A stretch of DNA of 64,000 nt from an uncultured Alphaproteobacteria bacterium. Lineage in GTDB: Bacteria; Pseudomonadota; Alphaproteobacteria; HIMB59; GCA-002718135. Below are positions 1 through 64,000 of the stretch, piece after piece. The notes beneath the pieces are model-generated. The model was not told where the DNA came from. It did not search any database and worked only from the letters and a program-made list of their open reading frames with translations. Within the stretch, counting starts at the first letter, position 1; each line of letters opens with the position of its first letter. A program made the translations under genes and the position numbers. The DNA is taken from contig CACGUF010000001.1 in NCBI GenBank assembly GCA_902576125.1, positions 186,001 through 250,000 of the forward strand. The letters run 5' to 3'.

Positions 1-354
1 GTATCTGTTGAGATAAGAGAATTAGCAAAGTTAGCTAAAACAAATTCTTTAACTCCAAATCAATATACTGGAGGATCTATAACGTTGTCTAACCTTGGTA
101 TGTTTGGAATAAGTGAATTTGCCGCTATAATTAGTCCTCCTCAAGCATCAATTTTAGCTGTAGGCAAAATTATTAAAAAACCTATTATTTTAAATGACTC
201 TGTAATGGTAGGGCATACACTAAAATCTACCTTATCTGCTGATCATAGAGTTTTAGATGGTGCAGTTGCCGGTAAATTGTTAAAAGATTTTAATGATATT
301 ATTGAAAATCCATTTGAAATTTGGATGAATAGTAATGACATGGAAGTAATTTAA
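1..354 (+). CDS. pdhC: Pyruvate dehydrogenase E2 (dihydrolipoamide acetyltransferase), C-terminal part
   Basis: This is the 3' end of an E2 acyltransferase gene. The frame is open from the first base of the window, so the lipoyl and E1/E3-binding domains lie outside it. The visible 117 residues are the end of the catalytic domain: the segment [11 protein letters not shown], the [10 protein letters not shown] strand, and the active-site HxxxDG motif in ADHRVLDG. The enzyme moves the acetyl group from lipoamide to CoA in the pyruvate dehydrogenase complex. The 2-oxoglutarate E2 is an alternative, but the PPQA/ILAVG wording and the following lipA fit PdhC better. Only one base separates its stop from lipA. 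The lpd gene that usually sits between them in alphaproteobacteria is absent. Confidence 0.9.
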
Positions 355-355
355 A

Positions 356-1282
356 ATGACTGAAGTAAGACATCCAGAGAAAATTTATCGTACTTCAAAC
401 CCTATTCCTAAAAAACCTTCCTGGATAAGGGTCAAAGCTCCCACATCAAAATTTTTTAAATCAACAGATAAAATTTTAAAAAATAAAAAAATAGTTACTG
501 TGTGTGAAGAAGCAGCATGTCCAAATATTTCGGAATGTTGGCAAAAAAAGCATGCAACATTTATGATATTAGGAGATATTTGCACTAGAGCATGTGCATT
601 TTGCAATATTAAGACTGGGAAGCCTGGTTTTGTTGATAGAGATGAGCCAAATAAAATAGCAGAAGCAGTATCTGAATTAGGTTTAGAGCATGTTGTTGTT
701 ACAAGTGTTGATAGAGATGATTTGGAAGATGGTGGTGCAGAACATTTTACAACAGTTATTTCCTCAATTAGAAAATTAAATCCAAGTTGTACAGTAGAAA
801 TTTTAACTCCAGATTTTCATAAAAAACCTAAAGCACTAGATATTCTATCTAATGAATTACCAGATGTATTTAATCATAATCTAGAAACTGTACCTAGGCT
901 ATATTTAAGTATTAGACCTGGATCTAGATATTTTGTAAGTCTAAAACTTTTAGCAGATATTAAAAAGCTTAATCCTAACGTATTTACAAAATCAGGATTA
1001 ATGGTTGGTTTAGGTGAAACTAAAGATGAAATTTATCAAGTAATGGATGATTTACGAGCAGCAGATGTTGATTTTATTACAATTGGTCAATATTTACCTC
1101 CAAGTTCGAAACATGCAAAACTAGAAAAGTTTATTACTCCTAGAGAATTTGATGAATATAAAAAAATGGCCACAGCAAAAGGTTTTTTAATGGTTGCATC
1201 ATCACCTTTAACAAGATCAAGCTATCACGCTTCTGAAGATTTTAAAATTATGCAAAAAAATAGAGCTTACAAAAATCTTTAA
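356..1282 (+). CDS. lipA: Lipoyl synthase (radical SAM)
   Basis: LipA inserts two sulfurs into octanoyl groups on E2 and GcvH proteins to make lipoyl cofactors. The 308-residue protein has both iron-sulfur clusters of the family. The auxiliary cluster is C50-x4-C55-x5-C61 ([12 protein letters not shown]) and the radical-SAM cluster is C76-x3-C80-x2-C83 (CTRACAFC). The C-terminal RSSYHA segment supplies the serine ligand of the auxiliary cluster. Length is normal. The ATG lies one base after the pdhC stop and the stop overlaps the next ATG (TAATG), so translation is probably coupled. Placement beside pdhC matches its role in loading the pyruvate dehydrogenase complex. Confidence 0.97.
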
Positions 1283-1719
1283 TGAAAAATTCAAAAAGAG
1301 AGGAAGTAATTTCTCATTCAGCAACAAAACTTTTTAATATTGTTATCGATATCGAAAAATACCCTGAATATATTCCTTGGTGCACTAAGATGATAATTAA
1401 TCAAAGAAATAAAAATGAAATTTTTGCAGATATGTATGTCAAATATAAATTTATTTTATCTCAAAAATTTGGATCTCATGTAAAATTTGATAAAAATAAT
1501 TTGACTATAGAGACTAGTTATATTGAAGGACCCTTAACAGATTTAACTACCAAATGGAAATTTGAGGAAATAGATAAAAAAAATTCTAAAATATTTTTTG
1601 ATGTTAATTTTAAATTTAAAAATAATATTCATCAAAAAGTTGCAGAAACCTTTTATCCTTTGATTGAAAATAAAATGATAAATTCTTTTAAAAAAAGGGC
1701 AGATGAGACTCTAGATTAA
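1282..1719 (+). CDS. Coenzyme Q-binding START-domain protein (Coq10/RatA family)
   Basis: This is a 145-residue single-domain polyketide-cyclase/START-like protein. The N-terminal segment SATKLFNIVIDIEKYPEYIPWC is the family signature. Alphaproteobacterial and mitochondrial members (Coq10) bind ubiquinone and support respiration; the E. coli homologue was named RatA. The gene follows lipA by a 1-base overlap, as in many alphaproteobacteria. Its last 9 bases overlap the end of the convergent cinA-like gene. A Coq10-type role is preferred over RatA because of the alphaproteobacterial context, which is an inference. Confidence 0.85.
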   Translation: MKNSKREEVISHSATKLFNIVIDIEKYPEYIPWCTKMIINQRNKNEIFADMYVKYKFILSQKFGSHVKFDKNNLTIETSYIEGPLTDLTTKWKFEEIDKKNSKIFFDVNFKFKNNIHQKVAETFYPLIENKMINSFKKRADETLD

Positions 1720-2175
1720 CTTTGACAAATACTTAAAAATTGAATTCACACATTTTTTTTGTATTTCTATTCTAGTTCCTTTAAAATTTTTTTCTAAAAT
1801 TTCTATTTTTCCATTTACTCTTATACCAATATATATCAAACCTAAGGGCTTGCTTTTGCTTCCACCTCCAGGTCCGGCAATACCAGTAGTAGATATGCAA
1901 ATATTAGTTTTAGTTTTTATAAACAATCCCCTTACCATTTCTTTAGCTGTTTCTTTACTTACTGCACCATATTTATTTAAAGTTGTTTTTTTAACATTTA
2001 GATCTTTAACTTTTAAATGGTTAGAATAGGGGATGTATCCCCCTTGATATATTTTTGAACAGTCTTTATTTTTAGTAATAACAGATGCCAATAGACCACC
2101 AGTACATGACTCTGCAGTTGAAATTGTAATTTCTTTTTTGATTAATTTATTTATTATTTTCTTATATAAATTCAT
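1711..2175 (-). CDS. pncC: CinA C-terminal-domain protein (nicotinamide-nucleotide amidase, PncC-like)
   Basis: This 154-residue protein is the stand-alone CinA C-terminal domain, which in PncC converts nicotinamide mononucleotide to nicotinate mononucleotide and so recycles pyridine nucleotides. The family motifs are TAESCTGGLLASVIT near residue 20 and TGIAGPGGGSKSKPLG near residue 97. No N-terminal molybdopterin-binding domain is present, which is usual for alphaproteobacteria. The gene is the last of a three-gene minus-strand unit (ispDF-pgpA-cinA) whose members overlap by 14 bases, and its stop overlaps the convergent Coq10-like gene. Confidence 0.88.
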   Translation of the reverse strand: MNLYKKIINKLIKKEITISTAESCTGGLLASVITKNKDCSKIYQGGYIPYSNHLKVKDLNVKKTTLNKYGAVSKETAKEMVRGLFIKTKTNICISTTGIAGPGGGSKSKPLGLIYIGIRVNGKIEILEKNFKGTRIEIQKKCVNSIFKYLSKLI

Positions 2176-2635
2176 TTAAAATTATTAAAGTTAATACTGT
2201 ATATAACCCAGCAATCATATCATCAAGAATTACACCATAGCCATTTTTATAGTGTTTATCAAAATAATTAGCTGGAAAAATTTTAATAATATCGAAAAAT
2301 CTAAATAAAATAAATATTAGTGTATATGTTGTAATGTCATTATTAATAAAAATTAAATCATAAAAAAGAAATATTATAAAAATACCAAGTAACTCATCTA
2401 TAACAATATATTTTGAGTCATATGAGTTGGTTATAAACGAATAATAATTAATTAAATAGTTTGAAATAAAAAATAAAAAAATAAATATTAATGCAAGGAT
2501 TATTAATGGTAGTGATAAAATATCACACAAAATAAACATTATTAATAAGGATACTAAGCTTCCCCAGGTACCTGGTGCATATTTAATATATCCAACAAAA
2601 AAAATTGAAATAAATAGTGTGCTAAATTTTTTCAT
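2162..2635 (-). CDS. pgpA: Phosphatidylglycerophosphatase A
   Basis: PgpA removes the phosphate from phosphatidylglycerophosphate to give phosphatidylglycerol at the inner membrane. The 157-residue hydrophobic protein has the family's APGTWGS motif near residue 20, a DELLG acidic motif near residue 81 and a DDMIAG motif near residue 138, with about four membrane spans. Its start overlaps the end of ispDF by 14 bases and its end overlaps cinA by the same amount, so the three genes are presumably one transcript. Confidence 0.9.
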   Translation of the reverse strand: MKKFSTLFISIFFVGYIKYAPGTWGSLVSLLIMFILCDILSLPLIILALIFIFLFFISNYLINYYSFITNSYDSKYIVIDELLGIFIIFLFYDLIFINNDITTYTLIFILFRFFDIIKIFPANYFDKHYKNGYGVILDDMIAGLYTVLTLIILNEFI

Positions 2636-3758
2636 TTGTAATTTGTACTATTGACTCTGCAGCAATTCCTAATCCATCGCCAATAAATCCAATTTTTTCA
2701 TTTGTTGTAGCCTTAATTGAAATGATTTTTTCAGAGATTTTTAGTAATGAAGATATTTTTGATATCATTTGTTTTCTATATTTATTTATATTAGGTTTTT
2801 CACATATAAAATTAATATCTAAATTAACTATAAAAAAATTTTTCTCTTTTAGTTTATTCCTTGCAAATTTTAAAAAGTATTCAGAATTTTTATTTTTCCA
2901 TTTTGTGTCCTTATTAGAAAAATAGTAACCTATGTCTTTCATTGATAAGGCTCCAAAAATGCTATCACAGATTGCATGAATACCTACATCAGCATCTGAA
3001 TGTCCAATTAATTTATTAAAATTAATTTTTACACCACATAATTTCAATCCTTTTTTTGTATTTGTATCAATACGATGAATATCGTAACCAATACCAGATT
3101 TATAAATAGGTTTTAAAAAAAGTTTAAAATAATTTAGGTCTTCAGGATATGTAATTTTGACATTTAATTTTTCTCCTTTAATAAAGCTTAATTCTTTTTT
3201 AGATATTAATACTGAGTCATCTTTTGCATTTAGCATTTTTGTTTTAAAATGTGATTTAAAAATTGTTTTAAAATCAAAGCCTTGAGGGGTTTGTATTAAT
3301 TTCAAGTTTTTGTTAAAATCTTGTTTTGAAATTACTTTTCTATCTGGGCTTACTATATAAGGTATAGCTGAAATATTTTTGTCAAGATGTTTTAAGATTT
3401 TTGCTGTTAATTTATTAGAGCAAAAGGGTCTTGCTGCATCATGTATTAAAACTTTATTTGGATTATATTGTTTTAATTTTTTCAAAGCATTAAATGATGA
3501 TACTTGTCGATTTTTTCCAGCTTCTACATAAATTAGTTGTTTATTAGGAAAACTTCTTTTTATCTTTTCAAAAAATCTATGATATGATTTTTTAATTACA
3601 ATTAATATTATATCAAAATTATTAGTGTCTAAGCGATTTAAAAAAAAATCTATAAGATTTATACCATTAATTTCATTAAATTGCTTAGGTAGTTTTTTAT
3701 TAAACCTTTTGCCAGTACCTCCTGCAAGGATAACGAGTGCATTTTTAGTTTTTTTCAT
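2622..3758 (-). CDS. ispDF: Bifunctional IspD/IspF isoprenoid enzyme
   Basis: This fused enzyme catalyses two non-consecutive steps of the MEP pathway: CDP-ME synthesis (IspD) and cyclisation to MEcPP (IspF). The N-terminal half carries the nucleotidyltransferase loop LAGGTGKRFNKKLPKQF and the HDAARPF motif. The C-terminal half starts near residue 222 with GIGYDIHRI, which holds zinc ligands, followed by GHSDADVGIHAICDSIFGAL. The IspDF fusion is typical of alpha- and epsilonproteobacteria. It is divergent from ntrY with 61 bp between start codons. The dusB-ntrB-ntrC genes that commonly lie between ispDF and ntrY are not there. Confidence 0.96.
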   Translation of the reverse strand: MKKTKNALVILAGGTGKRFNKKLPKQFNEINGINLIDFFLNRLDTNNFDIILIVIKKSYHRFFEKIKRSFPNKQLIYVEAGKNRQVSSFNALKKLKQYNPNKVLIHDAARPFCSNKLTAKILKHLDKNISAIPYIVSPDRKVISKQDFNKNLKLIQTPQGFDFKTIFKSHFKTKMLNAKDDSVLISKKELSFIKGEKLNVKITYPEDLNYFKLFLKPIYKSGIGYDIHRIDTNTKKGLKLCGVKINFNKLIGHSDADVGIHAICDSIFGALSMKDIGYYFSNKDTKWKNKNSEYFLKFARNKLKEKNFFIVNLDINFICEKPNINKYRKQMISKISSLLKISEKIISIKATTNEKIGFIGDGLGIAAESIVQITNEKI

Positions 3759-3819
3759 TTATAGGATAATCATATATTAGTTTATTATAGAATTAAAAAT
3801 ATAAATAAAACCTACCGTA

Positions 3820-5967
3820 ATGTTTAGCTTAACCAAAATATTAAATAGATTGTATCTAACAAAATTTTCATTTTATTTATTGTTATGCCTAATTTTAATT
3901 AGCTTTTCAATCACCTTTTATTTAATGTTGCCAAATAATAATCTGGTTAAAAACCCTCTACAATTACAGTATTTTTTATTGGCTGATGTTTTTTTTGTAA
4001 TTTTGCTTTTAGCTCTAATAATAAGACAGCTTATATTAATAATAATTTATAAGAGAAATCAAAAAGATGAATCAAAATTATATATAAAATTTGTAAATTT
4101 ATTTACTGCTATGGCTGTCGGGCCTGCCATTGGTTTAGTTGTAATAACTTCCCTTTTTTTCAATTTAGAGTTTAGAACTTGGTATGGTGGAGCTGTTAGA
4201 GAAGCAGTGGTTAATTCAAATATAGTTGCTAGAGATTATGAAAATGAAATACAAGCTGAAATTATCTCAGATACTCAATTGATTATGAGAGAAATAGTAA
4301 AAGTTTCAAGAAATAATGAAGTTAATATAAATTCTATAAATCAAGGATTAAGTGAATTCATAAATCTAAGAACAATCTCAAATATTTATTTATTTAATAA
4401 AAAAGGAGAAATATATTTAAATTTTAAAGATCAAGAAAATCAAAATTTTTTGTTACCTTCAGATGATATTTTTCAAATATTAGATCAAAACAGAGTTTAT
4501 ATTTTTCAATTAAATAAAAATTCTATCTCTGCTTATAAAAAAATTAATTTCTTAGGTGATGTATTTATGCAAGTTAATAGACAGCTTAATACTAACATTT
4601 GGGATCATATATCAGCAACCAAAGATGCATATAAAATTTACACTACTAAAGAAAATGAAAGTGCCGGTATACAAATAACTTACTCAATGATATTTGTGTT
4701 ATTTTCTATCGGATTTATTTTAATTGCTGTTTTGATTGGTTTTAACCTAGCAAGAAGACTTTCTAAACCTATATCTAATCTTATAGAATCAGCAAATGAA
4801 ATTTCAAAAGGTAATTTTGATGCAAAAGTTTCTGAAATTGATCAATTTGATGAAATTAAAGTTTTAATTTCTTCTTATAATAAAATGATAGGTGAAATTG
4901 AAAATAAGCAAAACCAACTTATTTCAAAGAGTAATGAAGATGAAGAAAAAAGGTTATTTATTGAGGCTATTTTAAGTTTGCTTACTATAGGAGTAGTTTC
5001 ATTAGACAAAGATTTTAATATTATATTTTTTAATCAAACAACGAATAATCTTTTTAAAGGTACAAAAAAACTTGAAAATAATAAAAATTTTTTATTAACC
5101 TTTCCAGACTGGAAAATTATTTTTGACAATTTTAAAAAATCAAAAAAAATTCTCGAAAACTTTCAAACAGAAATATTAATCAAAGATGATTTAAGAAGCT
5201 TTAATATTAGAATTATTAAGGAATTTAAAGATCATATAATTAATGGTTATATAATTGCTATAGATGATACTACTTCATTTATTCTAGCAGAAAAACATGC
5301 TGCCTGGTCGGATATTGCTAGGAAGATTGCTCATGAAGTTAAAAATCCATTAACACCTATAAAATTATCCGCTGAAAGAATTGAAAAGAAATATATTAAT
5401 AAAGAATTTGAAAAAGATGAAATTATGACTCTTACAAATACTATTTCAAGACAAGTTGATGATATTGGAAAACTAATTGATGAATTTTCTTCATTTGCAA
5501 GAATGCCTGAGCCAGAAATTAAACTTGATAATTTATCTAAATGTTTGAATGAATCTTTCTTATTATTTTCTAATTCTCATAAAAATATTAAATTTAAAAT
5601 AAATAAAAATGATCAAGATATTTTTTACCAGTTTGACAAGTTTCAAATGTCTCAATGTTTTAATAATCTTATTAAAAATGCTGTTGAGGCAGTAGAAAAA
5701 ATACCAAATCCTTCAATTTCTATAAATTTTACATCTGACAGCAATAAAATTTTCATTGAAATTGCAGACAATGGTATAGGAATATCTCAACAAATGGTAA
5801 ATAAAATATTTGAGCCATATTTTACTACAAAAAGTAAAGGTACTGGGTTAGGGCTTTCAATAGTAAAAAAAATTATTGAAGACCATAACGGAAAAATTAA
5901 AATAGAAAAAAATAAGCAAATGGCAGGCACAACAAGCTCAATTATATTTGAAAATCTAAATGCTTAA
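3820..5967 (+). CDS. ntrY: NtrY-type membrane sensor histidine kinase
   Basis: This 715-residue sensor kinase has about three N-terminal membrane spans within residues 15-125, a periplasmic region, a further span near residues 287-312, then a HAMP linker, a PAS-like region (about 380-485), a HisKA domain and a HATPase domain. The phospho-acceptor is H505 in IAHEVKNPLTPIKLSAERI. The ATP site shows the N box NLIKNAVEAVEK, the G1 box DNGIGIS and the G2 box GTGLGLS. NtrY homologues act in nitrogen, redox or envelope signalling; the signal here is unknown. Its stop overlaps the ntrX start by 8 bases, so kinase and regulator are made together. Confidence 0.93.
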   Translation: MFSLTKILNRLYLTKFSFYLLLCLILISFSITFYLMLPNNNLVKNPLQLQYFLLADVFFVILLLALIIRQLILIIIYKRNQKDESKLYIKFVNLFTAMAVGPAIGLVVITSLFFNLEFRTWYGGAVREAVVNSNIVARDYENEIQAEIISDTQLIMREIVKVSRNNEVNINSINQGLSEFINLRTISNIYLFNKKGEIYLNFKDQENQNFLLPSDDIFQILDQNRVYIFQLNKNSISAYKKINFLGDVFMQVNRQLNTNIWDHISATKDAYKIYTTKENESAGIQITYSMIFVLFSIGFILIAVLIGFNLARRLSKPISNLIESANEISKGNFDAKVSEIDQFDEIKVLISSYNKMIGEIENKQNQLISKSNEDEEKRLFIEAILSLLTIGVVSLDKDFNIIFFNQTTNNLFKGTKKLENNKNFLLTFPDWKIIFDNFKKSKKILENFQTEILIKDDLRSFNIRIIKEFKDHIINGYIIAIDDTTSFILAEKHAAWSDIARKIAHEVKNPLTPIKLSAERIEKKYINKEFEKDEIMTLTNTISRQVDDIGKLIDEFSSFARMPEPEIKLDNLSKCLNESFLLFSNSHKNIKFKINKNDQDIFYQFDKFQMSQCFNNLIKNAVEAVEKIPNPSISINFTSDSNKIFIEIADNGIGISQQMVNKIFEPYFTTKSKGTGLGLSIVKKIIEDHNGKIKIEKNKQMAGTTSSIIFENLNA

Positions 5968-7294
5968 AGTTTTAATTATTGATGATGAAAAGGATATTTG
6001 TTTTTTAATATCTGAAATTTTGAAAGATGAAAAATACCTTACATATTCAGCTATTAATTCTAGTGAGGCTATTTCATACTTCAATAAATATAATCCTGAT
6101 TTAGTAATTCTTGATGTCTGGCTTTCTAATAGCAAATTAGATGGTATAGAAATTTTAAAAGAATTTAAAAAAATTAATATTAATGTTCCTGTAATTATTA
6201 TTAGTGGACATGGTACTGTAGATCTAGCTGTAAGTTCAATAAAGAATGGAGCTTATGATTTTTTAGAAAAACCATTCAATAGTGATAAGTTAGTAATTTT
6301 AGCAAAAAGAGCGATTGAAAGCTCTAGATTATTAGATGAAAATAAAAACTTAAAAGAATTAGTATCTCCAGATATCAATTTAGTAGGTAATTCAAATTTT
6401 ATTATTCAAACTAAAAAAAATATTGTTAATTTTTCAAAATCAAACTCTCGTCTTTTAATTGAAGGCCCATTTGGAGTTGGAAAAAAATTAATAGCTAATC
6501 AAATTCATAAAAATTCCAAATATAAAGATAAAATTCCAATAAATATTGATTTTGCAACTTTGAATGAAAGTAATCTTGAGGTTTTATTTTCTGAAGATAT
6601 TAAAAATTTAAATGGCAATCTTTTCGTTAGATCAAATATGAATACATTGATTTTATCAAATATTGATCAGATACCCCTTAAGTTTCAAAAGCAATTTCTT
6701 TTTTTTATTGAAAATTCTGAATTTTTTAAAGCATCAAATATAATATTAGATCATAAAATAATTACAATTTCAGAAAAAAATTTAGAAGAAGAAATTAACA
6801 ATGGTAATTTTTTATCTAGATTATACGAACGTTTAAAAGTAGATCATTTGAAATGTCTTAGCTTATCACAAAGAGTTCCTGATATTTTACCAATTTTAAA
6901 TTATTATATTTCAAAATTTAATGCGAGAAATATTGATCTAACATTCTCTAAATCAGCCATTTCAAAATTAGAAACTTTTGATTGGCCTGGAAATGTAGCT
7001 CAATTAGTAAACTATGTAGAAAAAACTGTTATACTTAACCAGACAGCAAATGATGATCTAGTTCTTGACGTAGATAATTTAGCACTTGAAATGGGAGATT
7101 ATAGTAAGGAGCAATTCTCCTTAAATAATTATGATTTATCATTAAAGGAAGCTAGAATGGAGTTTGAAAAAGAATATTTAGTATCGCAAATTAAACGTTT
7201 TAGTGGTAATATATCTAAAGTATCAGAATTTACTGGTATGGAAAGAACAGCTCTCTATAGAAAACTTAAATCATTAAATATTTCAGTTAAATAA
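5960..7294 (+). CDS. ntrX: NtrX-type response regulator with degenerate AAA+ domain
   Basis: The 444-residue regulator has a receiver domain (about 1-120) with phospho-acceptor D52 in VILDVWLS, a central AAA+-like domain (about 140-380) and a Fis-type helix-turn-helix at the C-terminus (SKVSEFTGMERTALYRKL). The central domain is eroded. The Walker A region reads GPFGVGKK (about 169-176). The expected GAFTGA sigma-54 contact loop is absent around residues 205-225. The Walker B position reads LILSNID instead of LFLDEI. It therefore probably does not remodel sigma-54 polymerase and may regulate as a phosphorylation-controlled DNA-binding protein. Pairing with NtrY is clear from the overlap. Confidence 0.92.
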   Translation: MLKVLIIDDEKDICFLISEILKDEKYLTYSAINSSEAISYFNKYNPDLVILDVWLSNSKLDGIEILKEFKKININVPVIIISGHGTVDLAVSSIKNGAYDFLEKPFNSDKLVILAKRAIESSRLLDENKNLKELVSPDINLVGNSNFIIQTKKNIVNFSKSNSRLLIEGPFGVGKKLIANQIHKNSKYKDKIPINIDFATLNESNLEVLFSEDIKNLNGNLFVRSNMNTLILSNIDQIPLKFQKQFLFFIENSEFFKASNIILDHKIITISEKNLEEEINNGNFLSRLYERLKVDHLKCLSLSQRVPDILPILNYYISKFNARNIDLTFSKSAISKLETFDWPGNVAQLVNYVEKTVILNQTANDDLVLDVDNLALEMGDYSKEQFSLNNYDLSLKEARMEFEKEYLVSQIKRFSGNISKVSEFTGMERTALYRKLKSLNISVK

Positions 7295-7299
7295 ATAAA

Positions 7300-8664
7300 A
7301 TGAAGACAATAATTTGTGGTTCTGGTGATGTAGGTTATAGTATTGCTGATAAGTTATCTAAAGAAAATTTTGAAGTTACTGTTGTTGATGAACCTTCTAA
7401 TAAACTTAACAAAATATCTGAAAATTTAGATGTAAAAGTATTAGCAGGTATTCCAAGTTTGCCAACTACACTAATGAATGCAGGGGCAAAAGATTGTGAA
7501 ATATTAATTGCAGTAACAAAAAGTGATGAAACAAACATGATTGCATGCCAAATAGGGCATTCATTATTTAAAATACCAAAAAAAATTGCAAGAATTAGAC
7601 AGCAAGATTATTTAAAAGGTGAGTGGCAAAATTTGTATACTAAAAATGATTTACCTATTGATGCTATAATTTCCCCTGAGCAAGAAGTAGCAAGTGCTTT
7701 TCATAGAAGAATAATATCACCTGGAACAATTGACATGGTTGAGTTATCAGATAAGCAATTAAAATTAATTGGTTTTAAGTGTGACAAAAATTGTAGTCAC
7801 ATAGGGTTAACAGTCAGAGAATTATCTGCAAAATTTCCTGATTATTTAGCTAATATTTTATTTATTTTTAGAGGAGATAAAAAATTTATCGTTAATTCCT
7901 CTACTAAGATAGAAAATAATGATCTTATTTATATGGTTGTTGAAAAACAGAATTTAAAAGATGTTTTGAAAGAATTTGGACACAAAGAATTACAAGCGCA
8001 AAAAATTGTTATTATTGGAGGAGGTAACATAGGCTTTTCTTTAGCAGAGTTAATAGAAAAAGATGATAGTGGTATTTCCACTGAATTAATTGAATTAGAT
8101 AAAGAGCGTGCTCAATTTCTTGCATCACAACTAAATGCAGTAACAATTACTAATGGGGATGGTCTAGATAATCAAATATTAGATGAGGTTAATATTGCTG
8201 AAGCTGGATATTGTCTTGCAGTTACAGAAGATGATGAAGTTAATGTCTTAGCTTCATTACTTGCAAAAAGAGCAGGCACTAAGCAATGTATGGCCCTTAT
8301 AAATAACAGTTCTTATACATCATTATTATCAAATATAGGTATAGACATAACAATTGATCCAAAACTTATTACTATTTCAAAAATATTAGAAAAGGTTCGA
8401 GGTGGTAGTATTATGAATGATTATTCATTAGGTGATGGTTTTGGAGAGGTAATTGAAGCAATGATCAAAAAACAATCCCCACTTTGTAACAAAAATTTAA
8501 AAGAATTGAATTTACCTAAAAGTGTTAGAATAGGCTCTATATTAAGGGATGGAAAAATTATTATTCCTAATAGTAACACAAATTTTAAGGAAAACGATGA
8601 TGTAGTATTCTTTTCAGAGACACAGTACATTAATAAATTAGAAAAATTACTCTCTGCATACTAA
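7300..8664 (+). CDS. trkA: Trk potassium uptake regulator TrkA
   Basis: TrkA is the cytoplasmic NAD(H)-binding gating subunit of Trk/Ktr potassium channels. The 454-residue protein has the expected duplicated RCK layout: a first Rossmann fold starting IICGSGDVGYSIADKL, a first RCK-C half ending near residue 225, and a second Rossmann fold starting IVIIGGGNIGFSLAEL near residue 237, followed by a second RCK-C domain. It starts 5 bases after ntrX. No trkH/trkG membrane subunit is in the window, so the channel partner must be elsewhere. Confidence 0.95.
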   Translation: MKTIICGSGDVGYSIADKLSKENFEVTVVDEPSNKLNKISENLDVKVLAGIPSLPTTLMNAGAKDCEILIAVTKSDETNMIACQIGHSLFKIPKKIARIRQQDYLKGEWQNLYTKNDLPIDAIISPEQEVASAFHRRIISPGTIDMVELSDKQLKLIGFKCDKNCSHIGLTVRELSAKFPDYLANILFIFRGDKKFIVNSSTKIENNDLIYMVVEKQNLKDVLKEFGHKELQAQKIVIIGGGNIGFSLAELIEKDDSGISTELIELDKERAQFLASQLNAVTITNGDGLDNQILDEVNIAEAGYCLAVTEDDEVNVLASLLAKRAGTKQCMALINNSSYTSLLSNIGIDITIDPKLITISKILEKVRGGSIMNDYSLGDGFGEVIEAMIKKQSPLCNKNLKELNLPKSVRIGSILRDGKIIIPNSNTNFKENDDVVFFSETQYINKLEKLLSAY

Positions 8665-8667
8665 TTT

Positions 8668-9507
8668 ATGTCAAAATATGCTTATCTTAATAATAAATAT
8701 GTAAACTTTAAAGATGCAAAAATTCACATAGAAGACAGAGGTTTTCAATTTTCTGATAGTGTTTATGAGGTTATAAAAGTTTTAAATAGCAAACTTTTAG
8801 ATTTAGATTTTCATATTAGTAGATTAAAATATTCAACTAAAGAGCTTAATTTTAATTATAAAGTTAATCATACTTCTTTAACAAAAATTTTTGTTAATTT
8901 GGTTAACAAGAATAAATTAAAAAATGGAATAATTTATTTGCAAATTACTAGAGGTGTGCAGCCTAGAGAGCATGCTTATAAAAAAGGTCTAAAACCAAAT
9001 ATAATTGCATATACAACTAAGAAAAAATTTAATTTACCTGATAAAAATTATAGAGGATATAAGGCAATTACATACCCAGATATTAGATGGGGTAGGCCAG
9101 ATATAAAAACTACTTCATTATTAGCAAATATTTTGGCTGCTACTGAAGCTAGTAAAAAAGAATCTTACGAATCAATTTTAGTTAAGGGCAATAAAATTAC
9201 TGAAGCTGCTCATTCAAATGTTTGGATTGTAAGAGGTAAAAAAATTATTACACATCCAGCAAACAACGAAATTTTAAAAGGTGTTACAAGAACAGTTTTA
9301 AAAAACGTCATAAAGTCATTAAAATTACAATTAATTGAAAAAGAATTTTCTATAAAAGAACTTTTTAAATCTGAAGAAGTTTTCATTACGAGCTCAGGTA
9401 GTTTAGTGACACCTATAATTCAGGTAGATAAAATTAAAATAAATAATGGTAAAATTGGAGCAATAACAAAGTCTCTTGCTTTAAATTTATACAAAGCTAT
9501 TATTTAA
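8668..9507 (+). CDS. dat: Class IV PLP aminotransferase, D-amino-acid transaminase-like
   Basis: The 279-residue protein belongs to the PLP fold type IV aminotransferases. The N-terminal IEDRGFQFSDSVYEV motif is characteristic of D-alanine aminotransferase and related branched-chain enzymes. The PLP lysine is K147 in DIKTTSLLANILA. The C-terminal EEVFITSSGSLVTPI segment contributes to phosphate binding. D-alanine aminotransferase interconverts D-alanine and D-glutamate for the cell wall. The gene follows trkA by 3 bases, the usual alphaproteobacterial position of dat, but the hfq and hflX genes that often follow are not found. Branched-chain aminotransferase is an alternative reading. Confidence 0.82.
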   Translation: MSKYAYLNNKYVNFKDAKIHIEDRGFQFSDSVYEVIKVLNSKLLDLDFHISRLKYSTKELNFNYKVNHTSLTKIFVNLVNKNKLKNGIIYLQITRGVQPREHAYKKGLKPNIIAYTTKKKFNLPDKNYRGYKAITYPDIRWGRPDIKTTSLLANILAATEASKKESYESILVKGNKITEAAHSNVWIVRGKKIITHPANNEILKGVTRTVLKNVIKSLKLQLIEKEFSIKELFKSEEVFITSSGSLVTPIIQVDKIKINNGKIGAITKSLALNLYKAII

Positions 9508-9512
9508 ATTCA

Positions 9513-10304
9513 GTGGTTAACATAGATGATATAAGAGAAATTTTATATAATATTAGTAATGAAATTATATTACCAAGTTTTGGGAATTTATCCAATAATC
9601 AAATTTCATATAAAAATGAAAAAGATATAGTAACAGAAATTGATATTAAGGTCGAACAAGAGCTTTATTCTAACTTATCAAAAATGATTAAAGATTCTAA
9701 GTTTATTGGAGAAGAAACTTATTCTAGAGATCCCTCTATTTTAAATTACTATATATCAGATAATTATTGCTGGACTGTTGATCCTATAGATGGAACTAGT
9801 AATTTTGCAAAATCAAAAGAAAGATTTGCAGTAATGGTATCATTGACTAAGCATAAGCAAATAATTCAATCATTTATTTATAAACCTATTAGTGAAGAAT
9901 TTATGTTTGCTGATAAAACAGGAACTTTTTTTAATAATAAAAAAATCAAATTAAGTGTAAATACAACAATTGAAAATTCAAATGGTTCTATAAGTACAAA
10001 GTATTGGGATGGAAATAAAAAAGAAAAGTTAATTGCAATAAAAGATAAATTTAAAAATATTAATTCTTATGGATCAATTGGTTGCGAATACTTTGATATT
10101 GTGCTTGGAATAAGGGATTTTGCTTTATTATCACGATTGTACCCTTGGGATCATATACCAGGTGTATTTATTGTAAGACAAGCAGGAGGTCATGATTGTC
10201 ATTTTGATAAATTAGAATATAAATTTTATGAAAATTCAAAAAATTTAGTTGTGAGCAGTTCAAAAAATTTAAATTATCAAATATTAAACCTAATTGGAGA
10301 ATAA
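9513..10304 (+). CDS. Inositol monophosphatase family phosphatase
   Basis: This 263-residue protein is a metal-dependent phosphatase of the IMPase/FBPase/CysQ superfamily. The motifs are GEETYS (metal-binding glutamate), WTVDPIDGTSNF (two metal aspartates near residues 90-93) and PWDHIPGVFIVRQAGG. Substrates in this family include inositol phosphate, histidinol phosphate and phosphoadenosine phosphate; the sequence does not decide between them. The start is a GTG at 9513, 5 bases after dat; no in-frame ATG precedes the conserved region. It sits where hfq would be expected. Confidence 0.85.
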   Translation: MVNIDDIREILYNISNEIILPSFGNLSNNQISYKNEKDIVTEIDIKVEQELYSNLSKMIKDSKFIGEETYSRDPSILNYYISDNYCWTVDPIDGTSNFAKSKERFAVMVSLTKHKQIIQSFIYKPISEEFMFADKTGTFFNNKKIKLSVNTTIENSNGSISTKYWDGNKKEKLIAIKDKFKNINSYGSIGCEYFDIVLGIRDFALLSRLYPWDHIPGVFIVRQAGGHDCHFDKLEYKFYENSKNLVVSSSKNLNYQILNLIGE

Positions 10305-10308
10305 TTAT

Positions 10309-11181
10309 ATGGAAATAAAAAATGTTACTTTTATTGGTCTTGGCGTTATGGGTTATAACATGGCAGGTCATCTAAAAAAAAATAACTACAACACAACTGT
10401 TTATAATAGAACTAATTCAGTTGCAGATAAATGGGTTAATGAATTTTCAGGATTAGCAAAATTAACTCCAGGTGAAGCATCATCTGATGCTCAAATAGTT
10501 TTTATATGTGTAGGAAGAGATGAAGATTTAGTATCTGTAATGGAAGGCAATGATGGAATAATAAATAATATTAAAGAAAACACTATAATAGTAGACCATA
10601 CAACTGCTTCAGCAGATATTGCCAAAAAATATTATAAAAAAGCAAAAGATAATAATTTTTACTTTCTTGATGCGCCTGTTTCTGGCGGTCAAGCAGGAGC
10701 AGAGAATGGCATTTTGTCAATAATGGTTGGTGGGGATGAAGAGCATTTTCAAATAGCAAAACCTGTGATGAGTTCATATGGTAAAACTATAGAATTAATA
10801 GGTTCAACTGGTTCAGGTCAATTAGCTAAAATGATTAACCAAATTTGTATTGCAGGCTTGGTTCAGGGTTTATCAGAGGCAATGGCATTTGGAAAAAAAG
10901 CAAATTTAAATATGGAAAAAGTATTGCAAGTAATTTCTAAAGGCGCAGCACAATCTTGGCAAATGGAGAATAGATATAAAACTATGCTTAATGGAGAATA
11001 TGAATTTGGCTTTGCAGTTGATTGGATGAGAAAAGATTTATCAATTTGTTTTAATGAAGCTAAAAAAAATGGTGCCTCCCTTCCTGTAACTAAAATTGTT
11101 GATAAATACTATGAGGAAGTTCAAGAGAATGGTGGATCTAGATACGATACGTCATCATTAATGACATTAGTTGATGATTAA
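10309..11181 (+). CDS. NAD(P)-dependent beta-hydroxyacid dehydrogenase (3-hydroxyisobutyrate dehydrogenase family)
   Basis: The protein has the family layout: an N-terminal Rossmann motif FIGLGVMGYNMAGHL, the substrate-binding segment DAPVSGGQAGAENGILSIMVGG, and the catalytic-lysine segment GSGQLAKMINQ. The family covers 3-hydroxyisobutyrate dehydrogenase (valine catabolism) and tartronate semialdehyde reductase (glyoxylate/glycerate metabolism), and the exact substrate cannot be fixed by reading. I place the start at ATG 10309, not at the upstream in-frame TTG, because GGAGA at 10296-10300 forms a good ribosome-binding site 8 bases before it. Confidence 0.88.
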   Translation: MEIKNVTFIGLGVMGYNMAGHLKKNNYNTTVYNRTNSVADKWVNEFSGLAKLTPGEASSDAQIVFICVGRDEDLVSVMEGNDGIINNIKENTIIVDHTTASADIAKKYYKKAKDNNFYFLDAPVSGGQAGAENGILSIMVGGDEEHFQIAKPVMSSYGKTIELIGSTGSGQLAKMINQICIAGLVQGLSEAMAFGKKANLNMEKVLQVISKGAAQSWQMENRYKTMLNGEYEFGFAVDWMRKDLSICFNEAKKNGASLPVTKIVDKYYEEVQENGGSRYDTSSLMTLVDD

Positions 11182-12079
11182 TTCAAAAAGTATTTATTTT
11201 GCTTTTATATTATTAGTTGCCTCTTCACTCTTTTGGTCAGGTAATTTTTTTACTGGAAAAGTAGCCTCTCTATATAATTTAACACCTTTTAAATTGAGTT
11301 TTTTGAGATGGTCTCTTGCTTTTCTTTTATTATTACCTTTTACTTATCGTAAAATTATTGAAGATTTTGATAAATATAAAAAAAATTTGATTTTTTTAAT
11401 AATTACATCGATACTCGGTGTTACTATATTCAATTCTTTTACCTATTTATCTTTAGAAACATCAATGGTGATTAATTCATCGATAATGGCATCAATAACA
11501 CCTTTATTAATTATTTTTTTTTCATGGGTATTATATAAAACCCCAACTTATTTCATGCAATTTTTTGGTATAATATTGTCAATCATCGGAGTGCTGCTCA
11601 TTATTTCAAAAGCTAATATTAATAATCTCTTGAGTTTAAATTTTACTAGAGGAGATTTATGGATGTTAGGTGCAGTTTTTGCATGGGGCTTATATTCTGT
11701 TTTATTAAAAAAAATTGATCGTACTCTCTCACAACTTGCCACTTTAGAGGTGATGATTTTTATTGGCTTAATATTTATTTTTCCGTTTTATCTTTTGGAA
11801 GCTCAAAATAACTCTTATTTACCTAAAGACTCAACTGAAATTTTGATGATTAGCTACGTTGCGATATTTGCAAGTATCACTTCGTTTTTTGCATGGAACA
11901 AAGGAGTCTCAATTTTGGGTGCAAATAAAGCCAGCCTTTTTTTACACCTTATTCCTGTTTTTAGTTCAATGTGGGCAATTATGTTTCTTGGAGAAAAATT
12001 TTCTTTTTTTCATTTAATAGGAACTATCTTTATTATTTTTGGAATAGTGCTATCTAATATTAAGAAACAAAAATTATGA
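11174..12079 (+). CDS. DMT-family (EamA) transporter
   Basis: This hydrophobic protein of about 300 residues has roughly ten membrane spans in two repeats of five, as in EamA drug/metabolite exporters such as RhaT- and YdcZ-like permeases. The first repeat ends with the SIIGVLLIISK segment and the second begins with GDLWMLGAVFAWGLYSVLLKK, both typical. The substrate is unknown. I choose ATG 11174 over the TTG immediately before it. It overlaps the end of the dehydrogenase gene, and its own stop overlaps the msrB start in an ATGA, so the genes are translationally coupled. Confidence 0.88.
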   Translation: MINSKSIYFAFILLVASSLFWSGNFFTGKVASLYNLTPFKLSFLRWSLAFLLLLPFTYRKIIEDFDKYKKNLIFLIITSILGVTIFNSFTYLSLETSMVINSSIMASITPLLIIFFSWVLYKTPTYFMQFFGIILSIIGVLLIISKANINNLLSLNFTRGDLWMLGAVFAWGLYSVLLKKIDRTLSQLATLEVMIFIGLIFIFPFYLLEAQNNSYLPKDSTEILMISYVAIFASITSFFAWNKGVSILGANKASLFLHLIPVFSSMWAIMFLGEKFSFFHLIGTIFIIFGIVLSNIKKQKL

Positions 12080-12471
12080 ATAAACTAGTGAAATCTGATC
12101 AAGAGTGGAAGAAAATTCTTTCAGAAGAAGAATACTACATCACCAGACAAAAAGGGACTGAGCCGGCATTCTCTGGCAAAGCATTTGATATTACAAAAGA
12201 TGGAGTATTTAAATGCAGGTGTTGTGGAGCAGAATTATTTGAAAGAACATCAAAATATGAATCAGGATGTGGTTGGCCTAGTTTTTTTAAGGGCATATCA
12301 AATGATGCAATTAAAACAGAACAAGATACTTCTCACGGAATGATTAGAACCGAAATAATGTGTGCCACTTGTGATGCTCATTTAGGACATGTATTTGAAG
12401 ATGGGCCAGAACCAACAGGGCTAAGGTATTGCGTTAATTCACTATCCATTCAATATAAAGAATTTGATTAA
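12076..12471 (+). CDS. msrB: Peptide-methionine (R)-S-oxide reductase MsrB
   Basis: MsrB repairs the R-epimer of oxidised methionine in proteins. The 131-residue protein is full length. It has the zinc ligands C47/C50 (CRCCGAELF) and C96/C99 (CATCDAHLGHVF), the ESGCGWPSF segment, and the catalytic cysteine C119 in GLRYCVNS. The upstream ATGA overlap couples it to the EamA transporter. Its stop is only 2 bases from the stop of the convergent small gene, so there is no room for a separate terminator. Confidence 0.96.
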   Translation: MNKLVKSDQEWKKILSEEEYYITRQKGTEPAFSGKAFDITKDGVFKCRCCGAELFERTSKYESGCGWPSFFKGISNDAIKTEQDTSHGMIRTEIMCATCDAHLGHVFEDGPEPTGLRYCVNSLSIQYKEFD

Positions 12472-12473
12472 TT

Positions 12474-12701
12474 TTAATTAGGATTTTGTTTTAAAAATTC
12501 TAAATATTGCACCACTTTGTCAAATTTTTCATCTGGTATATCTTTGTAAGTCATTTTAAAATGAGTCTTTACCTCTAAAGCTACGTGAGCATAGGGATTG
12601 CGCCCTTTAGGATGATTTGGATGATTAGGTAGTTTACCTAACAACTCATCTCCAGTTACTTGTATCAACTTCCATAGTTTACTTGCATTTTCTTTATTCA
12701 A
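12474..12701 (-). CDS. Small conserved-looking protein with ORF6C-like C-terminus
   Basis: This 75-residue soluble protein has no signal peptide or membrane span. Residues 25-39 are rich in His/Pro/Asn (LPNHPNHPKGRNPYAH). The second half, with FKMTYKDIPDEKFDKVVQYLEFL, resembles the helical ORF6C-type domain found at the end of some phage-derived regulators; that resemblance is from memory and weak. It starts 2 bases after the C1B peptidase stop, so the two are probably cotranscribed. The function is unknown. Confidence 0.65.
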   Translation of the reverse strand: MNKENASKLWKLIQVTGDELLGKLPNHPNHPKGRNPYAHVALEVKTHFKMTYKDIPDEKFDKVVQYLEFLKQNPN

Positions 12702-12703
12702 AG

Positions 12704-14026
12704 TTACTTAGCTAAAGCTCCCATAGGGTCCCATGGTTCCAAAGATACTGGCTCTATATCAAGATATTTTAATAATTTTTTACTGAGATATTTTTTATCA
12801 ACAACAACTTCGTAGGTATATTCATCAAACCATTCATCAGTCATCATCATATAACCTTTATTACCACTCTTTGTGCCCCAGCTATTTTCAATTTTCCATT
12901 TAGTTGATTTTCTGCTTTTTACATCGACACCAGTTAGTAACATAGCATGGGTCATCTCACTATCACCGTATTCTAGTCGAGTTTGTTTATTTATTTTAAA
13001 TGATGTTTGAAAAACATTCTCATAGTCAAAAATACCCATATCAAGTACACCCATATCTCTGCTAAATCTCTTACCAACATCACATCCAAACCAAACTGCT
13101 TCATTATCTTTAATTGATTGCATAGCAGATTTTTTTAGCTCAGATATATCCACGTTGAGATATTTTATTTCTTGTCCTTCAATAACATTACCCAAATATT
13201 CAACGGTATATATTGTGTTAAAATTTTTATTACTCATTGGAGCATGTATCAAACAAACTTTATCTTTAATGTTTATATCAGCATATTTTTTTACAAATGC
13301 CTTAGGTGATGTATCTGTAATTGAAATATAATTGTTATCTTTATCTCTTGTAGACCAGTTCACAACCTCTGGTGGTTGACCAAGAAACATCGCCAATAAG
13401 TTATAAATGGTCTCCATCATATCTTTCTTCAAGGACGTTGATTGTTTAGCAGATTTTTTTCTTAAGACAGAAGCAAATTCCCTTAGTTTGTGTGTTAAGA
13501 TGTAATTCATTGCCATAGATTTACTACTATGATTGGTTTCTGGCATTACATCTTTTGGCACTGCTCCGTATTTTTCAATAAGATTTACAAACATATCCCA
13601 TTGACCACCATCTTGAACTGGAGCTTTAACAAGATGCATAATTAATCTACTGTCATATTTGTGATCTCTTGTTTTAATTATATTTTCTAAAAAATAATTT
13701 GCCTTTTCTAATTTATCCCAAAACATAAAATAGTTTTGAGAGAACTCGAAGTTATTTAGATTAAGTTTATTTACAACTTCTAATCTCATTAAATTTAGCC
13801 CTGCAAATCCCCAGCATCTTCCTGAGGCCATTTGATTTGTAGCGGGTAGTTCTTTTTCAATTAAATGAGAAAAATGATGATTAATTTTACTAAAATTTTC
13901 CCAATTAAGCGCAACTGTGTTTAAATCGTTTTTGATTAATGCATTCCTTGATGCGATATTTTTATTATTTTTTATAAACTTATTCCTATATTTTTTGACG
14001 TCCTTTAGAGATATATTTTTAGGCAT
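12704..14026 (-). CDS. pepC: C1B cysteine peptidase (bleomycin hydrolase / aminopeptidase C type)
   Basis: The 440-residue protein matches the papain-like bleomycin hydrolase family in length and all catalytic positions: oxyanion glutamine Q65 and nucleophile C71 in NQMASGRCWGF, H360 in SEMTHAMLLTGV, and N381 in WKIENSWGT. The extreme C-terminus, EPWDPMGALAK, is the family's conserved tail, which in studied members reaches into the active site and sets aminopeptidase activity. There is no signal peptide, so it is presumably a cytoplasmic peptide-trimming enzyme, probably hexameric as in the family. It is known mainly from Firmicutes, Bacteroidetes and eukaryotes, so its presence here is notable. 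Confidence 0.93.
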   Translation of the reverse strand: MPKNISLKDVKKYRNKFIKNNKNIASRNALIKNDLNTVALNWENFSKINHHFSHLIEKELPATNQMASGRCWGFAGLNLMRLEVVNKLNLNNFEFSQNYFMFWDKLEKANYFLENIIKTRDHKYDSRLIMHLVKAPVQDGGQWDMFVNLIEKYGAVPKDVMPETNHSSKSMAMNYILTHKLREFASVLRKKSAKQSTSLKKDMMETIYNLLAMFLGQPPEVVNWSTRDKDNNYISITDTSPKAFVKKYADINIKDKVCLIHAPMSNKNFNTIYTVEYLGNVIEGQEIKYLNVDISELKKSAMQSIKDNEAVWFGCDVGKRFSRDMGVLDMGIFDYENVFQTSFKINKQTRLEYGDSEMTHAMLLTGVDVKSRKSTKWKIENSWGTKSGNKGYMMMTDEWFDEYTYEVVVDKKYLSKKLLKYLDIEPVSLEPWDPMGALAK

Positions 14027-14067
14027 ATATTATATTTAAGGCTATTTCAGTTTAAATCAAATCTATT

Positions 14068-16581
14068 TTATTTTTTCTTTTTCTTTAAACCTATTTTTTG
14101 CTTTCTATCATCAATTAGTTTTATTGCATCCTCAAGATTCAAACTATCAATTGTTTGGTCACCTAGAAGTGATGCATTAATTTTTCCACATTTTACATAT
14201 GGTCCAAATTTACCGTCATGTGCTGTAATATTCTTTTTTTCACTAGGATGTTCACCAAAAGTTTTAAGTGTTGCATTACCTCTTTGTGTTGGTTTTGCAA
14301 TTAACTCAATTGCTCTATCTAGTTCAATATCAAGAATATTATCTGTTTTTTCTAGGGCTTTATATTTTTTATCATGCAGAATATATGGTCCGTACATACC
14401 AATTCCAGCACTAACTGTTTTATTAGTTTCAGGATGAAATCCTAACTTTCTTGGTAATCCTAATAACTGTATTGCTGTATTCAGACCAATTTCATTGGGT
14501 TCAAAATTTTTTGGTATGGAAACTCTTTTAGGTTTCTTTTCTGGAGTTCCTTCACCAACTTGCATATAAAAACCATACGGACCTTTTCTTAAAGTAATAA
14601 TTTCATTTGTTTCAGGATAAATACCAATTTCTTTTGGACCAGCTAAAGCAGTTCCATCTTTGTCATTTAATTGATTAAATTGAACTGTGTATTTACAATC
14701 AGGATAATTTGAACATCCTATAAAACCTCCAAACTTTCCTACTTTGATTCCAAGTCTTCCATTATCACAGGTTGGACATTTTCTACTTTCATCTTTTCCC
14801 TCTGGTGGAAAAAAATGCGCACCTAATGCATCATCAAGCACATCAATAACTTCTCTATTTGATTTTCCAACAGTATCATCACATAATTGTTTAAAAGTCT
14901 CCCAGAATTTTCTTAAAACTTCTTTCCAGTCTAGTTTACCATCAGAAATGTCATCTAATTGATTTTCTAAATCAGCAGTAAAGTCATACTCAACATATTG
15001 GTTGAAATATTTTTCTAGAAATATAGATACTATACGTCCTCTATCATGAGGATTGAAACGTTTCTTATCCAAAATAACATAATCTCTATCTTGCAACACT
15101 TTAATAATAGAAGCATATGTTGAAGGTCTCCCAATTCCTAGTTCCTCTAATTTCTTAACCAAGCTTGCCTCTGTATATCGAGGAGGGGGCATAGTGAAAT
15201 GTTGATTTTTTACTACATTTTTTAGATCTAGTTCTTCTCCTTCAATAATTTTAGGTAGTATTGTTTCTTTTTCCTCATCCTTATCATCATCTTTTGCTTC
15301 TTGATAAACTTTGTACATTCCAGGAAATTTTATTGTAGAGCCATTTGCTCTAAGACTTATTTTTTCATCAGAACTTACTATATCAACTGCAACTTGGTCA
15401 AGAATAGCACTAGCCATTTGAGAAGATACAGCTCTTTGCCAAATAATTTCATACAATTTGAATTCTTCACCAGTAATATATTGCTTGATATCTTTTGGAG
15501 TAAAGTAAATATTAGTAGGTCTAATACATTCATGAGCTTCTTGAGCGTTTTTTGCTTTAGATTTGTACACTCTAGGACTATCTGGAAGATATTCAGAGCC
15601 ATAATTTTCATTTACAAAGTTACGCACTTGATTAACAGCCTCATTAGACATAACAACACTATCTGTTCTCATGTAAGTTATCAAACCTGTAGTCTCACCA
15701 TTAATTTCAGTTCCTTCATAAAGTTTTTGAGCAGTTCGCATAGTTTGACTGGCACTTAAACCTAATTTACGACTTGACTCAATTTGCATTGTGGAAGTTG
15801 TAAAAGCTGGGTAGGGATTTCTTTTTGCTTCTTTTTTGATAATATTACCAACTTTAAATGTTGAGTTTTTAATTTTTTCATAAATTTCTGAAGCCTGTTT
15901 TTCATTTTTAATTTCTAATTTATCTACTTTATTTGCATCAAATTTAGTAAGGCGTGAGTTAATAAGTTTATCTTCACTATTTAAAAAATTAGCTTGAATT
16001 GACCAATATTCCTCAGGATTAAATTTTTCTATTTCTAACTCTCTTTCACTAATAATTCTAAGAGCAACAGATTGCACCCTGCCTGCTGATTTTGAACCAG
16101 GTAGTTTTCTCCAGAGTACAGGCGATAGTGTAAATCCTACTAAAAAATCTAGAGCTCTTCTAGCTAAATAGGCATTCACTAAATTTTTATCAATTTCTCG
16201 AGGTGTCTTTAAACTATCTAGGACAGCATTTTTTGTAATTTCATTAAAAGTAACACGGTGAATGTTTAGTTTAGATAGTGAGGCATTGTCTTTCAATAGT
16301 TTTTCAACATGCCAAGCAATGGCCTCTCCTTCACGATCAGGATCAGTAGCTAAATACAGATTTTCAGACTTTTTTGCTGCATCAGTTATTTCTTTTATAA
16401 CTTTTTTTCCTCTATCACTAGTTTCCCACTTCATTTTGAAGTCGTTTTCAGTGTCTATTGCATCATTTTTAGCAGATAAATCTCGTACATGACCAACACT
16501 GGCCAAAACTTTAAAGTCAGAACCTAAATATTTATTAATAGATTTTGCTTTTGATGGTGACTCAACAATTAATACATTCAT
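14068..16581 (-). CDS. topA: DNA topoisomerase I (type IA)
   Basis: TopA relaxes negative supercoils. The 837-residue protein starts with the TOPRIM motif MNVLIVESPSKAKSI, carries the TOPRIM acidic motif in TDPDREGEAIAWH, and has the catalytic tyrosine Y303 in ITYMRTDS. A zinc finger with two CxxC-type pairs (CPTCDNGRLG ... GCSNYPDCKY) lies near residues 590-625, followed by three TOPRIM_C-like repeats and a lysine-rich tail. The layout is typical of alphaproteobacteria. A 152-residue antisense open frame inside it is a shadow. In many alphaproteobacteria dprA lies between plsY and topA; here it does not. Confidence 0.97.
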   Translation of the reverse strand: MNVLIVESPSKAKSINKYLGSDFKVLASVGHVRDLSAKNDAIDTENDFKMKWETSDRGKKVIKEITDAAKKSENLYLATDPDREGEAIAWHVEKLLKDNASLSKLNIHRVTFNEITKNAVLDSLKTPREIDKNLVNAYLARRALDFLVGFTLSPVLWRKLPGSKSAGRVQSVALRIISERELEIEKFNPEEYWSIQANFLNSEDKLINSRLTKFDANKVDKLEIKNEKQASEIYEKIKNSTFKVGNIIKKEAKRNPYPAFTTSTMQIESSRKLGLSASQTMRTAQKLYEGTEINGETTGLITYMRTDSVVMSNEAVNQVRNFVNENYGSEYLPDSPRVYKSKAKNAQEAHECIRPTNIYFTPKDIKQYITGEEFKLYEIIWQRAVSSQMASAILDQVAVDIVSSDEKISLRANGSTIKFPGMYKVYQEAKDDDKDEEKETILPKIIEGEELDLKNVVKNQHFTMPPPRYTEASLVKKLEELGIGRPSTYASIIKVLQDRDYVILDKKRFNPHDRGRIVSIFLEKYFNQYVEYDFTADLENQLDDISDGKLDWKEVLRKFWETFKQLCDDTVGKSNREVIDVLDDALGAHFFPPEGKDESRKCPTCDNGRLGIKVGKFGGFIGCSNYPDCKYTVQFNQLNDKDGTALAGPKEIGIYPETNEIITLRKGPYGFYMQVGEGTPEKKPKRVSIPKNFEPNEIGLNTAIQLLGLPRKLGFHPETNKTVSAGIGMYGPYILHDKKYKALEKTDNILDIELDRAIELIAKPTQRGNATLKTFGEHPSEKKNITAHDGKFGPYVKCGKINASLLGDQTIDSLNLEDAIKLIDDRKQKIGLKKKKK

Positions 16582-16632
16582 AAAAATTTTAGTCCAAATT
16601 TCAGTTTAAACTTACTTCGTCAAGAATTTTTT

Positions 16633-16653
16633 AAAAAAAGTAGAATTCTACTT
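16633..16653 (-). terminator. Possible intrinsic terminator after plsY
   Basis: On the minus strand a perfect 16-base palindrome (AAGTAGAATTCTACTT, positions 16638-16653) forms a 6-bp stem with an AATT loop and runs directly into a T tract (16633-16639). It overlaps the plsY stop codon. The stem is short and A+T-rich, so termination strength is doubtful; it would separate pyrB-plsY from topA. Confidence 0.4.
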
Positions 16654-17250
16654 AGATAATTTTATTTTATTTTCAGTTCTATTTAACAATCTTTTTATGT
16701 TTTCTTGGTGTTTAATCATAATTATTAAGAGTAAATAAAATAATAAAATACCTAAATAATGACTAGAATTAATAAAAAAATAAATAGGGGGGATTAAACA
16801 TGCTGCTATTGAACTTAAAGAAGAATATTTAGATATCAAAGCTATAGCTAACCAAAAAACAATAAAAAACAATCCTAACATTGGATTTATTCCAAATAAA
16901 AAACCAATATATGTGGCTACACCTTTACCTCCTTTAAACTTTAACCAAATAGGAAATATGTGACCAAGAATAGAAAAATGACATAGAAATATAATTTTTA
17001 AAGTTTCAATATCATTAAAAAAAAAACTTAATATTATAAATGGTAAAAACCCTTTTAAAATATCTAAACATAATACAAAAAATGCTAGATACTTATTTCC
17101 AGTACGTAGTACGTTTGTCGCTCCAATATTACCAGATCCAATATTTCTTATATCACCATGCCCAAATAATTTTGGTATCAATAAGGCAAAAGGAATAGAT
17201 CCCAACAAATAAAAAAGAATTACAAAAAAAATATCAAGAATTAAGGGCAT
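16648..17250 (-). CDS. plsY: Glycerol-3-phosphate acyltransferase PlsY
   Basis: PlsY transfers the acyl group from acyl-phosphate to glycerol-3-phosphate, the first step of phospholipid synthesis. It uses the acyl-phosphate made by PlsX, encoded at 49542. The 200-residue membrane protein has about five spans and the family motifs GSGNIGATNVLR (near residue 37) and FKGGKGVATYIG (near residue 105). It overlaps the pyrB end by 17 bases. The pyrC gene usually located between pyrB and plsY in alphaproteobacteria is missing. Confidence 0.95.
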   Translation of the reverse strand: MPLILDIFFVILFYLLGSIPFALLIPKLFGHGDIRNIGSGNIGATNVLRTGNKYLAFFVLCLDILKGFLPFIILSFFFNDIETLKIIFLCHFSILGHIFPIWLKFKGGKGVATYIGFLFGINPMLGLFFIVFWLAIALISKYSSLSSIAACLIPPIYFFINSSHYLGILLFYLLLIIMIKHQENIKRLLNRTENKIKLSK

Positions 17251-18385
17251 AATCTCTGTTTTTAATTAAAATATCTAAACATGCCATTCTAATTGCCACA
17301 CCCATTGCAACTTGCTCTTGAATTAAACTCCTAGTTACATCATCAGCAAGTGCTGAGTCTATTTCAAAACCTCTATTCATAGGACCCGGATGCATTACAA
17401 AAGCATTTCTTTTGGCATATTTGAGTTTATTGTAGTCTAATCCATACTTATTGAAATAAGACTTTTGATTTGGCATAATTTTTCCGACAATCCTCTCTTT
17501 TTGAATTCTAAGCATCATAACAATATCACAGTTTTTCAGACCTTTCTTCATATCAGTAAAGATCGTAACTGGAAGTTTTTTAATATTTTTTGGCAACCAT
17601 TCTTTAGGACCTATAACATTAATTCTAGCGCCAAGTTTTGATAAGATAATTATATTTGATCTTGCAACACGACTATGGAGTATATCTCCACATATGGCTA
17701 TTTGTAATTTTGAAAAGTTTTTGAATCTATTTTTTATTGTTAAAGCGTCTAACAAAGCCTGAGTTGGGTGTTCATGACTTCCATCACCTGCATTAATTAC
17801 ACAAGCGTCAACACTCATTGAAATTTTTTTACTAATACCTTCATCAGGATGCCTTAAAACCAAAACATCTGGGCTCATCGAATTTATAGTAGTCATTGTA
17901 TCTAATAATGTTTCACCTTTGTTAATTGAGCTATCTTTAACGGCTACATTTATAAGATCAGCTCCTAATCTTTTAGCAGCTACCTCAAAACTTGTTCTAG
18001 TTCTAGTTGAGTCTTCAAAAAATAAATTAAATATTGTACGACCTTCAAGTAAATTATGTTTTTTAATTTTATTTTTATTGAAAGTTATAAATTTTTGAGC
18101 TTCATTTAATATGAATTCAATCTCTTTTTTATTTAAATCAGCAGTTTCAACTAAATGAATTTTTTTATATATATTATTTGATCTCTTTTTAATTTCAAAT
18201 TTACTGTTTTTATTTAATGAAGAATAATTCTTAAGGGCTATTTTTTCTGCTTCTTTAAGTATTTTTGTACCTGTTGAATATCTTATAGCTATTTTCTTTG
18301 GCATTTTAATTTTCATTTGCCAATATTTTGAATTTTCTCTTTTATATAATTTTATGTGTCCTGACTTTAAAATTTTATAATTCAT
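17234..18385 (-). CDS. pyrB: Aspartate carbamoyltransferase with N-terminal integrase-arm-like extension
   Basis: The catalytic domain (about residues 74-383) is a complete aspartate carbamoyltransferase, the committed step of pyrimidine synthesis. It shows the carbamoyl-phosphate loop FFEDSTRTRTSFE (STRTR at 126-130), GDGSHEHPTQALLDA near 200, GDILHSRVARSN, and HPGPMNRGFEID near the end. The protein is 383 residues, about 70 longer than usual. Residues 8-55 (for example LYKRENSKYWQMKIKMP, then YSTGTKILKEAEKIALKNY) resemble the arm-DNA-binding domain at the N-terminus of tyrosine recombinases. No ATG, GTG or TTG is in frame between M28 (codon at 18302-18304) and the catalytic domain, so at least part of the extension is translated unless a rare start codon is used. 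Confidence 0.93.
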   Translation of the reverse strand: MNYKILKSGHIKLYKRENSKYWQMKIKMPKKIAIRYSTGTKILKEAEKIALKNYSSLNKNSKFEIKKRSNNIYKKIHLVETADLNKKEIEFILNEAQKFITFNKNKIKKHNLLEGRTIFNLFFEDSTRTRTSFEVAAKRLGADLINVAVKDSSINKGETLLDTMTTINSMSPDVLVLRHPDEGISKKISMSVDACVINAGDGSHEHPTQALLDALTIKNRFKNFSKLQIAICGDILHSRVARSNIIILSKLGARINVIGPKEWLPKNIKKLPVTIFTDMKKGLKNCDIVMMLRIQKERIVGKIMPNQKSYFNKYGLDYNKLKYAKRNAFVMHPGPMNRGFEIDSALADDVTRSLIQEQVAMGVAIRMACLDILIKNRDYALNS

Positions 18386-18416
18386 ATGTGTTAATAATGT
18401 GCTAATATGTGTAAAC
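18386..18416 (-). repeat. Three 10-bp direct repeats upstream of pyrB
   Basis: Almost the whole 35-bp gap between ruvX and pyrB is three near-identical 10-bp units. On the plus strand they read ATGTGTTAAT (18386-18395), ATGTGCTAAT (18397-18406) and ATGTGTAAAC (18407-18416). On the pyrB strand the consensus is ATTARCACAT and the last copy abuts the start codon. The period is 10-11 bp, one helical turn. They could be a binding site controlling pyrB; the function is unproven. Confidence 0.6.
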
Positions 18417-18420
18417 GATA

Positions 18421-18894
18421 TTAAACATTTTTTCTATATTTATCTAAAAATCCTTGTAAAATATAAGCTGCTGATTGTTGATCAAGTTTCTTTTTAATTT
18501 TATTGGTACTAAAATCGGATTTTCTCATTTCTTTAAATATAACATCAGATGAGTATCTTTCATCCCAGAATTCAATAGGAAGTGAAAAATATGATTTTAA
18601 TTCATTACTAAAATTACGTATTTTTTTTGTTTGCTCATTTTCAGATCCATTTAAACTGAGAGGTAATCCGATAATAAATCCACCAATTTCATAATCTATT
18701 AAATATTCTTTTAGCTTTAATAAATCTTTGATTGTACCTCTTCTTAAGACAGTATTTATGGGTGTGGCAATTGTATAAGTGCTATCAGATACTGCTATTC
18801 CTATTGTTTTAAAACCTACATCTAGACCTATTAGAATTTGTGATGTATGAAGTCGGTCAATTAAATTATTAGTTTTTTCAATCACTGGAGACAT
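18421..18894 (-). CDS. ruvX: Holliday-junction resolvase-like protein RuvX/YqgF
   Basis: YqgF/RuvX is a small RNase H-fold nuclease linked to pre-16S rRNA processing and recombination. From ATG 18894 the protein is 157 residues. It has the first catalytic aspartate in GLDVGFKTIGIAVSD, the middle motif FIIGLPLSLNGSE and the C-terminal DERYSS motif. The frame is open 17 residues further upstream, but that stretch only reads back through the gatC start and looks unlike the family. The divergent gatC start codon is at 18900, leaving just 5 bp between the two start codons. Confidence 0.92.
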   Translation of the reverse strand: MSPVIEKTNNLIDRLHTSQILIGLDVGFKTIGIAVSDSTYTIATPINTVLRRGTIKDLLKLKEYLIDYEIGGFIIGLPLSLNGSENEQTKKIRNFSNELKSYFSLPIEFWDERYSSDVIFKEMRKSDFSTNKIKKKLDQQSAAYILQGFLDKYRKNV

Positions 18895-18899
18895 ATAAA

Positions 18900-19187
18900 T
18901 TGAAGTTAGATACAAATACAATAAATAAAATAGCCAAACTTGCAAGAATAAGGCTTTCTGAGGATGAAGCCAAAGATTTGCTTAAGGATATGAACTCAAT
19001 TCTAGATTGGGTAGAGCAATTAAATGAAGTCAACACTGATTCTGTTGAACCTTTAGCAAATATTTCTTCATCAACTCTGCCACAAAGAAAAGATGAAGCT
19101 AAAGATATAAATTCTTCAGATGAAATTTTAAAAAATAGTCCTGATAAACTTGAGGATTATTTTGTAGTTCCCAAGGTTGTAGAATAA
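18900..19187 (+). CDS. gatC: Asp/Glu-tRNA amidotransferase subunit C
   Basis: GatC is the small scaffold subunit of the GatCAB amidotransferase, which converts Glu-tRNA(Gln) or Asp-tRNA(Asn) to the amidated form. The 95-residue protein has the typical [18 protein letters not shown] start and the GatA-wrapping C-terminal tail ([12 protein letters not shown]). It starts with a TTG; no ATG is available and the family's first residues follow this codon directly. Its stop overlaps the gatA ATG by one base. Confidence 0.93.
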
Positions 19188-20611
19188 TGGAATTTAAATC
19201 AATTAATCAACTTAAATCATTATTAGAAGAAAATAAAATTTCTGTTAAAGAAATTGCCGAAACATACATTAGAAAAATCAATGAAAAAAAAGATTTAAAT
19301 ATTTTTATATATTTTGATGAAGATAAAATTAATGAACAAGTAAAAGAAATAGAAAAATTACCTAATAATAAAAAATTAAAAGGTATTCCAATTGCAGTAA
19401 AAGATCTTTTTTGTACTAAAAAAATGCCAACTACTGCAGGATCAAAAATTCTAGAAAATTTTCATCCAACATATGAGTCTTTTGTTACTCAAAAATTAAT
19501 TAATGAGGGATCAATGTTTGTGGGCAAAACAAATTTAGATGAGTTTGCAATGGGATCTGCTACTAATACCAGTTATTTTGGAAACACCATCAATCCATTA
19601 TCTAAAAAAGGAGTTCCTCTAGCACCAGGAGGTTCATCAGGAGGTTCCGCTGCAGCTGTAGCTGCAGATTTATGTTTGGGATCAACTGGAACTGATACAG
19701 GTGGTTCAATTAGACAACCTGCAAGTTTTTGTGGAGTAGTAGGTATTAAACCAACTTATGGATTATGTTCTAGATGGGGAATAGCTGCGTTTGCATCAAG
19801 TCTTGATCAAGCTGGTGTTTTTTCAAAAAATGTTAAAGATGCCTCGATATTGCTTGAAGCAATTGCAGGACATGATGAGAGAGATAGTACAAGCTCTAAA
19901 GTTGAAATACCAAACTATTCGCAAAACCTTAATCCAGATTTAAATGGAAAAATTATTGGTATTCCTAAGGAATATACACTTGATGGAATATCGGATGAAA
20001 TTAATATGGTTTGGGAAAATGCTATAAATTCTCTTGAAAAAAAAGGAGCTAAAATTAAAAATATTTCTTTAGCACACACTAAATACGCTTTACCTACATA
20101 TTACATTATAGCTCCTGCAGAAGCATCGTCTAATTTAGCTAGATATGATGGGGTTAAATATGGTTTCAGATCGAAAGATGTGAATAGTCTAGATGAAATG
20201 TATGAGCTAACAAGAAGTGAAGGTTTTGGAAAGGAAGTAAAGAGACGAATATTGATAGGTACATATGTTTTATCTGCAGGATACTATGATGCGTATTATC
20301 TTAAAGCACAAAAAGTTAGAAAACTTATTGCTAATGATTTTATAGAAACTTTTAAAGAATGTGATTTTATTTTAACTCCTACTGCTCCAAGTGCAGCATT
20401 TCCTTTAAATGAGAAACAAGACGATCCTATTAAAATGTATCTTAATGATGTTTTTACTGTACCTGCTTCATTAGCTGGCATTCCAGGTATTTCAATCCCA
20501 TATGGTAAAGATAAAAATGGTTTACCATTGGGAATTCAACTATTAGGAAAACATTTCAATGAGCAAGAAATAATTAATGCTGCGTTTGCATTAGAAAAGG
20601 ATTATGAGTAA
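19187..20611 (+). CDS. gatA: Asp/Glu-tRNA amidotransferase subunit A
   Basis: GatA is the amidase-signature subunit that frees ammonia from glutamine. The 474-residue protein is full length. It shows the Ser-cisSer-Lys triad: K72 in [10 protein letters not shown]150 in the APGGSSGGS loop, and S174 in [11 protein letters not shown]. It lies between gatC (1-base overlap) and gatB (8-base overlap), so all three subunits are cotranslated. This arrangement implies indirect synthesis of Gln-tRNA and/or Asn-tRNA. Confidence 0.98.
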
Positions 20612-22079
20612 TCTTATTAAAGGTAATAAACATGAGTGGGAGACAGTAATTGGTCTTGAAATTCATGCTCAAGTCAAATCAAACTCAAAATTATTTAGTA
20701 ATTCATCAACAGCATTTGGCTCTAGACCAAACAGTCAGGTATCTCTTGTTGATGCAGCTATGCCTGGAATGCTTCCTGTCATTAACAAATATTGTATAGA
20801 GCAAGCTGTCAAAACAGGTATTGGTCTTAATGCTAAAATTAATAACTATTCCATATTTGATAGAAAAAACTATTTTTATGCAGATTTGCCTCAAGGTTAT
20901 CAAATTAGCCAATATAAATATCCTATAGTGGGTGAGGGTAAAGTTAGTATTGATTTTAAAGATGGTTCTTCAAAAGATATAAGAATTGTAAGACTTCATT
21001 TGGAGCAAGATGCAGGCAAAAGTCTTCATGATCAAAATCCAACAAAAACTTATGTTGATTTAAATAGATCTGGCGTTGCATTAATGGAAATTGTTAGTGA
21101 GCCGGATATAAGAAGTGCAGATGAAGCTGGTTTATATATTTCCAAAATCAGATCCATATTAATGTATCTAGATACTTGTGATGGTAATATGCAAGAAGGT
21201 TCACTTCGTGCTGATGTCAATATTTCAGTAAGAAAACCAGGGGATGATTATGGAATTAGATGTGAAATAAAAAATTTAAATTCAATTAAATTTATCAAAC
21301 AAGCGATAAATTATGAAGTAAGAAGGCAAATAGAAATTCTAGAGACGGGAGGTGTTATTGAACAAAATACACTTCTTTTTAACACGAGTACTGGTAAAAC
21401 AAAACCTATGCGAAGTAAAGAAGAGGCACATGATTATCGTTATTTTCCTGATCCAGATTTATTACCTCTCGAAATTAATCAAAAAGATATTGATAAAATG
21501 GTTAATTCTATTCCTGAATTACCAGATGAAAGAAAAAGAAAATATGTAGTAGTATATAATTTATCTAATTATGATGCTTCAGTTTTAACCGCAGACAAAT
21601 CTGTGTCTGATTATTTTGACTCAGTAATTAAATCAGATCAATCATTAAAAAACTCTGCAAAAATAGTTGTAAATTGGATTACTTCAGAATTATTTTCTCT
21701 TTTAAAAGAAAACAATATTGATATTGATAATTCACCTATAAATCCAAAATATCTTGGTAAACTTGTTAAATTAATAAAAGAAAATATCATTTCAGGCAAG
21801 ATTGCTAAAGATGTATTAATTGAAATGTTCAATTCAAAACAAGATCCTGAAATTATAATTAAAAATAAAGGTTTAAAACAAGTAACCGATACAAGTGAAA
21901 TTGAAAATATTGTTGATGAAGTGCTTAAGGAAAATAAAAAAATGGTTGAACAGTATTTATCTGGAAAAGATAAGCTTCTAGGTTTTTTTGTTGGACAATC
22001 TATGAAAAAAAGTAAGGGTAAAGCAAATCCTAAAATTTTAAATGAAATTTTAAAGTCTAAATTATCAAATAAAAATTAA
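20604..22079 (+). CDS. gatB: Asp/Glu-tRNA amidotransferase subunit B
   Basis: GatB phosphorylates the tRNA-bound Glu/Asp and transfers ammonia to it. The 491-residue protein begins with the cradle-domain motif [20 protein letters not shown], contains [19 protein letters not shown], and ends with the YqeY-like tail domain ([16 protein letters not shown]). It overlaps gatA by 8 bases. Its last 15 bases overlap the end of the convergent small membrane-protein gene, which marks the start of the accessory cassette. Confidence 0.98.
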
Positions 22080-22400
22080 TCTCAGAGTAAAAATTCTATA
22101 AGATAAAAAAATAAAAGTAGCCAAAATCCAAATGATATTACCTTTATAATTTTCAGCCGATCTCCAAATTCCTACTGTTATAAAAACAGTCCAAAAAAAT
22201 ATTAATATTTTAGAAAAAAAATTGAAATTACTAAAGTCTAAAAATGGTAAAGAGCTAGAGAATTTATTGTTTTGAAAAAAATATATTTCAAGATTAAAAA
22301 TTAGTAAGATAAACAATGCATTTAACAACTCTCCTATTAACCAATAAGATCTCCATAATGTAATTTCACCTTTCCAAAATCTATTTATTAAATTTTCCAT
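22065..22400 (-). CDS. Small membrane protein, unknown function
   Basis: From ATG 22400 this protein is 111 residues with three probable membrane spans (about residues 18-38, 62-82 and 88-108). The N-terminal segment FWKGEITLWRSYWLIGELLN and the internal VGIWRSAENYKG look like a conserved pattern seen in small proteins of marine alphaproteobacteria; no function is known to me. I choose ATG 22400 because AAGG sits just upstream on the minus strand; an earlier ATG at 22442 lies inside the methyltransferase gene. It follows that gene in the glycan-type cassette. Confidence 0.6.
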   Translation of the reverse strand: MENLINRFWKGEITLWRSYWLIGELLNALFILLIFNLEIYFFQNNKFSSSLPFLDFSNFNFFSKILIFFWTVFITVGIWRSAENYKGNIIWILATFIFLSYRIFTLRLIFI

Positions 22401-22416
22401 TTTACCTTTTTTTAAA

Positions 22417-23127
22417 TTAATATTTTTTAATGAAATTCTCAACTGAAATAAGATTTAAAAGCTCAACACGATTGTTATCCAAAAATTTAAAATCTAAAGA
22501 TTGAGTTGATTTGAATGGTTTTGATTTACCATGTTTTATTATTCCAACTCCCCAATCACAATTTACACAAGAAATTTCCAAGTTTAATTCTGCCATTCTT
22601 AATTTAGCAAATGATTTCCATACAGTGCCATTCCATGTGGGAAATTTACCATTAACTTCATAATTATCTCTCTGATGAAATTCAGTTGGAGGATTGCAAT
22701 CATGCATAATTATAAAACCTTTATCAGATAAAAATTTTAGTGATCCTTCAATATCTCTATCTACTTGACTCTCAAGATGCAATCCATCTATAAAAATTAT
22801 ATCAAAAAAATCTTTATTAATTTTAAAAAAATCATCAGAACTTATTTTTTGTAAGTTTATAATATCTTTAGTTGGATTTGGATCAACACCAACTTTGTTT
22901 TTTATTAAAATTTTCTCAAAATTTCTCCCATCTCTAACACCAATTTCTAAGTAATTTTTAAAGTTGTATTTAGAAATTAGATGGTTAATTAATGATGTCC
23001 TTGAGGCTAAATCATACCCGTGATTAAATTTTTGAATGGTTAACTCTCCCATTATAGTATTTTTCACTTCCCCTGTTTTTAGTAATTCTCCATTGCTTAA
23101 TTTTAAATAAGGTAGTTTTTCTATCAT
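22417..23127 (-). CDS. Class I SAM-dependent methyltransferase (Methyltransf_24-like)
   Basis: The 236-residue protein has a Rossmann-type methyltransferase core. YLEIGVRDGRNFEKI forms the SAM-binding glycine loop (near residue 60), VGVDPNPT is the acidic motif II, and DIIFIDGLHLESQVDRDIEGS with FIIMHDCNPP are the pattern seen in Methyltransf_24 proteins. These usually modify sugars, glycopeptides or lipids in surface-glycan clusters. The substrate is not predictable. It is divergent from the glycosyltransferase (106 bp between starts) and upstream of the small membrane protein. Confidence 0.8.
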   Translation of the reverse strand: MIEKLPYLKLSNGELLKTGEVKNTIMGELTIQKFNHGYDLASRTSLINHLISKYNFKNYLEIGVRDGRNFEKILIKNKVGVDPNPTKDIINLQKISSDDFFKINKDFFDIIFIDGLHLESQVDRDIEGSLKFLSDKGFIIMHDCNPPTEFHQRDNYEVNGKFPTWNGTVWKSFAKLRMAELNLEISCVNCDWGVGIIKHGKSKPFKSTQSLDFKFLDNNRVELLNLISVENFIKKY

Positions 23128-23153
23128 TGAATTTTTGAAAAAATAATTTTTTA

Positions 23154-23182
23154 TTGTTGCCTATAAATTATCATAATATACT
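23154..23182 (+). promoter_or_regulatory. Putative promoter of the glycosyltransferase gene
   Basis: TTGTTG (23154-23159) and TATACT (23177-23182) are separated by 17 bp in the divergent gap before the glycosyltransferase gene. This fits a sigma-70-type promoter giving a leader of about 45 bases. In DNA this A+T-rich such matches arise often, so this is suggestive only. Confidence 0.35.
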
Positions 23183-23233
23183 AAGAAAAAATAGAATGAA
23201 CACAGAAAAATTTATAATTTAATTTTATTTTCT

Positions 23234-24172
23234 ATGAACTTTCACTTCATTTCAGTTCTTAACCCAAGGGATTTTTTTAATTCTCGTATACCTTCATATA
23301 GATTAAGGCTAAGTTATGTATTTAATGCAGCTAAAGAACTTGATTTTAAAATTTCAGGTGATCTTAGTGTCCCTAAAGAAACTGATATTTTCTATGTGGG
23401 TAAACTTGATAAAACAATAGATAAAAAAATAATAAAAAAAATTACTAATGATCTTAAAAATACTAATGCAAAAATTTATATTGATTATACTGACGATTGG
23501 TTGCATTCTAATGAGGGTCCTAACAAATTAATTTACGAAAATCTATTTTTATTAGATTCAACTGCAATAGTTCCAGTTGAAGGTTTAGGTAAAAAATTAA
23601 AAAAACTTGGAAAAAATGTTTTAGTAATTCCAGATGGAATTGATGATATTCAGAACATTTTACCTTTTTCAAAAAATAATGAAAAAAGAAATGTGCTTTG
23701 GCACGGACATAGTTCTAATGCTAATTCTTTAATAAGAGTATTAAGCAAAGAGTTAGTTAATTATAATTTTAATTTACATATTGTTAGTAATCCTGCTACT
23801 TTTGAAATTATAAAAAATGCAAAATTTAATCAAATTCCAAAATGCAATCCATTATTATATCCTTGGAGTATTGAAACATTAAAAAATGTTTCTGCAAAAT
23901 GTGACTTCGCTATTTTGCCAATTGATAAAATTTGGGCTAGTGCTAATAGAATGATTTCAAGCTTTCGTTTAGGCCTTCCTATAATAGCTGAAACTATAAA
24001 CTCCTACGAAGAATATTATAATTTTTATACTGATTTTTCAGAACCAAATATAACAAATATGTTTAGATCTCCTGAAGATTGGCATGAGTTAGTTAGAATT
24101 GCTCAAAATAAAATAAATATAGATTTTGATAAGAAATTAATTACTAATTATTGGAAAAATTGTTTTAAGTAG
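23234..24172 (+). CDS. Glycosyltransferase-like protein (GT-B fold)
   Basis: The 312-residue soluble protein appears to be a glycosyltransferase related to GT family 1/4 enzymes. The first half has alternating strands and helices with IYIDYTDDWLHS. The second half starts VLWHGHSSNANSLIRVL near residue 155 and contains CDFAILPIDKIWASANRMISSFRLGLPII, the donor-binding region in which many GT-B enzymes place an acidic residue. That acidic residue is not obvious here, so activity is uncertain. Neighbours (methyltransferase, epimerase) support a role in surface glycan synthesis. Confidence 0.7.
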   Translation: MNFHFISVLNPRDFFNSRIPSYRLRLSYVFNAAKELDFKISGDLSVPKETDIFYVGKLDKTIDKKIIKKITNDLKNTNAKIYIDYTDDWLHSNEGPNKLIYENLFLLDSTAIVPVEGLGKKLKKLGKNVLVIPDGIDDIQNILPFSKNNEKRNVLWHGHSSNANSLIRVLSKELVNYNFNLHIVSNPATFEIIKNAKFNQIPKCNPLLYPWSIETLKNVSAKCDFAILPIDKIWASANRMISSFRLGLPIIAETINSYEEYYNFYTDFSEPNITNMFRSPEDWHELVRIAQNKINIDFDKKLITNYWKNCFK

Positions 24173-24190
24173 TTAAAATCAATAATTATC

Positions 24191-25198
24191 TTAAATAATT
24201 TTATCCTTCCAAGTTTTTGGTGTAAGATTATTATTTATTTCAATATCAAAATTATATTCAAAATTTTTTATACCTTTAGATTTTATATATTTAGTAGTTT
24301 CTGATATAGCTTTCTGAATTGATGAACTTGTTTTATAATTTAGTAATTTTCTTGCTTTGTCAGATGAACAAAATGCATTTTTTACTTCTAAAGGCCTGTC
24401 TTTAAAATACTTTGGTTTACCATTGTACCCAATATGATTAGCGCATAAATTAACAAGTTCATTAATTGTAATTGTTCCTTCATCAGGACCAATATTAATA
24501 ATTTGTTTATTTGCTTTTTTCGATACCATCATTTTATAAAGAGGATTTATGCAATCATCGATAAAGGAAAAACATCTTTTTTGTTCACCATCACCGTATA
24601 TTACTGGACTTTCATTTTTAAGCATTTTATGAATAATAATTGACATTACATTTCTGTAAGGATCATCATATTTTTGCCTAGGACCAACAATGTTGTGTGG
24701 TACTGCTACAGCCCATTCAATGTTATTTAACTCACAAAGATTTATTAATACTTTTTCAGCGGCTAGTTTAGCAATCCCATATGGATCTACAGGATCAGGT
24801 TTTGAGTCTTCAGTAAAAGGTGGGTTAATTTTTCCATATCTTGCCATAGAAGAGCAAAAGATAATTCTTTTTATATTATTATTGATAGCAGCTGAAAATA
24901 CACTCACACTGGATTGAAAAATATTTTTTGTTACGAAATTTGGAGAAAAAACTGAAAAACCTTCATATGCTGTTGCTGCACAATGATACAAAATGTCAAT
25001 TTTTTTTAATTTGAAAATTTCGTTTAATTTCTCATAATTATTGCAATCAGTGTTTGAATAAAAAACATCCTTAGGAATATTATCTTCATAACCTCCTATC
25101 AAATTGTCATTTCCAAAAACTTTATGACCATTTTTAATACATTCTTCTGCAAGATGTGAACCAAGAAAACCAGCTATACCAGTAATAAAAATATTCAT
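24191..25198 (-). CDS. NAD-dependent sugar epimerase/dehydratase
   Basis: This is an extended short-chain dehydrogenase acting on nucleotide sugars, 335 residues from ATG 25198. It starts with the NAD-binding GxxGxxG motif (MNIFITGIAGFLGSHLAE), has the catalytic serine region FCSSMARYG, and the YxxxK pair in DPYGIAKLAAEKVL. The frame is open 25 residues upstream to 25273, but those residues lack family resemblance, so the later start is preferred. UDP-glucose/GlcNAc 4-epimerase-type or dehydratase activity is likely. It closes the cassette next to tRNA-Ser and converges on the glycosyltransferase gene. Confidence 0.85.
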   Translation of the reverse strand: MNIFITGIAGFLGSHLAEECIKNGHKVFGNDNLIGGYEDNIPKDVFYSNTDCNNYEKLNEIFKLKKIDILYHCAATAYEGFSVFSPNFVTKNIFQSSVSVFSAAINNNIKRIIFCSSMARYGKINPPFTEDSKPDPVDPYGIAKLAAEKVLINLCELNNIEWAVAVPHNIVGPRQKYDDPYRNVMSIIIHKMLKNESPVIYGDGEQKRCFSFIDDCINPLYKMMVSKKANKQIINIGPDEGTITINELVNLCANHIGYNGKPKYFKDRPLEVKNAFCSSDKARKLLNYKTSSSIQKAISETTKYIKSKGIKNFEYNFDIEINNNLTPKTWKDKII

Positions 25199-25328
25199 AT
25201 AATTTTTAAAATCTTTAACATCAACTTCAATACTATGAAATAAGTTTAATAGAGAAAAATTGTTATGTTTCAAAGGATAACTTTATACTATTATCCTACT
25301 TAATCTCATGTTATTAAACATTATTAAT

Positions 25329-25357
25329 TTGTTAAGTTGAGCTGTGATTTCTATTAG
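25329..25357 (+). promoter_or_regulatory. Putative promoter of tRNA-Ser
   Basis: TTGTTA (25329-25334) and TATTAG (25352-25357) are spaced by 17 bp about 55 bases before the tRNA. This is the only reasonable sigma-70-like pair seen in the 139-bp gap between the epimerase-gene frame and the tRNA. The call rests on pattern alone. Confidence 0.35.
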
Positions 25358-25412
25358 TTTAACTTCTTAATTAATGTAAGGAACTCGATGATCGAATGAC
25401 TAAACACAAAGA

Positions 25413-25504
25413 GGAGAGATGGGTGAGTGGCTTAAACCACAGGTTTGCTAAACCTGCGAAGGGGGTAACCCCTTCCGAGGGTTCGAATCCCTCTCTCTCC
25501 GCCA
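25413..25504 (+). tRNA. tRNA-Ser (anticodon GCT)
   Basis: A 92-base class II tRNA. The acceptor stem GGAGAGA (25413-25419) pairs with TCTCTCC (25494-25500). The anticodon arm CAGGT-TTGCTAA-ACCTG carries GCT, reading AGC/AGU serine codons. A long variable arm (GAAGGGGGTAACCCCTTC) and the T arm GAGGG-TTCGAAT-CCCTC follow. Discriminator G25501 and an encoded CCA (25502-25504) complete it. It lies between the glycan cassette and dapA. Its 3' end faces dapA, so the cassette is on the 5' side and not in the usual position for tRNA-integrated islands. Confidence 0.97.
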
Positions 25505-25513
25505 TTTTTTAAT

Positions 25514-26386
25514 ATGTTTTTTGGAAGTTTACCTGCAGTTATTACGCCTTTTATAGACAAACGTGTTGATTATAGCTCGTTTGAAAAAATAGTTAATTAT
25601 TTAATTGAAAATGGATCAAATGGGTTAGTTCCATGTGGAACAACGGGTGAGTCTCCCACCTTATCTCATGAAGAACATAAAAAAATAATTGAAGAAACTA
25701 TAAAAATTAATGATGACAGAGTTCCTATAATAGCTGGTACAGGATCTAACAACACAGATGAAGCAATTGATTACACTAAGCACGCAGAAAGTGTTGGTGC
25801 AAATGCTGCCTTAATAGTAACTCCATATTATAATAAACCAACTCAAAAAGGATTGTTTTCACATTTTAAATCTATTGCAAACTCAGTAAAATTACCAATT
25901 ATCATTTATAATATTCCAGGAAGATCCGTAGTAGATATGTCAATTGATACAATGATAGAGCTATCTAAAATTGAAAATATTATCGGTGTCAAGGATGCAA
26001 CAAATGATTTGTTTAGACCTTTACTAACAGCTTCATATATGAAGAATGATTTTTGCTATTTATCTGGAGAAGATGGAACTGCTCTAGCCTTTCTTGCTCA
26101 AGGTGGACATGGTTGTATATCAGTAACTGCAAATGTTGCTCCTAAGTTATGTTCAGAAATGCAATTAGCATGGAGGCAAAAAGATATTCAGAAGGCACAA
26201 GAATTAAATTTGCGTTTAGCAAAACTTCATAACTCACTTTTTTTAGAGTCTAGCCCTGGGCCTGTTAAGTATGCGGCCTCATTATTAGGATTGTGTACAA
26301 GCGAGACAAGATTACCACTAGTTGAAATAAGTGAAAATACAAAAAAAAATGTTTCTGATTCCCTAAAGAGCTTATCTTTGATTTAA
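25514..26386 (+). CDS. dapA: 4-hydroxy-tetrahydrodipicolinate synthase
   Basis: DapA condenses pyruvate and aspartate semialdehyde, the first step of the lysine/diaminopimelate branch. The 290-residue protein has GTTGESPTLSHEEH near residue 42, Y132 in IIYNIPGRS, and the Schiff-base lysine K160 in IIGVKDAT. It starts 9 bases after tRNA-Ser and its stop abuts the smpB ATG. The argC and hom genes elsewhere in the window belong to neighbouring amino-acid pathways; hom uses the same aspartate semialdehyde. Confidence 0.97.
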   Translation: MFFGSLPAVITPFIDKRVDYSSFEKIVNYLIENGSNGLVPCGTTGESPTLSHEEHKKIIEETIKINDDRVPIIAGTGSNNTDEAIDYTKHAESVGANAALIVTPYYNKPTQKGLFSHFKSIANSVKLPIIIYNIPGRSVVDMSIDTMIELSKIENIIGVKDATNDLFRPLLTASYMKNDFCYLSGEDGTALAFLAQGGHGCISVTANVAPKLCSEMQLAWRQKDIQKAQELNLRLAKLHNSLFLESSPGPVKYAASLLGLCTSETRLPLVEISENTKKNVSDSLKSLSLI

Positions 26387-26833
26387 ATGAAAATAATCGC
26401 CAACAACAAACGGGCATTATATGACTTCAATATTTCAATAAAGATAAATTCCGGATTAGTTTTGACTGGCTCTGAAGTTAAATCTCTAAGAAATAATTCG
26501 TCTTCAATTAAAGAAGCATATGTAGAAGAACGAAATGGTGAGTTGTGGCTTTGCAATTGCCATATAAAAAAATATCACTCATCTAGTGATAAAGAAAATA
26601 ATCCAACTAGACGAAGAAAATTACTTATTTCACAAAAAGAGTTTAATAAGTTAATTGGACCTTTAAAAAAAGATGGTTTTACAATAGTTCCAATTAGTAT
26701 GTTTTTTAATGATAAAGGTCTTGTAAAACTAAATATTGGTTTGGGGAGAGGAAAGAAAAAATATGATAAAAGAGAGAGCCAAAAATTAAAGGATTGGAAC
26801 AAGAATAAACAAAGATTACTTAAAAATAATTAA
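26387..26833 (+). CDS. smpB: SsrA-binding protein SmpB
   Basis: SmpB delivers tmRNA to stalled ribosomes for trans-translation. The 148-residue protein begins with IIANNKRALYDFNISIKINSG, has LTGSEVKSLRNN in the beta-barrel core, and ends in a basic tail (KYDKRESQKLKDWNK) that mimics a codon-anticodon stem in the ribosome. The ATG directly follows the dapA stop. The tmRNA gene itself was not seen in this window. Confidence 0.97.
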   Translation: MKIIANNKRALYDFNISIKINSGLVLTGSEVKSLRNNSSSIKEAYVEERNGELWLCNCHIKKYHSSSDKENNPTRRRKLLISQKEFNKLIGPLKKDGFTIVPISMFFNDKGLVKLNIGLGRGKKKYDKRESQKLKDWNKNKQRLLKNN

Positions 26834-26839
26834 TTTTAT

Positions 26840-26868
26840 TTGCTTTTTAAGAATTTGATATCTATAAG
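26840..26868 (+). promoter_or_regulatory. Putative promoter of rpoZ
   Basis: TTGCTT (26840-26845) and TATAAG (26863-26868) are spaced by 17 bp in the gap after smpB. Transcription would start near 26875, about 2 bases before the rpoZ ATG at 26877. No Shine-Dalgarno sequence is visible, so a leaderless or near-leaderless message is possible. Confidence 0.4.
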
Positions 26869-26876
26869 CCCTAGAA

Positions 26877-27296
26877 ATGGCTAGAATTACTGTAGAAGAT
26901 TGTATTGATAAGTTCGATAGTAGATTTGAACTTGTTTTAGTTGCCTCAAATAGGGCTAGAAAGCTTCATTCTGGTGAAAATCCAACTGTTGAAAAAGATA
27001 ATGATAAAAATACTGTTATCGCTTTAAGAGAAATAGCCGATGAAACTATCTCAGCTGATGAATTTAAACAAAGTTTAGTTGAGGAATATCAATCAGTTTC
27101 TCCTATTGATGAAGAGGAGCTTGCCCTTGCATTTAATGAAGATAATGATGAAGAATTAATAAAAAAGGATGATGAATTAAATGTTACTTCAAAAAATCAA
27201 GAAGTAGAAGAAATTGAAGTCACAGAAACAATTACAAACAATGATGATGAAACATCTAATAGCATCAGTGAGACTCAAACAGATCAATCAAGCTAA
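26877..27296 (+). CDS. rpoZ: RNA polymerase omega subunit
   Basis: Omega is the small assembly subunit of RNA polymerase and forms one ppGpp site in proteobacteria. The N-terminal 60 residues are canonical ([19 protein letters not shown], then [15 protein letters not shown] and [15 protein letters not shown]). The protein is 139 residues because of a long Glu/Asp/Asn/Thr-rich tail of about 65 residues that is probably disordered. It lies directly before the ppGpp synthetase gene, the standard rpoZ-rsh pairing. Confidence 0.96.
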
Positions 27297-27340
27297 TATT
27301 AGACACTACTATACTTTTTCAATTTGTTTAACTATCAAAA

Positions 27341-29464
27341 ATGATACTTGAAAAGATTAAAGAGCTTCAAGGAAGAATCACATATTTGAATGACTCAGAA
27401 AAATTGATAGTATCTGATGCAATAAACTTTAGTAACAAAGCCCATGAAAATCAAATTAGACAGTCAGGTGATCCTTTTGTAACTCATCCAATTGAAGTTG
27501 CAAAAATTTTAACTTCAATCAAACTTGATGCATCTTCTATTGCAGCAGGTCTTTTGCATGATACTGTTGAGGATACTGAAATTACCAATGAGTCTATAAA
27601 AAATGTTTTTGGTGATCAAATTTCACAACTAGTTCAGGGACTTACTAAAATTAATAAATTTTCCTTAAAAGCAAATAAATTAAAGTTAGGTGAAAATTAT
27701 AGAAAGTTACTTTTAGCCGCAACTGAGGATTTAAGAGTCATACTAGTTAAATTAGCTGATAGACTACATAATATGAGAACTATACAATTTATAAAAGATG
27801 AAAATAAAAGAATAATTACATCAATGGAAACATTAGAAGTATTTTCTCCATTGGCACAAAGGCTAGGAATGAAAGAATGGCAGGATGAGTTAGAAGATTT
27901 AGCTTTCAAATCTATTAATCCTGATGCTAGAAATTCAATAATAGATCGATTAAATTATTTAAAATCAAAAGATGAAAATATTATTGATGAAATTAGATAT
28001 GAATTAACTAATATTTTTTTAACAGAAGGCATAAATTGTAAGATTGATGGAAGAATAAAATCACCTTATTCAATTTGGAATAAAATAAAAAAGAAGAATA
28101 TCTCCTTTGAACAACTATCAGATATCATGGCATTTAGAGTTATTACAAACTCAACTAGAGAATGTTATAAATGCTTAGGCGTAATTCATAGAAAATTTTC
28201 ATATATTCAGGGAAGATTTAAAGACTTTATTTCAGCACCTAAATCAAATGGATATAGAGCAATTCATACATCAGTTATGGGGCCCAAAAATAAAAAGATT
28301 GAAATACAATTTAGATCTAATGTTATGAATCAAATTGCAGATTTTGGAGTGGCTGCTCATTGGAAATATAAAGATCCAAAAAAAATTAAGGATAATGATA
28401 CAAAAGAATATAAATGGATGCATGAGCTTGTTGATTTAATGAATTCGTCAATTAACCAAGATGAATTAATTGAAAATTCTAAAATTAATGTTTTTCAAAA
28501 TGATATTTATGTTTTTACTCCAAAGGGCGATGTTATAGAGCTGCCAAAAAATGCAACGCCAGTTGACTTTGCTTATTTAATACATTCACAAGTTGGAGAT
28601 AAATGTGTTGGAGCTAAAGTAAATGGTAAGCTTCAGCCCTTAAAAACTATTTTAAAAAATGGTGATCAAATTGAAATTATTACTTCTGAAGAGTCTCAGC
28701 CTTCACCTTTATGGCAAAGATTTGCTGTAACTTCAAAAGTTAAATCTCAAGTAAGACGATTTTTTAGGACCAAAAAAAGAGATGAGTATATTAATTTTGG
28801 AAAACAAATATTAGATACTTTTTTTGAAAAAGAAAATTATGAACTAAATCAATCAACAATTAACAAAATAAAAAAAGATTTCAAGTTTTCAGATATTGCT
28901 GAATTATATGAGTTAGTTGGTTCTGGAAATATGACAGCTGTCTCCGTTTTAAAAAAAATTTATCCTGAATTTAATTATAATCCCCCTAATAAATTTAACA
29001 ATCAATCAGAAAAATCAATTAAATTAAAAGGTCTTACAGCAGGTATGTCATATCATTTGTCTGGATGTTGTTCACCAATTAAGGGAGATACTATTGTAGG
29101 AATAGTTACTGCAGGAATAGGTGTAGCTGTTCATACTGTTGATTGTGAAACCTTAGCTTCATATAATGATAATCCGGAGAGATGGCTTAATATCTCATGG
29201 GAAAATACAGAAAGCAAAAATACTTTATCAAATGCTAGGTTAAATGTGGTTCTAAAAAATCAACCAGGTAGTCTTGGGAAAGTAACAACAATTATTGCCA
29301 AAAATAATGGCAATATTTCAAATATAAACTTCTCAATTAGAAAAGTTGATTTCTATGAAATAATAATAGATATTGAGGTGAGAGATACTAATCATCTCAA
29401 GAATATTTTAGCAGCTTTGAGACTGGTTTCTGAAGTTTCTTCTCTTGAGAGAATAAAAGGATAA
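27341..29464 (+). CDS. rsh: Bifunctional (p)ppGpp synthetase/hydrolase (RSH)
   Basis: This 707-residue RelA/SpoT homologue makes and degrades the alarmone (p)ppGpp. The HD hydrolase domain is intact (H49 in FVTHPIEVA; H73-D74 with E77-D78 in LLHDTVEDTE). The synthetase domain has RFKDFISAPKSNGYRAIHT near residue 290 and EIQFRSNVMNQIADFGVAAHWKYK. A TGS domain (IYVFTPKGDVIELPKNATPVDFAY) follows at about 390-450, a conserved CC-containing region (LSGCCSPIKGD) near 570, and a C-terminal ACT domain from about 635. A single bifunctional RSH is typical of alphaproteobacteria. Confidence 0.97.
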   Translation: MILEKIKELQGRITYLNDSEKLIVSDAINFSNKAHENQIRQSGDPFVTHPIEVAKILTSIKLDASSIAAGLLHDTVEDTEITNESIKNVFGDQISQLVQGLTKINKFSLKANKLKLGENYRKLLLAATEDLRVILVKLADRLHNMRTIQFIKDENKRIITSMETLEVFSPLAQRLGMKEWQDELEDLAFKSINPDARNSIIDRLNYLKSKDENIIDEIRYELTNIFLTEGINCKIDGRIKSPYSIWNKIKKKNISFEQLSDIMAFRVITNSTRECYKCLGVIHRKFSYIQGRFKDFISAPKSNGYRAIHTSVMGPKNKKIEIQFRSNVMNQIADFGVAAHWKYKDPKKIKDNDTKEYKWMHELVDLMNSSINQDELIENSKINVFQNDIYVFTPKGDVIELPKNATPVDFAYLIHSQVGDKCVGAKVNGKLQPLKTILKNGDQIEIITSEESQPSPLWQRFAVTSKVKSQVRRFFRTKKRDEYINFGKQILDTFFEKENYELNQSTINKIKKDFKFSDIAELYELVGSGNMTAVSVLKKIYPEFNYNPPNKFNNQSEKSIKLKGLTAGMSYHLSGCCSPIKGDTIVGIVTAGIGVAVHTVDCETLASYNDNPERWLNISWENTESKNTLSNARLNVVLKNQPGSLGKVTTIIAKNNGNISNINFSIRKVDFYEIIIDIEVRDTNHLKNILAALRLVSEVSSLERIKG

Positions 29465-29468
29465 AGCA

Positions 29469-29870
29469 GTGATAATTTCTAACGGTATAGATATAGTAGA
29501 TATAAGAAGAATAAAAAAAACCATAGATAGATTTGGTGATAAATTTAAAAAAAGATGTTTTTCTTATGATGAAATTTTGAGATCTGAAATGAAAACAAAA
29601 TCAATTGCGTCTTATGCTAAAAGATATGCGGCAAAAGAAGCTTGCTCTAAAGCATTAGGGACAGGGCTTGCAAGGGGTGTTTTTTGGAAAGACATTGAAA
29701 TATATAATAATAAATATGGTAAACCAAAAATAAAATTACATAATAATGCACTTAAGTTTTTAAAAAAAATTAAACAAAAGACAAATTTTACAATTGAGGT
29801 TTCATTAACTGATGAAGCTAATTATGCAATTGCAAATGTAATAATTTATGAAAACAAAAAAACAAAATAG
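29469..29870 (+). CDS. acpS: Holo-[acyl-carrier-protein] synthase
   Basis: AcpS attaches phosphopantetheine from CoA to acyl carrier protein. The 133-residue protein shows the GIDIVDIRRI motif at the N-terminus and YAKRYAAKEACSKALGTG in the centre, both of which hold metal and substrate residues. The start is a GTG at 29469. It overlaps lepB by 23 bases. The pyrE and pdxJ genes often found between rsh and acpS in alphaproteobacteria are absent. Confidence 0.95.
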   Translation: MIISNGIDIVDIRRIKKTIDRFGDKFKKRCFSYDEILRSEMKTKSIASYAKRYAAKEACSKALGTGLARGVFWKDIEIYNNKYGKPKIKLHNNALKFLKKIKQKTNFTIEVSLTDEANYAIANVIIYENKKTK

Positions 29871-30582
29871 TTTTTTTAGTAATGTAAAATCTGTTTTGAT
29901 AGCAGTATTTATTGCATTATTGATTAGATCATTCATCGCAGAGCCATTTAATATCCCATCAGGTTCAATGAAACCTAATTTACTTGTTGGAGATTTTATT
30001 TTTGTTTCAAAATGGTCATACGGCTATTCAAGACATTCCCTACCTTTTTCTTTGGGTTGGTCTGATAAAAAAATCTTTTCAAAATTACCTGAAAGGGGTG
30101 ATGTCGTTGTTTTTAAAACTCCAGAAGATAATCGTACTGATTATATTAAAAGAGTTATTGGTCTTCCTGGAGATAAAGTGAGAATTTTAAATGGAGAAAT
30201 AATTATTAACAATCAAGTGATAGATAGAAAAAGAGTAGATGATTTTATTGATAATGACAATAATGTTTCTTTAAAACGAAATAGGAAATATATTGAGTAT
30301 TTTGATTCTTTTCAAATTGAAGTATTAGATTTGATGGATAATGGAATCGTAGATAATACAAAATTATTTGAAGTTCCAAGTGGTCATTTTTTCGTAATGG
30401 GTGATAACAGAGATAATTCTCAAGATAGTAGATTTGAAAATGTAGTAGGTTATGTCCCTTTTGAAAATTTAGTTGGTAAAGCTCGTTTTGTTTTTTTTTC
30501 GTTAGAAAATTCTCGTTTCTTGCAATTATGGAAATGGCCAACTTCAATAAGATTAGAGAGAATATTTAAGTCAATTAAATGA
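29848..30582 (+). CDS. lepB: Signal peptidase I
   Basis: LepB cleaves signal peptides from exported proteins at the periplasmic face of the membrane. The 244-residue S26 peptidase has one N-terminal membrane span (about 11-29), nucleophile S40 in IPSGSMKPNLLVGD, general base K101 in TDYIKRVIGLPGD, and the GDNRDNSQDSR box. It overlaps acpS by 23 bases and rnc by 4 bases. Confidence 0.97.
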   Translation: MKTKKQNSFFSNVKSVLIAVFIALLIRSFIAEPFNIPSGSMKPNLLVGDFIFVSKWSYGYSRHSLPFSLGWSDKKIFSKLPERGDVVVFKTPEDNRTDYIKRVIGLPGDKVRILNGEIIINNQVIDRKRVDDFIDNDNNVSLKRNRKYIEYFDSFQIEVLDLMDNGIVDNTKLFEVPSGHFFVMGDNRDNSQDSRFENVVGYVPFENLVGKARFVFFSLENSRFLQLWKWPTSIRLERIFKSIK

Positions 30583-31274
30583 TAAGTAAAAAAAAAATTG
30601 ATCAATTTGAAAAAATTATATCTTATAATTTTAAAAATAAACAACTTCTAATTAGTGCATTAATTCATCCTAGCTATACCGCTGAAAATAAAAAAAAAAT
30701 AATTAAAGAAATTAATGATTTTGAAAGATTAGAATTTTTAGGCGATAGAGTATTAGGACTAGCCATATCCTCAATAATTTATAAAAAATTTAATCATAAT
30801 AATGAGGGCGATTTATCCAAAAAATTATCTTATTTAGTTCAAAAAAATTTTCTACATAAAATTTCAATTAATCTTAAAATGGATAGATTTCTAAAATTTT
30901 CATCTAAAAAAAATGAAAAAATGAATATTTCAATTTTAGCTGACTCAATAGAATCTCTTATAGGGGCATTATATTTAGATGGTGGTTTTAAAAATGCAAA
31001 AAAATTTATTGAGTCTACCTGGGGACCCTATTTCAATATTGAAGATAAAAATATGCAAGATTCAAAAACAAAATTACAGGAACTTTCACAACAAAAATTA
31101 AAAAAACTTCCAGATTATAATTTAATTAAAAAAGAAGGACCTTCTCATTCTCCAACTTTTACTATTTCTTTAAAAGTTCTAAATTTAAAAAAAATAATTA
31201 GTAGTGGTTCAACAATTAGAGAAGCTGAAAAAAATGCGGCATCTATTGCATTAAAATTAATTAATGAAATATAA
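30579..31274 (+). CDS. rnc: Ribonuclease III
   Basis: RNase III cuts double-stranded RNA, including the rRNA precursor. The 231-residue protein has the signature ERLEFLGDRVLGLAIS near residue 49, the second acidic motif ADSIESLIGALYLDGG near residue 121, and a C-terminal dsRNA-binding domain (from TKLQELSQQKLKKLPDY). It overlaps lepB by 4 bases and era by 11, part of an unbroken coupled run. Confidence 0.96.
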   Translation: MISKKKIDQFEKIISYNFKNKQLLISALIHPSYTAENKKKIIKEINDFERLEFLGDRVLGLAISSIIYKKFNHNNEGDLSKKLSYLVQKNFLHKISINLKMDRFLKFSSKKNEKMNISILADSIESLIGALYLDGGFKNAKKFIESTWGPYFNIEDKNMQDSKTKLQELSQQKLKKLPDYNLIKKEGPSHSPTFTISLKVLNLKKIISSGSTIREAEKNAASIALKLINEI

Positions 31275-32106
31275 GATTCTTAAAATCAGTATTGTAGGAA
31301 AAACTAATGCTGGAAAATCAACTTTAATTAATCAAATAGTCGGTGAAAAAATATCAATTCAAAACAAAAAAATAAATACAACTCAAGAATTAATAATTGG
31401 AGTAAAAAATATAAAAAATACTCAAATTCTTTTTTATGATACTCCTGGTTCTAATTTTCTAAAAAATATAAATAACCAATCAAAAAAATTAAAAAAAAAC
31501 TTATGGAATGGAATTGATGAATCAGACTTAATTTTATATTTAGTTGACTCATCTTTAATTAATATGAAATTTCTCTACGATCAATTATATAAAATAAAAG
31601 AGACTAAAAAAAATATAATAATTTGTTTCAATAAAACTGATTTGATTGAAAATAAAAAACTTTTACCAATTATTTCTAAAATAGATGAGGATCATAAAAT
31701 AGAATCTTTCTTCACAATATCAGCAAAAAAAAATATAGGTATTGATGAACTTTTGAGAAAATTAGTTAAATTCTCTTATTTTTCTAATTGGATATATACT
31801 GATGAAGAAATAACAAACAAAGATGATAAATTTATTTTAAGTGAATTATTAAGGGAGACAATTTTAAAATATCTTCATAAAGAAATACCTTATAATATTA
31901 AAATAATTACATCAACTTATAAAACATTAAGAAACTCAGATATTAAAATTAAACAAAAAATTTATATTAATGAAAAAAGATATAAAAAAATTATTTTAGG
32001 TAAAAATGGTAATATGATAAAAAAAATAAGGGAGGATTCTCAAAAAAAAATAAAAAATATATTTAAAAAAAGAATACATTTATATTTAGAACTAGTTATC
32101 AAATGA
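31264..32106 (+). CDS. era: GTPase Era
   Basis: Era is a GTPase that binds the 3' end of 16S rRNA during 30S maturation. The 280-residue protein has G1 VGKTNAGKST at 11-20, G3 DTPGS, G4 NKTD, and a C-terminal KH domain with the GKNGNMIKKIRE loop. The G1 loop has Thr/Ala where most Era proteins have Pro/Val, a mild variation. It is in the usual rnc-era-recO order with overlaps on both sides. Confidence 0.94.
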   Translation: MKYKILKISIVGKTNAGKSTLINQIVGEKISIQNKKINTTQELIIGVKNIKNTQILFYDTPGSNFLKNINNQSKKLKKNLWNGIDESDLILYLVDSSLINMKFLYDQLYKIKETKKNIIICFNKTDLIENKKLLPIISKIDEDHKIESFFTISAKKNIGIDELLRKLVKFSYFSNWIYTDEEITNKDDKFILSELLRETILKYLHKEIPYNIKIITSTYKTLRNSDIKIKQKIYINEKRYKKIILGKNGNMIKKIREDSQKKIKNIFKKRIHLYLELVIK

Positions 32107-32807
32107 TAGATAGCAAAACTAGGGGAATTTTATTATTTACAAAACTCTCTTCAGAAAATAATTTATTCCTTAAATTTTTAACAGAAAATGATGAAATCTT
32201 AACAGGTATAAGTTTTGGAGGTTCAACAAAAAAGAAAAAAAATATTTACCAAGTAGGATATTTTCTAAACCTAAACATTAAATTTAAGAATTCAAGCTTT
32301 CCAAAAAATATATCAGGAGAATTATCTAAACCATTCTATTACAATATATTTATTGATAAATATAAATTACATTCTTTATTATCAATAATTTCTTTATTAA
32401 ACTTATCAATTGTTGAAGGTCAAAAAATTACAGGTATTTTTGATAGTACTGAGAAGATTATAAATATAATCTCAGATCAAGAAAATTGGTTAGTTGATTA
32501 TTTTTTATATCTTTTGAATTTATTAAAATTGATTGGATATGAAATTGATTTTTCTAATAAAAAATCATTAAATTACTTGAATTTAGATACGTTGCAATTT
32601 GATCAAAAAAATTCAATTAAATCAATTGTTTTTCCACATAATTTACTAAACAAATCAATAAAAATAAATTTTGAAAGTGTTAATTCTTTTTTTAAAATAT
32701 TTGAGATTATTTTGCAAAATCATCATTTAAATAATATGAATCTTAATATACCTAGTAGTTATCTCAAGTTTAAAAAACTAGTCTTGGAATTTTTGTCAAA
32801 AAAATGA
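32103..32807 (+). CDS. recO: DNA repair protein RecO
   Basis: RecO helps load RecA on SSB-coated DNA in the RecFOR pathway. The 234-residue protein starts with the OB-fold segment IDSKTRGILLFTKLSSENNLF, continues through LTGISFGGSTKKKK, and then has an all-helical region. Sequence conservation is low, as is normal for RecO. The zinc-finger cysteines present in some RecO proteins are absent. Identity is supported by the position between era and parC and by 4-base overlaps on each side. Confidence 0.88.
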   Translation: MIDSKTRGILLFTKLSSENNLFLKFLTENDEILTGISFGGSTKKKKNIYQVGYFLNLNIKFKNSSFPKNISGELSKPFYYNIFIDKYKLHSLLSIISLLNLSIVEGQKITGIFDSTEKIINIISDQENWLVDYFLYLLNLLKLIGYEIDFSNKKSLNYLNLDTLQFDQKNSIKSIVFPHNLLNKSIKINFESVNSFFKIFEIILQNHHLNNMNLNIPSSYLKFKKLVLEFLSKK

Positions 32808-34990
32808 AAAATATAATAAAAGACGATATCAATCAAATTTTAAAAAGTCGTTATTTATCCTATGCAGTATCAACAATCATATCAAGATCTCTTCCTGATT
32901 TAAGAGATGGGCTAAAGCCAGTTCATAGAAGAATAATTTATTCTATGTATTTATTAAAATTATTTAACAATTCACCATTTAAAAAATCAGCAAGAATAGT
33001 AGGTGATGTTATGGGAAAATTTCATCCTCATGGAGATCAAGCTATATATCAAAGTTTGGTAAGAATGGCTCAAGATTTCTCTTCGAGATTAACATTAATT
33101 GAAGGGCAAGGTAACTTTGGAAATATTGATGGAGATAATGCTGCAGCAATGAGATACACTGAGGCCAGATTAGAAGAAATAACTGAATTATTTTTTGATG
33201 GAATAGAGGAAGACTCTACTACTTTTAGTGATAATTATGATGGACAAAACCTTGAGCCAGATGTTTTACCATCAAAGTTACCTAATATTTTGTTAAATGG
33301 TTCCACAGGTATTGCAGTTGGAATGGCAACTAATATTCCACCCCACAATATAATAGAAATAAATGACTGCTTAACTAAATTAATAAAGAAGCCAAACTCT
33401 TCTGAATCTGAACTTCTTAAAATAATTAAAGGACCTGATTTGCCAACAGGAGGAGAAATTATATTAAGTTCTAGTGAAAAGAAAAATATTTATAAGAAAG
33501 GTTTTGGCTCTTTTCTTATTAATTCAAAGTGGCATGATGAGAAAATAAAAAATGGTTTGTATGAGATAGTTATCACTGAAATCCCATTTCAAGTTAATAA
33601 AGTTAAAATTATTGAACAGCTTGCCAATTTGATTAATCAAAAAAAAATACCATTAGACGACGTTAGAGATGAATCAGATGAAAAGATTAGAATTATTCTT
33701 AAACCTAAAAACAGAAATATAGATAAAAAAAAATTAGTAGATTTATGTTTTAAGTTAACTGATTTATCTATTAAATATTCATGTAACTTTAATGTTTTAG
33801 AAAAAGGCCGTATTCCAAAACAACTAGGTTTAAAATCAATACTTTCTCAATTTATTGATTTTAGAAAAATTACTGTAAAACGTAAATCTAAATTTAATAT
33901 AAATAAAAATAACCAAAGATTAGAAATACTAAAAGGTTATTTAATTGTATTTGCAAATTTAGATAAAATAATAAAAATTATTAGAACTAAAGACGATCCA
34001 AAAAAAGAAATAATTAAAGCCTTTAAATTATCTGAAGTACAGGCTGAAGCAATTTTAAATATGCGTCTCGGTTCATTAAAAAAATTAGATGAATTAAATA
34101 TCAATAAAGAAATAAAGAAATTAAAAGCAATTATTACTGATCTTAAAAAACTTATAAATAATGATGATTATTTGAGCAATTTTTTAATAAAAGAAATAAG
34201 TGAAATTAATCACACATTAAATGAAAAAATCAAAACACGAAAAAGTAAAGTTAATACGGCAGATGACTACCAATTAGATATTGAAATTGATGAATTTGCA
34301 GAAATTGAAAAATTTAATGTTTTAGTTACCAAAGATAATCTTCTTAAAAAAGTAAAAGATTATTCTGAAGATAATAAAGAAAAAGATAATAACATTAAAA
34401 TTTCTATACCTATTACATCTAATCAAAAACTTTTAATTTTTTTATCCTCTGGCAAAGCTTTCACTTTAGATCCAAATTTACTACCAGGTGGTAAAGCTTT
34501 ACCGAAATCCTACATAGAACTGATAAATGTAGGTGTTGATGAAAAACTAATTGCTGTGTTTAATGCCAATACACAAAAAAAATTACTTCTAGTCTCTAAA
34601 TTTGGAAAAGGTTTTATTTCAATTACTGAAAAAATGATTACCAATCAAAGAAAAGGTAAAAATATAATTAATTTAAAGAATAATGACCAACTAATTAATG
34701 TCCATTATTTAGAAAATAATCACTTAGCTTTAGTGTCCAAAAATGAAAAATTACTTATTTTTGAAACATCAGCTCTTCCAACTTTAAACAAAGGCTCAGG
34801 GGTACAGTTAATGAAAATTAAAGATAAAGACTTTATTATTGATAGTGCATTAATTGATATAAGAGAAGGTTTATTCTGGAGAAAAGCTTCAAAAACTAAA
34901 AATTTGAAAGATGTTGATTTTTGGGTTGGTAAAAGAGCTCAAGTGGGAAAAAAAATTCCAAAAGGTTTTAATAAAAATTTGAAATTTTAA
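32804..34990 (+). CDS. parC: DNA topoisomerase IV subunit A
   Basis: ParC is the DNA-cleaving subunit of topoisomerase IV, which decatenates chromosomes. The 728-residue protein has the catalytic Y118 in NAAAMRYTEARLEEIT, the GKFHPHGDQAIYQSL helix, and a C-terminal beta-pinwheel lacking an obvious GyrA box, which supports ParC over GyrA. The two quinolone-contact positions (Ser80 and Glu84 in E. coli ParC) are Gln79 and Gln83 here. It ends the long overlapping run that begins at acpS; a recO-parC order is common in alphaproteobacteria. Confidence 0.93.
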   Translation: MKNIIKDDINQILKSRYLSYAVSTIISRSLPDLRDGLKPVHRRIIYSMYLLKLFNNSPFKKSARIVGDVMGKFHPHGDQAIYQSLVRMAQDFSSRLTLIEGQGNFGNIDGDNAAAMRYTEARLEEITELFFDGIEEDSTTFSDNYDGQNLEPDVLPSKLPNILLNGSTGIAVGMATNIPPHNIIEINDCLTKLIKKPNSSESELLKIIKGPDLPTGGEIILSSSEKKNIYKKGFGSFLINSKWHDEKIKNGLYEIVITEIPFQVNKVKIIEQLANLINQKKIPLDDVRDESDEKIRIILKPKNRNIDKKKLVDLCFKLTDLSIKYSCNFNVLEKGRIPKQLGLKSILSQFIDFRKITVKRKSKFNINKNNQRLEILKGYLIVFANLDKIIKIIRTKDDPKKEIIKAFKLSEVQAEAILNMRLGSLKKLDELNINKEIKKLKAIITDLKKLINNDDYLSNFLIKEISEINHTLNEKIKTRKSKVNTADDYQLDIEIDEFAEIEKFNVLVTKDNLLKKVKDYSEDNKEKDNNIKISIPITSNQKLLIFLSSGKAFTLDPNLLPGGKALPKSYIELINVGVDEKLIAVFNANTQKKLLLVSKFGKGFISITEKMITNQRKGKNIINLKNNDQLINVHYLENNHLALVSKNEKLLIFETSALPTLNKGSGVQLMKIKDKDFIIDSALIDIREGLFWRKASKTKNLKDVDFWVGKRAQVGKKIPKGFNKNLKF

Positions 34991-35073
34991 ATTAAATATA
35001 TGGGCGTTTATTATAATAATAAATCGTTATATTGATTTAATTGTTCATATATATAGAGTTCAGATTATATATA

Positions 35074-35586
35074 ATGTTTATAAATATACTTAAAAATCTA
35101 TCTTCTACAATTAGTTACATAAATAAAATAGCAGGTTTTATTTGTGCAATAATTGTAGTTTTAATGTCTTTAAATGTCTTTTTAGTCGTTGTCTTAAGAT
35201 ATTTATTTGGAATAAGCTTTATATGGATGCAAGAAACATATGTTTGGATGCATGCTTATATTTTCATGTTAGGTGCTGGGTATACTTATTTAAATGATGA
35301 TCATGTTAGGATTGATATAATTTATAGAAGTTCTTCTAAATTTTATAAAGCGCTAGTAGACTCAATTGGTATTATTTTTTTATTATTCCCTTTTTTATAT
35401 ATAATTTGGAATTATAGTTATCCTTTTGTCTATAAGTCTTGGCAAATGAATGAAATCTCGAGAGAAGCTGGAGGTTTAAGTATGTTGTATTTATTAAAAT
35501 TAGCTATACTTTTATTTGTTGTCCTACTTTCAATTCAAGCAATTGCAAAAATTATTAATAATTTTATTAATATTATTCAAAAATGA
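35074..35586 (+). CDS. dctQ: TRAP transporter small permease (DctQ)
   Basis: DctQ is the four-span small membrane subunit of TRAP transporters. The protein is about 170 residues from ATG 35074; the frame is open upstream to a TTG at 35041, but those residues are not conserved. It shows the LRYLFGISFIWMQETYVWMHAY motif between spans 1 and 2 and the VRIDIIY segment, both typical. Its stop overlaps the dctM ATG by 4 bases. About 80 bp separate it from parC, enough for its own promoter. Confidence 0.92.
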   Translation: MFINILKNLSSTISYINKIAGFICAIIVVLMSLNVFLVVVLRYLFGISFIWMQETYVWMHAYIFMLGAGYTYLNDDHVRIDIIYRSSSKFYKALVDSIGIIFLLFPFLYIIWNYSYPFVYKSWQMNEISREAGGLSMLYLLKLAILLFVVLLSIQAIAKIINNFINIIQK

Positions 35587-36956
35587 CTCCAGAAATTTTA
35601 GCAATAATAATGTTTGTCACCACCTTAGCTTTATTGCTGTTTGGCTTTCCTGTTGCATTTACATTAGCAGGTTCTGCATTAATTTTTGCTTTCATAGGAG
35701 ATTTCTTAGATATTTTTAATTTTAGAATGTTGTTTTTTTTCCCACAGAGAATTTATGGGATTATGATTAATGAAGCTTTGGTTGCAGTACCTTTATTTAT
35801 TTTTATGGGTGTAATGCTTGAAAAAACAAAGATTGCATCCAAACTATTAGAGTCAATTGGTGATTTATTTGGATCAATAAGAGGCGGATTGGGAATAGGA
35901 GTTGTTTTAGTAGGTATGTTACTTGCAGCCTCTACAGGCATAGTTGGTGCAACAGTAGTAACAATGGGTATGTTGGCATTACCTTCAATGTTAAAGGCTG
36001 GTTATGATGAGAAAATAGCAACAGGAACAATATGTGCCGCAGGGACTCTAGGACAAATTATTCCACCTTCAATAGTTTTGATATTACTTGCTGAAATGCT
36101 TCAAGGAGCTAACGAAGAAGCTGGTCTTATGACAGGAGATCTTGCTCCTTTACCAGTTACAGCAATAGATTTATTTGCTGGAGCGTTAATACCTGGTTTA
36201 ATTTTAGTAGGCATGTTTGTTATATATATTTTAATTGTAGCAAAATTAAAACCTTCTGATTTACCAATATTAAAATCTACAAAAACTAAATCTGAAAAAA
36301 TTAGAACTGCTATTTTTGAAGTGATACCTCCCATATTTTTAATTTTATCTGTTTTAGGTTCAATTTTTATGGGTATTGCAACACCTACAGAATCCGCATC
36401 TGTTGGAGCAGCTGGAGCAGCTTTACTAGCTTTATTTAGGAAGGAATTAAATTATAAAAATATCTCAGCAGCAGCAATTACAACAGTTAAAATGAGCTCT
36501 TTTGTTTTTATAATTTTAATTGGAGCATCAATGTTTTCTTTGGTTTTTCGTGGATTTGAAGGGGATGATATGATTAGCAATTTTCTTACAAATCTACCCG
36601 GTGGTGAATATGGTGCATTATTAGTAGTAATGATTACAATTTTTTTACTAGGATTTTTTTTAGATTATATTGAGATTATATTTGTTATTATCCCTTTAGT
36701 TGGTCCTGGTTTAATTGCAAATGGAGCTGATCCACTTTGGCTAGGAATATTAATTTCTTTAAATTTACAAACAAGTTTTTTAACTCCACCTTTTGGATTT
36801 TCGTTATTTTTTTTAAGAGGAGTTGCTCCAAAAGAAGTTAGAACTGCTAATATCTATAAAGGAGTAATTCCTTTTATATTTATTCAAGTAATTGCAATTT
36901 TTTTAGTATTTATTTTTCCAGCAATTGCAACTTGGCTTCCAAGATTGATAAATTAA
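35583..36956 (+). CDS. dctM: TRAP transporter large permease (DctM)
   Basis: DctM is the large, ion-coupled transport subunit, with about 12-13 membrane spans over 457 residues. Family motifs include LFGFPVAFTLAGSAL near the start, VPLFIFMGVMLEKT, GTLGQIIPPSIVLI near residue 155, and ATPTESASVGAAGA near residue 264. Together with DctQ and the DctP at 37000 it forms a Na+-driven high-affinity importer. The gene converges on dctP, with an inverted-repeat terminator between them. Confidence 0.95.
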   Translation: MTPEILAIIMFVTTLALLLFGFPVAFTLAGSALIFAFIGDFLDIFNFRMLFFFPQRIYGIMINEALVAVPLFIFMGVMLEKTKIASKLLESIGDLFGSIRGGLGIGVVLVGMLLAASTGIVGATVVTMGMLALPSMLKAGYDEKIATGTICAAGTLGQIIPPSIVLILLAEMLQGANEEAGLMTGDLAPLPVTAIDLFAGALIPGLILVGMFVIYILIVAKLKPSDLPILKSTKTKSEKIRTAIFEVIPPIFLILSVLGSIFMGIATPTESASVGAAGAALLALFRKELNYKNISAAAITTVKMSSFVFIILIGASMFSLVFRGFEGDDMISNFLTNLPGGEYGALLVVMITIFLLGFFLDYIEIIFVIIPLVGPGLIANGADPLWLGILISLNLQTSFLTPPFGFSLFFLRGVAPKEVRTANIYKGVIPFIFIQVIAIFLVFIFPAIATWLPRLIN

Positions 36957-36959
36957 AAT

Positions 36960-36985
36960 AAAGAGGTCTTTCAAAAGACCTCTTT
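36960..36985. terminator. Bidirectional terminator between dctM and dctP
   Basis: A near-perfect inverted repeat: AAAGAGGTCTTT (36960-36971) pairs with AAAGACCTCTTT (36974-36985), with only CA between the arms, so an 11-bp stem with a 4-base loop is likely. Each arm ends in a short A/T run, which suits termination from both convergent genes. Confidence 0.8.
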
Positions 36986-36999
36986 ATAAAATAAATTGA

Positions 37000-38112
37000 T
37001 TAAACAGAGTCAGGGTATTTAAATGGTAAATCTCTAATTCTAGAGAAATCTTGCTCACCCCTAGTAAACCATTCTTTTATAACTTTTCTAAAAGATAAAA
37101 GGTGATTAGCAATAGCTTTTGTTTCAGAATTAATTGAACCTCTTTCAGAAACAACTTCTCCAGCAGCATTACCAAGTGCAATTAAAACTTCATCAGGGAA
37201 AGTTTTTATTGTAACTCCATGCTCTCCTACTAGTTTTTGTAAAGCAGGACCATTAATGGCTTGGAATCTGCTAAAAACAGTCATATTAAATGATTGAGTC
37301 ATATTAGTCACTAATCCTTGCGTAGCACTATCTAGAGACTCCCAAGCATTTAGATCAATAGAAAGATCTAATAACGTTGAAGGTTCATGCCAACCAGGTC
37401 CGTAATAAAATTTAGCAGCTTGATAAAGACCAGCTCCTAAATCAGCAGCTGGACAAATCCATTCTGCTGCATCAACAGCTCCAGATGCTAAAGAAGGTAA
37501 TACATCAGGTCCTGCTAGAAGCACTGGTGTAGCGCCAAGCTTTTCAATAGTTCTTCCACCAAGTCCAGGCATTCTCATTTTTAAACCTTTATAATCTGCA
37601 GGTGTATTAATTTCTTTATTAAACCATCCACCCATTTGGTTGCCTGTATTACCCATTGGTAAAAATTTTAAACCTAAAGCATTATATATTTTATCAGCTT
37701 CTTCAATTCCACCACCGTAGTAACACCAAGCATTTTGTTCCATTGCATTCATACCAAAAGGACATGTGGCAACAAACTCAATAGCATCAGATAAATTCGT
37801 CCAGTAGTATGGAGCGCCATATGAAGCTTGAGCTGCCCCTGATCTTACTGCATCTAAAGACTCAAGACCTGGAACTAATTCGCCAGCATGATAAACTTTC
37901 ATATTTAATTTATCAGAATAGCTACTTACATTATCAGCAAAAGCTTGAATTGCTTGACCTAGAAGACCTGCTTTACCAAAAGCACTACAAATTATCCATT
38001 CTTGATGACCTGAAGCGATAGCTGGAGATGGAAATGTTGATAGAGCAGTTGCTGCAGCTCCTGCTAAACCAGCTTTTTTAATAAAATCACGACGTTTTAC
38101 ATTTTTTTTCAT
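37000..38112 (-). CDS. dctP: TRAP transporter substrate-binding protein (DctP family, 2-oxoacid/lactate-like), Tat-exported
   Basis: This 370-residue periplasmic binding protein has a twin-arginine signal (KRRDFIKKAGLAGAA, cleavage probably after SPAIA near residue 33). The mature part shows DctP-family features: the MRMPGLGGRTIEKLGATPV segment near residue 178, the GAVDAAEWICPAAD region, and YYGPGWHEPSTLLDLSI, a pattern resembling 2-oxoacid/lactate binders such as TakP. The substrate is an inference from that pattern. It is convergent with dctQM and not upstream of them. AGAGGA a few bases before the ATG is a good ribosome-binding site. Confidence 0.93.
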   Translation of the reverse strand: MKKNVKRRDFIKKAGLAGAAATALSTFPSPAIASGHQEWIICSAFGKAGLLGQAIQAFADNVSSYSDKLNMKVYHAGELVPGLESLDAVRSGAAQASYGAPYYWTNLSDAIEFVATCPFGMNAMEQNAWCYYGGGIEEADKIYNALGLKFLPMGNTGNQMGGWFNKEINTPADYKGLKMRMPGLGGRTIEKLGATPVLLAGPDVLPSLASGAVDAAEWICPAADLGAGLYQAAKFYYGPGWHEPSTLLDLSIDLNAWESLDSATQGLVTNMTQSFNMTVFSRFQAINGPALQKLVGEHGVTIKTFPDEVLIALGNAAGEVVSERGSINSETKAIANHLLSFRKVIKEWFTRGEQDFSRIRDLPFKYPDSV

Positions 38113-38190
38113 AATTATCCTCTCAAAAAAAAATTATAAAATAGATTATCTGTAAAAATCAAAAAATTAAATGAAAATATTAGAATTTAT

Positions 38191-39363
38191 TTAAAAACTC
38201 GAAATATTGGTTTGATTTTTACCTAAAATTAGGGCGTGAATATCCTCAGCTCCTTCATATGTTTTTACAGTTTCTAAATTAACAAGGTGACGCATGATAT
38301 GATATTCTTCAACTAAACCGTTTGCGCCTAGCATATCTCGGCAGTTTCTAACTATGTCTAATGATTTTTTACAATTATTTCTTTTTAAAACAGATATAGC
38401 GTTGATTGTATCTCTATCTTGATCCATTGCTTTTGAAGTTAATATACATGAAGCCAATCCAAGATTTATCTCAGTTTGTATGTCAGCAAGTTTTTTTTGA
38501 ATTAATTGATTTGATGCTAAAGGTTTTTTGAACATAATTCTATTTTCCACATATTCTTTAGCAATCAACCAACATTCAGTTGCAGAACCTAAAACGCCCC
38601 AACTAATTCCAAAGCGAGCTTTATTCAAACAGCTAAATACAGAGCTCCATCCACTTGTTTCTAGGCAATCTGAATCATGAACAAAAACATTTTCAATTAA
38701 AATTTGTCCTGTAGGGCTAATTTTTAAACTAGTTTTATTTTCTATAACTTTTGTTGACAAACCTTTGACCCCCTTTTCAAGTATAAAACCTTTTATTGAG
38801 TTTGTTTCACAATTTTCATTAAGAGCCCATACTATAAATATGTCAGCTATAGGAGAATTGGTAATCCAATGCTTACTTCCATTTAAAATATAACCATCTT
38901 GATATTTTTTATAAGTTGTTTTCATTGAAGATGGATCTGAACCAGCTTCAGTTTCTGTTAAGCCAAAACATCCAATTTTATTTCCAGATATTAAGTCAGG
39001 GAGATATTTATCTTTTTGCTCTTTACTCCCAAATGAATTTATTGGATTGATGACTAAAGATGATTGAACTGATATTGAAGATCTATAACTGCTATCAATC
39101 TTTTCTATTTCATAGGCTATCAAACCATAAGCTGTGTAAGAAGCACCGGACCCACCATGAGTTTTTAAAGTTGAACCGAGTAACCCAAGCTTACCAAATT
39201 CTTTGTATAATTCTAAGTCAAAATGATGATTTTTGTTATACTCTACAACATTCGGTTTTAAGACATCTTCAGAAAAATTTTTTACATTTTTTTGAATAAG
39301 CTTGTCTTCTTCAGATAAACTTTCAAATACAAAAAAAGGATCAAACCAGCTATTTTGTTTCAT
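38191..39363 (-). CDS. gcdH: Glutaryl-CoA dehydrogenase
   Basis: GcdH oxidatively decarboxylates glutaryl-CoA to crotonyl-CoA in lysine and tryptophan breakdown, using FAD. The 390-residue acyl-CoA dehydrogenase carries GcdH-specific wording: AYGLIAYEIEKIDSSYRS, SVQSSLVINPI, GCFGLTETEAGSDPSSM, and ITNSPIADIFIVWA. The catalytic base is E370 in VKTYEGAEDIHALILG. It lies upstream of dctP on the same strand and is divergent from rpiB (53 bp). A link to the imported substrate is possible but unproven. Confidence 0.94.
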   Translation of the reverse strand: MKQNSWFDPFFVFESLSEEDKLIQKNVKNFSEDVLKPNVVEYNKNHHFDLELYKEFGKLGLLGSTLKTHGGSGASYTAYGLIAYEIEKIDSSYRSSISVQSSLVINPINSFGSKEQKDKYLPDLISGNKIGCFGLTETEAGSDPSSMKTTYKKYQDGYILNGSKHWITNSPIADIFIVWALNENCETNSIKGFILEKGVKGLSTKVIENKTSLKISPTGQILIENVFVHDSDCLETSGWSSVFSCLNKARFGISWGVLGSATECWLIAKEYVENRIMFKKPLASNQLIQKKLADIQTEINLGLASCILTSKAMDQDRDTINAISVLKRNNCKKSLDIVRNCRDMLGANGLVEEYHIMRHLVNLETVKTYEGAEDIHALILGKNQTNISSF

Positions 39364-39416
39364 AGAATGGTATGCAATATCATTATTTTGTTATAAGGGA
39401 ATAGTAATTAATAAAT

Positions 39417-39833
39417 ATGGAAAAGAAAATATATATAGCTTCTGATCATGCTGGTTATGAAATGAAGTCAAAATTGTGCGATTATTTTCAAACACTCATT
39501 GATTTAGGAACAAATTCAAATGAAAGAGTTGACTATCCAGATTTTGCATACAAATTAACAAGTGAAGTTTTACAAAATAATGGTAGTTTTGGCATCTTGA
39601 TTTGTGGTACTGGAGTAGGGATGAGTATAGCTGCAAATAGAGAAAAAGGAATTAGAGCTGGCTTAGCGAATAGTGCTGAAATAGCAAGATTAATTAGACA
39701 GCATAATGACGCTAATGTATTGGTTTTACCAGGAAGATTTATGAAAGATGAAGAAGCCAAAAAATGTATTCAGATATTTTTAGAAACTGAATTTGAAAAT
39801 GGTAGACACAAACATAGGGTAGATAAGTTATGA
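39417..39833 (+). CDS. rpiB: Ribose-5-phosphate isomerase B
   Basis: RpiB interconverts ribose-5-phosphate and ribulose-5-phosphate. The 138-residue protein has [16 protein letters not shown] at the start and the active-site loop with C63 in [16 protein letters not shown]. It is divergent from gcdH and overlaps glyA by 4 bases. The rpiB-glyA-nrdR-rib order is a well-known alphaproteobacterial block. Confidence 0.95.
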
Positions 39834-41119
39834 ATTTAAATTTTTTTAATGACGAAATAAAAAATACAGATCCAGAAGTGTATTTAACTTTAAAAAAAGA
39901 ACTTGAAAGGCAACAGAATCAAATTGAATTAATTGCTTCCGAAAATATTGCTTCAAAAGCTGTTTTAAATGCCCAAGGTTCAGTTATGACAAATAAATAT
40001 GCTGAAGGTTATCCTGGTAATCGTTATTATGGTGGATGTGAATTTGTTGATGAAGCAGAAAATATTGCCTTAGAAAGAGTAAAAAAATTATACAATTGCA
40101 AATACGCAAATCTTCAACCTCATAGTGGCGCACAAGCTAATCAGGCAGTTTTTCTTGCTCTTCTTCAACCTCATGACACGATACTTGGAATGTCTTTAGC
40201 CTCTGGTGGACACTTAACACATGGCGCTAAGCCAAATTTGTCTGGAAAATGGTTTAATCCAATTCAGTATGGAGTAAAAAAAGATGGTAACGACAAAGAC
40301 TTAATTGATTATGATGAGGTAGAAGCACTTGCAATACAGCATAAACCAAAATTAATTATAGCTGGTGCTTCGGCATATCCTAGAATTATAGATTGGAAAA
40401 AATTTAGAGAAATTGCCGATAAAGTTGGAGCATTTTTTTTAGTTGATATGGCTCATTACTCAGGTTTAATAGCTGGTAAACAATATCCTAATCCAATAGA
40501 TCATGCACATGTTGTTACATCAACTACTCATAAAACATTAAGAGGTGCTAGAAGTGCAATGATATTAACTAACGATGAAACTTTAATTAAAAAAATTAAT
40601 AGTGCTGTTTTTCCTGGACTTCAAGGTGGCCCACTTATGCACGTTATGGCTGGTAAAGCCGTTGCCTTTGGTGAGGCTCTTCAACCAGAATTTGAGGAAT
40701 ACATAAAAAAAGTTATTGTAAATGCAAAAGTTTTAGCTTCTTCTTTGGTAAACAATGGTTTTAAAATAGTAACTGGTGGAACTGATTCTCATATAGTTTG
40801 GTTAGATTTAACCCCAAAGAATGTAACAGGTGATAAGGCTGAAAAAATACTTGAAGATGTTGGAATTGCCTGTAATAAAAATGCTATTCCTTATGATCCA
40901 AATCCTCCAAAAATAACGAGTGGATTAAGATTTGGTACAGCTGCAGCCACTTCTAGAGGATTTAATGAGAATGACTTTAAACAAATTGGTGATATAATCT
41001 CTGATGTGCTTGATAATGTTAATGCAGATGAGGGTAAACATAGTGAATTTATTTCTTCAATAAAAAATAAAGTTATTAGTATGTGCAAAAAATATCCAAT
41101 TTATAATGAGGCATATTAA
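39830..41119 (+). CDS. glyA: Serine hydroxymethyltransferase
   Basis: GlyA interconverts serine and glycine with tetrahydrofolate, feeding one-carbon units. The 429-residue protein has the N-terminal [19 protein letters not shown] motif, the [18 protein letters not shown] segment, and the PLP lysine K235 in [16 protein letters not shown]. It overlaps rpiB by 4 bases and nrdR by 1 base. No glycine riboswitch-like structure was noticed in the short region upstream of rpiB. Confidence 0.98.
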
Positions 41120-41571
41120 TGAGATGTCCATTTTGTAGTAATGAGGACTCTCAAGTAAAAGACTCCAGACCAACAGAAGATAATACTGCAATAAGGCGAA
41201 GACGTATTTGTGAACAGTGTGGTTCAAGATTCACTACTTTTGAGAGAATTCAATTAAGAGATTTAATAGTTTCAAAATCAAATGGTAAAAAAGAGTCTTT
41301 TGATCGAGATAAGATGTTTCGATCTTTATCTTTAGCGTTAAGAAAAAGAAACATTGATTCTGAAAAAATAGAAAAAATAGTTAATGCAATTGTTAGAAAA
41401 TTAGAAAACACTGGAGAAGGTGAAATTAATACTGCCATAATTGGGCAATATATTATGGAAGCCTTGTCACATCTTGATCAAGTAGCTTATGTAAGGTTTG
41501 CTTCAGTATATAAAAACTTCAGAGAAGTAAAAGATTTTGAGGATTTTTTAGGAAATCTTGAAGATAAGTAA
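41119..41571 (+). CDS. nrdR: Transcriptional repressor NrdR
   Basis: NrdR represses ribonucleotide reductase genes in response to ATP/dATP. The 150-residue protein has the zinc ribbon C3-C6 / C31-C34 ([10 protein letters not shown] and ICEQCGSRF), the basic RRRR patch, and an ATP-cone domain from about residue 50 ([17 protein letters not shown]). It lies between glyA and ribD, its usual place in alphaproteobacteria. Confidence 0.96.
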
Positions 41572-41579
41572 ATTTTTTA

Positions 41580-42656
41580 ATGCTTAGTCATACAAAGTTT
41601 ATTAATCAAGCACATCATTTGGCATCAAAAAATTTGGGAAAAACATTTCCAAACCCCACAGTTGGATGTGTTATTGCGAAAAACAATAAAATAATATCAA
41701 AGGGAGTCACAAGTAGTACAGGAAGACCTCATGCTGAAGAAATAGCTCTAAAAAAAGCTGGTAAAAAAGCAAAAGGAGCAACAATGTACGTAACATTAGA
41801 ACCGTGTTTTCACAGTTCACAAAATGGCTCTTGTACAGATCAAATTTTGCGATCAGGTATAAAAAAAATTTTTATATCTTGTATTGATCAAGATCCTAGA
41901 ACAAAAAATAAAAGTATAAAAAAGCTTAAAAGAAATAAAATTAAAGTAATTACAGGTTTAGAAAAAAATAAAACATTAAGTACAAATAAATTTTTTTTTA
42001 AAAGTTTAATTAAAAGAAAACCTTATACTAAAGTAAAAATGGCAATCTCAAATGATGAAAAAATTGCTTGGGGAAATTACAAAAGTAAATGGATTTCGAA
42101 TTCTAGAAGTAGAAAATATGTTCATATTTTAAGATCTAAAAGTCAAGCAGTGTTGACTACTTCTAAAACAATAATTAAAGACAATCCAAGATTCACAGTT
42201 AGAAATAATAATAAAATTCTTAAGAGTCTTAATGTAATTATTATTGATAAAAATTTAAATATTCCAATTAATTGTAGAATATTAAATAATCTACATGAAA
42301 AGAGAATAATAATTTTTACATCTAAAAATAATTCTAAATCTCAAAAATTATTACAACTTGGATGTGAAATAATTGAAATGAAAAAAGAAAATAATAAATT
42401 TAATTTAAAAAAAATATTTAATTATTTATACAAGTTAAAAATTTCTGATTTAATTGTTGAAGCTGGTGGAATCTTATTTGAAGATTTGCTAAAAAACAAA
42501 TTAGTTGATGAAATTCATCTATTTAAAGCTCCAATATTAATTGGAGATAAAGGAATATCTCTAATTAATGGCGGTCATTTAAAAAATGTTAAGAAGAAAT
42601 TATTAGAAAAAATTAAATTCGATGATAATTTATATTTTAAATATGAAATAAAATAA
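41580..42656 (+). CDS. ribD: Bifunctional riboflavin deaminase/reductase RibD
   Basis: RibD carries out the second and third steps of riboflavin synthesis: deamination, then NADPH reduction of the pyrimidine intermediate. The 358-residue protein has the deaminase zinc site H51-A-E53 with C76 and C85 (TLEPCFHSSQNGSCTDQI) and a C-terminal reductase domain from about residue 145 (KPYTKVKMAISNDEKIAW). It is followed immediately by ribE, with the stop abutting the next ATG. Confidence 0.94.
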   Translation: MLSHTKFINQAHHLASKNLGKTFPNPTVGCVIAKNNKIISKGVTSSTGRPHAEEIALKKAGKKAKGATMYVTLEPCFHSSQNGSCTDQILRSGIKKIFISCIDQDPRTKNKSIKKLKRNKIKVITGLEKNKTLSTNKFFFKSLIKRKPYTKVKMAISNDEKIAWGNYKSKWISNSRSRKYVHILRSKSQAVLTTSKTIIKDNPRFTVRNNNKILKSLNVIIIDKNLNIPINCRILNNLHEKRIIIFTSKNNSKSQKLLQLGCEIIEMKKENNKFNLKKIFNYLYKLKISDLIVEAGGILFEDLLKNKLVDEIHLFKAPILIGDKGISLINGGHLKNVKKKLLEKIKFDDNLYFKYEIK

Positions 42657-43250
42657 ATGTTTACTGGAATAATTCAAAATTTAGGCAAAGTAATTAATTT
42701 TTCTAATAGTGAATTAGAAATTTCAACCCCTCTTAATCTAAGTGATTGTAATGTAGGTTCCTCTATTTGCTGTAATGGAGTTTGCTTAACTGCTACAAAC
42801 ATAGCTTCAAATGGAAATGAGTACCATTTTAAAGTTAACGTTGGTGAAGAAACTCAACTAAGAACAACATTTGATAAAAATTTGATTAATAAATCCATAC
42901 CCCTAAATTTAGAAAAATCTCTTAAAGTAGGAGATGAAATTTCAGGACATTTTGTCTACGGCCATATTGACAGAACAACTCAATTAATGAAAATAAATAA
43001 GCTGAAAAATAGTTGGGAGTTTGTTTTTGAAAATTTTTTGGATGAAGGTAAAAAGTATATAGCTGATAAAGCTTCAATAGCAATAAACGGTATTTCATTA
43101 ACTATAGCTAAGTCATCGAATGAATTTTTTTGTATCTCAGTCATTCCCCATACTTATGAAAATACTAATTTAAAATTTATAAAAGAAAATGATATGGTGA
43201 ATATTGAATTTGACTATTTAGCAAGATTTATAGATAGAGATAAAAAATAA
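42657..43250 (+). CDS. ribE: Riboflavin synthase alpha subunit
   Basis: This enzyme dismutates two lumazine molecules to riboflavin. The 197-residue protein has the two lumazine-binding repeats of the family. The first starts MFTGIIQNLGKV with CNGVCLTATNI, and the second has GHFVYGHIDRTTQL with AINGISLTIA. The order ribD-ribE-ribBA-ribH is a complete operon with 1- to 4-base overlaps. Confidence 0.95.
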   Translation: MFTGIIQNLGKVINFSNSELEISTPLNLSDCNVGSSICCNGVCLTATNIASNGNEYHFKVNVGEETQLRTTFDKNLINKSIPLNLEKSLKVGDEISGHFVYGHIDRTTQLMKINKLKNSWEFVFENFLDEGKKYIADKASIAINGISLTIAKSSNEFFCISVIPHTYENTNLKFIKENDMVNIEFDYLARFIDRDKK

Positions 43251-44353
43251 TGAATAATATTAACAACAAAATCAATATTTCTCCAATTGAAGAAATTATT
43301 GATGAAGCAAGAAATGGAAGAATGTATATTCTTGTAGATGATCCAAATAGAGAAAATGAGGGTGATCTTATAATTCCAGCACAAATGGCTACTCCAGATG
43401 CAATAAATTTTATGGCAAAGTATGGCAGAGGTCTTATATGTCTTTCAATGACTAAACAAAGAATTGAAGAATTGGAGCTACCTCTAATGAATCCAAATAA
43501 CCAAAAAAATGATTTAACAGCTTTTACAGTTTCAATTGAAGCTAAAGAAGGTGTTACAACTGGAATATCCGCTGCTGATCGCTCTCATACAATAACAGTA
43601 GCAATTAATCATAATAAAAATAAAGAAGACTTAGTTTATCCAGGTCACGTTTTTCCATTAATGGCTTGGGACGGTGGAGTTTTAGTTAGAGCAGGTCATA
43701 CTGAAGCTGCAGTAGACATTTCAAAGTTAGCAGGTTTAAACCCATCAGGAGTAATTTGTGAGATAATGAGTGATAATGGTGACATGGCAAGAATGCCTGA
43801 AATACTGGAATTTGCAAAATTTCATAATTTAAAAGTGGGAACAGTATCTGATTTAATAAAATATAGATTAAAATATAATAAAATAATTAAGCAACTTTCT
43901 GAACGTCCTTTTGAAAGTCAAATGGGTACGGAGTTTATATTAAAGATATTTGAAAATACGCTTTCTAATGAAAGACACTATGCGCTAGTTAAGAATATAA
44001 CTGAAGTAGATAATTTATATCCAGTAAGAATGCATAAACTTAATATTGAGAAAGATATCTTTGCAGAAAAAAACATTTTTGGTGATGAAATTAATCATTC
44101 ATTTGAAATAATTGAAAAGAATGGTTCTGGGGCAATAGTTTTAATAAATAGTGACATAGCACCTAATATTCTAAAAGCTTTTGACCAAAGAAAAAAACAA
44201 AATAATAAATTAGAACTTCGAGAATATGGAGTTGGAGCTCAAATTCTTAATGATATAGGAATTAAAAAAATAATATTACTTTCAAATTCAAATAAAAAAA
44301 TTATAGCTTTAGATGGTTTTGACATTGAAATTATTAAACAGCAAAAAATATGA
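43250..44353 (+). CDS. ribBA: 3,4-dihydroxy-2-butanone-4-phosphate synthase fused to a degenerate GTP cyclohydrolase II domain
   Basis: The N-terminal domain (1-210) is a complete DHBP synthase (DDPNRENEGDLIIPAQ, then GVTTGISAADRSHT and HVFPLMAWDGGVLVRAGHTEAAVD). The C-terminal domain (about 220-367) has the GTP cyclohydrolase II fold pattern, including REYGVGAQILNDIGIKKI. It lacks the zinc-binding cysteines: the expected CLTGDxxGSxRCDC region reads NIFGDEINHSFEIIEKN. It probably has no cyclohydrolase activity, as in RibBX-type proteins. A functional GTP cyclohydrolase II must then be encoded elsewhere. Confidence 0.92.
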   Translation: MNNINNKINISPIEEIIDEARNGRMYILVDDPNRENEGDLIIPAQMATPDAINFMAKYGRGLICLSMTKQRIEELELPLMNPNNQKNDLTAFTVSIEAKEGVTTGISAADRSHTITVAINHNKNKEDLVYPGHVFPLMAWDGGVLVRAGHTEAAVDISKLAGLNPSGVICEIMSDNGDMARMPEILEFAKFHNLKVGTVSDLIKYRLKYNKIIKQLSERPFESQMGTEFILKIFENTLSNERHYALVKNITEVDNLYPVRMHKLNIEKDIFAEKNIFGDEINHSFEIIEKNGSGAIVLINSDIAPNILKAFDQRKKQNNKLELREYGVGAQILNDIGIKKIILLSNSNKKIIALDGFDIEIIKQQKI

Positions 44354-44748
44354 AAAATAAAGTTTTAATTGTAAACTCTAACTATTACAAAAATATAAGT
44401 GAAAATTTATTACAAGGAGCTTCAGAAGAATTAAAAAAAAATAATTTTCAATATGATGTATTAACCGCACCTGGATGTTTTGAAATACCTTATTTAATAT
44501 CGAAAAATATTAATGAATATATGGGTTTCATTGCATTGGGATGTGTTATCAGAGGTGAGACTTATCATTTTAATTTAATTGCTAATGAATGTGCAAGAAA
44601 AATTATTGACATTTCTAATAACTCATTGAAGCCTATAGGTTTTGGAGTTTTAACTTGTGAAAATATAAACCAAGCAATAGAAAGAAGTGATATTACAAAA
44701 AAAAATAAAGGAAAAGAAGCGGCAAATGCATGTATTAAGCTTCTATAA
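44350..44748 (+). CDS. ribH: 6,7-dimethyl-8-ribityllumazine synthase
   Basis: RibH condenses the pyrimidine intermediate with DHBP to form lumazine. The 132-residue protein is short for the family but has all key segments: APGCFEIPYLI, ALGCVIRGETYHFNLIANE with the catalytic histidine, GFGVLTCENINQAIER and NKGKEAANA. It overlaps ribBA by 4 bases and is 5 bases before nusB. Confidence 0.95.
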   Translation: MKNKVLIVNSNYYKNISENLLQGASEELKKNNFQYDVLTAPGCFEIPYLISKNINEYMGFIALGCVIRGETYHFNLIANECARKIIDISNNSLKPIGFGVLTCENINQAIERSDITKKNKGKEAANACIKLL

Positions 44749-44753
44749 AAAAA

Positions 44754-45218
44754 ATGCAAAACCAAATTAAGACTCAAACTAGGCTTGCATTTATACAGTT
44801 TATATTTTCCTCTTTATTTACCAACTCTTCTGTTGAAGAAACTACTTCTGATTTTGAAAACTATTTTTATAAGTTATCAGTCTCATCAATAGAACAAAAA
44901 AAAGAAACTCCAATAAATTTTAATAAGAATTATTTTAAAAAACTAACAAAAAACTATGATGAATTTGTTAAAAATAATAATATTGAAGCAATAATTAATT
45001 CTATTATAAAATTTGAAAGAAATTATGAAAATTGGGATCATATTAATAAATCAATAATATTATCTATTTTATCTGAACTGGAAATTACAAAAAAAGAAAA
45101 GGTTAAAACTTTATTGAATGATTATATAAATATTTCAAAAATGTTTGTGCCCAAAAAAGATCTTAGTATGATTAATGCAATAACAGATAAATATTTAAGT
45201 GATAGAAAAATTTTATAA
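44754..45218 (+). CDS. nusB: Transcription antitermination factor NusB
   Basis: NusB binds boxA RNA with NusE (S10) and supports rRNA antitermination. The 154-residue all-helical protein begins with the family pattern QTRLAFIQFIFSSLF and ends with LLNDYINISKMFVPKKDLSMINAITDKY. Its divergence is fairly high, but the ribH-nusB-thiL order is diagnostic. The thiL GTG start lies 20 bases inside its 3' end. Confidence 0.9.
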   Translation: MQNQIKTQTRLAFIQFIFSSLFTNSSVEETTSDFENYFYKLSVSSIEQKKETPINFNKNYFKKLTKNYDEFVKNNNIEAIINSIIKFERNYENWDHINKSIILSILSELEITKKEKVKTLLNDYINISKMFVPKKDLSMINAITDKYLSDRKIL

Positions 45219-46188
45219 TTATAAATTATCTGAAAAAAAAATTATAAATAATTTTTTAAAAAAACTTAATTTTAAAAAAACTGGAACATTTAATTTTGAA
45301 AATGATGCTGCATATTTGAATATTTCAAAAAATAACAAAATTGTTGTTACAACAGATACAATTATTGAAAATATTGATTTTTTTCCAAAAGACCCACCTG
45401 AATCAATCGCACAAAAAATTATATGTGTAAATCTTTCAGATATATCTGCAATGGGTGCTGTACCAAAAGCTTATACTTTGAATTTATCTATTAATTCGAA
45501 AATTAATGATGTTTGGTTAAAAAAATTTACTGATAGATTAAGCAAACTACAAAAAAAATATAATATTTATCTTCTTGGAGGAGATATTTCTTATTCTAAA
45601 GAAATTAGCTTAACTATGACTTGCTTTGGGGAAGCCAAATTAAAGAATATTATTTCTCAAAAAAATTGTTATCTAGGAGATGATGTTTGGGTAACAGGTA
45701 ATTTAGGTAACTCATACTTGGGATACCTAGCTTTTAAAAATACTAAAATTAATATTGAAAAAAAGTATATAAAGAGTTTTAAAAATAAATATTTATTCCC
45801 TGAGCCTTGTATGTTTGGTTCTAAGGCTTATAGATATATTAATTCAGCTATAGATATTTCCGATGGCTTTTATGGAGATTTATCTAAAATTCTTAATGGA
45901 AAATTTGGTGCAAGCATAGATACAAAATTATTACCTCTAAGATCTGAGGTAAAAAAAATTTTGGATGAAAATTCTTCAATAATTAAATTAAATGATATTT
46001 TAAGCTGGGGAGATGATTATGAGCTAATATTTACTGCATTTAAAAAAAATAGAAAAAAATTAATAAACTTTTCAAAAAAACATAAATTCAAGATATCACT
46101 AGTTGGATTTATTTTGAAGAAACCTGGTATTTTTAATGATTCTATGAAGCGTATTAAAAATATAAGTAGTTTTGATCATTTTTTCTAA
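45199..46188 (+). CDS. thiL: Thiamine-monophosphate kinase
   Basis: ThiL phosphorylates thiamine monophosphate to the active cofactor. The 329-residue protein has the TTDTIIENIDFFP segment (usually TTDxLVEGVHF), CVNLSDISAMGAVP near residue 77, LLGGDISYSKEIS near 129, VTGNLGNS near 165, and the C-terminal SWGDDYELIFTA. The first acidic motif is weaker than usual (ENDAAYL). The start is GTG 45199, overlapping nusB by 20 bases. A thiamine ABC permease (thiP) is at the end of the window, so the cell may rely on uptake plus this kinase. Confidence 0.92.
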   Translation: MIEKFYNYKLSEKKIINNFLKKLNFKKTGTFNFENDAAYLNISKNNKIVVTTDTIIENIDFFPKDPPESIAQKIICVNLSDISAMGAVPKAYTLNLSINSKINDVWLKKFTDRLSKLQKKYNIYLLGGDISYSKEISLTMTCFGEAKLKNIISQKNCYLGDDVWVTGNLGNSYLGYLAFKNTKINIEKKYIKSFKNKYLFPEPCMFGSKAYRYINSAIDISDGFYGDLSKILNGKFGASIDTKLLPLRSEVKKILDENSSIIKLNDILSWGDDYELIFTAFKKNRKKLINFSKKHKFKISLVGFILKKPGIFNDSMKRIKNISSFDHFF

Positions 46189-46191
46189 AAT

Positions 46192-46240
46192 CTTGATTTT
46201 TCCTAGACTTTCTGACATATGACCAAAAAAAATCAAGGAG
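46192..46240 (+). promoter_or_regulatory. Inverted repeat overlapping the hppA ribosome-binding site
   Basis: CTTGATTTTT (46192-46201) is perfectly complementary to AAAAATCAAG (46228-46237), separated by 26 bases. The right arm covers the first bases of the Shine-Dalgarno AAGGAG (46235-46240), which lies 10 bases before the hppA ATG. If both arms are in the transcript, the hairpin could mask the ribosome-binding site. Whether the transcript includes the left arm is unknown. Confidence 0.45.
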
Positions 46241-46250
46241 ATAACCCACA

Positions 46251-48347
46251 ATGACAACAATGCAAATCTTTATACTATTATGTGGTTTAGCCGCTGTTTT
46301 ATACGGCTTGATTACATCAAGACAAATTTTATCACTAAGCACTGGAAATGAAAAAATGACTACTATCGCCGGTGCAATTCAAGAAGGCGCAAGAGCTTAT
46401 TTAAACAGACAATATATGACTATTGGAATAGTTGGTATTGTTATTTTTGTTCTAATTTGGTTTGTGTTTGGTCTCGCTTCAGGTGTGGGCTTCCTAATTG
46501 GTGCAATTTTTTCAGGTGCTGCAGGATATGTGGGAATGAATATTTCTGTTAGATCAAATGTAAGAACAACACAAGCTGCAAGTTCAAGTTTAGCGGAAGG
46601 CTTATCTGTGTCATTTAAAGCTGGTGCTGTAACTGGTATGTTAGTTGCTGGTTTTGCTTTATTATCAATAGCGCTGTATTATTTTGTCCTTGATAATTCT
46701 GGCTTATTCCCTGGTAGAGAAATAGTAGCTCCATTAGTTTCATTAGGTTTTGGAGCTTCACTAATCTCAATTTTTGCTAGATTAGGGGGTGGTATATTTA
46801 CTAAAGGTGCAGATGTTGGAGCTGATCTGGTTGGAAAGGTAGAAGCAGGTATTCCAGAAGATGATCCAAGAAATCCAGCAGTTATAGCTGATAATGTTGG
46901 TGATAATGTTGGTGATTGCGCAGGTATGGCTGCAGATTTGTTTGAAACCTATGTAGTTACAGTAGTTGCAACAATGGTGCTATCTTCTATATTTTTTTCA
47001 GATCTTTCTTCTATGATGATGTATCCTCTAGCTATTGCTGGCGTTTGCACTCTTGCAAGTATTGTGGGCACTTATTTTGTAAAGTTAGGTAAAAGTCAAA
47101 ATATTATGGCAGCTTTATACAAAGGATTTGCTGTCTCTGCAGTTTTATCAGCAATACTTTTATACTTTATTACTGATCATGTTATTGGCTTAAGTTCTAT
47201 ATTTTCTGTTGATGACAAAACTTTTTCTGGAATGTCCCTATTTTATTGTGGTTTATTGGGATTAATAATTACTGGATTAATTATTTGGGTCACCGAATAT
47301 TATACAGGTACAAATTATAGACCTGTGCAAAGTATTGCTCAAGCATCGACTACTGGGCACGGAACAAACGTTATTCAAGGTCTCGCAATTAGTTTAGAAG
47401 CAACTGCACTTCCTGCAATAATAATTGTTGCAGGTATAATAATTACTCATTCAATAGCTGGATTATTTGGGATAGCGATAGCTGTTACAACTATGTTAGC
47501 TTTAGCGGGTATGGTTGTAGCACTTGATGCTTATGGTCCGGTTACAGATAATGCTGGTGGAATTGCAGAAATGTCTGAATTAGATGAAAATGTTAGAAAA
47601 ACTACAGACGCACTTGATTCTGTTGGTAACACAACAAAAGCCGTTACTAAGGGTTATGCAATTGGATCTGCAGGTTTAGGAGCATTAGTTTTATTTGCTG
47701 CTTACACAGAAGATTTAGAGCATTTTGCCAAAGATCCTAACAGTGCACTTTATGGTATAGATGTATCATTTGATTTATCAAACCCTTATGTAGTTGTGGG
47801 ATTACTAATCGGTGGTTTGCTACCTTTTCTTTTTGGAGCAATGAGTATGACCGCAGTTGGACGTGCTGCTGGATCAGTTGTTGTAGAAGTTAGAAGACAG
47901 TTCAAAGATATTCCAGGAATAATGGAAGGAACAGGTAAACCTGAGTATGGTAAATGTGTAGATATTTTAACAAAATCTGCAATTAGAGAAATGATCATTC
48001 CTTCTATGTTACCTGTATTATCACCTATAATTGTTTATTTTGTTATACTATTAATTGCTGGTCAATCTGCAGCTCTTTCTTGCTTGGGAGCATTGCTATT
48101 AGGTGTAATTATAACTGGACTTTTTGTTGCAATCAGCATGACTGCAGGTGGTGGTGCTTGGGATAATGCAAAAAAATACATTGAAGATGGAAATCATGGA
48201 GGTAAAGGCAGTGAAGCTCACAAAGCTGCAGTTACTGGAGATACTGTAGGTGATCCATATAAAGATACAGCTGGACCAGCAGTAAATCCAATGATTAAAA
48301 TTACAAATATTGTTGCTTTATTATTATTAGCTTCAATAGCAATTTAA
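46251..48347 (+). CDS. hppA: K+-independent membrane H+-translocating pyrophosphatase
   Basis: This 698-residue integral membrane enzyme, with about 16 spans, hydrolyses pyrophosphate to pump protons. The substrate-site motifs are [20 protein letters not shown] and [18 protein letters not shown]; the C-terminal site shows [10 protein letters not shown] and [16 protein letters not shown]463 in [17 protein letters not shown] marks the K+-independent class (K+-dependent forms have Ala there). It salvages energy from PPi released by biosynthesis. A strong ribosome-binding site precedes it. In other alphaproteobacteria it also lies between thiL and the bamE locus. Confidence 0.97.
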
Positions 48348-48351
48348 ATTA

Positions 48352-48789
48352 TTAATTTGTGTTAGGGACTTTTTGAGTCCCTACACCTCCAAATATTTTC
48401 TCAATTAATCCTCTTTTAATAATATTATTCTCTGTTTTCATTTTATTTATTTTACTTTTTTGAACTTCATTTAAATTTAAAACTTTTTTTTCTATTACAT
48501 TGTTATTTTGATCAAATCCAAATACAAATAAATAACTATATTCATTTTTTTTGGAAAAAAAGTTATTCTCTTTAATTTTTTCAGAATAATAAAAAAATTT
48601 ATTTTCAATAGGATCAATAAAGCTGGGTTGGCCGAAAGTTTCTATTAGATTAATTTTATTGGAAATGTTTAAATTTTCTATATTTTCTTGATTAATTATT
48701 TTACCAGAATAAATAATTTTAGGTTCTGAGCAACTTGTTATTGCAAAGATTAAATTAAGTAATAAAAATAATTTGAATAGTCTTTTCAT
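48352..48789 (-). CDS. bamE: BamE/OmlA-family outer-membrane lipoprotein
   Basis: The 145-residue protein has a lipoprotein signal with lipobox ITSC (cysteine near residue 20). It contains the pattern INLIETFGQPSFIDP followed by aromatic strand residues (KFFYYSEK), typical of the SmpA/OmlA/BamE domain. BamE belongs to the outer-membrane beta-barrel assembly machine. The gene converges on hppA and is back-to-back with the cytochrome bc1 chaperone gene; the two start codons abut with no base between them (CATATG). Confidence 0.82.
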   Translation of the reverse strand: MKRLFKLFLLLNLIFAITSCSEPKIIYSGKIINQENIENLNISNKINLIETFGQPSFIDPIENKFFYYSEKIKENNFFSKKNEYSYLFVFGFDQNNNVIEKKVLNLNEVQKSKINKMKTENNIIKRGLIEKIFGGVGTQKVPNTN

Positions 48790-49275
48790 ATGTTTTTAAA
48801 GTATTTTAATATAAAAAAAAATAATAACAAAAATCAAACATTATCTATTTATCAAGAAATAGTTAATCACTCAAATCATTTTATTAAAAATAGCTTAAAT
48901 GACAGACATTATAACTTTAATGAAATTTTTGAGATATTTTCTATCGTAATTATTTTTTATTTAAAAAAACTAAAAGACAAAAATACTCAAGAAAGTAGAG
49001 AAATAAGTCAAATAATTATTGATAGCTTTGTTAATGACTTAGATCAACATTTTAGAGAACAAGGTATAGGTGATATGTCAATTGGAAAATATGTTAAAAA
49101 GCATGTAAAAAAATTCTATTATAGATTAAAGATTTTGGACAAAGTTTTAAAAGAAAACAAAGATACTAAATTTAATGATTATTTAGTTAAGTTTGGAATT
49201 ATAAATTTAGGAGATAATAATAAATTAAGTAAGGAGCTTAATTATTTATATAATGAAATACTTATTGATAAATAG
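48790..49275 (+). CDS. Ubiquinol-cytochrome c chaperone family protein (Cbp3-like)
   Basis: The 161-residue protein matches the Ubiq_cyt_C_chap family. The diagnostic central segment is DLDQHFREQGIGDMSIGKYVKKHVKKFYYRL, in which GDMSIGK and the paired lysines are conserved. Mitochondrial Cbp3 assists cytochrome b synthesis and assembly into the bc1 complex; a similar role is presumed here. It starts at the base directly after the divergent bamE start codon. In other alphaproteobacteria it is followed by a DUF177 (YceD) gene, which is missing here. Confidence 0.88.
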   Translation: MFLKYFNIKKNNNKNQTLSIYQEIVNHSNHFIKNSLNDRHYNFNEIFEIFSIVIIFYLKKLKDKNTQESREISQIIIDSFVNDLDQHFREQGIGDMSIGKYVKKHVKKFYYRLKILDKVLKENKDTKFNDYLVKFGIINLGDNNKLSKELNYLYNEILIDK

Positions 49276-49344
49276 TTATAAATTGGCTGAAAAATTGTTA
49301 TTTTTCTTGCAATATGTCTAAATAAGTCTAATTGATCTATTTAA

Positions 49345-49536
49345 ATGGCAGTACCAAAAAGAAAAACTTCACCCTCAAAAAGAAATATGAGAAGGTCACA
49401 TGACTCATTAGTTATGCTCAACATAGTTGAAGATAAGGATTCAGGCGAACCTAGACTATCTCATATAATAGATAAATCTACTGGCATGTATAATGGTCGT
49501 CAAATTTTAAAACAAAAAACAAAATCTAAAGCCTAA
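49345..49536 (+). CDS. rpmF: 50S ribosomal protein L32
   Basis: This is a 63-residue basic ribosomal protein with the invariant N-terminus [20 protein letters not shown] and the C-terminal [10 protein letters not shown] pattern. It is the cysteine-free type of L32, without a zinc site. It stands 69 bp after the chaperone gene and 5 bp before plsX, the conserved rpmF-plsX pairing that links ribosome and lipid synthesis. Confidence 0.97.
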
Positions 49537-49541
49537 ATTTA

Positions 49542-50555
49542 ATGTCCAATAGACAACTGACTATTGCAATAGATGCAATGGGTGGTGAAAATTCACCTTT
49601 TAAGACACTCAAAGGATCTGAGATTTATTCATTAAAACACAAAAATACAAAATTAATATTTTTTGGCGTTAAAGAAAAGATTATTGAAGTAATAGAAGCA
49701 AACAAGCTTAATATAACCAATTATGATATTATAGATTGTTGTGATAATGTTTCAGATGAAGATAAACCAAATACAATTCTTAGATCCAGAAAAGATAGCA
49801 GTATTTATAAGGGATTAAAATTTGTTAAGGATAATCAAAACTCTGGTTTTGTTTCTGCGGGTAATACAGCAGCTTTAATGATTTTATCCAGACTAATTTT
49901 AGGTATGATACCAGGAATAGATAGACCAGCTATTTGTTCTGATATACCAAATAAAAAATCATTTTCATTAATGTTAGATTTGGGAGCGAATGTTTTAGTT
50001 GACTCCTCAAATTTATTCCAGTTTGCGCTTATGGGCGTTGCATATTTTTCAATTATTGATCCAAAAAGAATTCCTAAAATTGGTATAATTAATATTGGAA
50101 CAGAAAATAATAAAGGATTAGAATTTTTACAAGAAGCTCATGATTTAATATCTAATAGTTTTTTAAAAAAAAATTTTATAGGTTTTGTAGAGCCAAATAA
50201 TATAACATCTGGAGAATGTGATATAATACTATCTGATGGCTATACTGGTAATATTATATTAAAAACTGCTGAAGGTTTATCTGAATTTATTACATCTAAT
50301 TTAAGAGATATATTTAAAAAATCTTTTAAAAATAAAATCGCATTTAAATTATTAGAAAATGATTTAAAAATTTTTAAGGATAAAATAAATCCTGAAAAAT
50401 ACAATGGTGCTACTTTAATAGGATTAAATGGTATTTCTGTAAAAAGTCATGGAAGTGCTTCCCCTTATGCTTTTAGTTGTGCTATTAAAAAATGTTTTAA
50501 TTTTATTGATAATAATTTAAATCAAAAAATAATTCATAATTTTAAAGATTTATGA
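49542..50555 (+). CDS. plsX: Phosphate acyltransferase PlsX
   Basis: PlsX converts acyl-ACP to acyl-phosphate, the donor used by PlsY (16648). The 337-residue protein begins with LTIAIDAMGGENSPF. It has SGFVSAGNTAALM near residue 103, CDIILSDGYTGNIILKTAEG near residue 227, and the C-terminal LNGISVKSHGSASPYAF. It overlaps ihfA by 4 bases. The fabH gene that normally lies between plsX and ihfA is absent. Confidence 0.97.
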   Translation: MSNRQLTIAIDAMGGENSPFKTLKGSEIYSLKHKNTKLIFFGVKEKIIEVIEANKLNITNYDIIDCCDNVSDEDKPNTILRSRKDSSIYKGLKFVKDNQNSGFVSAGNTAALMILSRLILGMIPGIDRPAICSDIPNKKSFSLMLDLGANVLVDSSNLFQFALMGVAYFSIIDPKRIPKIGIINIGTENNKGLEFLQEAHDLISNSFLKKNFIGFVEPNNITSGECDIILSDGYTGNIILKTAEGLSEFITSNLRDIFKKSFKNKIAFKLLENDLKIFKDKINPEKYNGATLIGLNGISVKSHGSASPYAFSCAIKKCFNFIDNNLNQKIIHNFKDL

Positions 50556-50860
50556 CCAATTTAAACAATATAACTAGATTTCATATTGCAGATTCGATTC
50601 ATAATGAGTTTGGTCTACCAAAAAAAGACTGTATTGAGCTTGTTAGTGATATTATTGATATTATAGTTGAAGGATTGCAAAATTCTGGCAAAGTTAAAAT
50701 ACATAATTTTGGAACATTTATTATTAAAAATAAAAAAAGTAGAATTGGAAGAAACCCAAAAACAAAAGAAGAGTTTGTGATTGGTGAGAGAAAAGTTATA
50801 TCTTTTAAGCCAAGCAAAAATGTTCTAAGATATCTAAACTCGATTAATGCAAAAGAATAA
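50552..50860 (+). CDS. ihfA: Integration host factor subunit alpha
   Basis: IHF is a sequence-specific DNA-bending heterodimer. The 102-residue protein has the IHF/HU fold pattern: a helical start (TRFHIADSIHNEFGLPKKD), then VKIHNFGTFIIKNKKSRIGRNPKTKEEF, containing the proline-tipped beta arm, and ISFKPSKNVLRYLN. The alpha-subunit assignment follows from its position after plsX and before the MerR gene. It overlaps both neighbours (4 and 14 bases). Confidence 0.92.
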   Translation: MTNLNNITRFHIADSIHNEFGLPKKDCIELVSDIIDIIVEGLQNSGKVKIHNFGTFIIKNKKSRIGRNPKTKEEFVIGERKVISFKPSKNVLRYLNSINAKE

Positions 50861-51239
50861 ACAATATTATAATATTAAAGAAGTATCTAAAATCCTAAAT
50901 CTCAAGGAGCATGTTATTAGACACTGGGATTCTGTTGATCCTAAGACAAATAAATTAAGAATAGACGGTTTATCAATTAGAACAAAAGGAGGGACAAGAT
51001 ATTTTAATCAAAATCATATAAAAAAATTATTAAACATTAAAAATATTTTATTTGAAGAGGGAAAGCATAATTATTCACTTGATTTAGTTAAGAAGATTAT
51101 TTCTTCAAAGACACTAGAAAAAAAAATTAGTACTGATAATAATTATGCAAATCAAATTAAAAAAATTGACTTAAATTACAATAATCAGCAAAAATTAAAA
51201 AAAGTTGTAAACAAACTGCAAAGATTACTTTCTGATTAA
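50847..51239 (+). CDS. MerR-family transcriptional regulator
   Basis: The 130-residue protein has an N-terminal winged helix of the MerR type: YYNIKEVSKILNLKEHVIRHWDS, then GGTRYFNQNHIKKLLNIK, with a short helical C-terminus. There is no cysteine cluster for metal sensing. A MerR gene directly after ihfA is conserved in alphaproteobacteria, where its role is poorly known. It overlaps ihfA by 14 bases and is the last gene before proteorhodopsin. Confidence 0.9.
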   Translation: MQKNKQYYNIKEVSKILNLKEHVIRHWDSVDPKTNKLRIDGLSIRTKGGTRYFNQNHIKKLLNIKNILFEEGKHNYSLDLVKKIISSKTLEKKISTDNNYANQIKKIDLNYNNQQKLKKVVNKLQRLLSD

Positions 51240-51284
51240 ATTATCCATATATTTCAAGTATTTAAGATATCTAATTCAATAGAT

Positions 51285-51313
51285 TTTTCATTATTATTCT
51301 TAATTTTTACTAT
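51285..51313 (+). promoter_or_regulatory. Putative promoter of the proteorhodopsin gene
   Basis: TTTTCA (51285-51290) and TACTAT (51308-51313) are 17 bp apart in the 132-bp gap before proteorhodopsin. The predicted leader is about 50 bases and ends in a good ribosome-binding site, AAGGAG (51357-51362), 9 bases before the ATG. Hexamer matches are only 4 of 6 each. Confidence 0.3.
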
Positions 51314-51371
51314 TTAAAAATGTTTTTTTTTGCTTATAAAAGCAATCATAAAAAACAAGGAGTATTTTTTT

Positions 51372-52061
51372 ATGGATCATAGTTTTTTAAGTGGTTCTGA
51401 TTTTGTAGGAATAACGTTTTGGATCGTTTCGATCGCAATGTGGGCTTCAACAATTTTCTTCTTTTATGAAGGAATGAGGGTTTCTGCAAAATGGAGAACG
51501 TCAATGGTGGTTGCTGGCTTGATTACCTTCATCGCTGCAGTTCACTATATGTACATGAGAGAATTTTGGGTAGAAATGGGAGAGTCTCCAGTAGTATACC
51601 GTTATATTGACTGGGTTTTAACTGTTCCTTTGCAAATGGTTGAGTTTTATCTAATTTTAATTGCAGCTGGCGCTGCTGTATCTGGAGGTTCTTTTTGGAG
51701 ACTTCTAGTTGGTACGTTAGTTATGGTTATAGGTGGTTATCTAGGAGAAGCAGGAATGATATCTGTTTTACTAGGATTTATTATTGGAATGATCGGTTGG
51801 GCTGTAATTATTTGGGAAATTTTCAGAGGAGAAGCAAGTCAAGCTGCATCTTCAAACGAATCTGTTTCCTCAGCGTTCAATGCAATGAGATTAATCGTTC
51901 TTGTTGGATGGGCTATATATCCATTAGGATATGTTTTTGGATTAATGATGGGATCAGTCGATGCAAATACTTTAAACTGGGTATACAATTTAGCAGATTT
52001 TGTTAATAAAATTTTATTCGGTTTAATTATTTGGAATGCAGCTATAAAAGATACTGCATAA
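51372..52061 (+). CDS. Proteorhodopsin, blue-type proton pump
   Basis: This seven-helix retinal protein of 229 residues is a light-driven outward proton pump. The retinal lysine is K213 in NKILFGLIIWN. The helix C motif YRYIDWVLTVPLQMVEFYL supplies the proton acceptor D80, T84 and the proton donor E91, the DTE pattern of proton pumps. H58 pairs with the acceptor. Residue Q88 corresponds to position 105 of green proteorhodopsin, where Gln gives blue absorption. The start is ATG 51372 after AAGGAG. The N-terminus is about 17 residues shorter than in green proteorhodopsin, so no cleavable leader is evident. No retinal-synthesis genes are nearby. Confidence 0.97.
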   Translation: MDHSFLSGSDFVGITFWIVSIAMWASTIFFFYEGMRVSAKWRTSMVVAGLITFIAAVHYMYMREFWVEMGESPVVYRYIDWVLTVPLQMVEFYLILIAAGAAVSGGSFWRLLVGTLVMVIGGYLGEAGMISVLLGFIIGMIGWAVIIWEIFRGEASQAASSNESVSSAFNAMRLIVLVGWAIYPLGYVFGLMMGSVDANTLNWVYNLADFVNKILFGLIIWNAAIKDTA

Positions 52062-52082
52062 TCATTATTTTAATTTTTTATT

Positions 52083-52112
52083 AAAAACCCCCCTTTTTTG
52101 GGGGGTTTTTTT
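52083..52112 (+). terminator. Strong intrinsic terminator after proteorhodopsin
   Basis: AAAAACCCCCC (52083-52093) pairs with GGGGGGTTTTT (52100-52110) around a T6 loop, and the T tract continues to 52112. It is the clearest rho-independent terminator in the window and isolates proteorhodopsin as a single-gene transcript from the rplM operon. Confidence 0.93.
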
Positions 52113-52121
52113 ATTATTATA

Positions 52122-52148
52122 TTGACTTAAATTTGACTAAAATATAAG
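52122..52148 (+). promoter_or_regulatory. Putative promoter of rplM-rpsI
   Basis: TTGACT (52122-52127) and TATAAG (52143-52148) lie just after the terminator, spaced 15 bp, which is slightly short. Transcription would start near 52155, only about 5 bases before the rplM ATG at 52160. An independent promoter is needed here because of the strong terminator upstream. Confidence 0.4.
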
Positions 52149-52159
52149 TGGTGCTGCGA

Positions 52160-52621
52160 ATGAAAACTTTTAGTTTAAAAAAAGAAGAAATTAAAAAAGA
52201 ATGGCTTTTAATTGATGCTAAAGATGCTGTTTTAGGAAGACTGGCAGCTTTTTCTGCTAATGTTTTAAGAGGCAAAAATAAACCAAATTATACTCCCAAC
52301 CAGGATTGTGGAGATAATTTAATTATAATTAATGCAAACCATGTTCATTTGACTGGAAAAAAAGGAAAAGATAAAATTTATTATCGTCACACAGGATATC
52401 CAGGCGGCATAAAAGAAACAAATCCTGAAAAAATGAAATCAAAAGAAAAATCTAATGAAATCATTAAATTAGCTATTAAGCGAATGATACCTTCAGGACC
52501 GCTTGGAAAAAAGCAGTTATCTAATTGTAAAATTTATTCGGGAGAAACGCATTCACACGAAGCACAGCAACCAAAAAAAATTGATTTTATCAAATTAAAC
52601 GAAAAGAATTTTAAAAGATAA
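52160..52621 (+). CDS. rplM: 50S ribosomal protein L13
   Basis: L13 is an early-assembly 50S protein. From ATG 52160 the protein is 153 residues: [20 protein letters not shown], then [41 protein letters not shown] and [13 protein letters not shown]. Two GTG codons lie in frame upstream (52148 and 52151), but MKTF matches the alphaproteobacterial L13 start. It is followed by rpsI after 2 bases, the universal L13-S9 pair. Confidence 0.96.
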
Positions 52622-52623
52622 TT

Positions 52624-53064
52624 ATGGAAAATTTAGAAAACAACTCTGAAAATATCGCTCAAGTAAAACTAGATAATAAAGATAGAGCTTATGCAACCGG
52701 TAAAAGAAAAAATTCTATTGCTAGGGTATGGTTAAAGCGCGGTGATGGTAAAATATCAGTAAATGGAAAAATTTTAGATAAATATTTTGCAAGACCAGTT
52801 TTACAAATGATAGTTAATCAACCATTAAATGTTGTTGATGGAGAAGGTGGATACGAAATTATGGCAACAGTTAAAGGTGGAGGTCTATCTGGCCAGGCTG
52901 GAGCAATAAGACATGGTATCAGCAAAGCTTTAAGTATTTATGACCCATCACTAAGACCTGCTCTTAAAAAAGTTGGCTTTATTACAAGGGATCCAAGAGT
53001 TGTTGAAAGAAAAAAATCTGGTTTAGCTAAAGCAAGAAGAAGTTACCAATTTTCTAAAAGATAA
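52624..53064 (+). CDS. rpsI: 30S ribosomal protein S9
   Basis: S9 contacts P-site tRNA through its basic tail. The 146-residue protein has a short acidic N-terminal extension, then the conserved [40 protein letters not shown], and the C-terminal [20 protein letters not shown]. The final basic residues are intact. It is cotranscribed with rplM and followed by argC after 8 bases. Confidence 0.97.
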
Positions 53065-53072
53065 TTTTTATT

Positions 53073-54104
53073 ATGTCAAACAAAGTATCAGTAGCCATAC
53101 TGGGTGCAACTGGTTTAGTTGGCTTAGAATTAGTAAAAATTTTAGCTAGACACCCAAAAGTTAATATAGTCTTTTTTGGAACAGAAAATAATCCAGATAC
53201 TTTAATTAATGATATAGATCCAGAGTTAAAACTGCCAAATAACCCATCAACTAAGTTAAATGAAAGTTTTAATTATTCATTAGCAAATACAGTTTTTTTA
53301 GCTCTTCCTCATGGTATTTCTCATAAATATGTAAGATCATTTTATAATAAACTTCAAATAATAGATTTGTCGGCAGATTTTAGATTAGATGATATTGGAA
53401 CTTATGAAAAAAATTATAATGAAAAGCATTCAGCACCAAACTTATTAAAAGAATTTGTTTATGGATTACCAGAGATTAATAAAAATGATTTAAATAATAA
53501 TAATAATATTTCTATTCCTGGATGTTATCCAACTTCTGTTTTGATACCTCTATTTTCTCTATTGCAAAATAATATAATTAGTTCCAAAAATATAATTATT
53601 GACTCTAAATCGGGTTATAGTGGAGCAGGGAAAAAATTTGATTTAAAAAATATCAAGAATTTACAAGATTTTAATTTTTATAATTATAACACAAATAGTC
53701 ACCGACACATTTGTGAAATAAGTCAAGAATTAAAAAAAAACACAAAGTCTAATGAAGTTTTATTCTCATTTAATCCTCATATCTTACCAAATTTTAGAGG
53801 CATGATGTCAACAATTTATTGTGATTTATCAGAAGGCATAACTAAAAATGATGTGATTAAATGTTTTGATGATTTAGCAAATGAAAATCATTTTGTTAGA
53901 TTTGTAAAAGATAATAAGAGAGCAGATTTTTTTGCAATTCAAAATACAAATAACTGCATATTAAAAATTTTTGATCATTATGACTCTTCTAAGTTAATAA
54001 TTGTTAGTTTGATTGATAATCTGATTAAAGGTGCTGCTGGTCAGGCAGTACAATGTTTTAATCTAAGCAAAGGATTTGAGGAGTCATTAGCTTTAACAAA
54101 ATGA
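53073..54104 (+). CDS. argC: N-acetyl-gamma-glutamyl-phosphate reductase
   Basis: ArgC reduces N-acetylglutamyl phosphate to the semialdehyde in arginine synthesis. The 343-residue protein has the NADP-binding loop LGATGLVGLELVKIL at the start, LALPHGISHKYV near residue 77, and catalytic C151 in ISIPGCYPTSVLIPL. It ends KGAAGQAVQCFN. It follows rpsI, as in many alphaproteobacteria, and overlaps the small lipoprotein gene by 4 bases. Confidence 0.96.
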   Translation: MSNKVSVAILGATGLVGLELVKILARHPKVNIVFFGTENNPDTLINDIDPELKLPNNPSTKLNESFNYSLANTVFLALPHGISHKYVRSFYNKLQIIDLSADFRLDDIGTYEKNYNEKHSAPNLLKEFVYGLPEINKNDLNNNNNISIPGCYPTSVLIPLFSLLQNNIISSKNIIIDSKSGYSGAGKKFDLKNIKNLQDFNFYNYNTNSHRHICEISQELKKNTKSNEVLFSFNPHILPNFRGMMSTIYCDLSEGITKNDVIKCFDDLANENHFVRFVKDNKRADFFAIQNTNNCILKIFDHYDSSKLIIVSLIDNLIKGAAGQAVQCFNLSKGFEESLALTK

Positions 54105-54283
54105 AATTACTAATTATTTTAATTTTTGTAACTTTATTATCCTGCAGTTATCCAGATATAGAGTCTGTTCCAAATTTTAAAGATTTAAAATTATCAAAAG
54201 AAGAAATATATGATTTGTGTCAATTATCTTCAAATGATAAAAATGAAGTTGATACTTGTATCGAAAATAGAATGAATAAATAA
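54101..54283 (+). CDS. Small putative lipoprotein
   Basis: This 60-residue protein has a short hydrophobic signal and a lipobox LLSC, with the cysteine near residue 15. The acidic mature part of about 45 residues contains two further cysteines (DLCQLSSNDKNEVDTCIENR) that could form a disulfide. It overlaps argC by 4 bases and hom by 1 base, so it is under the same coupled translation, which supports it as a real gene. I do not recognise the family. Confidence 0.65.
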   Translation: MKLLIILIFVTLLSCSYPDIESVPNFKDLKLSKEEIYDLCQLSSNDKNEVDTCIENRMNK

Positions 54284-55575
54284 TGAAAAAAATAAATATA
54301 TCTATTGCTGGATTAGGAAATGTAGGGTCTTCTGTTATTAATTATATTGAAAATAATTCTAACTTCATAAAAAATAAATCAAATTTAACTATCAATATAT
54401 TAGGTATATCTGCTAAAAATAAAAACAAAGAAAGAGATTTTGATATTAAAAATTATCAATGGATAGATGATCCAATGAATTTAATTAATATAAATGATGT
54501 TAAGCCAGATATTTTAGTTGAATTAATGGGCCATGAAAAAGATATAAGTTATGAGTTAGTTAAATCTGCATTAAGCCAAAAAATTCATGTTGTTACTGGT
54601 AACAAAGCCCTGTTAGCTATTTATGGTCAAGAACTTTTTGAGCTTGCGGAAAAAAATAAAGTATGTTTACTTTTTGAAGCAGCAGTTGCTGGAGGAATAC
54701 CAATAATCAAAGCTGTTAAAAATAATATTTTTTTAAATAGAATTAAAAAAATCTCAGGCATTCTTAATGGCACAACTAATTATATTCTTACTACTATGGA
54801 AACTCAAAATAAATCATTTGAGGATGTTTTGAATGACGCTAAGGCAAAGGGTTTTACTTCTGATCATGAGTCTAAATTAGATATTGGAGGATATGATGCG
54901 GCTCACAAACTAACTTTGTTAAATACTATTGCTTTTGGTGTAGATATTGATTTTAGTCTAAATGAAGTAGAAGGGATTGAAAATATAACAATTGAAGATA
55001 TTAATGCTGTCAAAGAATTAGGCTATAAAATTAAACTTATATCAGAAAGTTATTTAATTGATGATAGCTTATATAGCTCCACTAAACCAAAACTAATACC
55101 AACTGATAAACCTTTATCGAATGCAAACAATGCATTAAATGCAATTAATGTTGAGACAGATCAATTAACAAACTTATATTTTGAGGGAGAAGGTGCAGGT
55201 GGAATACCTACAGCCAGTTCTATTTTGTCAGATATATTTGAAATAGCTAATAATACTAATATAAAATCAATAGGTTATGATATTAATAAATTAAAAAAAT
55301 ATAAAAAGTTTAACTCGTCAAATTTGAAGTCTAAATTTTATTTAAGAATAAGTGTCAAAGATCAACCTGGAGTTTTATCAAAAATAACAAGTTACTTAAA
55401 CGAGTTTAATATATCTGTAGAAAAAATTCTTCAAAAACCAGATAAAAAACTAAAAAATATACCTATTTTAATTACTACCCATATAATCAAAACATCTGAA
55501 CTAATTAATTCAGTAAAAAAAATCGCTGATCTTGAGTTTGTTGATGAAAATATTTCAATAATTTCAATTGAATAG
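54283..55575 (+). CDS. hom: Homoserine dehydrogenase
   Basis: Hom reduces aspartate semialdehyde to homoserine for threonine and methionine synthesis. The 430-residue protein has the NAD(P)-binding loop ISIAGLGNVGSSVINYI, VVTGNKALLA, the substrate region FEAAVAGGIPIIKAV, and SGILNGTTNYILTTM near residue 160. A C-terminal ACT domain (from about 350, RISVKDQPGVLSKITSYL) suggests feedback control by threonine. It overlaps recJ by 8 bases; the glpX gene that often lies between them is absent. Confidence 0.96.
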   Translation: MKKINISIAGLGNVGSSVINYIENNSNFIKNKSNLTINILGISAKNKNKERDFDIKNYQWIDDPMNLININDVKPDILVELMGHEKDISYELVKSALSQKIHVVTGNKALLAIYGQELFELAEKNKVCLLFEAAVAGGIPIIKAVKNNIFLNRIKKISGILNGTTNYILTTMETQNKSFEDVLNDAKAKGFTSDHESKLDIGGYDAAHKLTLLNTIAFGVDIDFSLNEVEGIENITIEDINAVKELGYKIKLISESYLIDDSLYSSTKPKLIPTDKPLSNANNALNAINVETDQLTNLYFEGEGAGGIPTASSILSDIFEIANNTNIKSIGYDINKLKKYKKFNSSNLKSKFYLRISVKDQPGVLSKITSYLNEFNISVEKILQKPDKKLKNIPILITTHIIKTSELINSVKKIADLEFVDENISIISIE

Positions 55576-57334
55576 TGACAATTTGAAAATTGAGCATTTA
55601 AGCTCTTTATTAAACAAAAAATGGAAGTTAATTAATTATGATGAGAGAAATGCGATGTATTTATCTCAAAAGTTTAAGTTACCATCAATTATTTCGAAAC
55701 TTTTATCGATTAGAAATATCAATAACGAAGATATAGATTTTTATCTTTACCCAAATTTCAATCACCATATTCCCAATCCAAATAAAATTAAAGATATGGC
55801 TATCGCTACAAAAAGAGTTGTGGAGGCTATAAAAAAGAAACAAAAAATTGGAATAATAGCTGACTATGATGTTGATGGATCAACTTCAGCATCAATTTTA
55901 TATAAATTTCTAAAAAATTATAATACTTCTGTAACTTTAAAAATTCCCAATAGATTATTAGATGGTTATGGTCCAAATCTTAAAATAATGCGAGAATTGG
56001 AATCAAAAAATATTGATTTATTATTTACTCTTGATTGTGGGACAACAGCAAATAATATTATTGACTCTGAAGAATTTAAAAAAATTGATGTTATAGTTAT
56101 TGATCATCATTTAAGTGAATTAGAATTACCAAATGTCCATTCAATAATTAACCCAAATAGATTTGATGATGATAGTGATTATAATCAATTGGCTGCAGTT
56201 GGCGTTACCTTTTTATTTTTGATGTCATTGAGAAAAGAATTAAGAAATCATAAAGAGCTTATTCAAACAAAAGAACCAAATCTTTTATCCTATTTAGATT
56301 TAGTGGCTTTGGGTACAGTATGTGATGTTGTTGAGTTGAAAAAATATAACCGATTATTTGTAATTAAGGGTTTGGAATTAATTCATAAAAGATATCATAA
56401 GGGTATTTCTAAATTAATTGATAATTCTAAACTTAATTCATCCCCAACTTCACAAGATCTTGGGTATATTGTGGGCCCTCAAATTAATGCCGCAAGTAGA
56501 ATTGATGACGCATCATTAGCCTCCAAGCTTTTAATTACTAATGATGCTGAACAAATTGAAACAATAAGCAGAAAATTATTTTTATTAAATGAAAAAAGAA
56601 AATTAATTGAAAGTCAAATTTTAGATGAAGCAAATAAACAAGCAGAGAAGCAAATGAATTCAAAATATATTTTAGTTTATGGTGAAAATTGGCACCAAGG
56701 CGTTTTAGGAATAGTTGCTAGTAAATTATTGGATCAATTCAATAAACCTGTTATTGTTTTATCTTTCATGAATTCTTTCGGTGTAGGTTCAGCTCGGTCA
56801 ATAAGTGGTGTTGATTTAGGAAATATAATTCTAAATGCAAAAAATAAAGGAATTATTTTAACAGGTGGAGGGCATTCTATGGCTGCTGGATTAAAATTAA
56901 ATTATGATAATTTAGATAACTTCAAAAATTTTCTTGATGAAAGTTTTGAACAATATGAAAATTTTATTTTTGAAAAAGTTATTAATTTTGACTTAGCAAT
57001 ATCTGTAAACGATCTAAATAATAATTTACTTGAGTCTATAGAAAAACTGCAACCTTTTGGTAAAGGCAACCCTGAGCCATATTTTATTATTTGTGATTTA
57101 AAAATTGAATCAATAAAAATTATTAAAAATAAACATATTTTAATATTCTTTGAAAATGATTTAGGTCATAAATTAAAAGGAATTTGTTTTAATTCAAAAG
57201 AAACTATCTTAGGTGATTATTTAGAGAATTTTAAAAAGTATAACTTTTATTTTGGATGTATAGTTACCCCAGATAAATTTTCTAGAGATACTGTAATTCA
57301 ATTAATAATCAAAGATGTCATGAAAATTGATTAA
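55568..57334 (+). CDS. recJ: Single-stranded-DNA exonuclease RecJ
   Basis: RecJ is a 5'-3' ssDNA exonuclease of repair and recombination. The 588-residue DHH-family protein has the motifs GIIADYDVDGSTSASIL near residue 97, TLDCGTT, VIVIDHHLSE, LDLVALGTVCDVV near residue 243, and the DHHA1 motif LTGGGHSMAAGL near residue 437. The start is uncertain because no early ATG exists; TTG 55568 overlaps hom, and TTG 55583 is an alternative. Confidence 0.95.
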   Translation: MNSDNLKIEHLSSLLNKKWKLINYDERNAMYLSQKFKLPSIISKLLSIRNINNEDIDFYLYPNFNHHIPNPNKIKDMAIATKRVVEAIKKKQKIGIIADYDVDGSTSASILYKFLKNYNTSVTLKIPNRLLDGYGPNLKIMRELESKNIDLLFTLDCGTTANNIIDSEEFKKIDVIVIDHHLSELELPNVHSIINPNRFDDDSDYNQLAAVGVTFLFLMSLRKELRNHKELIQTKEPNLLSYLDLVALGTVCDVVELKKYNRLFVIKGLELIHKRYHKGISKLIDNSKLNSSPTSQDLGYIVGPQINAASRIDDASLASKLLITNDAEQIETISRKLFLLNEKRKLIESQILDEANKQAEKQMNSKYILVYGENWHQGVLGIVASKLLDQFNKPVIVLSFMNSFGVGSARSISGVDLGNIILNAKNKGIILTGGGHSMAAGLKLNYDNLDNFKNFLDESFEQYENFIFEKVINFDLAISVNDLNNNLLESIEKLQPFGKGNPEPYFIICDLKIESIKIIKNKHILIFFENDLGHKLKGICFNSKETILGDYLENFKKYNFYFGCIVTPDKFSRDTVIQLIIKDVMKID

Positions 57335-57378
57335 ATAATTTGAAAAATTAAGTTTAATATGTATATAACATTTCAGAA

Positions 57379-57453
57379 GACCCCTTCGTCTATCGGTTAG
57401 GACATCAGGTTTTCATCCTGAAAAGAGGAGTTCGATTCTCCTAGGGGTCGCCA
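57379..57453 (+). tRNA. tRNA-Glu (anticodon TTC)
   Basis: A 75-base tRNA. The acceptor stem GACCCCT (57379-57385) pairs with AGGGGTC (57443-57449). The anticodon arm TCAGG-TTTTCAT-CCTGA carries TTC. The T arm GAGGA... TTCGATT... TCCT is present, with discriminator G and an encoded CCA (57451-57453). It lies 44 bases after recJ and 1 base before the end of the convergent quinone oxidoreductase gene. Confidence 0.97.
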
Positions 57454-57454
57454 C

Positions 57455-58438
57455 TTACGGCTCTAATATTATTGACCCGGAGCTCTCCCTCGATTGAAGC
57501 AATTTATGGGCTTTAGCTGCCTCATTAAGTTTAAATTTTTTGTAGATATTTGGTTTAATATCTCCACTATTTATTTTCTCAAAAAGTTTATTAGAGCAAT
57601 TTAATAGTTCCTCACGATTAAGTGTATACCCCATTAGACTTGGTCTCGTATAAAATAAGCTTTTTGGATTAAAAGTTTTGTGCATATCTAACATCTCTAC
57701 CATTCCAGATGATTGACCAAATGAAACCATTAAGCCTCTAGTAGAGAGAGATTTAATTGACTCATCAAATGTATCTTTTCCAACTCCGTCATAAACAACT
57801 GGAACGCCTTTATTATTTGTAATTTCCATTATTTTGTCTGAAACATTTTCTTCTTTATAATTTATAGTATATTCACAACCATTCTTTTTTGCTAATGCGG
57901 CCTTTTCTTTTGTACTTACAGTGCCAATCATTTTACAACCGATTGATCTAGCCCATTGACATGCTATCAGACCTACGCCGCCAGCTGCTGCATGAAATAG
58001 AATAAATTCTTTATTTTTAATTTTGTATAATCTTTCAAATAGATATTCAACTGTCATACCTTGTAAAAGAATTGAAGCCACTTCATCATCTTTTAAAAAA
58101 TCAGGAATAGCTATTAGTTTCTCTTCAGGAAAATCTCTTATTTCACAATATGCCCCTATTGGAGGCGTTGCATACGCTACTCTGTCACCAATTTTAAAGT
58201 TTTTAACTTTATTTCCAATTTCAATAATCTCACCTGTTGCTTCCATACCAAGGCATACAGGTAATTCAGATGGAAGCGGGTAGATACCAGATCTATGATA
58301 AGTATCTATATAGTTAAGACCAATAGCTGTATGTCTAATTCTTACTTCATTATCTTTAATAATTTTTGGCAAACTATATTCTTGATAATTTAAAACTTCT
58401 GGACCACCTAATTTCGAAATTACTATTTGTTTTGGCAT
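57455..58438 (-). CDS. qor: NADPH:quinone oxidoreductase (zinc-independent MDR family)
   Basis: The 327-residue protein belongs to the medium-chain dehydrogenase/reductase superfamily, quinone oxidoreductase branch. It has the N-terminal LNYIDTYHRSGIYPLP, CLGMEATGEIIEIG near residue 63, and the NADPH-binding motif HAAAGGVGLIACQWARSIG near residue 148. The zinc ligands of alcohol dehydrogenases are absent. It reduces quinones or related electrophiles in one-electron or two-electron steps. It is the last gene of a minus-strand group with the acetoacetyl-CoA synthetase (3-bp gap) and the Irr-type regulator. Confidence 0.93.
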   Translation of the reverse strand: MPKQIVISKLGGPEVLNYQEYSLPKIIKDNEVRIRHTAIGLNYIDTYHRSGIYPLPSELPVCLGMEATGEIIEIGNKVKNFKIGDRVAYATPPIGAYCEIRDFPEEKLIAIPDFLKDDEVASILLQGMTVEYLFERLYKIKNKEFILFHAAAGGVGLIACQWARSIGCKMIGTVSTKEKAALAKKNGCEYTINYKEENVSDKIMEITNNKGVPVVYDGVGKDTFDESIKSLSTRGLMVSFGQSSGMVEMLDMHKTFNPKSLFYTRPSLMGYTLNREELLNCSNKLFEKINSGDIKPNIYKKFKLNEAAKAHKLLQSRESSGSIILEP

Positions 58439-58441
58439 AAA

Positions 58442-60379
58442 TTAACTTATTTTTATTTCTTTATATATATTTTCATACTCTTTTAGGCAATCAGGATTTG
58501 CTAGTGTATTTTTACTTTTAACATCTTGTCCATTTATAATCTTTTTAATTGTTAGTTCAACAATCTTGCCACTTTTTGTTTTAGGAATATCTTTAACTTG
58601 AAAAATTTTTCTTGGGACATGCTTGGGTGATAGGTTGGATTTAATTTCAAACTTAATCAATTTGATTAAATCCTCATTTAAATTAAATTTAGATTTCATC
58701 TTAATAAATAAAATAACTTCTGTATCATTGTGCAAGCTATGTTCAACTGCTACAGATTCAATAATATTATCAATATTTTCCACAACTCTATATAATTCTG
58801 CTGTTCCAAATCTTACCCCGCCAGCATTTAATGTCGCATCTGATCTTCCATAAATTATAAATCCATTATTTTTTGTTTTTTTACAAAAATCTCCATGATG
58901 CCAAACATTTTTGTATCTCTTAAAATATGCATCTAAATATTTTTTATTGTCTTTATCATTCCAAAAATAAATTGGCTTAGAAGGAAATGGGGATTTACAA
59001 ACTAACTCCCCTTTTTTCTCTTTAATTGAATTACCTTCTTCATTAAAAATATCTACATCCATTCCTAAACCAGCGCACTGAATTTCTCCTGAATATACAT
59101 CCATATTTGGGTTACCAATAACAAAACAAGAAACAATATCAGTCCCACCACTGATAGACGCTAAATGCAAATCATTTTTTACATTGGTATAAATATATTC
59201 AAAAGATTCTTGAACAAGAGGAGAGCCTGTTGAAGCTATAGTTTTAAGTTTTGATAAATTATATTTATCTTTAATTATAATTTTATTTTGTTTTAAATAA
59301 TCAATATATTTTGCACCTGTACCAAAAAAAGTAATTTTTTCTTTTTCTACAATATCAAATAGATATTCATTATTTGGAAAAAATGGAGAACCATCATACA
59401 AAACAATTGCAGATTTAGAAGCTAAACTAGATACGAGCCAATTCCACATCATCCAGCCACAAGTAGTAAAATAAAAAACTTTATCATTTTCTTTAATATC
59501 TAAATGTAATTGATGTTCTTTTTTATGCTGTATTAATGAACCTCCTGCTCCATGAACAATGCATTTAGGAATACCTGTAGTACCACTTGAATATAAAATA
59601 TAAAGAGGATGGTTGAAATTATATTTTTCATATATTTCATATTTATTTTTGCTTTTTAAAATTTCATTCCAATTTTTGTATTTAAAATCTTCAATTAAAA
59701 TTTTACCTTCCCCGTATGGAATAATAATTATATTTTCAATAGAGGGTATTTCATTAATAATAGATTTGATATATTTTAAAGTATCAATTTTCTTATTATT
59801 GTAAAAATAATGATCCGTAATTATTAAAACTTTTGGTTCAATTTGTTTAAATCTATCTATGATTGCTCTTGGTCCAAAATCAGATGAGCAAGATGACCAA
59901 ATAGAACCTATTTGAGCACAAGCTAAAAAAGCTTGAACTGTTTCAGGTATATTTGGAAGGACAGCTGCTATCCTATCTCGTTGCTTTATATTTATACTTT
60001 TAAAATAATGTGATATTTTAAACACATTTGATCTTAATTCTTTCCAGCTTAACCGTTTTGAAATATTTTGTTCATTATAAAATATTATAGCATCATCATC
60101 ATTATCATTTTGAAGGCAATTTTCAGCATAATTTAAATAAGAACTCTCAAAAAATTTAGTTTCAATAAAGTTTTTTGAGTCTCTGAAAATTATATTTTTT
60201 TTTTCACCTATAATATTTGTAAATTCCCAAATTTTTTCCCAGAATACTTCTTTTTTTTCAATGCTCCATCTATGTAAATCTTCATATGAATTTATATTTA
60301 CTTCTTTTTTTATATAGTTTGTAAATTGATTGATATTATTTCCTGTTGTGGAAGGAGACCACAACTTTTTATCAGACAT
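58442..60379 (-). CDS. aacS: Acetoacetyl-CoA synthetase
   Basis: The enzyme activates acetoacetate to acetoacetyl-CoA with ATP, which allows use of ketone bodies or PHB-derived carbon. The 645-residue ANL-superfamily protein has the acyl-adenylate P loop YSSGTTGIPKCIVHG near residue 260, a YFTTCGWMMWNW segment, GELVCKSPFPSKP near residue 490, and the C-terminal lysine motif PKTKSGKIVEL. The N-terminal LWSPS start and the INQFTNYIK and LHRWSIEKKEVFWEKIW segments are typical of AacS and not of acetyl-CoA synthetase. Confidence 0.92.
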   Translation of the reverse strand: MSDKKLWSPSTTGNNINQFTNYIKKEVNINSYEDLHRWSIEKKEVFWEKIWEFTNIIGEKKNIIFRDSKNFIETKFFESSYLNYAENCLQNDNDDDAIIFYNEQNISKRLSWKELRSNVFKISHYFKSINIKQRDRIAAVLPNIPETVQAFLACAQIGSIWSSCSSDFGPRAIIDRFKQIEPKVLIITDHYFYNNKKIDTLKYIKSIINEIPSIENIIIIPYGEGKILIEDFKYKNWNEILKSKNKYEIYEKYNFNHPLYILYSSGTTGIPKCIVHGAGGSLIQHKKEHQLHLDIKENDKVFYFTTCGWMMWNWLVSSLASKSAIVLYDGSPFFPNNEYLFDIVEKEKITFFGTGAKYIDYLKQNKIIIKDKYNLSKLKTIASTGSPLVQESFEYIYTNVKNDLHLASISGGTDIVSCFVIGNPNMDVYSGEIQCAGLGMDVDIFNEEGNSIKEKKGELVCKSPFPSKPIYFWNDKDNKKYLDAYFKRYKNVWHHGDFCKKTKNNGFIIYGRSDATLNAGGVRFGTAELYRVVENIDNIIESVAVEHSLHNDTEVILFIKMKSKFNLNEDLIKLIKFEIKSNLSPKHVPRKIFQVKDIPKTKSGKIVELTIKKIINGQDVKSKNTLANPDCLKEYENIYKEIKIS

Positions 60380-60384
60380 TTTAA

Positions 60385-60834
60385 CTAACTTTTTTTATCT
60401 TTTAGCGTTCTTATTCTTACAATAACATCAATATCATGAAGCTGCAGACATGCTGGAATTGAAGGAATGTCTAAGTCAATATTTTTTGTTGGAATATCGA
60501 TCACTTTTCCCTCATCTTCAATATATAAATGATAATGACTTTTGTTGTTGTTGCAGTAAAGTGATTTATTTTGATCAACAACAATTTCTCTTATTAGACC
60601 TAAACTTGTGAATTGCTTAAGTGTATTATAAACTGTTGCCATTGATATCTTTCTTTCTTCTTTTTTTACTTCATCGAATAAATTTTCTGCAGATATGTGC
60701 CTTTTTCCTTTTTCAAAAATTAATTTAGCTAAAACTCTTCTTTGTTTTGTTGCACGAATGCCACTATTTTCTAATTTTTTAATAGCGCCATTATAGGCAC
60801 TCATAGGATTGTATACTTCTATTGATGCAGGCAT
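60385..60834 (-). CDS. irr: Fur-family regulator, Irr type
   Basis: The 149-residue protein has the Fur winged helix (IRATKQRRVLAKLIFEKGKRHISAENL, then ISMATVYNTLKQFTSLGLIREI). The Irr-like wording is ATVYNTLKQF, the DQNKSLY region and KVIDIP. Irr responds to haem/iron status in alphaproteobacteria and takes over much of the Fur role. The classical Fur HHHHDH cluster is reduced to SHYHLY, and no N-terminal haem-regulatory Cys-Pro is seen. It is 5 bp upstream of aacS and divergent from the alpha/beta hydrolase gene with 22 bp between starts. ATG 60801 is an alternative start. Confidence 0.85.
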   Translation of the reverse strand: MPASIEVYNPMSAYNGAIKKLENSGIRATKQRRVLAKLIFEKGKRHISAENLFDEVKKEERKISMATVYNTLKQFTSLGLIREIVVDQNKSLYCNNNKSHYHLYIEDEGKVIDIPTKNIDLDIPSIPACLQLHDIDVIVRIRTLKDKKS

Positions 60835-60856
60835 ATTATATGTATATTTACGTTTT

Positions 60857-61660
60857 ATGACTTACATATTTTTTGTGATTTTTCTATATATTTTTTTTGG
60901 TTTTCTCCTTTATCTCTTTCAGAGAAGAATCATTTTTAATAAATGTAATAAGCCTCAACCTCCCGAAAACTATGGTTTAAAAAATATTAGGGAGGTAAAA
61001 ATAGAAACAGAAGACAATATTAGCCTTTTAGCTTGGTTTTTCAAAGGTCAGTTAGATAAACCAATCTTGGTGTATTTTCACGGAAACTCATTTGATATTG
61101 GAGAAAGAGCCTATCGTATAAAAAGATATAACGACGCAGGCTTCTCTACCCTTATCGTAGGTTGGAGGGGTTATAGTGGAAATCAAGGGATTCCCACTGA
61201 AAAAAATTTATATTTAGACGGTAGAGCTACAATTGAGTGGATTTTAAAAAACACTAAATTTAATACTGAAGATATAATAAATTATGGAGAGTCACTTGGC
61301 TCAGGTGTAGCGGTTGATCTAAATTTAAAGTACAATTTTCTTTGCACTGTTCTTGAGGCGCCTTTTACATCAATTTCTGATATAGCTAAAAAAAGATATA
61401 AAATTTATCCAACTAAATTACTTGTTAAAGATAAATTTGATAATCTCAGTAAAATAGATAAAATCAAATCTCCTTTATTAATAATTAGTGGTACAAAAGA
61501 TGAAGTTGTTCCCCATTTCCATAGTAAATTATTATTTAATAAAGCAAATAATCCAAAAAAATCACTTTTTATTGACGAAGCAATGCACAATAATTTATAT
61601 GACTTCAGGATTGAAAAAACCATTATTAACTTTAGTTTAAAAATATGGAAATTAATTTAA
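60857..61660 (+). CDS. Membrane-anchored alpha/beta hydrolase (BEM46/ABHD-like)
   Basis: From ATG 60857 the protein is 267 residues with one N-terminal membrane span (about 2-22) and a periplasmic or membrane-facing hydrolase domain. The oxyanion motif is VYFHGNSFDIGERAYR. The nucleophile elbow is GESLGSG, the acid is Asp in SGTKDEVVP, and the histidine is in DEAMHNNLYD. The family (YfhR/BEM46) includes esterases and depalmitoylases; the substrate is unknown. An upstream in-frame TTG at 60809 lies inside the irr gene and is less likely. It overlaps nhaD by 16 bases. Confidence 0.85.
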   Translation: MTYIFFVIFLYIFFGFLLYLFQRRIIFNKCNKPQPPENYGLKNIREVKIETEDNISLLAWFFKGQLDKPILVYFHGNSFDIGERAYRIKRYNDAGFSTLIVGWRGYSGNQGIPTEKNLYLDGRATIEWILKNTKFNTEDIINYGESLGSGVAVDLNLKYNFLCTVLEAPFTSISDIAKKRYKIYPTKLLVKDKFDNLSKIDKIKSPLLIISGTKDEVVPHFHSKLLFNKANNPKKSLFIDEAMHNNLYDFRIEKTIINFSLKIWKLI

Positions 61661-62946
61661 CAACTTTTTATGTGGGCTTTTTAAGCTTAGCAGTTTTTTT
61701 TATTGCTTATGCTGTTGTTATGGCAGAAGAATTCAGTCATTTAAGAAAATCTAAACCAGTTATTCTATCTGCTGCTATAATATGGGGTATTATCGCTTTC
61801 TATTTTTCTGGCGATAAGTCGTATGGAAAAGAGATTGAGTATGCTCTAGAGCATAATATTCTTGAATTTGCAGAGTTATTTTTATTTCTACTAGTAGCTA
61901 TGACTTATATTAACGCATTGGAAGAAAGAAAAGTTTTCGATGTAGTTAGATACCAATTAACATCTCGTGGTTTTAGTTTCAGGCAGTTATTTATATTTAC
62001 TGGTATAATAACATTTTTTTTATCCCCTATTGCAGATAATTTAACCACAGCTCTAGTTATGTGCTCTGTTTTAATGGCTTGTGGCAAAGGTAACACTAAA
62101 TTTATTTCATTAGGCTGTATCAATATTGTAGTCTCTGCTAATGCAGGAGGTGCTTACAGTCCTTTTGGAGATATAACCACCTTAATGGTTTGGCAAGCTG
62201 GCATAGTTGAATTTTTTACCTTTTTTAATATTTTTATTCCTTCAGTAATTAATTATATAATTCCTGCATCAATTATGTATTTCTTTATTCCTAAAGACAG
62301 TCCTCAAGTAAGTTCTGATAAAGTTTTTATGAAAAGAGGAGGGCGAATGATTATTTTCCTTGGTCTTTTTACAATATTTAGCGCAGTAAATTTTCATAAC
62401 ATATTACATTTGCCACCAATGCTTGGTATGATGTTCGGCCTAGGCCTTCTTGGTTTGTATTCTTATTATTTAAAAATAACTTACAATCCAGAAACAGAAG
62501 ATAATAAATTTGATTTCTTCAAAAAAATTTCCAGAGCTGAATGGGATACATTACTTTTTTTCTTTGGTGTTATTCTGAGTGTTGGTGGTTTAGGTTTTAT
62601 CGGATATCTATCGTTAGTCTCAGAAATATTATATGATGGATTAGGACCAACTATAGCTAACTCGATTGTAGGGGTTTTGTCTGCAATTGTAGATAATATC
62701 CCTGTAATGTTTGCAGTCATCACCATGAGACCTGAAATGTCAATTGATCAGTGGTTATTAGTTACACTTACTACAGGAGTGGGTGGGAGTTTATTATCAA
62801 TTGGCTCAGCAGCTGGAGTAGCGTTAATGGGTCAAGCCAGAGGTTATTATACTTTCTTTGGCCATTTAAAATGGACTCCTGTTATATTCCTAGGGTATAT
62901 CGCTAGTATTTACATTCATGTTTTAATGTCTGGCTTGCCTTGGTGA
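61645..62946 (+). CDS. nhaD: Na+/H+ antiporter NhaD
   Basis: NhaD exchanges cytoplasmic Na+ for external H+ and belongs to the ion transporter superfamily. The 433-residue protein has about 12 spans and the family motifs FLLVAMTYINALEERKVFDV, FFLSPIADNLTTALVMCSVL and SANAGGAYSPFGDITTLMVW, and in the second half SAIVDNIPVMFAVITM and GVGGSLLSIGSAAGVALMGQ. It fits a marine Na+ economy with proteorhodopsin and the TRAP transporter. Its last 31 bases overlap the convergent thiP gene. Confidence 0.95.
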   Translation: MEINLTTFYVGFLSLAVFFIAYAVVMAEEFSHLRKSKPVILSAAIIWGIIAFYFSGDKSYGKEIEYALEHNILEFAELFLFLLVAMTYINALEERKVFDVVRYQLTSRGFSFRQLFIFTGIITFFLSPIADNLTTALVMCSVLMACGKGNTKFISLGCINIVVSANAGGAYSPFGDITTLMVWQAGIVEFFTFFNIFIPSVINYIIPASIMYFFIPKDSPQVSSDKVFMKRGGRMIIFLGLFTIFSAVNFHNILHLPPMLGMMFGLGLLGLYSYYLKITYNPETEDNKFDFFKKISRAEWDTLLFFFGVILSVGGLGFIGYLSLVSEILYDGLGPTIANSIVGVLSAIVDNIPVMFAVITMRPEMSIDQWLLVTLTTGVGGSLLSIGSAAGVALMGQARGYYTFFGHLKWTPVIFLGYIASIYIHVLMSGLPW

Positions 62947-64000
62947 TTTAAATTATCAATTATAAAATAAATAATCATACTTATTAACAAAATCACCCCC
63001 GAAACAAATGAAGCTTCGTTAAATTTATATGATGATATTAGTCTATATAAGTATGAAGGCAAAGTATCGAAACTATCACTTCTAAAAAAAGATATTATAG
63101 TAAAATCTCCAAAAGTTATAACGGTAGAAAATGAAAACACATAAAGGTAATTTTTTTTAAATAAGGGAAAAATTATCATAAAATAATTAATTAAATTTAT
63201 TCGATAAGTTTTTTTATAATCTTGAAATGTTAAAAAGATATTCTTTAAGTTATTAAAAAAAATTAAAATTGCAAATGGTAATAAAAAAATAGCATTTATT
63301 AAAATTACAATAATAAATTTAACAAATTCTATATGAATAATAGGTTGAAAATAAATAAAGTATCCAAGGCTGAAAATAATTGGGGAAATTATGATAATTA
63401 TTGAACTAAGTAAAAATAATGTTTGCTGAACTAATGTATTATTATGATTCACAACTAAAATACCAGAAATTATAAATCCTATAAAACTAACTAATATTCC
63501 AGTAGTAAAAGAAATTATTATTGAGTTTTTAAAGGCTTCAATAAAATTATGGTCTAAAATAATATTTGAAAAATTGCTTTTTAGAGTTTCTAAAAAAATA
63601 AAAAATATTGGAGAAAATAAAAAAATTACAAATAAAAAAATTAAACTAAAGTCTATTAATGTAAGAAAAGTTTTATCTTTATGAGGATGTTTATTTGTTA
63701 AATCTCCTATTTCAAAAAAACTTGAACCTCTAAATTTATAAAAACCAATTGAAATAAAAAAGATACAAATTATAATTTGTATAAAACTCAAAATAATTGC
63801 TTTGTTAAAATTAAGATCAAACAAAGCATATTGATAAATAGCAACTTCCAATGTTGAGCTTCTAGGACCGCCGCCAAGTGCCATTACAATTGCAAAACTC
63901 AAAAAACAAAGCGAGAAGATTATCGAAAAAACTGCAAATAAATTTTGTTTTATAATAGGCATTTCTAATTTCAGAATATTTCCAATAGTATTAATATTTA
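62916..64000 (-). CDS. thiP: Thiamine ABC transporter permease, C-terminal part
   Basis: The frame is open to the window end, and the visible 361 residues are the second half of ThiP, a duplicated permease normally of about 530 residues. The diagnostic stretch is VMALGGGPRSSTLEVAIYQYALFD. Seven or so membrane spans and a binding-protein-dependent loop (near KTYRINLINYFMIIFPLFKKN, 63150-63215) follow. Codons upstream of an internal ATG at 63962 continue without a stop, so that ATG is not the start. It presumably works with ThiB and ThiQ outside the window. Confidence 0.88.
   Translation of the reverse strand, partial: NINTIGNILKLEMPIIKQNLFAVFSIIFSLCFLSFAIVMALGGGPRSSTLEVAIYQYALFDLNFNKAIILSFIQIIICIFFISIGFYKFRGSSFFEIGDLTNKHPHKDKTFLTLIDFSLIFLFVIFLFSPIFFIFLETLKSNFSNIILDHNFIEAFKNSIIISFTTGILVSFIGFIISGILVVNHNNTLVQQTLFLLSSIIIIISPIIFSLGYFIYFQPIIHIEFVKFIIVILINAIFLLPFAILIFFNNLKNIFLTFQDYKKTYRINLINYFMIIFPLFKKNYLYVFSFSTVITFGDFTIISFFRSDSFDTLPSYLYRLISSYKFNEASFVSGVILLISMIIYFIIDNLNHQGKPDIKT

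Follow-up and report, generated by a model that had tools for sequence, protein, structure and literature searches.

The NtrX encoded in this window (the whole 64,000-nucleotide stretch of DNA analysed here) is likely to regulate sigma-70-type promoters as a DNA-binding protein switched by phosphorylation, with an AAA+ domain that does not hydrolyse ATP and probably binds nucleotide. Its receiver and helix-turn-helix are intact, its hydrolysis residues are gone while the P-loop is selectively retained, and no rpoN was found in its order.

In the mechanism we favour, this protein would be the NtrX orthologue of a marine alphaproteobacterial order that is streamlined and lacks rpoN. We infer that NtrY phosphorylates D52 and that the phosphorylated receiver alters dimerisation or oligomerisation. 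The Fis-type helix-turn-helix would then bind DNA at sigma-70-family promoters, repressing or activating through contact or occlusion. The AAA+ domain would neither hydrolyse ATP nor remodel sigma-54 polymerase, acting as a retained scaffold whose P-loop probably still holds nucleotide and stabilises the fold or the oligomer. As the ATP-burning parts are lost and the ATP pocket is kept in every order relative examined, the protein would be a switch on ordinary promoters and not a motor.

NtrX is common in the Alphaproteobacteria, and the role of its AAA+ domain is puzzling since the sigma-54 contact loop is missing. Sigma-54-independent NtrC and NtrX proteins are already known, but our literature searches found no report of the order-wide pattern described here, hydrolysis residues lost and P-loop kept. 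An order lacking both hydrolysis residues and rpoN but retaining the P-loop is a natural experiment separating ATP binding from hydrolysis. Simple mutants could then show what the nucleotide does in NtrC-family regulators that work without sigma-54. The order also suggests that streamlined ocean bacteria may turn a motor-type protein into a plain switch.

The ntrYX locus and its conserved domains

The genes, and the domains at the two ends of NtrX, are as follows:
3820..5967, + strand: ntrY, partner sensor kinase, 715 aa, with NtrY_N, HAMP, HisKA and HATPase_c (ORF list, Pfam)
5960..7294, + strand: ntrX, response regulator, 444 aa (ORF list, Pfam domains, best NCBIfam model NF051870)
5969..6295, + strand: receiver (REC), residues 4-112, with D8, D9, D52, S82 and K104 present (Pfam PF00072 Response_reg, 89.6 bits)
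6113..6115, + strand: phospho-acceptor Asp52 (alignment of 178 NtrX)
7160..7270, + strand: Fis-type helix-turn-helix (HTH), residues 401-437 (Pfam PF02954 HTH_8)
7300..8664, + strand: trkA, potassium uptake subunit, 454 aa, downstream of ntrX (ORF list, Pfam, NCBIfam)

The end of ntrY overlaps the start of ntrX, and the order ntrY-ntrX-trkA was found in all 30 same-genus loci tested. Across 56 loci of the class, examined to 1.5 kb, NtrY was seen in 55 and both neighbours in 32. By Pfam the protein has the domain order of NtrX response regulators (REC, AAA+, lid, Fis HTH), and NF051870 NtrX was the best of 98 NCBIfam models. Its score of 398 bits falls short of the 600-bit cut-off, as do those of two relatives in the same family (L094, 412; L097, 427) and one in the second family (L105, 183). 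The protein is therefore an NtrX orthologue by best match and gene order, not certified by the model. For the second family orthology rests on best match, since the class tree, a long-branched FastTree, splits the order in two.

An ntrX match was present in 122 genomes of the order, from which 52 loci were examined: 32 of 81 in the same genus, seven from all six other genomes of the family (three of them fragments) and 13 of 35 in the second family. D8, D9, D52 and K104 are present in all 51 rows covering these positions and S82 in 50, with T in the remaining row. The recognition helix, MERTALYRKLK, resembles the class NtrX group consensus, MERSALHRKLK. The first-pass annotation had called the D52 receiver and Fis-type HTH intact, and the Pfam domains and D52 itself bear this out. 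Within 250 bases 5' of ntrY in 16 family genomes we found no conserved NtrX site: GCAN9TGC occurred in just one. Matches to CAAN3-5TTG were scattered; a single one lies at -42, and the rest are over 160 bases from ntrY, beyond the short gap that precedes the gene. At a 17th locus, from the second family, the ntrY start was not located.

The gene is not universal in the order, which counts against the mechanism we favour: 40 of 162 order genomes, mostly incomplete ones, gave no ntrX match at E 1e-20, and among the 20 nearly complete genomes one gave none (G156 has no NtrX-like match). A decaying regulator without function, or an assembly artefact, would fit that one nearly complete genome, an interrupted copy in G014, and a constraint on the AAA+ core some two to three times looser than on the receiver. 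However, the 32 same-genus proteins examined are all 442-444 aa long and show the same state, 69% of HTH and 61% of REC positions are invariant among them, and dN/dS is far below 1 in every domain. ntrX is a real gene, and decay or artefact is the least credible of the explanations we considered.

Hydrolysis residues and the P-loop of the AAA+ domain

The features of the central domain are:
6380..6850, + strand: AAA+ core (Sigma54_activat), residues 141-297, without the L1 GAFTGA (Pfam PF00158, 71 bits)
6464..6487, + strand: Walker A/P-loop GPFGVGKK, residues 169-176, an intact GxxGxGK (order alignment)
6647..6667, + strand: Walker B position LILSNID, residues 230-236, with Asp replaced by S233, Glu by N234 and an acid at D236 (alignment)
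6809..6835, + strand: arginine-finger segment FLSRLYERL, residues 284-292, first Arg replaced by L285, second, R291, kept (alignment)
6869..7093, + strand: AAA+ lid (AAA_lid_14), residues 304-378 (Pfam PF25601, 47 bits)
6989..7006, + strand: sensor II segment GNVAQL, residues 344-349, sensor II Arg replaced by A347 (alignment)

Of the features of bacterial enhancer-binding proteins (bEBPs), then, Walker A is present while GAFTGA, Walker B, the first arginine finger and the sensor II Arg are absent. The lack of GAFTGA had been read as a sigma-54 activator losing its contact loop. The motif is indeed missing here, but this is not specific to the protein: GAFTGA is found in none of 230 alphaproteobacterial NtrX (227 cover the loop and three are fragments), with or without rpoN, and these include proteins with intact Walker B from rpoN-bearing genomes. 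All eight NtrC-type paralogues used as controls have it. The missing motif therefore does not indicate a loss in this NtrX.

The acidic pair of Walker B is gone, as first annotated. LILSN replaces hhhhDE, and DE is found in none of 49 order rows. The change is not chance, because the 32 same-genus sequences examined all carry N in place of the Glu, and in none is the Asp kept. The same 32 have lost the first arginine finger and sensor II Arg and kept the second finger. The replacements L285 and A347 had been overlooked in the first annotation. A search of the protein for a working Walker B or GAFTGA at another place found neither. The loss of ATP hydrolysis is thus well supported by the residues present.

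Hydrolysis through a rearranged Walker B, with Glu234 replaced by Asn and the acid at 236 (N-[IVL]-[DE]) as a possible catalytic base, is very unlikely. That acid is present in 47 of 49 order rows, in six of 23 class rows that have lost Glu234 and in none of 155 that kept it. Against this, six of 23 is a weak excess over the 11.7% acid background (p 0.044), the first arginine finger and sensor II Arg are also gone, and position 237 is acidic in 142 of the 155 Glu-kept rows but in none of the 49 order rows. With the acid absent at 237 and present at 236, it looks to have moved one position, outside the catalytic site.

Walker A had been described as eroded, which it is not: GPFGVGKK is an intact GxxGxGK, kept in all 51 order rows covering it. 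Across the 49 full-length rows just nine of the 159 positions of the AAA+ core never vary, and these nine include the four P-loop residues (P about 5e-6). The core evolves faster than the receiver and HTH, yet purifying selection still acts on it (dN/dS about 0.10-0.14; REC, 0.035-0.067). Loss of ATP binding does not follow from a sequence in which few parts of the core are kept as well as the P-loop, and the domain probably still binds nucleotide.

It is also possible, though rather unlikely, that the AAA+ domain is purely a scaffold, binding no nucleotide and keeping the P-loop for its folding turn, with NtrX binding DNA simply as a phosphorylation-dependent dimer. Folding by itself can be reason enough to keep the P-loop glycines. 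The lost Walker B Asp contributes to Mg binding; its absence should weaken Mg coordination, and ATP affinity may be poor. The faster evolution of the core fits this explanation, as does the L1 segment, shortened further from 29 to 17 residues in the second family. The P-loop Lys argues against it, being invariant in 51 of 51 rows when so little of the core is, and we know of no folding role for this residue. Elsewhere loss of the P-loop is tolerated: it is missing in 11 of 178 class rows, seven of which also lack Walker B.

rpoN and Walker B decay across the class

Action without sigma-54, as first suggested, is supported by the genomes of the order. rpoN did not score above the cut-off in any of 162, including the 20 nearly complete ones, compared with 215 of 289 in a class-wide draw, and the window's own genome, which is only 72% complete, has four sigma-70-family matches. 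The single sub-cut-off rpoN match (19.6 bits, G007) lies in a frame that reads as a LacI-type regulator, named from sequence. Similarly, the only other PF00158 match in the window's genome, a candidate second bEBP, is a 757-aa protein reading as ClpA, again by sequence. In 21 order genomes the PF00158 matches other than NtrX fall in frames of 757-968 aa, with two further sub-cut-off matches of 19 bits in frames of 242-248 aa.

A strong NtrX-model match was present in 263 of the 289 class genomes, some of which will be NtrC. We sampled rows from 130 of the 215 rpoN-bearing genomes (25 top-scoring, 52 of 106 middle ones hand-picked at roughly every second, and 53 bottom), with rpoN-bearing genomes of still weaker best matches lying outside the sample. 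The rpoN-less rows came from 48 of 50 matched genomes, two fragmentary ones being dropped, and include two weak matches on long branches (L130, L131). Left out were an interrupted frame (L047), three partial genes, six genomes with only an NtrC-like-scoring match and one with no match. The rpoN-less labels are probably false in part, as G172, G299, G364 and G385 (70-91% complete) carry GAFTGA-bearing NtrC-type proteins.

On the class tree Walker B has undergone 19 or more changes. Its loss occurs with and without rpoN (24 of the 130 rpoN-bearing genomes lack a strict DE) and is commoner without rpoN before correction for kinship. DE was present in 106 of 130 rpoN-bearing and 33 of 48 rpoN-less rows (p 0.10), a sample in which weakly scoring rpoN-bearing rows are over-weighted; an earlier, more biased sample gave p 0.54. 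Scaling the middle rows (48/52 applied to 106) gave an rpoN-bearing figure of about 156 of 184. The difference from the 33 of 48 rpoN-less rows then has p 0.020, and p 0.007 when the rpoN-less rows are limited to those from genomes with completeness of 95% or more (17 of 28). Also uncorrected for kinship, Walker A (128/130 with rpoN, 39/48 without, p 0.00014), the sensor II Arg (119/130 and 35/48, p 0.0025) and Walker A, Walker B and both fingers together (99/130 and 28/48, p 0.025) were better kept with rpoN, while both fingers alone were an edge case (116/130 and 37/48, p 0.051). Of the 19 pairs in a tree test of Walker B against rpoN, 15 carried no information; the split was about 3 to 1, and significance at 0.05 was out of reach. 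Our preferred explanation, the non-hydrolysing phospho-switch, is independent of this link.

A wider proposal is tentative. The NtrX of the order may be a switch that binds ATP or ADP without hydrolysing it, the P-loop nucleotide acting as a fixed cofactor or as an energy-charge sensor that gates oligomerisation of phosphorylated NtrX on sigma-70 promoters. Loss of hydrolysis residues with the P-loop kept would have arisen many times in alphaproteobacterial NtrX, so binding without hydrolysis might be a general NtrX mode.

Comparison with known systems

The NtrX proteins of Brucella (5m7n, 5m7o, 5m7p), Sinorhizobium, Rhodobacter and Caulobacter share with the window NtrX the REC, AAA+ and Fis HTH domains, a P-loop, the lack of GAFTGA and a position after ntrY. 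The predicted AF2 fold of the window NtrX matches NtrX crystal structures (Z about 33 to those of Brucella, crystallised with ATP and with ADP according to the entry titles). The window protein lacks the Walker B Asp and Glu, first arginine finger and sensor II Arg that most class NtrX sampled have, and it scores under the curated NF051870 cut-off. S. meliloti NtrX, in the excerpted text of PMC9223101, binds CAAN2-5TTG sites, requires D53 phosphorylation and both represses and activates.

According to excerpts of PMC10274813, Rhodobacter capsulatus NtrC acts with sigma-70, lacks GAFTGA and requires ATP binding but not hydrolysis. It resembles the window protein as an NtrC-family response regulator working without sigma-54, possibly by ATP binding without hydrolysis; however, it is NtrC, not NtrX, and outright loss of the hydrolysis residues is a feature of the window protein. 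In the same excerpts the GAFTGA-less Caulobacter NtrC is reported to need both Walker A and Walker B residues, so a protein lacking GAFTGA need not be hydrolysis-free.

VpsR of Vibrio cholerae is bEBP-like, uses sigma-70 and reportedly has no need of ATP (excerpts of PMC10274813; structure 7v2b). Like the window NtrX it is a bEBP fold acting without sigma-54, but its receiver reportedly needs no phosphorylation, it binds c-di-GMP (7v2b entry title) and the two share 20% identity in structural alignment. A parallel in lifestyle is SAR11 Pelagibacter HTCC1062, for which excerpts of PMC13198564 report only sigma-70 and sigma-32: like the window's order, this streamlined marine alphaproteobacterium has kept NtrY and NtrX.

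The ntrX gene and its active-site residues

The gene order ntrY-ntrX-trkA, with the partner sensor kinase upstream and a potassium uptake gene downstream, is kept in 30/30 same-genus loci.

3820-5967, plus strand: ntrY, sensor kinase gene
5960-7294, plus strand: ntrX, an ORF of 444 aa that overlaps the last 8 bases of ntrY
7300-8664, plus strand: trkA, the next gene after ntrX

A fused IspDF gene, judged from its sequence, lies at 2622-3758 on the minus strand, divergent from ntrY with 61 bp between them.

Pfam places Response_reg, Sigma54_activat, AAA_lid_14 and HTH_8 domains in the protein, and its top NCBIfam model is NtrX, at 398 bits, below that model's 600-bit cut-off. The top structural matches of an AlphaFold2 model made from 57 sequences (mean pLDDT 86.7, pTM 0.64) are three crystal structures of Brucella NtrX (Z 32.5-33.5, 422-427 residues, rmsd 5.6-5.8). 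Receiver residues D8, D9, D52 and K104 are present in all 51 rows covering them from the window's marine order, and S82 in 50, with T in one.

The first-pass annotation had described an eroded AAA+ domain. Its Walker A is not eroded, as GPFGVGKK satisfies GxxGxGK. The lack of the Walker B acidic pair was confirmed by alignment, with LILSNI where most sampled alphaproteobacterial NtrX have hhhhDE. The alignment also places L285 at the first arginine finger, the second being retained as R291, and A347 at the sensor II arginine. The GAFTGA loop, also noted as missing, is indeed absent, but this is not a specific loss: none of the 230 NtrX collected (52 from the order, 178 from the wider class; 227 cover the loop) has it, while 8/8 NtrC-type paralogues read in the same way have both GAFTGA and an intact Walker B. 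The missing loop is therefore a trait of the NtrX family. PMC10274813 describes Caulobacter NtrX as lacking it too.

Walker B loss and relaxation of the AAA+ core

Among genomes of the order, 122/162 have an ntrX match; for those that are nearly complete the figure is 19/20. The Walker B DE pair is present in 0/49 order rows and the P-loop in 51/51. Across the 178 class rows, 135 have both motifs, 32 Walker A only, four Walker B only and seven neither, and a FastTree tree of 193 rows, with the motif columns excluded, requires at least 19 changes in Walker B and five in Walker A. From these counts and changes, NtrX appears to have lost the hydrolysis residues repeatedly while keeping the P-loop, and the order is one case where this state is fixed. 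In a single genome (G014:C15:3378-4707) ntrX runs over two frames with internal stops, either a pseudogene or an assembly error.

Position 236 (D236 in the window, 6665-6667), two residues past the lost glutamate, is acidic in 47/49 order rows. Among the 23 class rows without Glu234, six have an acid there; these come from six different families, and their number exceeds background only weakly (p 0.044). None of the 155 class rows with Glu234 has one. Position 237 is acidic in 142 of those 155 and in 0/49 order rows. In our reading the acid shifted one place once the active site had been given up, and does not serve as a replacement catalytic base.

For two clades of the same genus, the receiver gave pooled dN/dS values of 0.067 and 0.035, the AAA+ core 0.137 and 0.101, and the HTH 0.071 and 0.073; the figures are rough because synonymous sites are near saturation in the first clade. 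We compared core identity at matched receiver identity between pairs from the window's family and class NtrX with intact Walker B. It was 0.587 versus 0.812 at receiver identity 0.8-0.9 (340 versus 19 pairs), 0.461 versus 0.563 at 0.6-0.7 (54 versus 928) and about equal, 0.873 versus 0.890, at 0.90-0.97 (71 versus 4). Across 49 order rows only nine of the core's 159 positions never vary (G143, G169, G172, G174, K175, I182, H183, S186 and I268), and these include all four P-loop signature residues. The hypergeometric P of 4.9e-6 is a guide only, since sites do not vary independently and glycine is commonly conserved. By these sequence comparisons the core is relaxed, yet not free.

A second family of the order (L101-L113) has a shorter NtrX (413-416 aa), with the L1 segment reduced by 12 residues, from 29 to 17. 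Its HTH is strongly different (recognition helix LDRVSLYRKIK versus MERSALHRKLK), and its DNA target has probably changed.

Relation to rpoN

The first-pass annotation, in which sigma-54 activation looked lost, had pointed to rpoN as a check. PF04552 has no match above cut-off in the 162 order genomes, the 20 nearly complete ones included, and has one in 215/289 genomes of the class-wide draw. The window's genome, a 1.255 Mb draft, 72% complete, has four sigma-70-family matches. NtrX is the sole clear NtrC-type regulator in 20/21 order genomes; in order genome G156 no NtrC-type regulator was found.

Walker B and rpoN are not strictly coupled in the class, since DE is kept in 33/48 rows from genomes without a PF04552 match and missing in 24/130 sampled rows from genomes with one. 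Walker B loss is more frequent without rpoN when the sample is scaled to the listed rows and kinship is ignored: DE occurs in about 156/184 rows with rpoN versus 33/48 without (p 0.020), or versus 17/28 for those rows without rpoN whose genome is 95% complete or more (p 0.007). Some of the labels of rpoN absence, coming from incomplete genomes, are probably wrong. Four genomes (G172, G299, G364, G385; 70-91% complete) have no PF04552 match yet encode a GAFTGA-bearing NtrC-type protein; their rpoN probably lies in sequence absent from the assembly. Three genomes of one family (G183, G314, G411; 4.2-4.6 Mb, 100% complete) also have no match, and their NtrX, with intact Walker B, are among the 30 top-scoring of the class.

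Proposed mechanism and comparison with known systems

The simplest model is that the window NtrX would be a DNA-binding protein under phosphorylation control, with an AAA+ core that would hold nucleotide and not hydrolyse it. We infer its phosphorylation, its binding of nucleotide, the class of promoter and whether it activates or represses. The region upstream of ntrY showed no conserved site.

The NtrX proteins described so far work as transcription factors. PMC9223101 has S. meliloti NtrX binding CAAN2-5TTG sites, requiring D53 phosphorylation, and both activating and repressing; PMC7240162 gives six high-confidence ChIP sites for R. sphaeroides NtrX, of which its own operon has one and envelope-related genes the other five. 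In SAR11, NtrY/NtrX are retained with only sigma-70 and sigma-32, according to PMC13198564.

NtrX without GAFTGA, sigma-70-dependent NtrC-family regulators and NtrX in rpoN-less marine genomes are already known. We found no report, in the open-access literature searched, of Walker B loss with P-loop retention in NtrX, whether order-wide or repeated; the papers listed for HIMB59 and AEGEAN-169 name neither clade, and the J Mol Biol 2017 paper on the full-length NtrX structure may discuss the Brucella ATPase site.

The passages of PMC10274813 on NtrC say that the R. capsulatus protein reportedly requires ATP binding, not hydrolysis, and that the Caulobacter protein, likewise without GAFTGA, reportedly requires both Walker motifs. 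In seven class rows (L118, L124, L127, L128, L114, L262, L264) Asn or Gln stands in place of the Walker B Glu, next to a retained Asp; L124 and L128 are also without Walker A. These seven resemble laboratory ATP-trap mutants, and PspF E108Q structures are among the structural matches; by this analogy, such proteins may hold nucleotide without turnover. Two of the Brucella NtrX entries are titled as complexes, one with ATP and one with ADP, and are therefore a solved precedent for nucleotide binding by an NtrX lacking GAFTGA, although the alignment shows that Brucella NtrX, unlike the window protein, has an intact Walker B.
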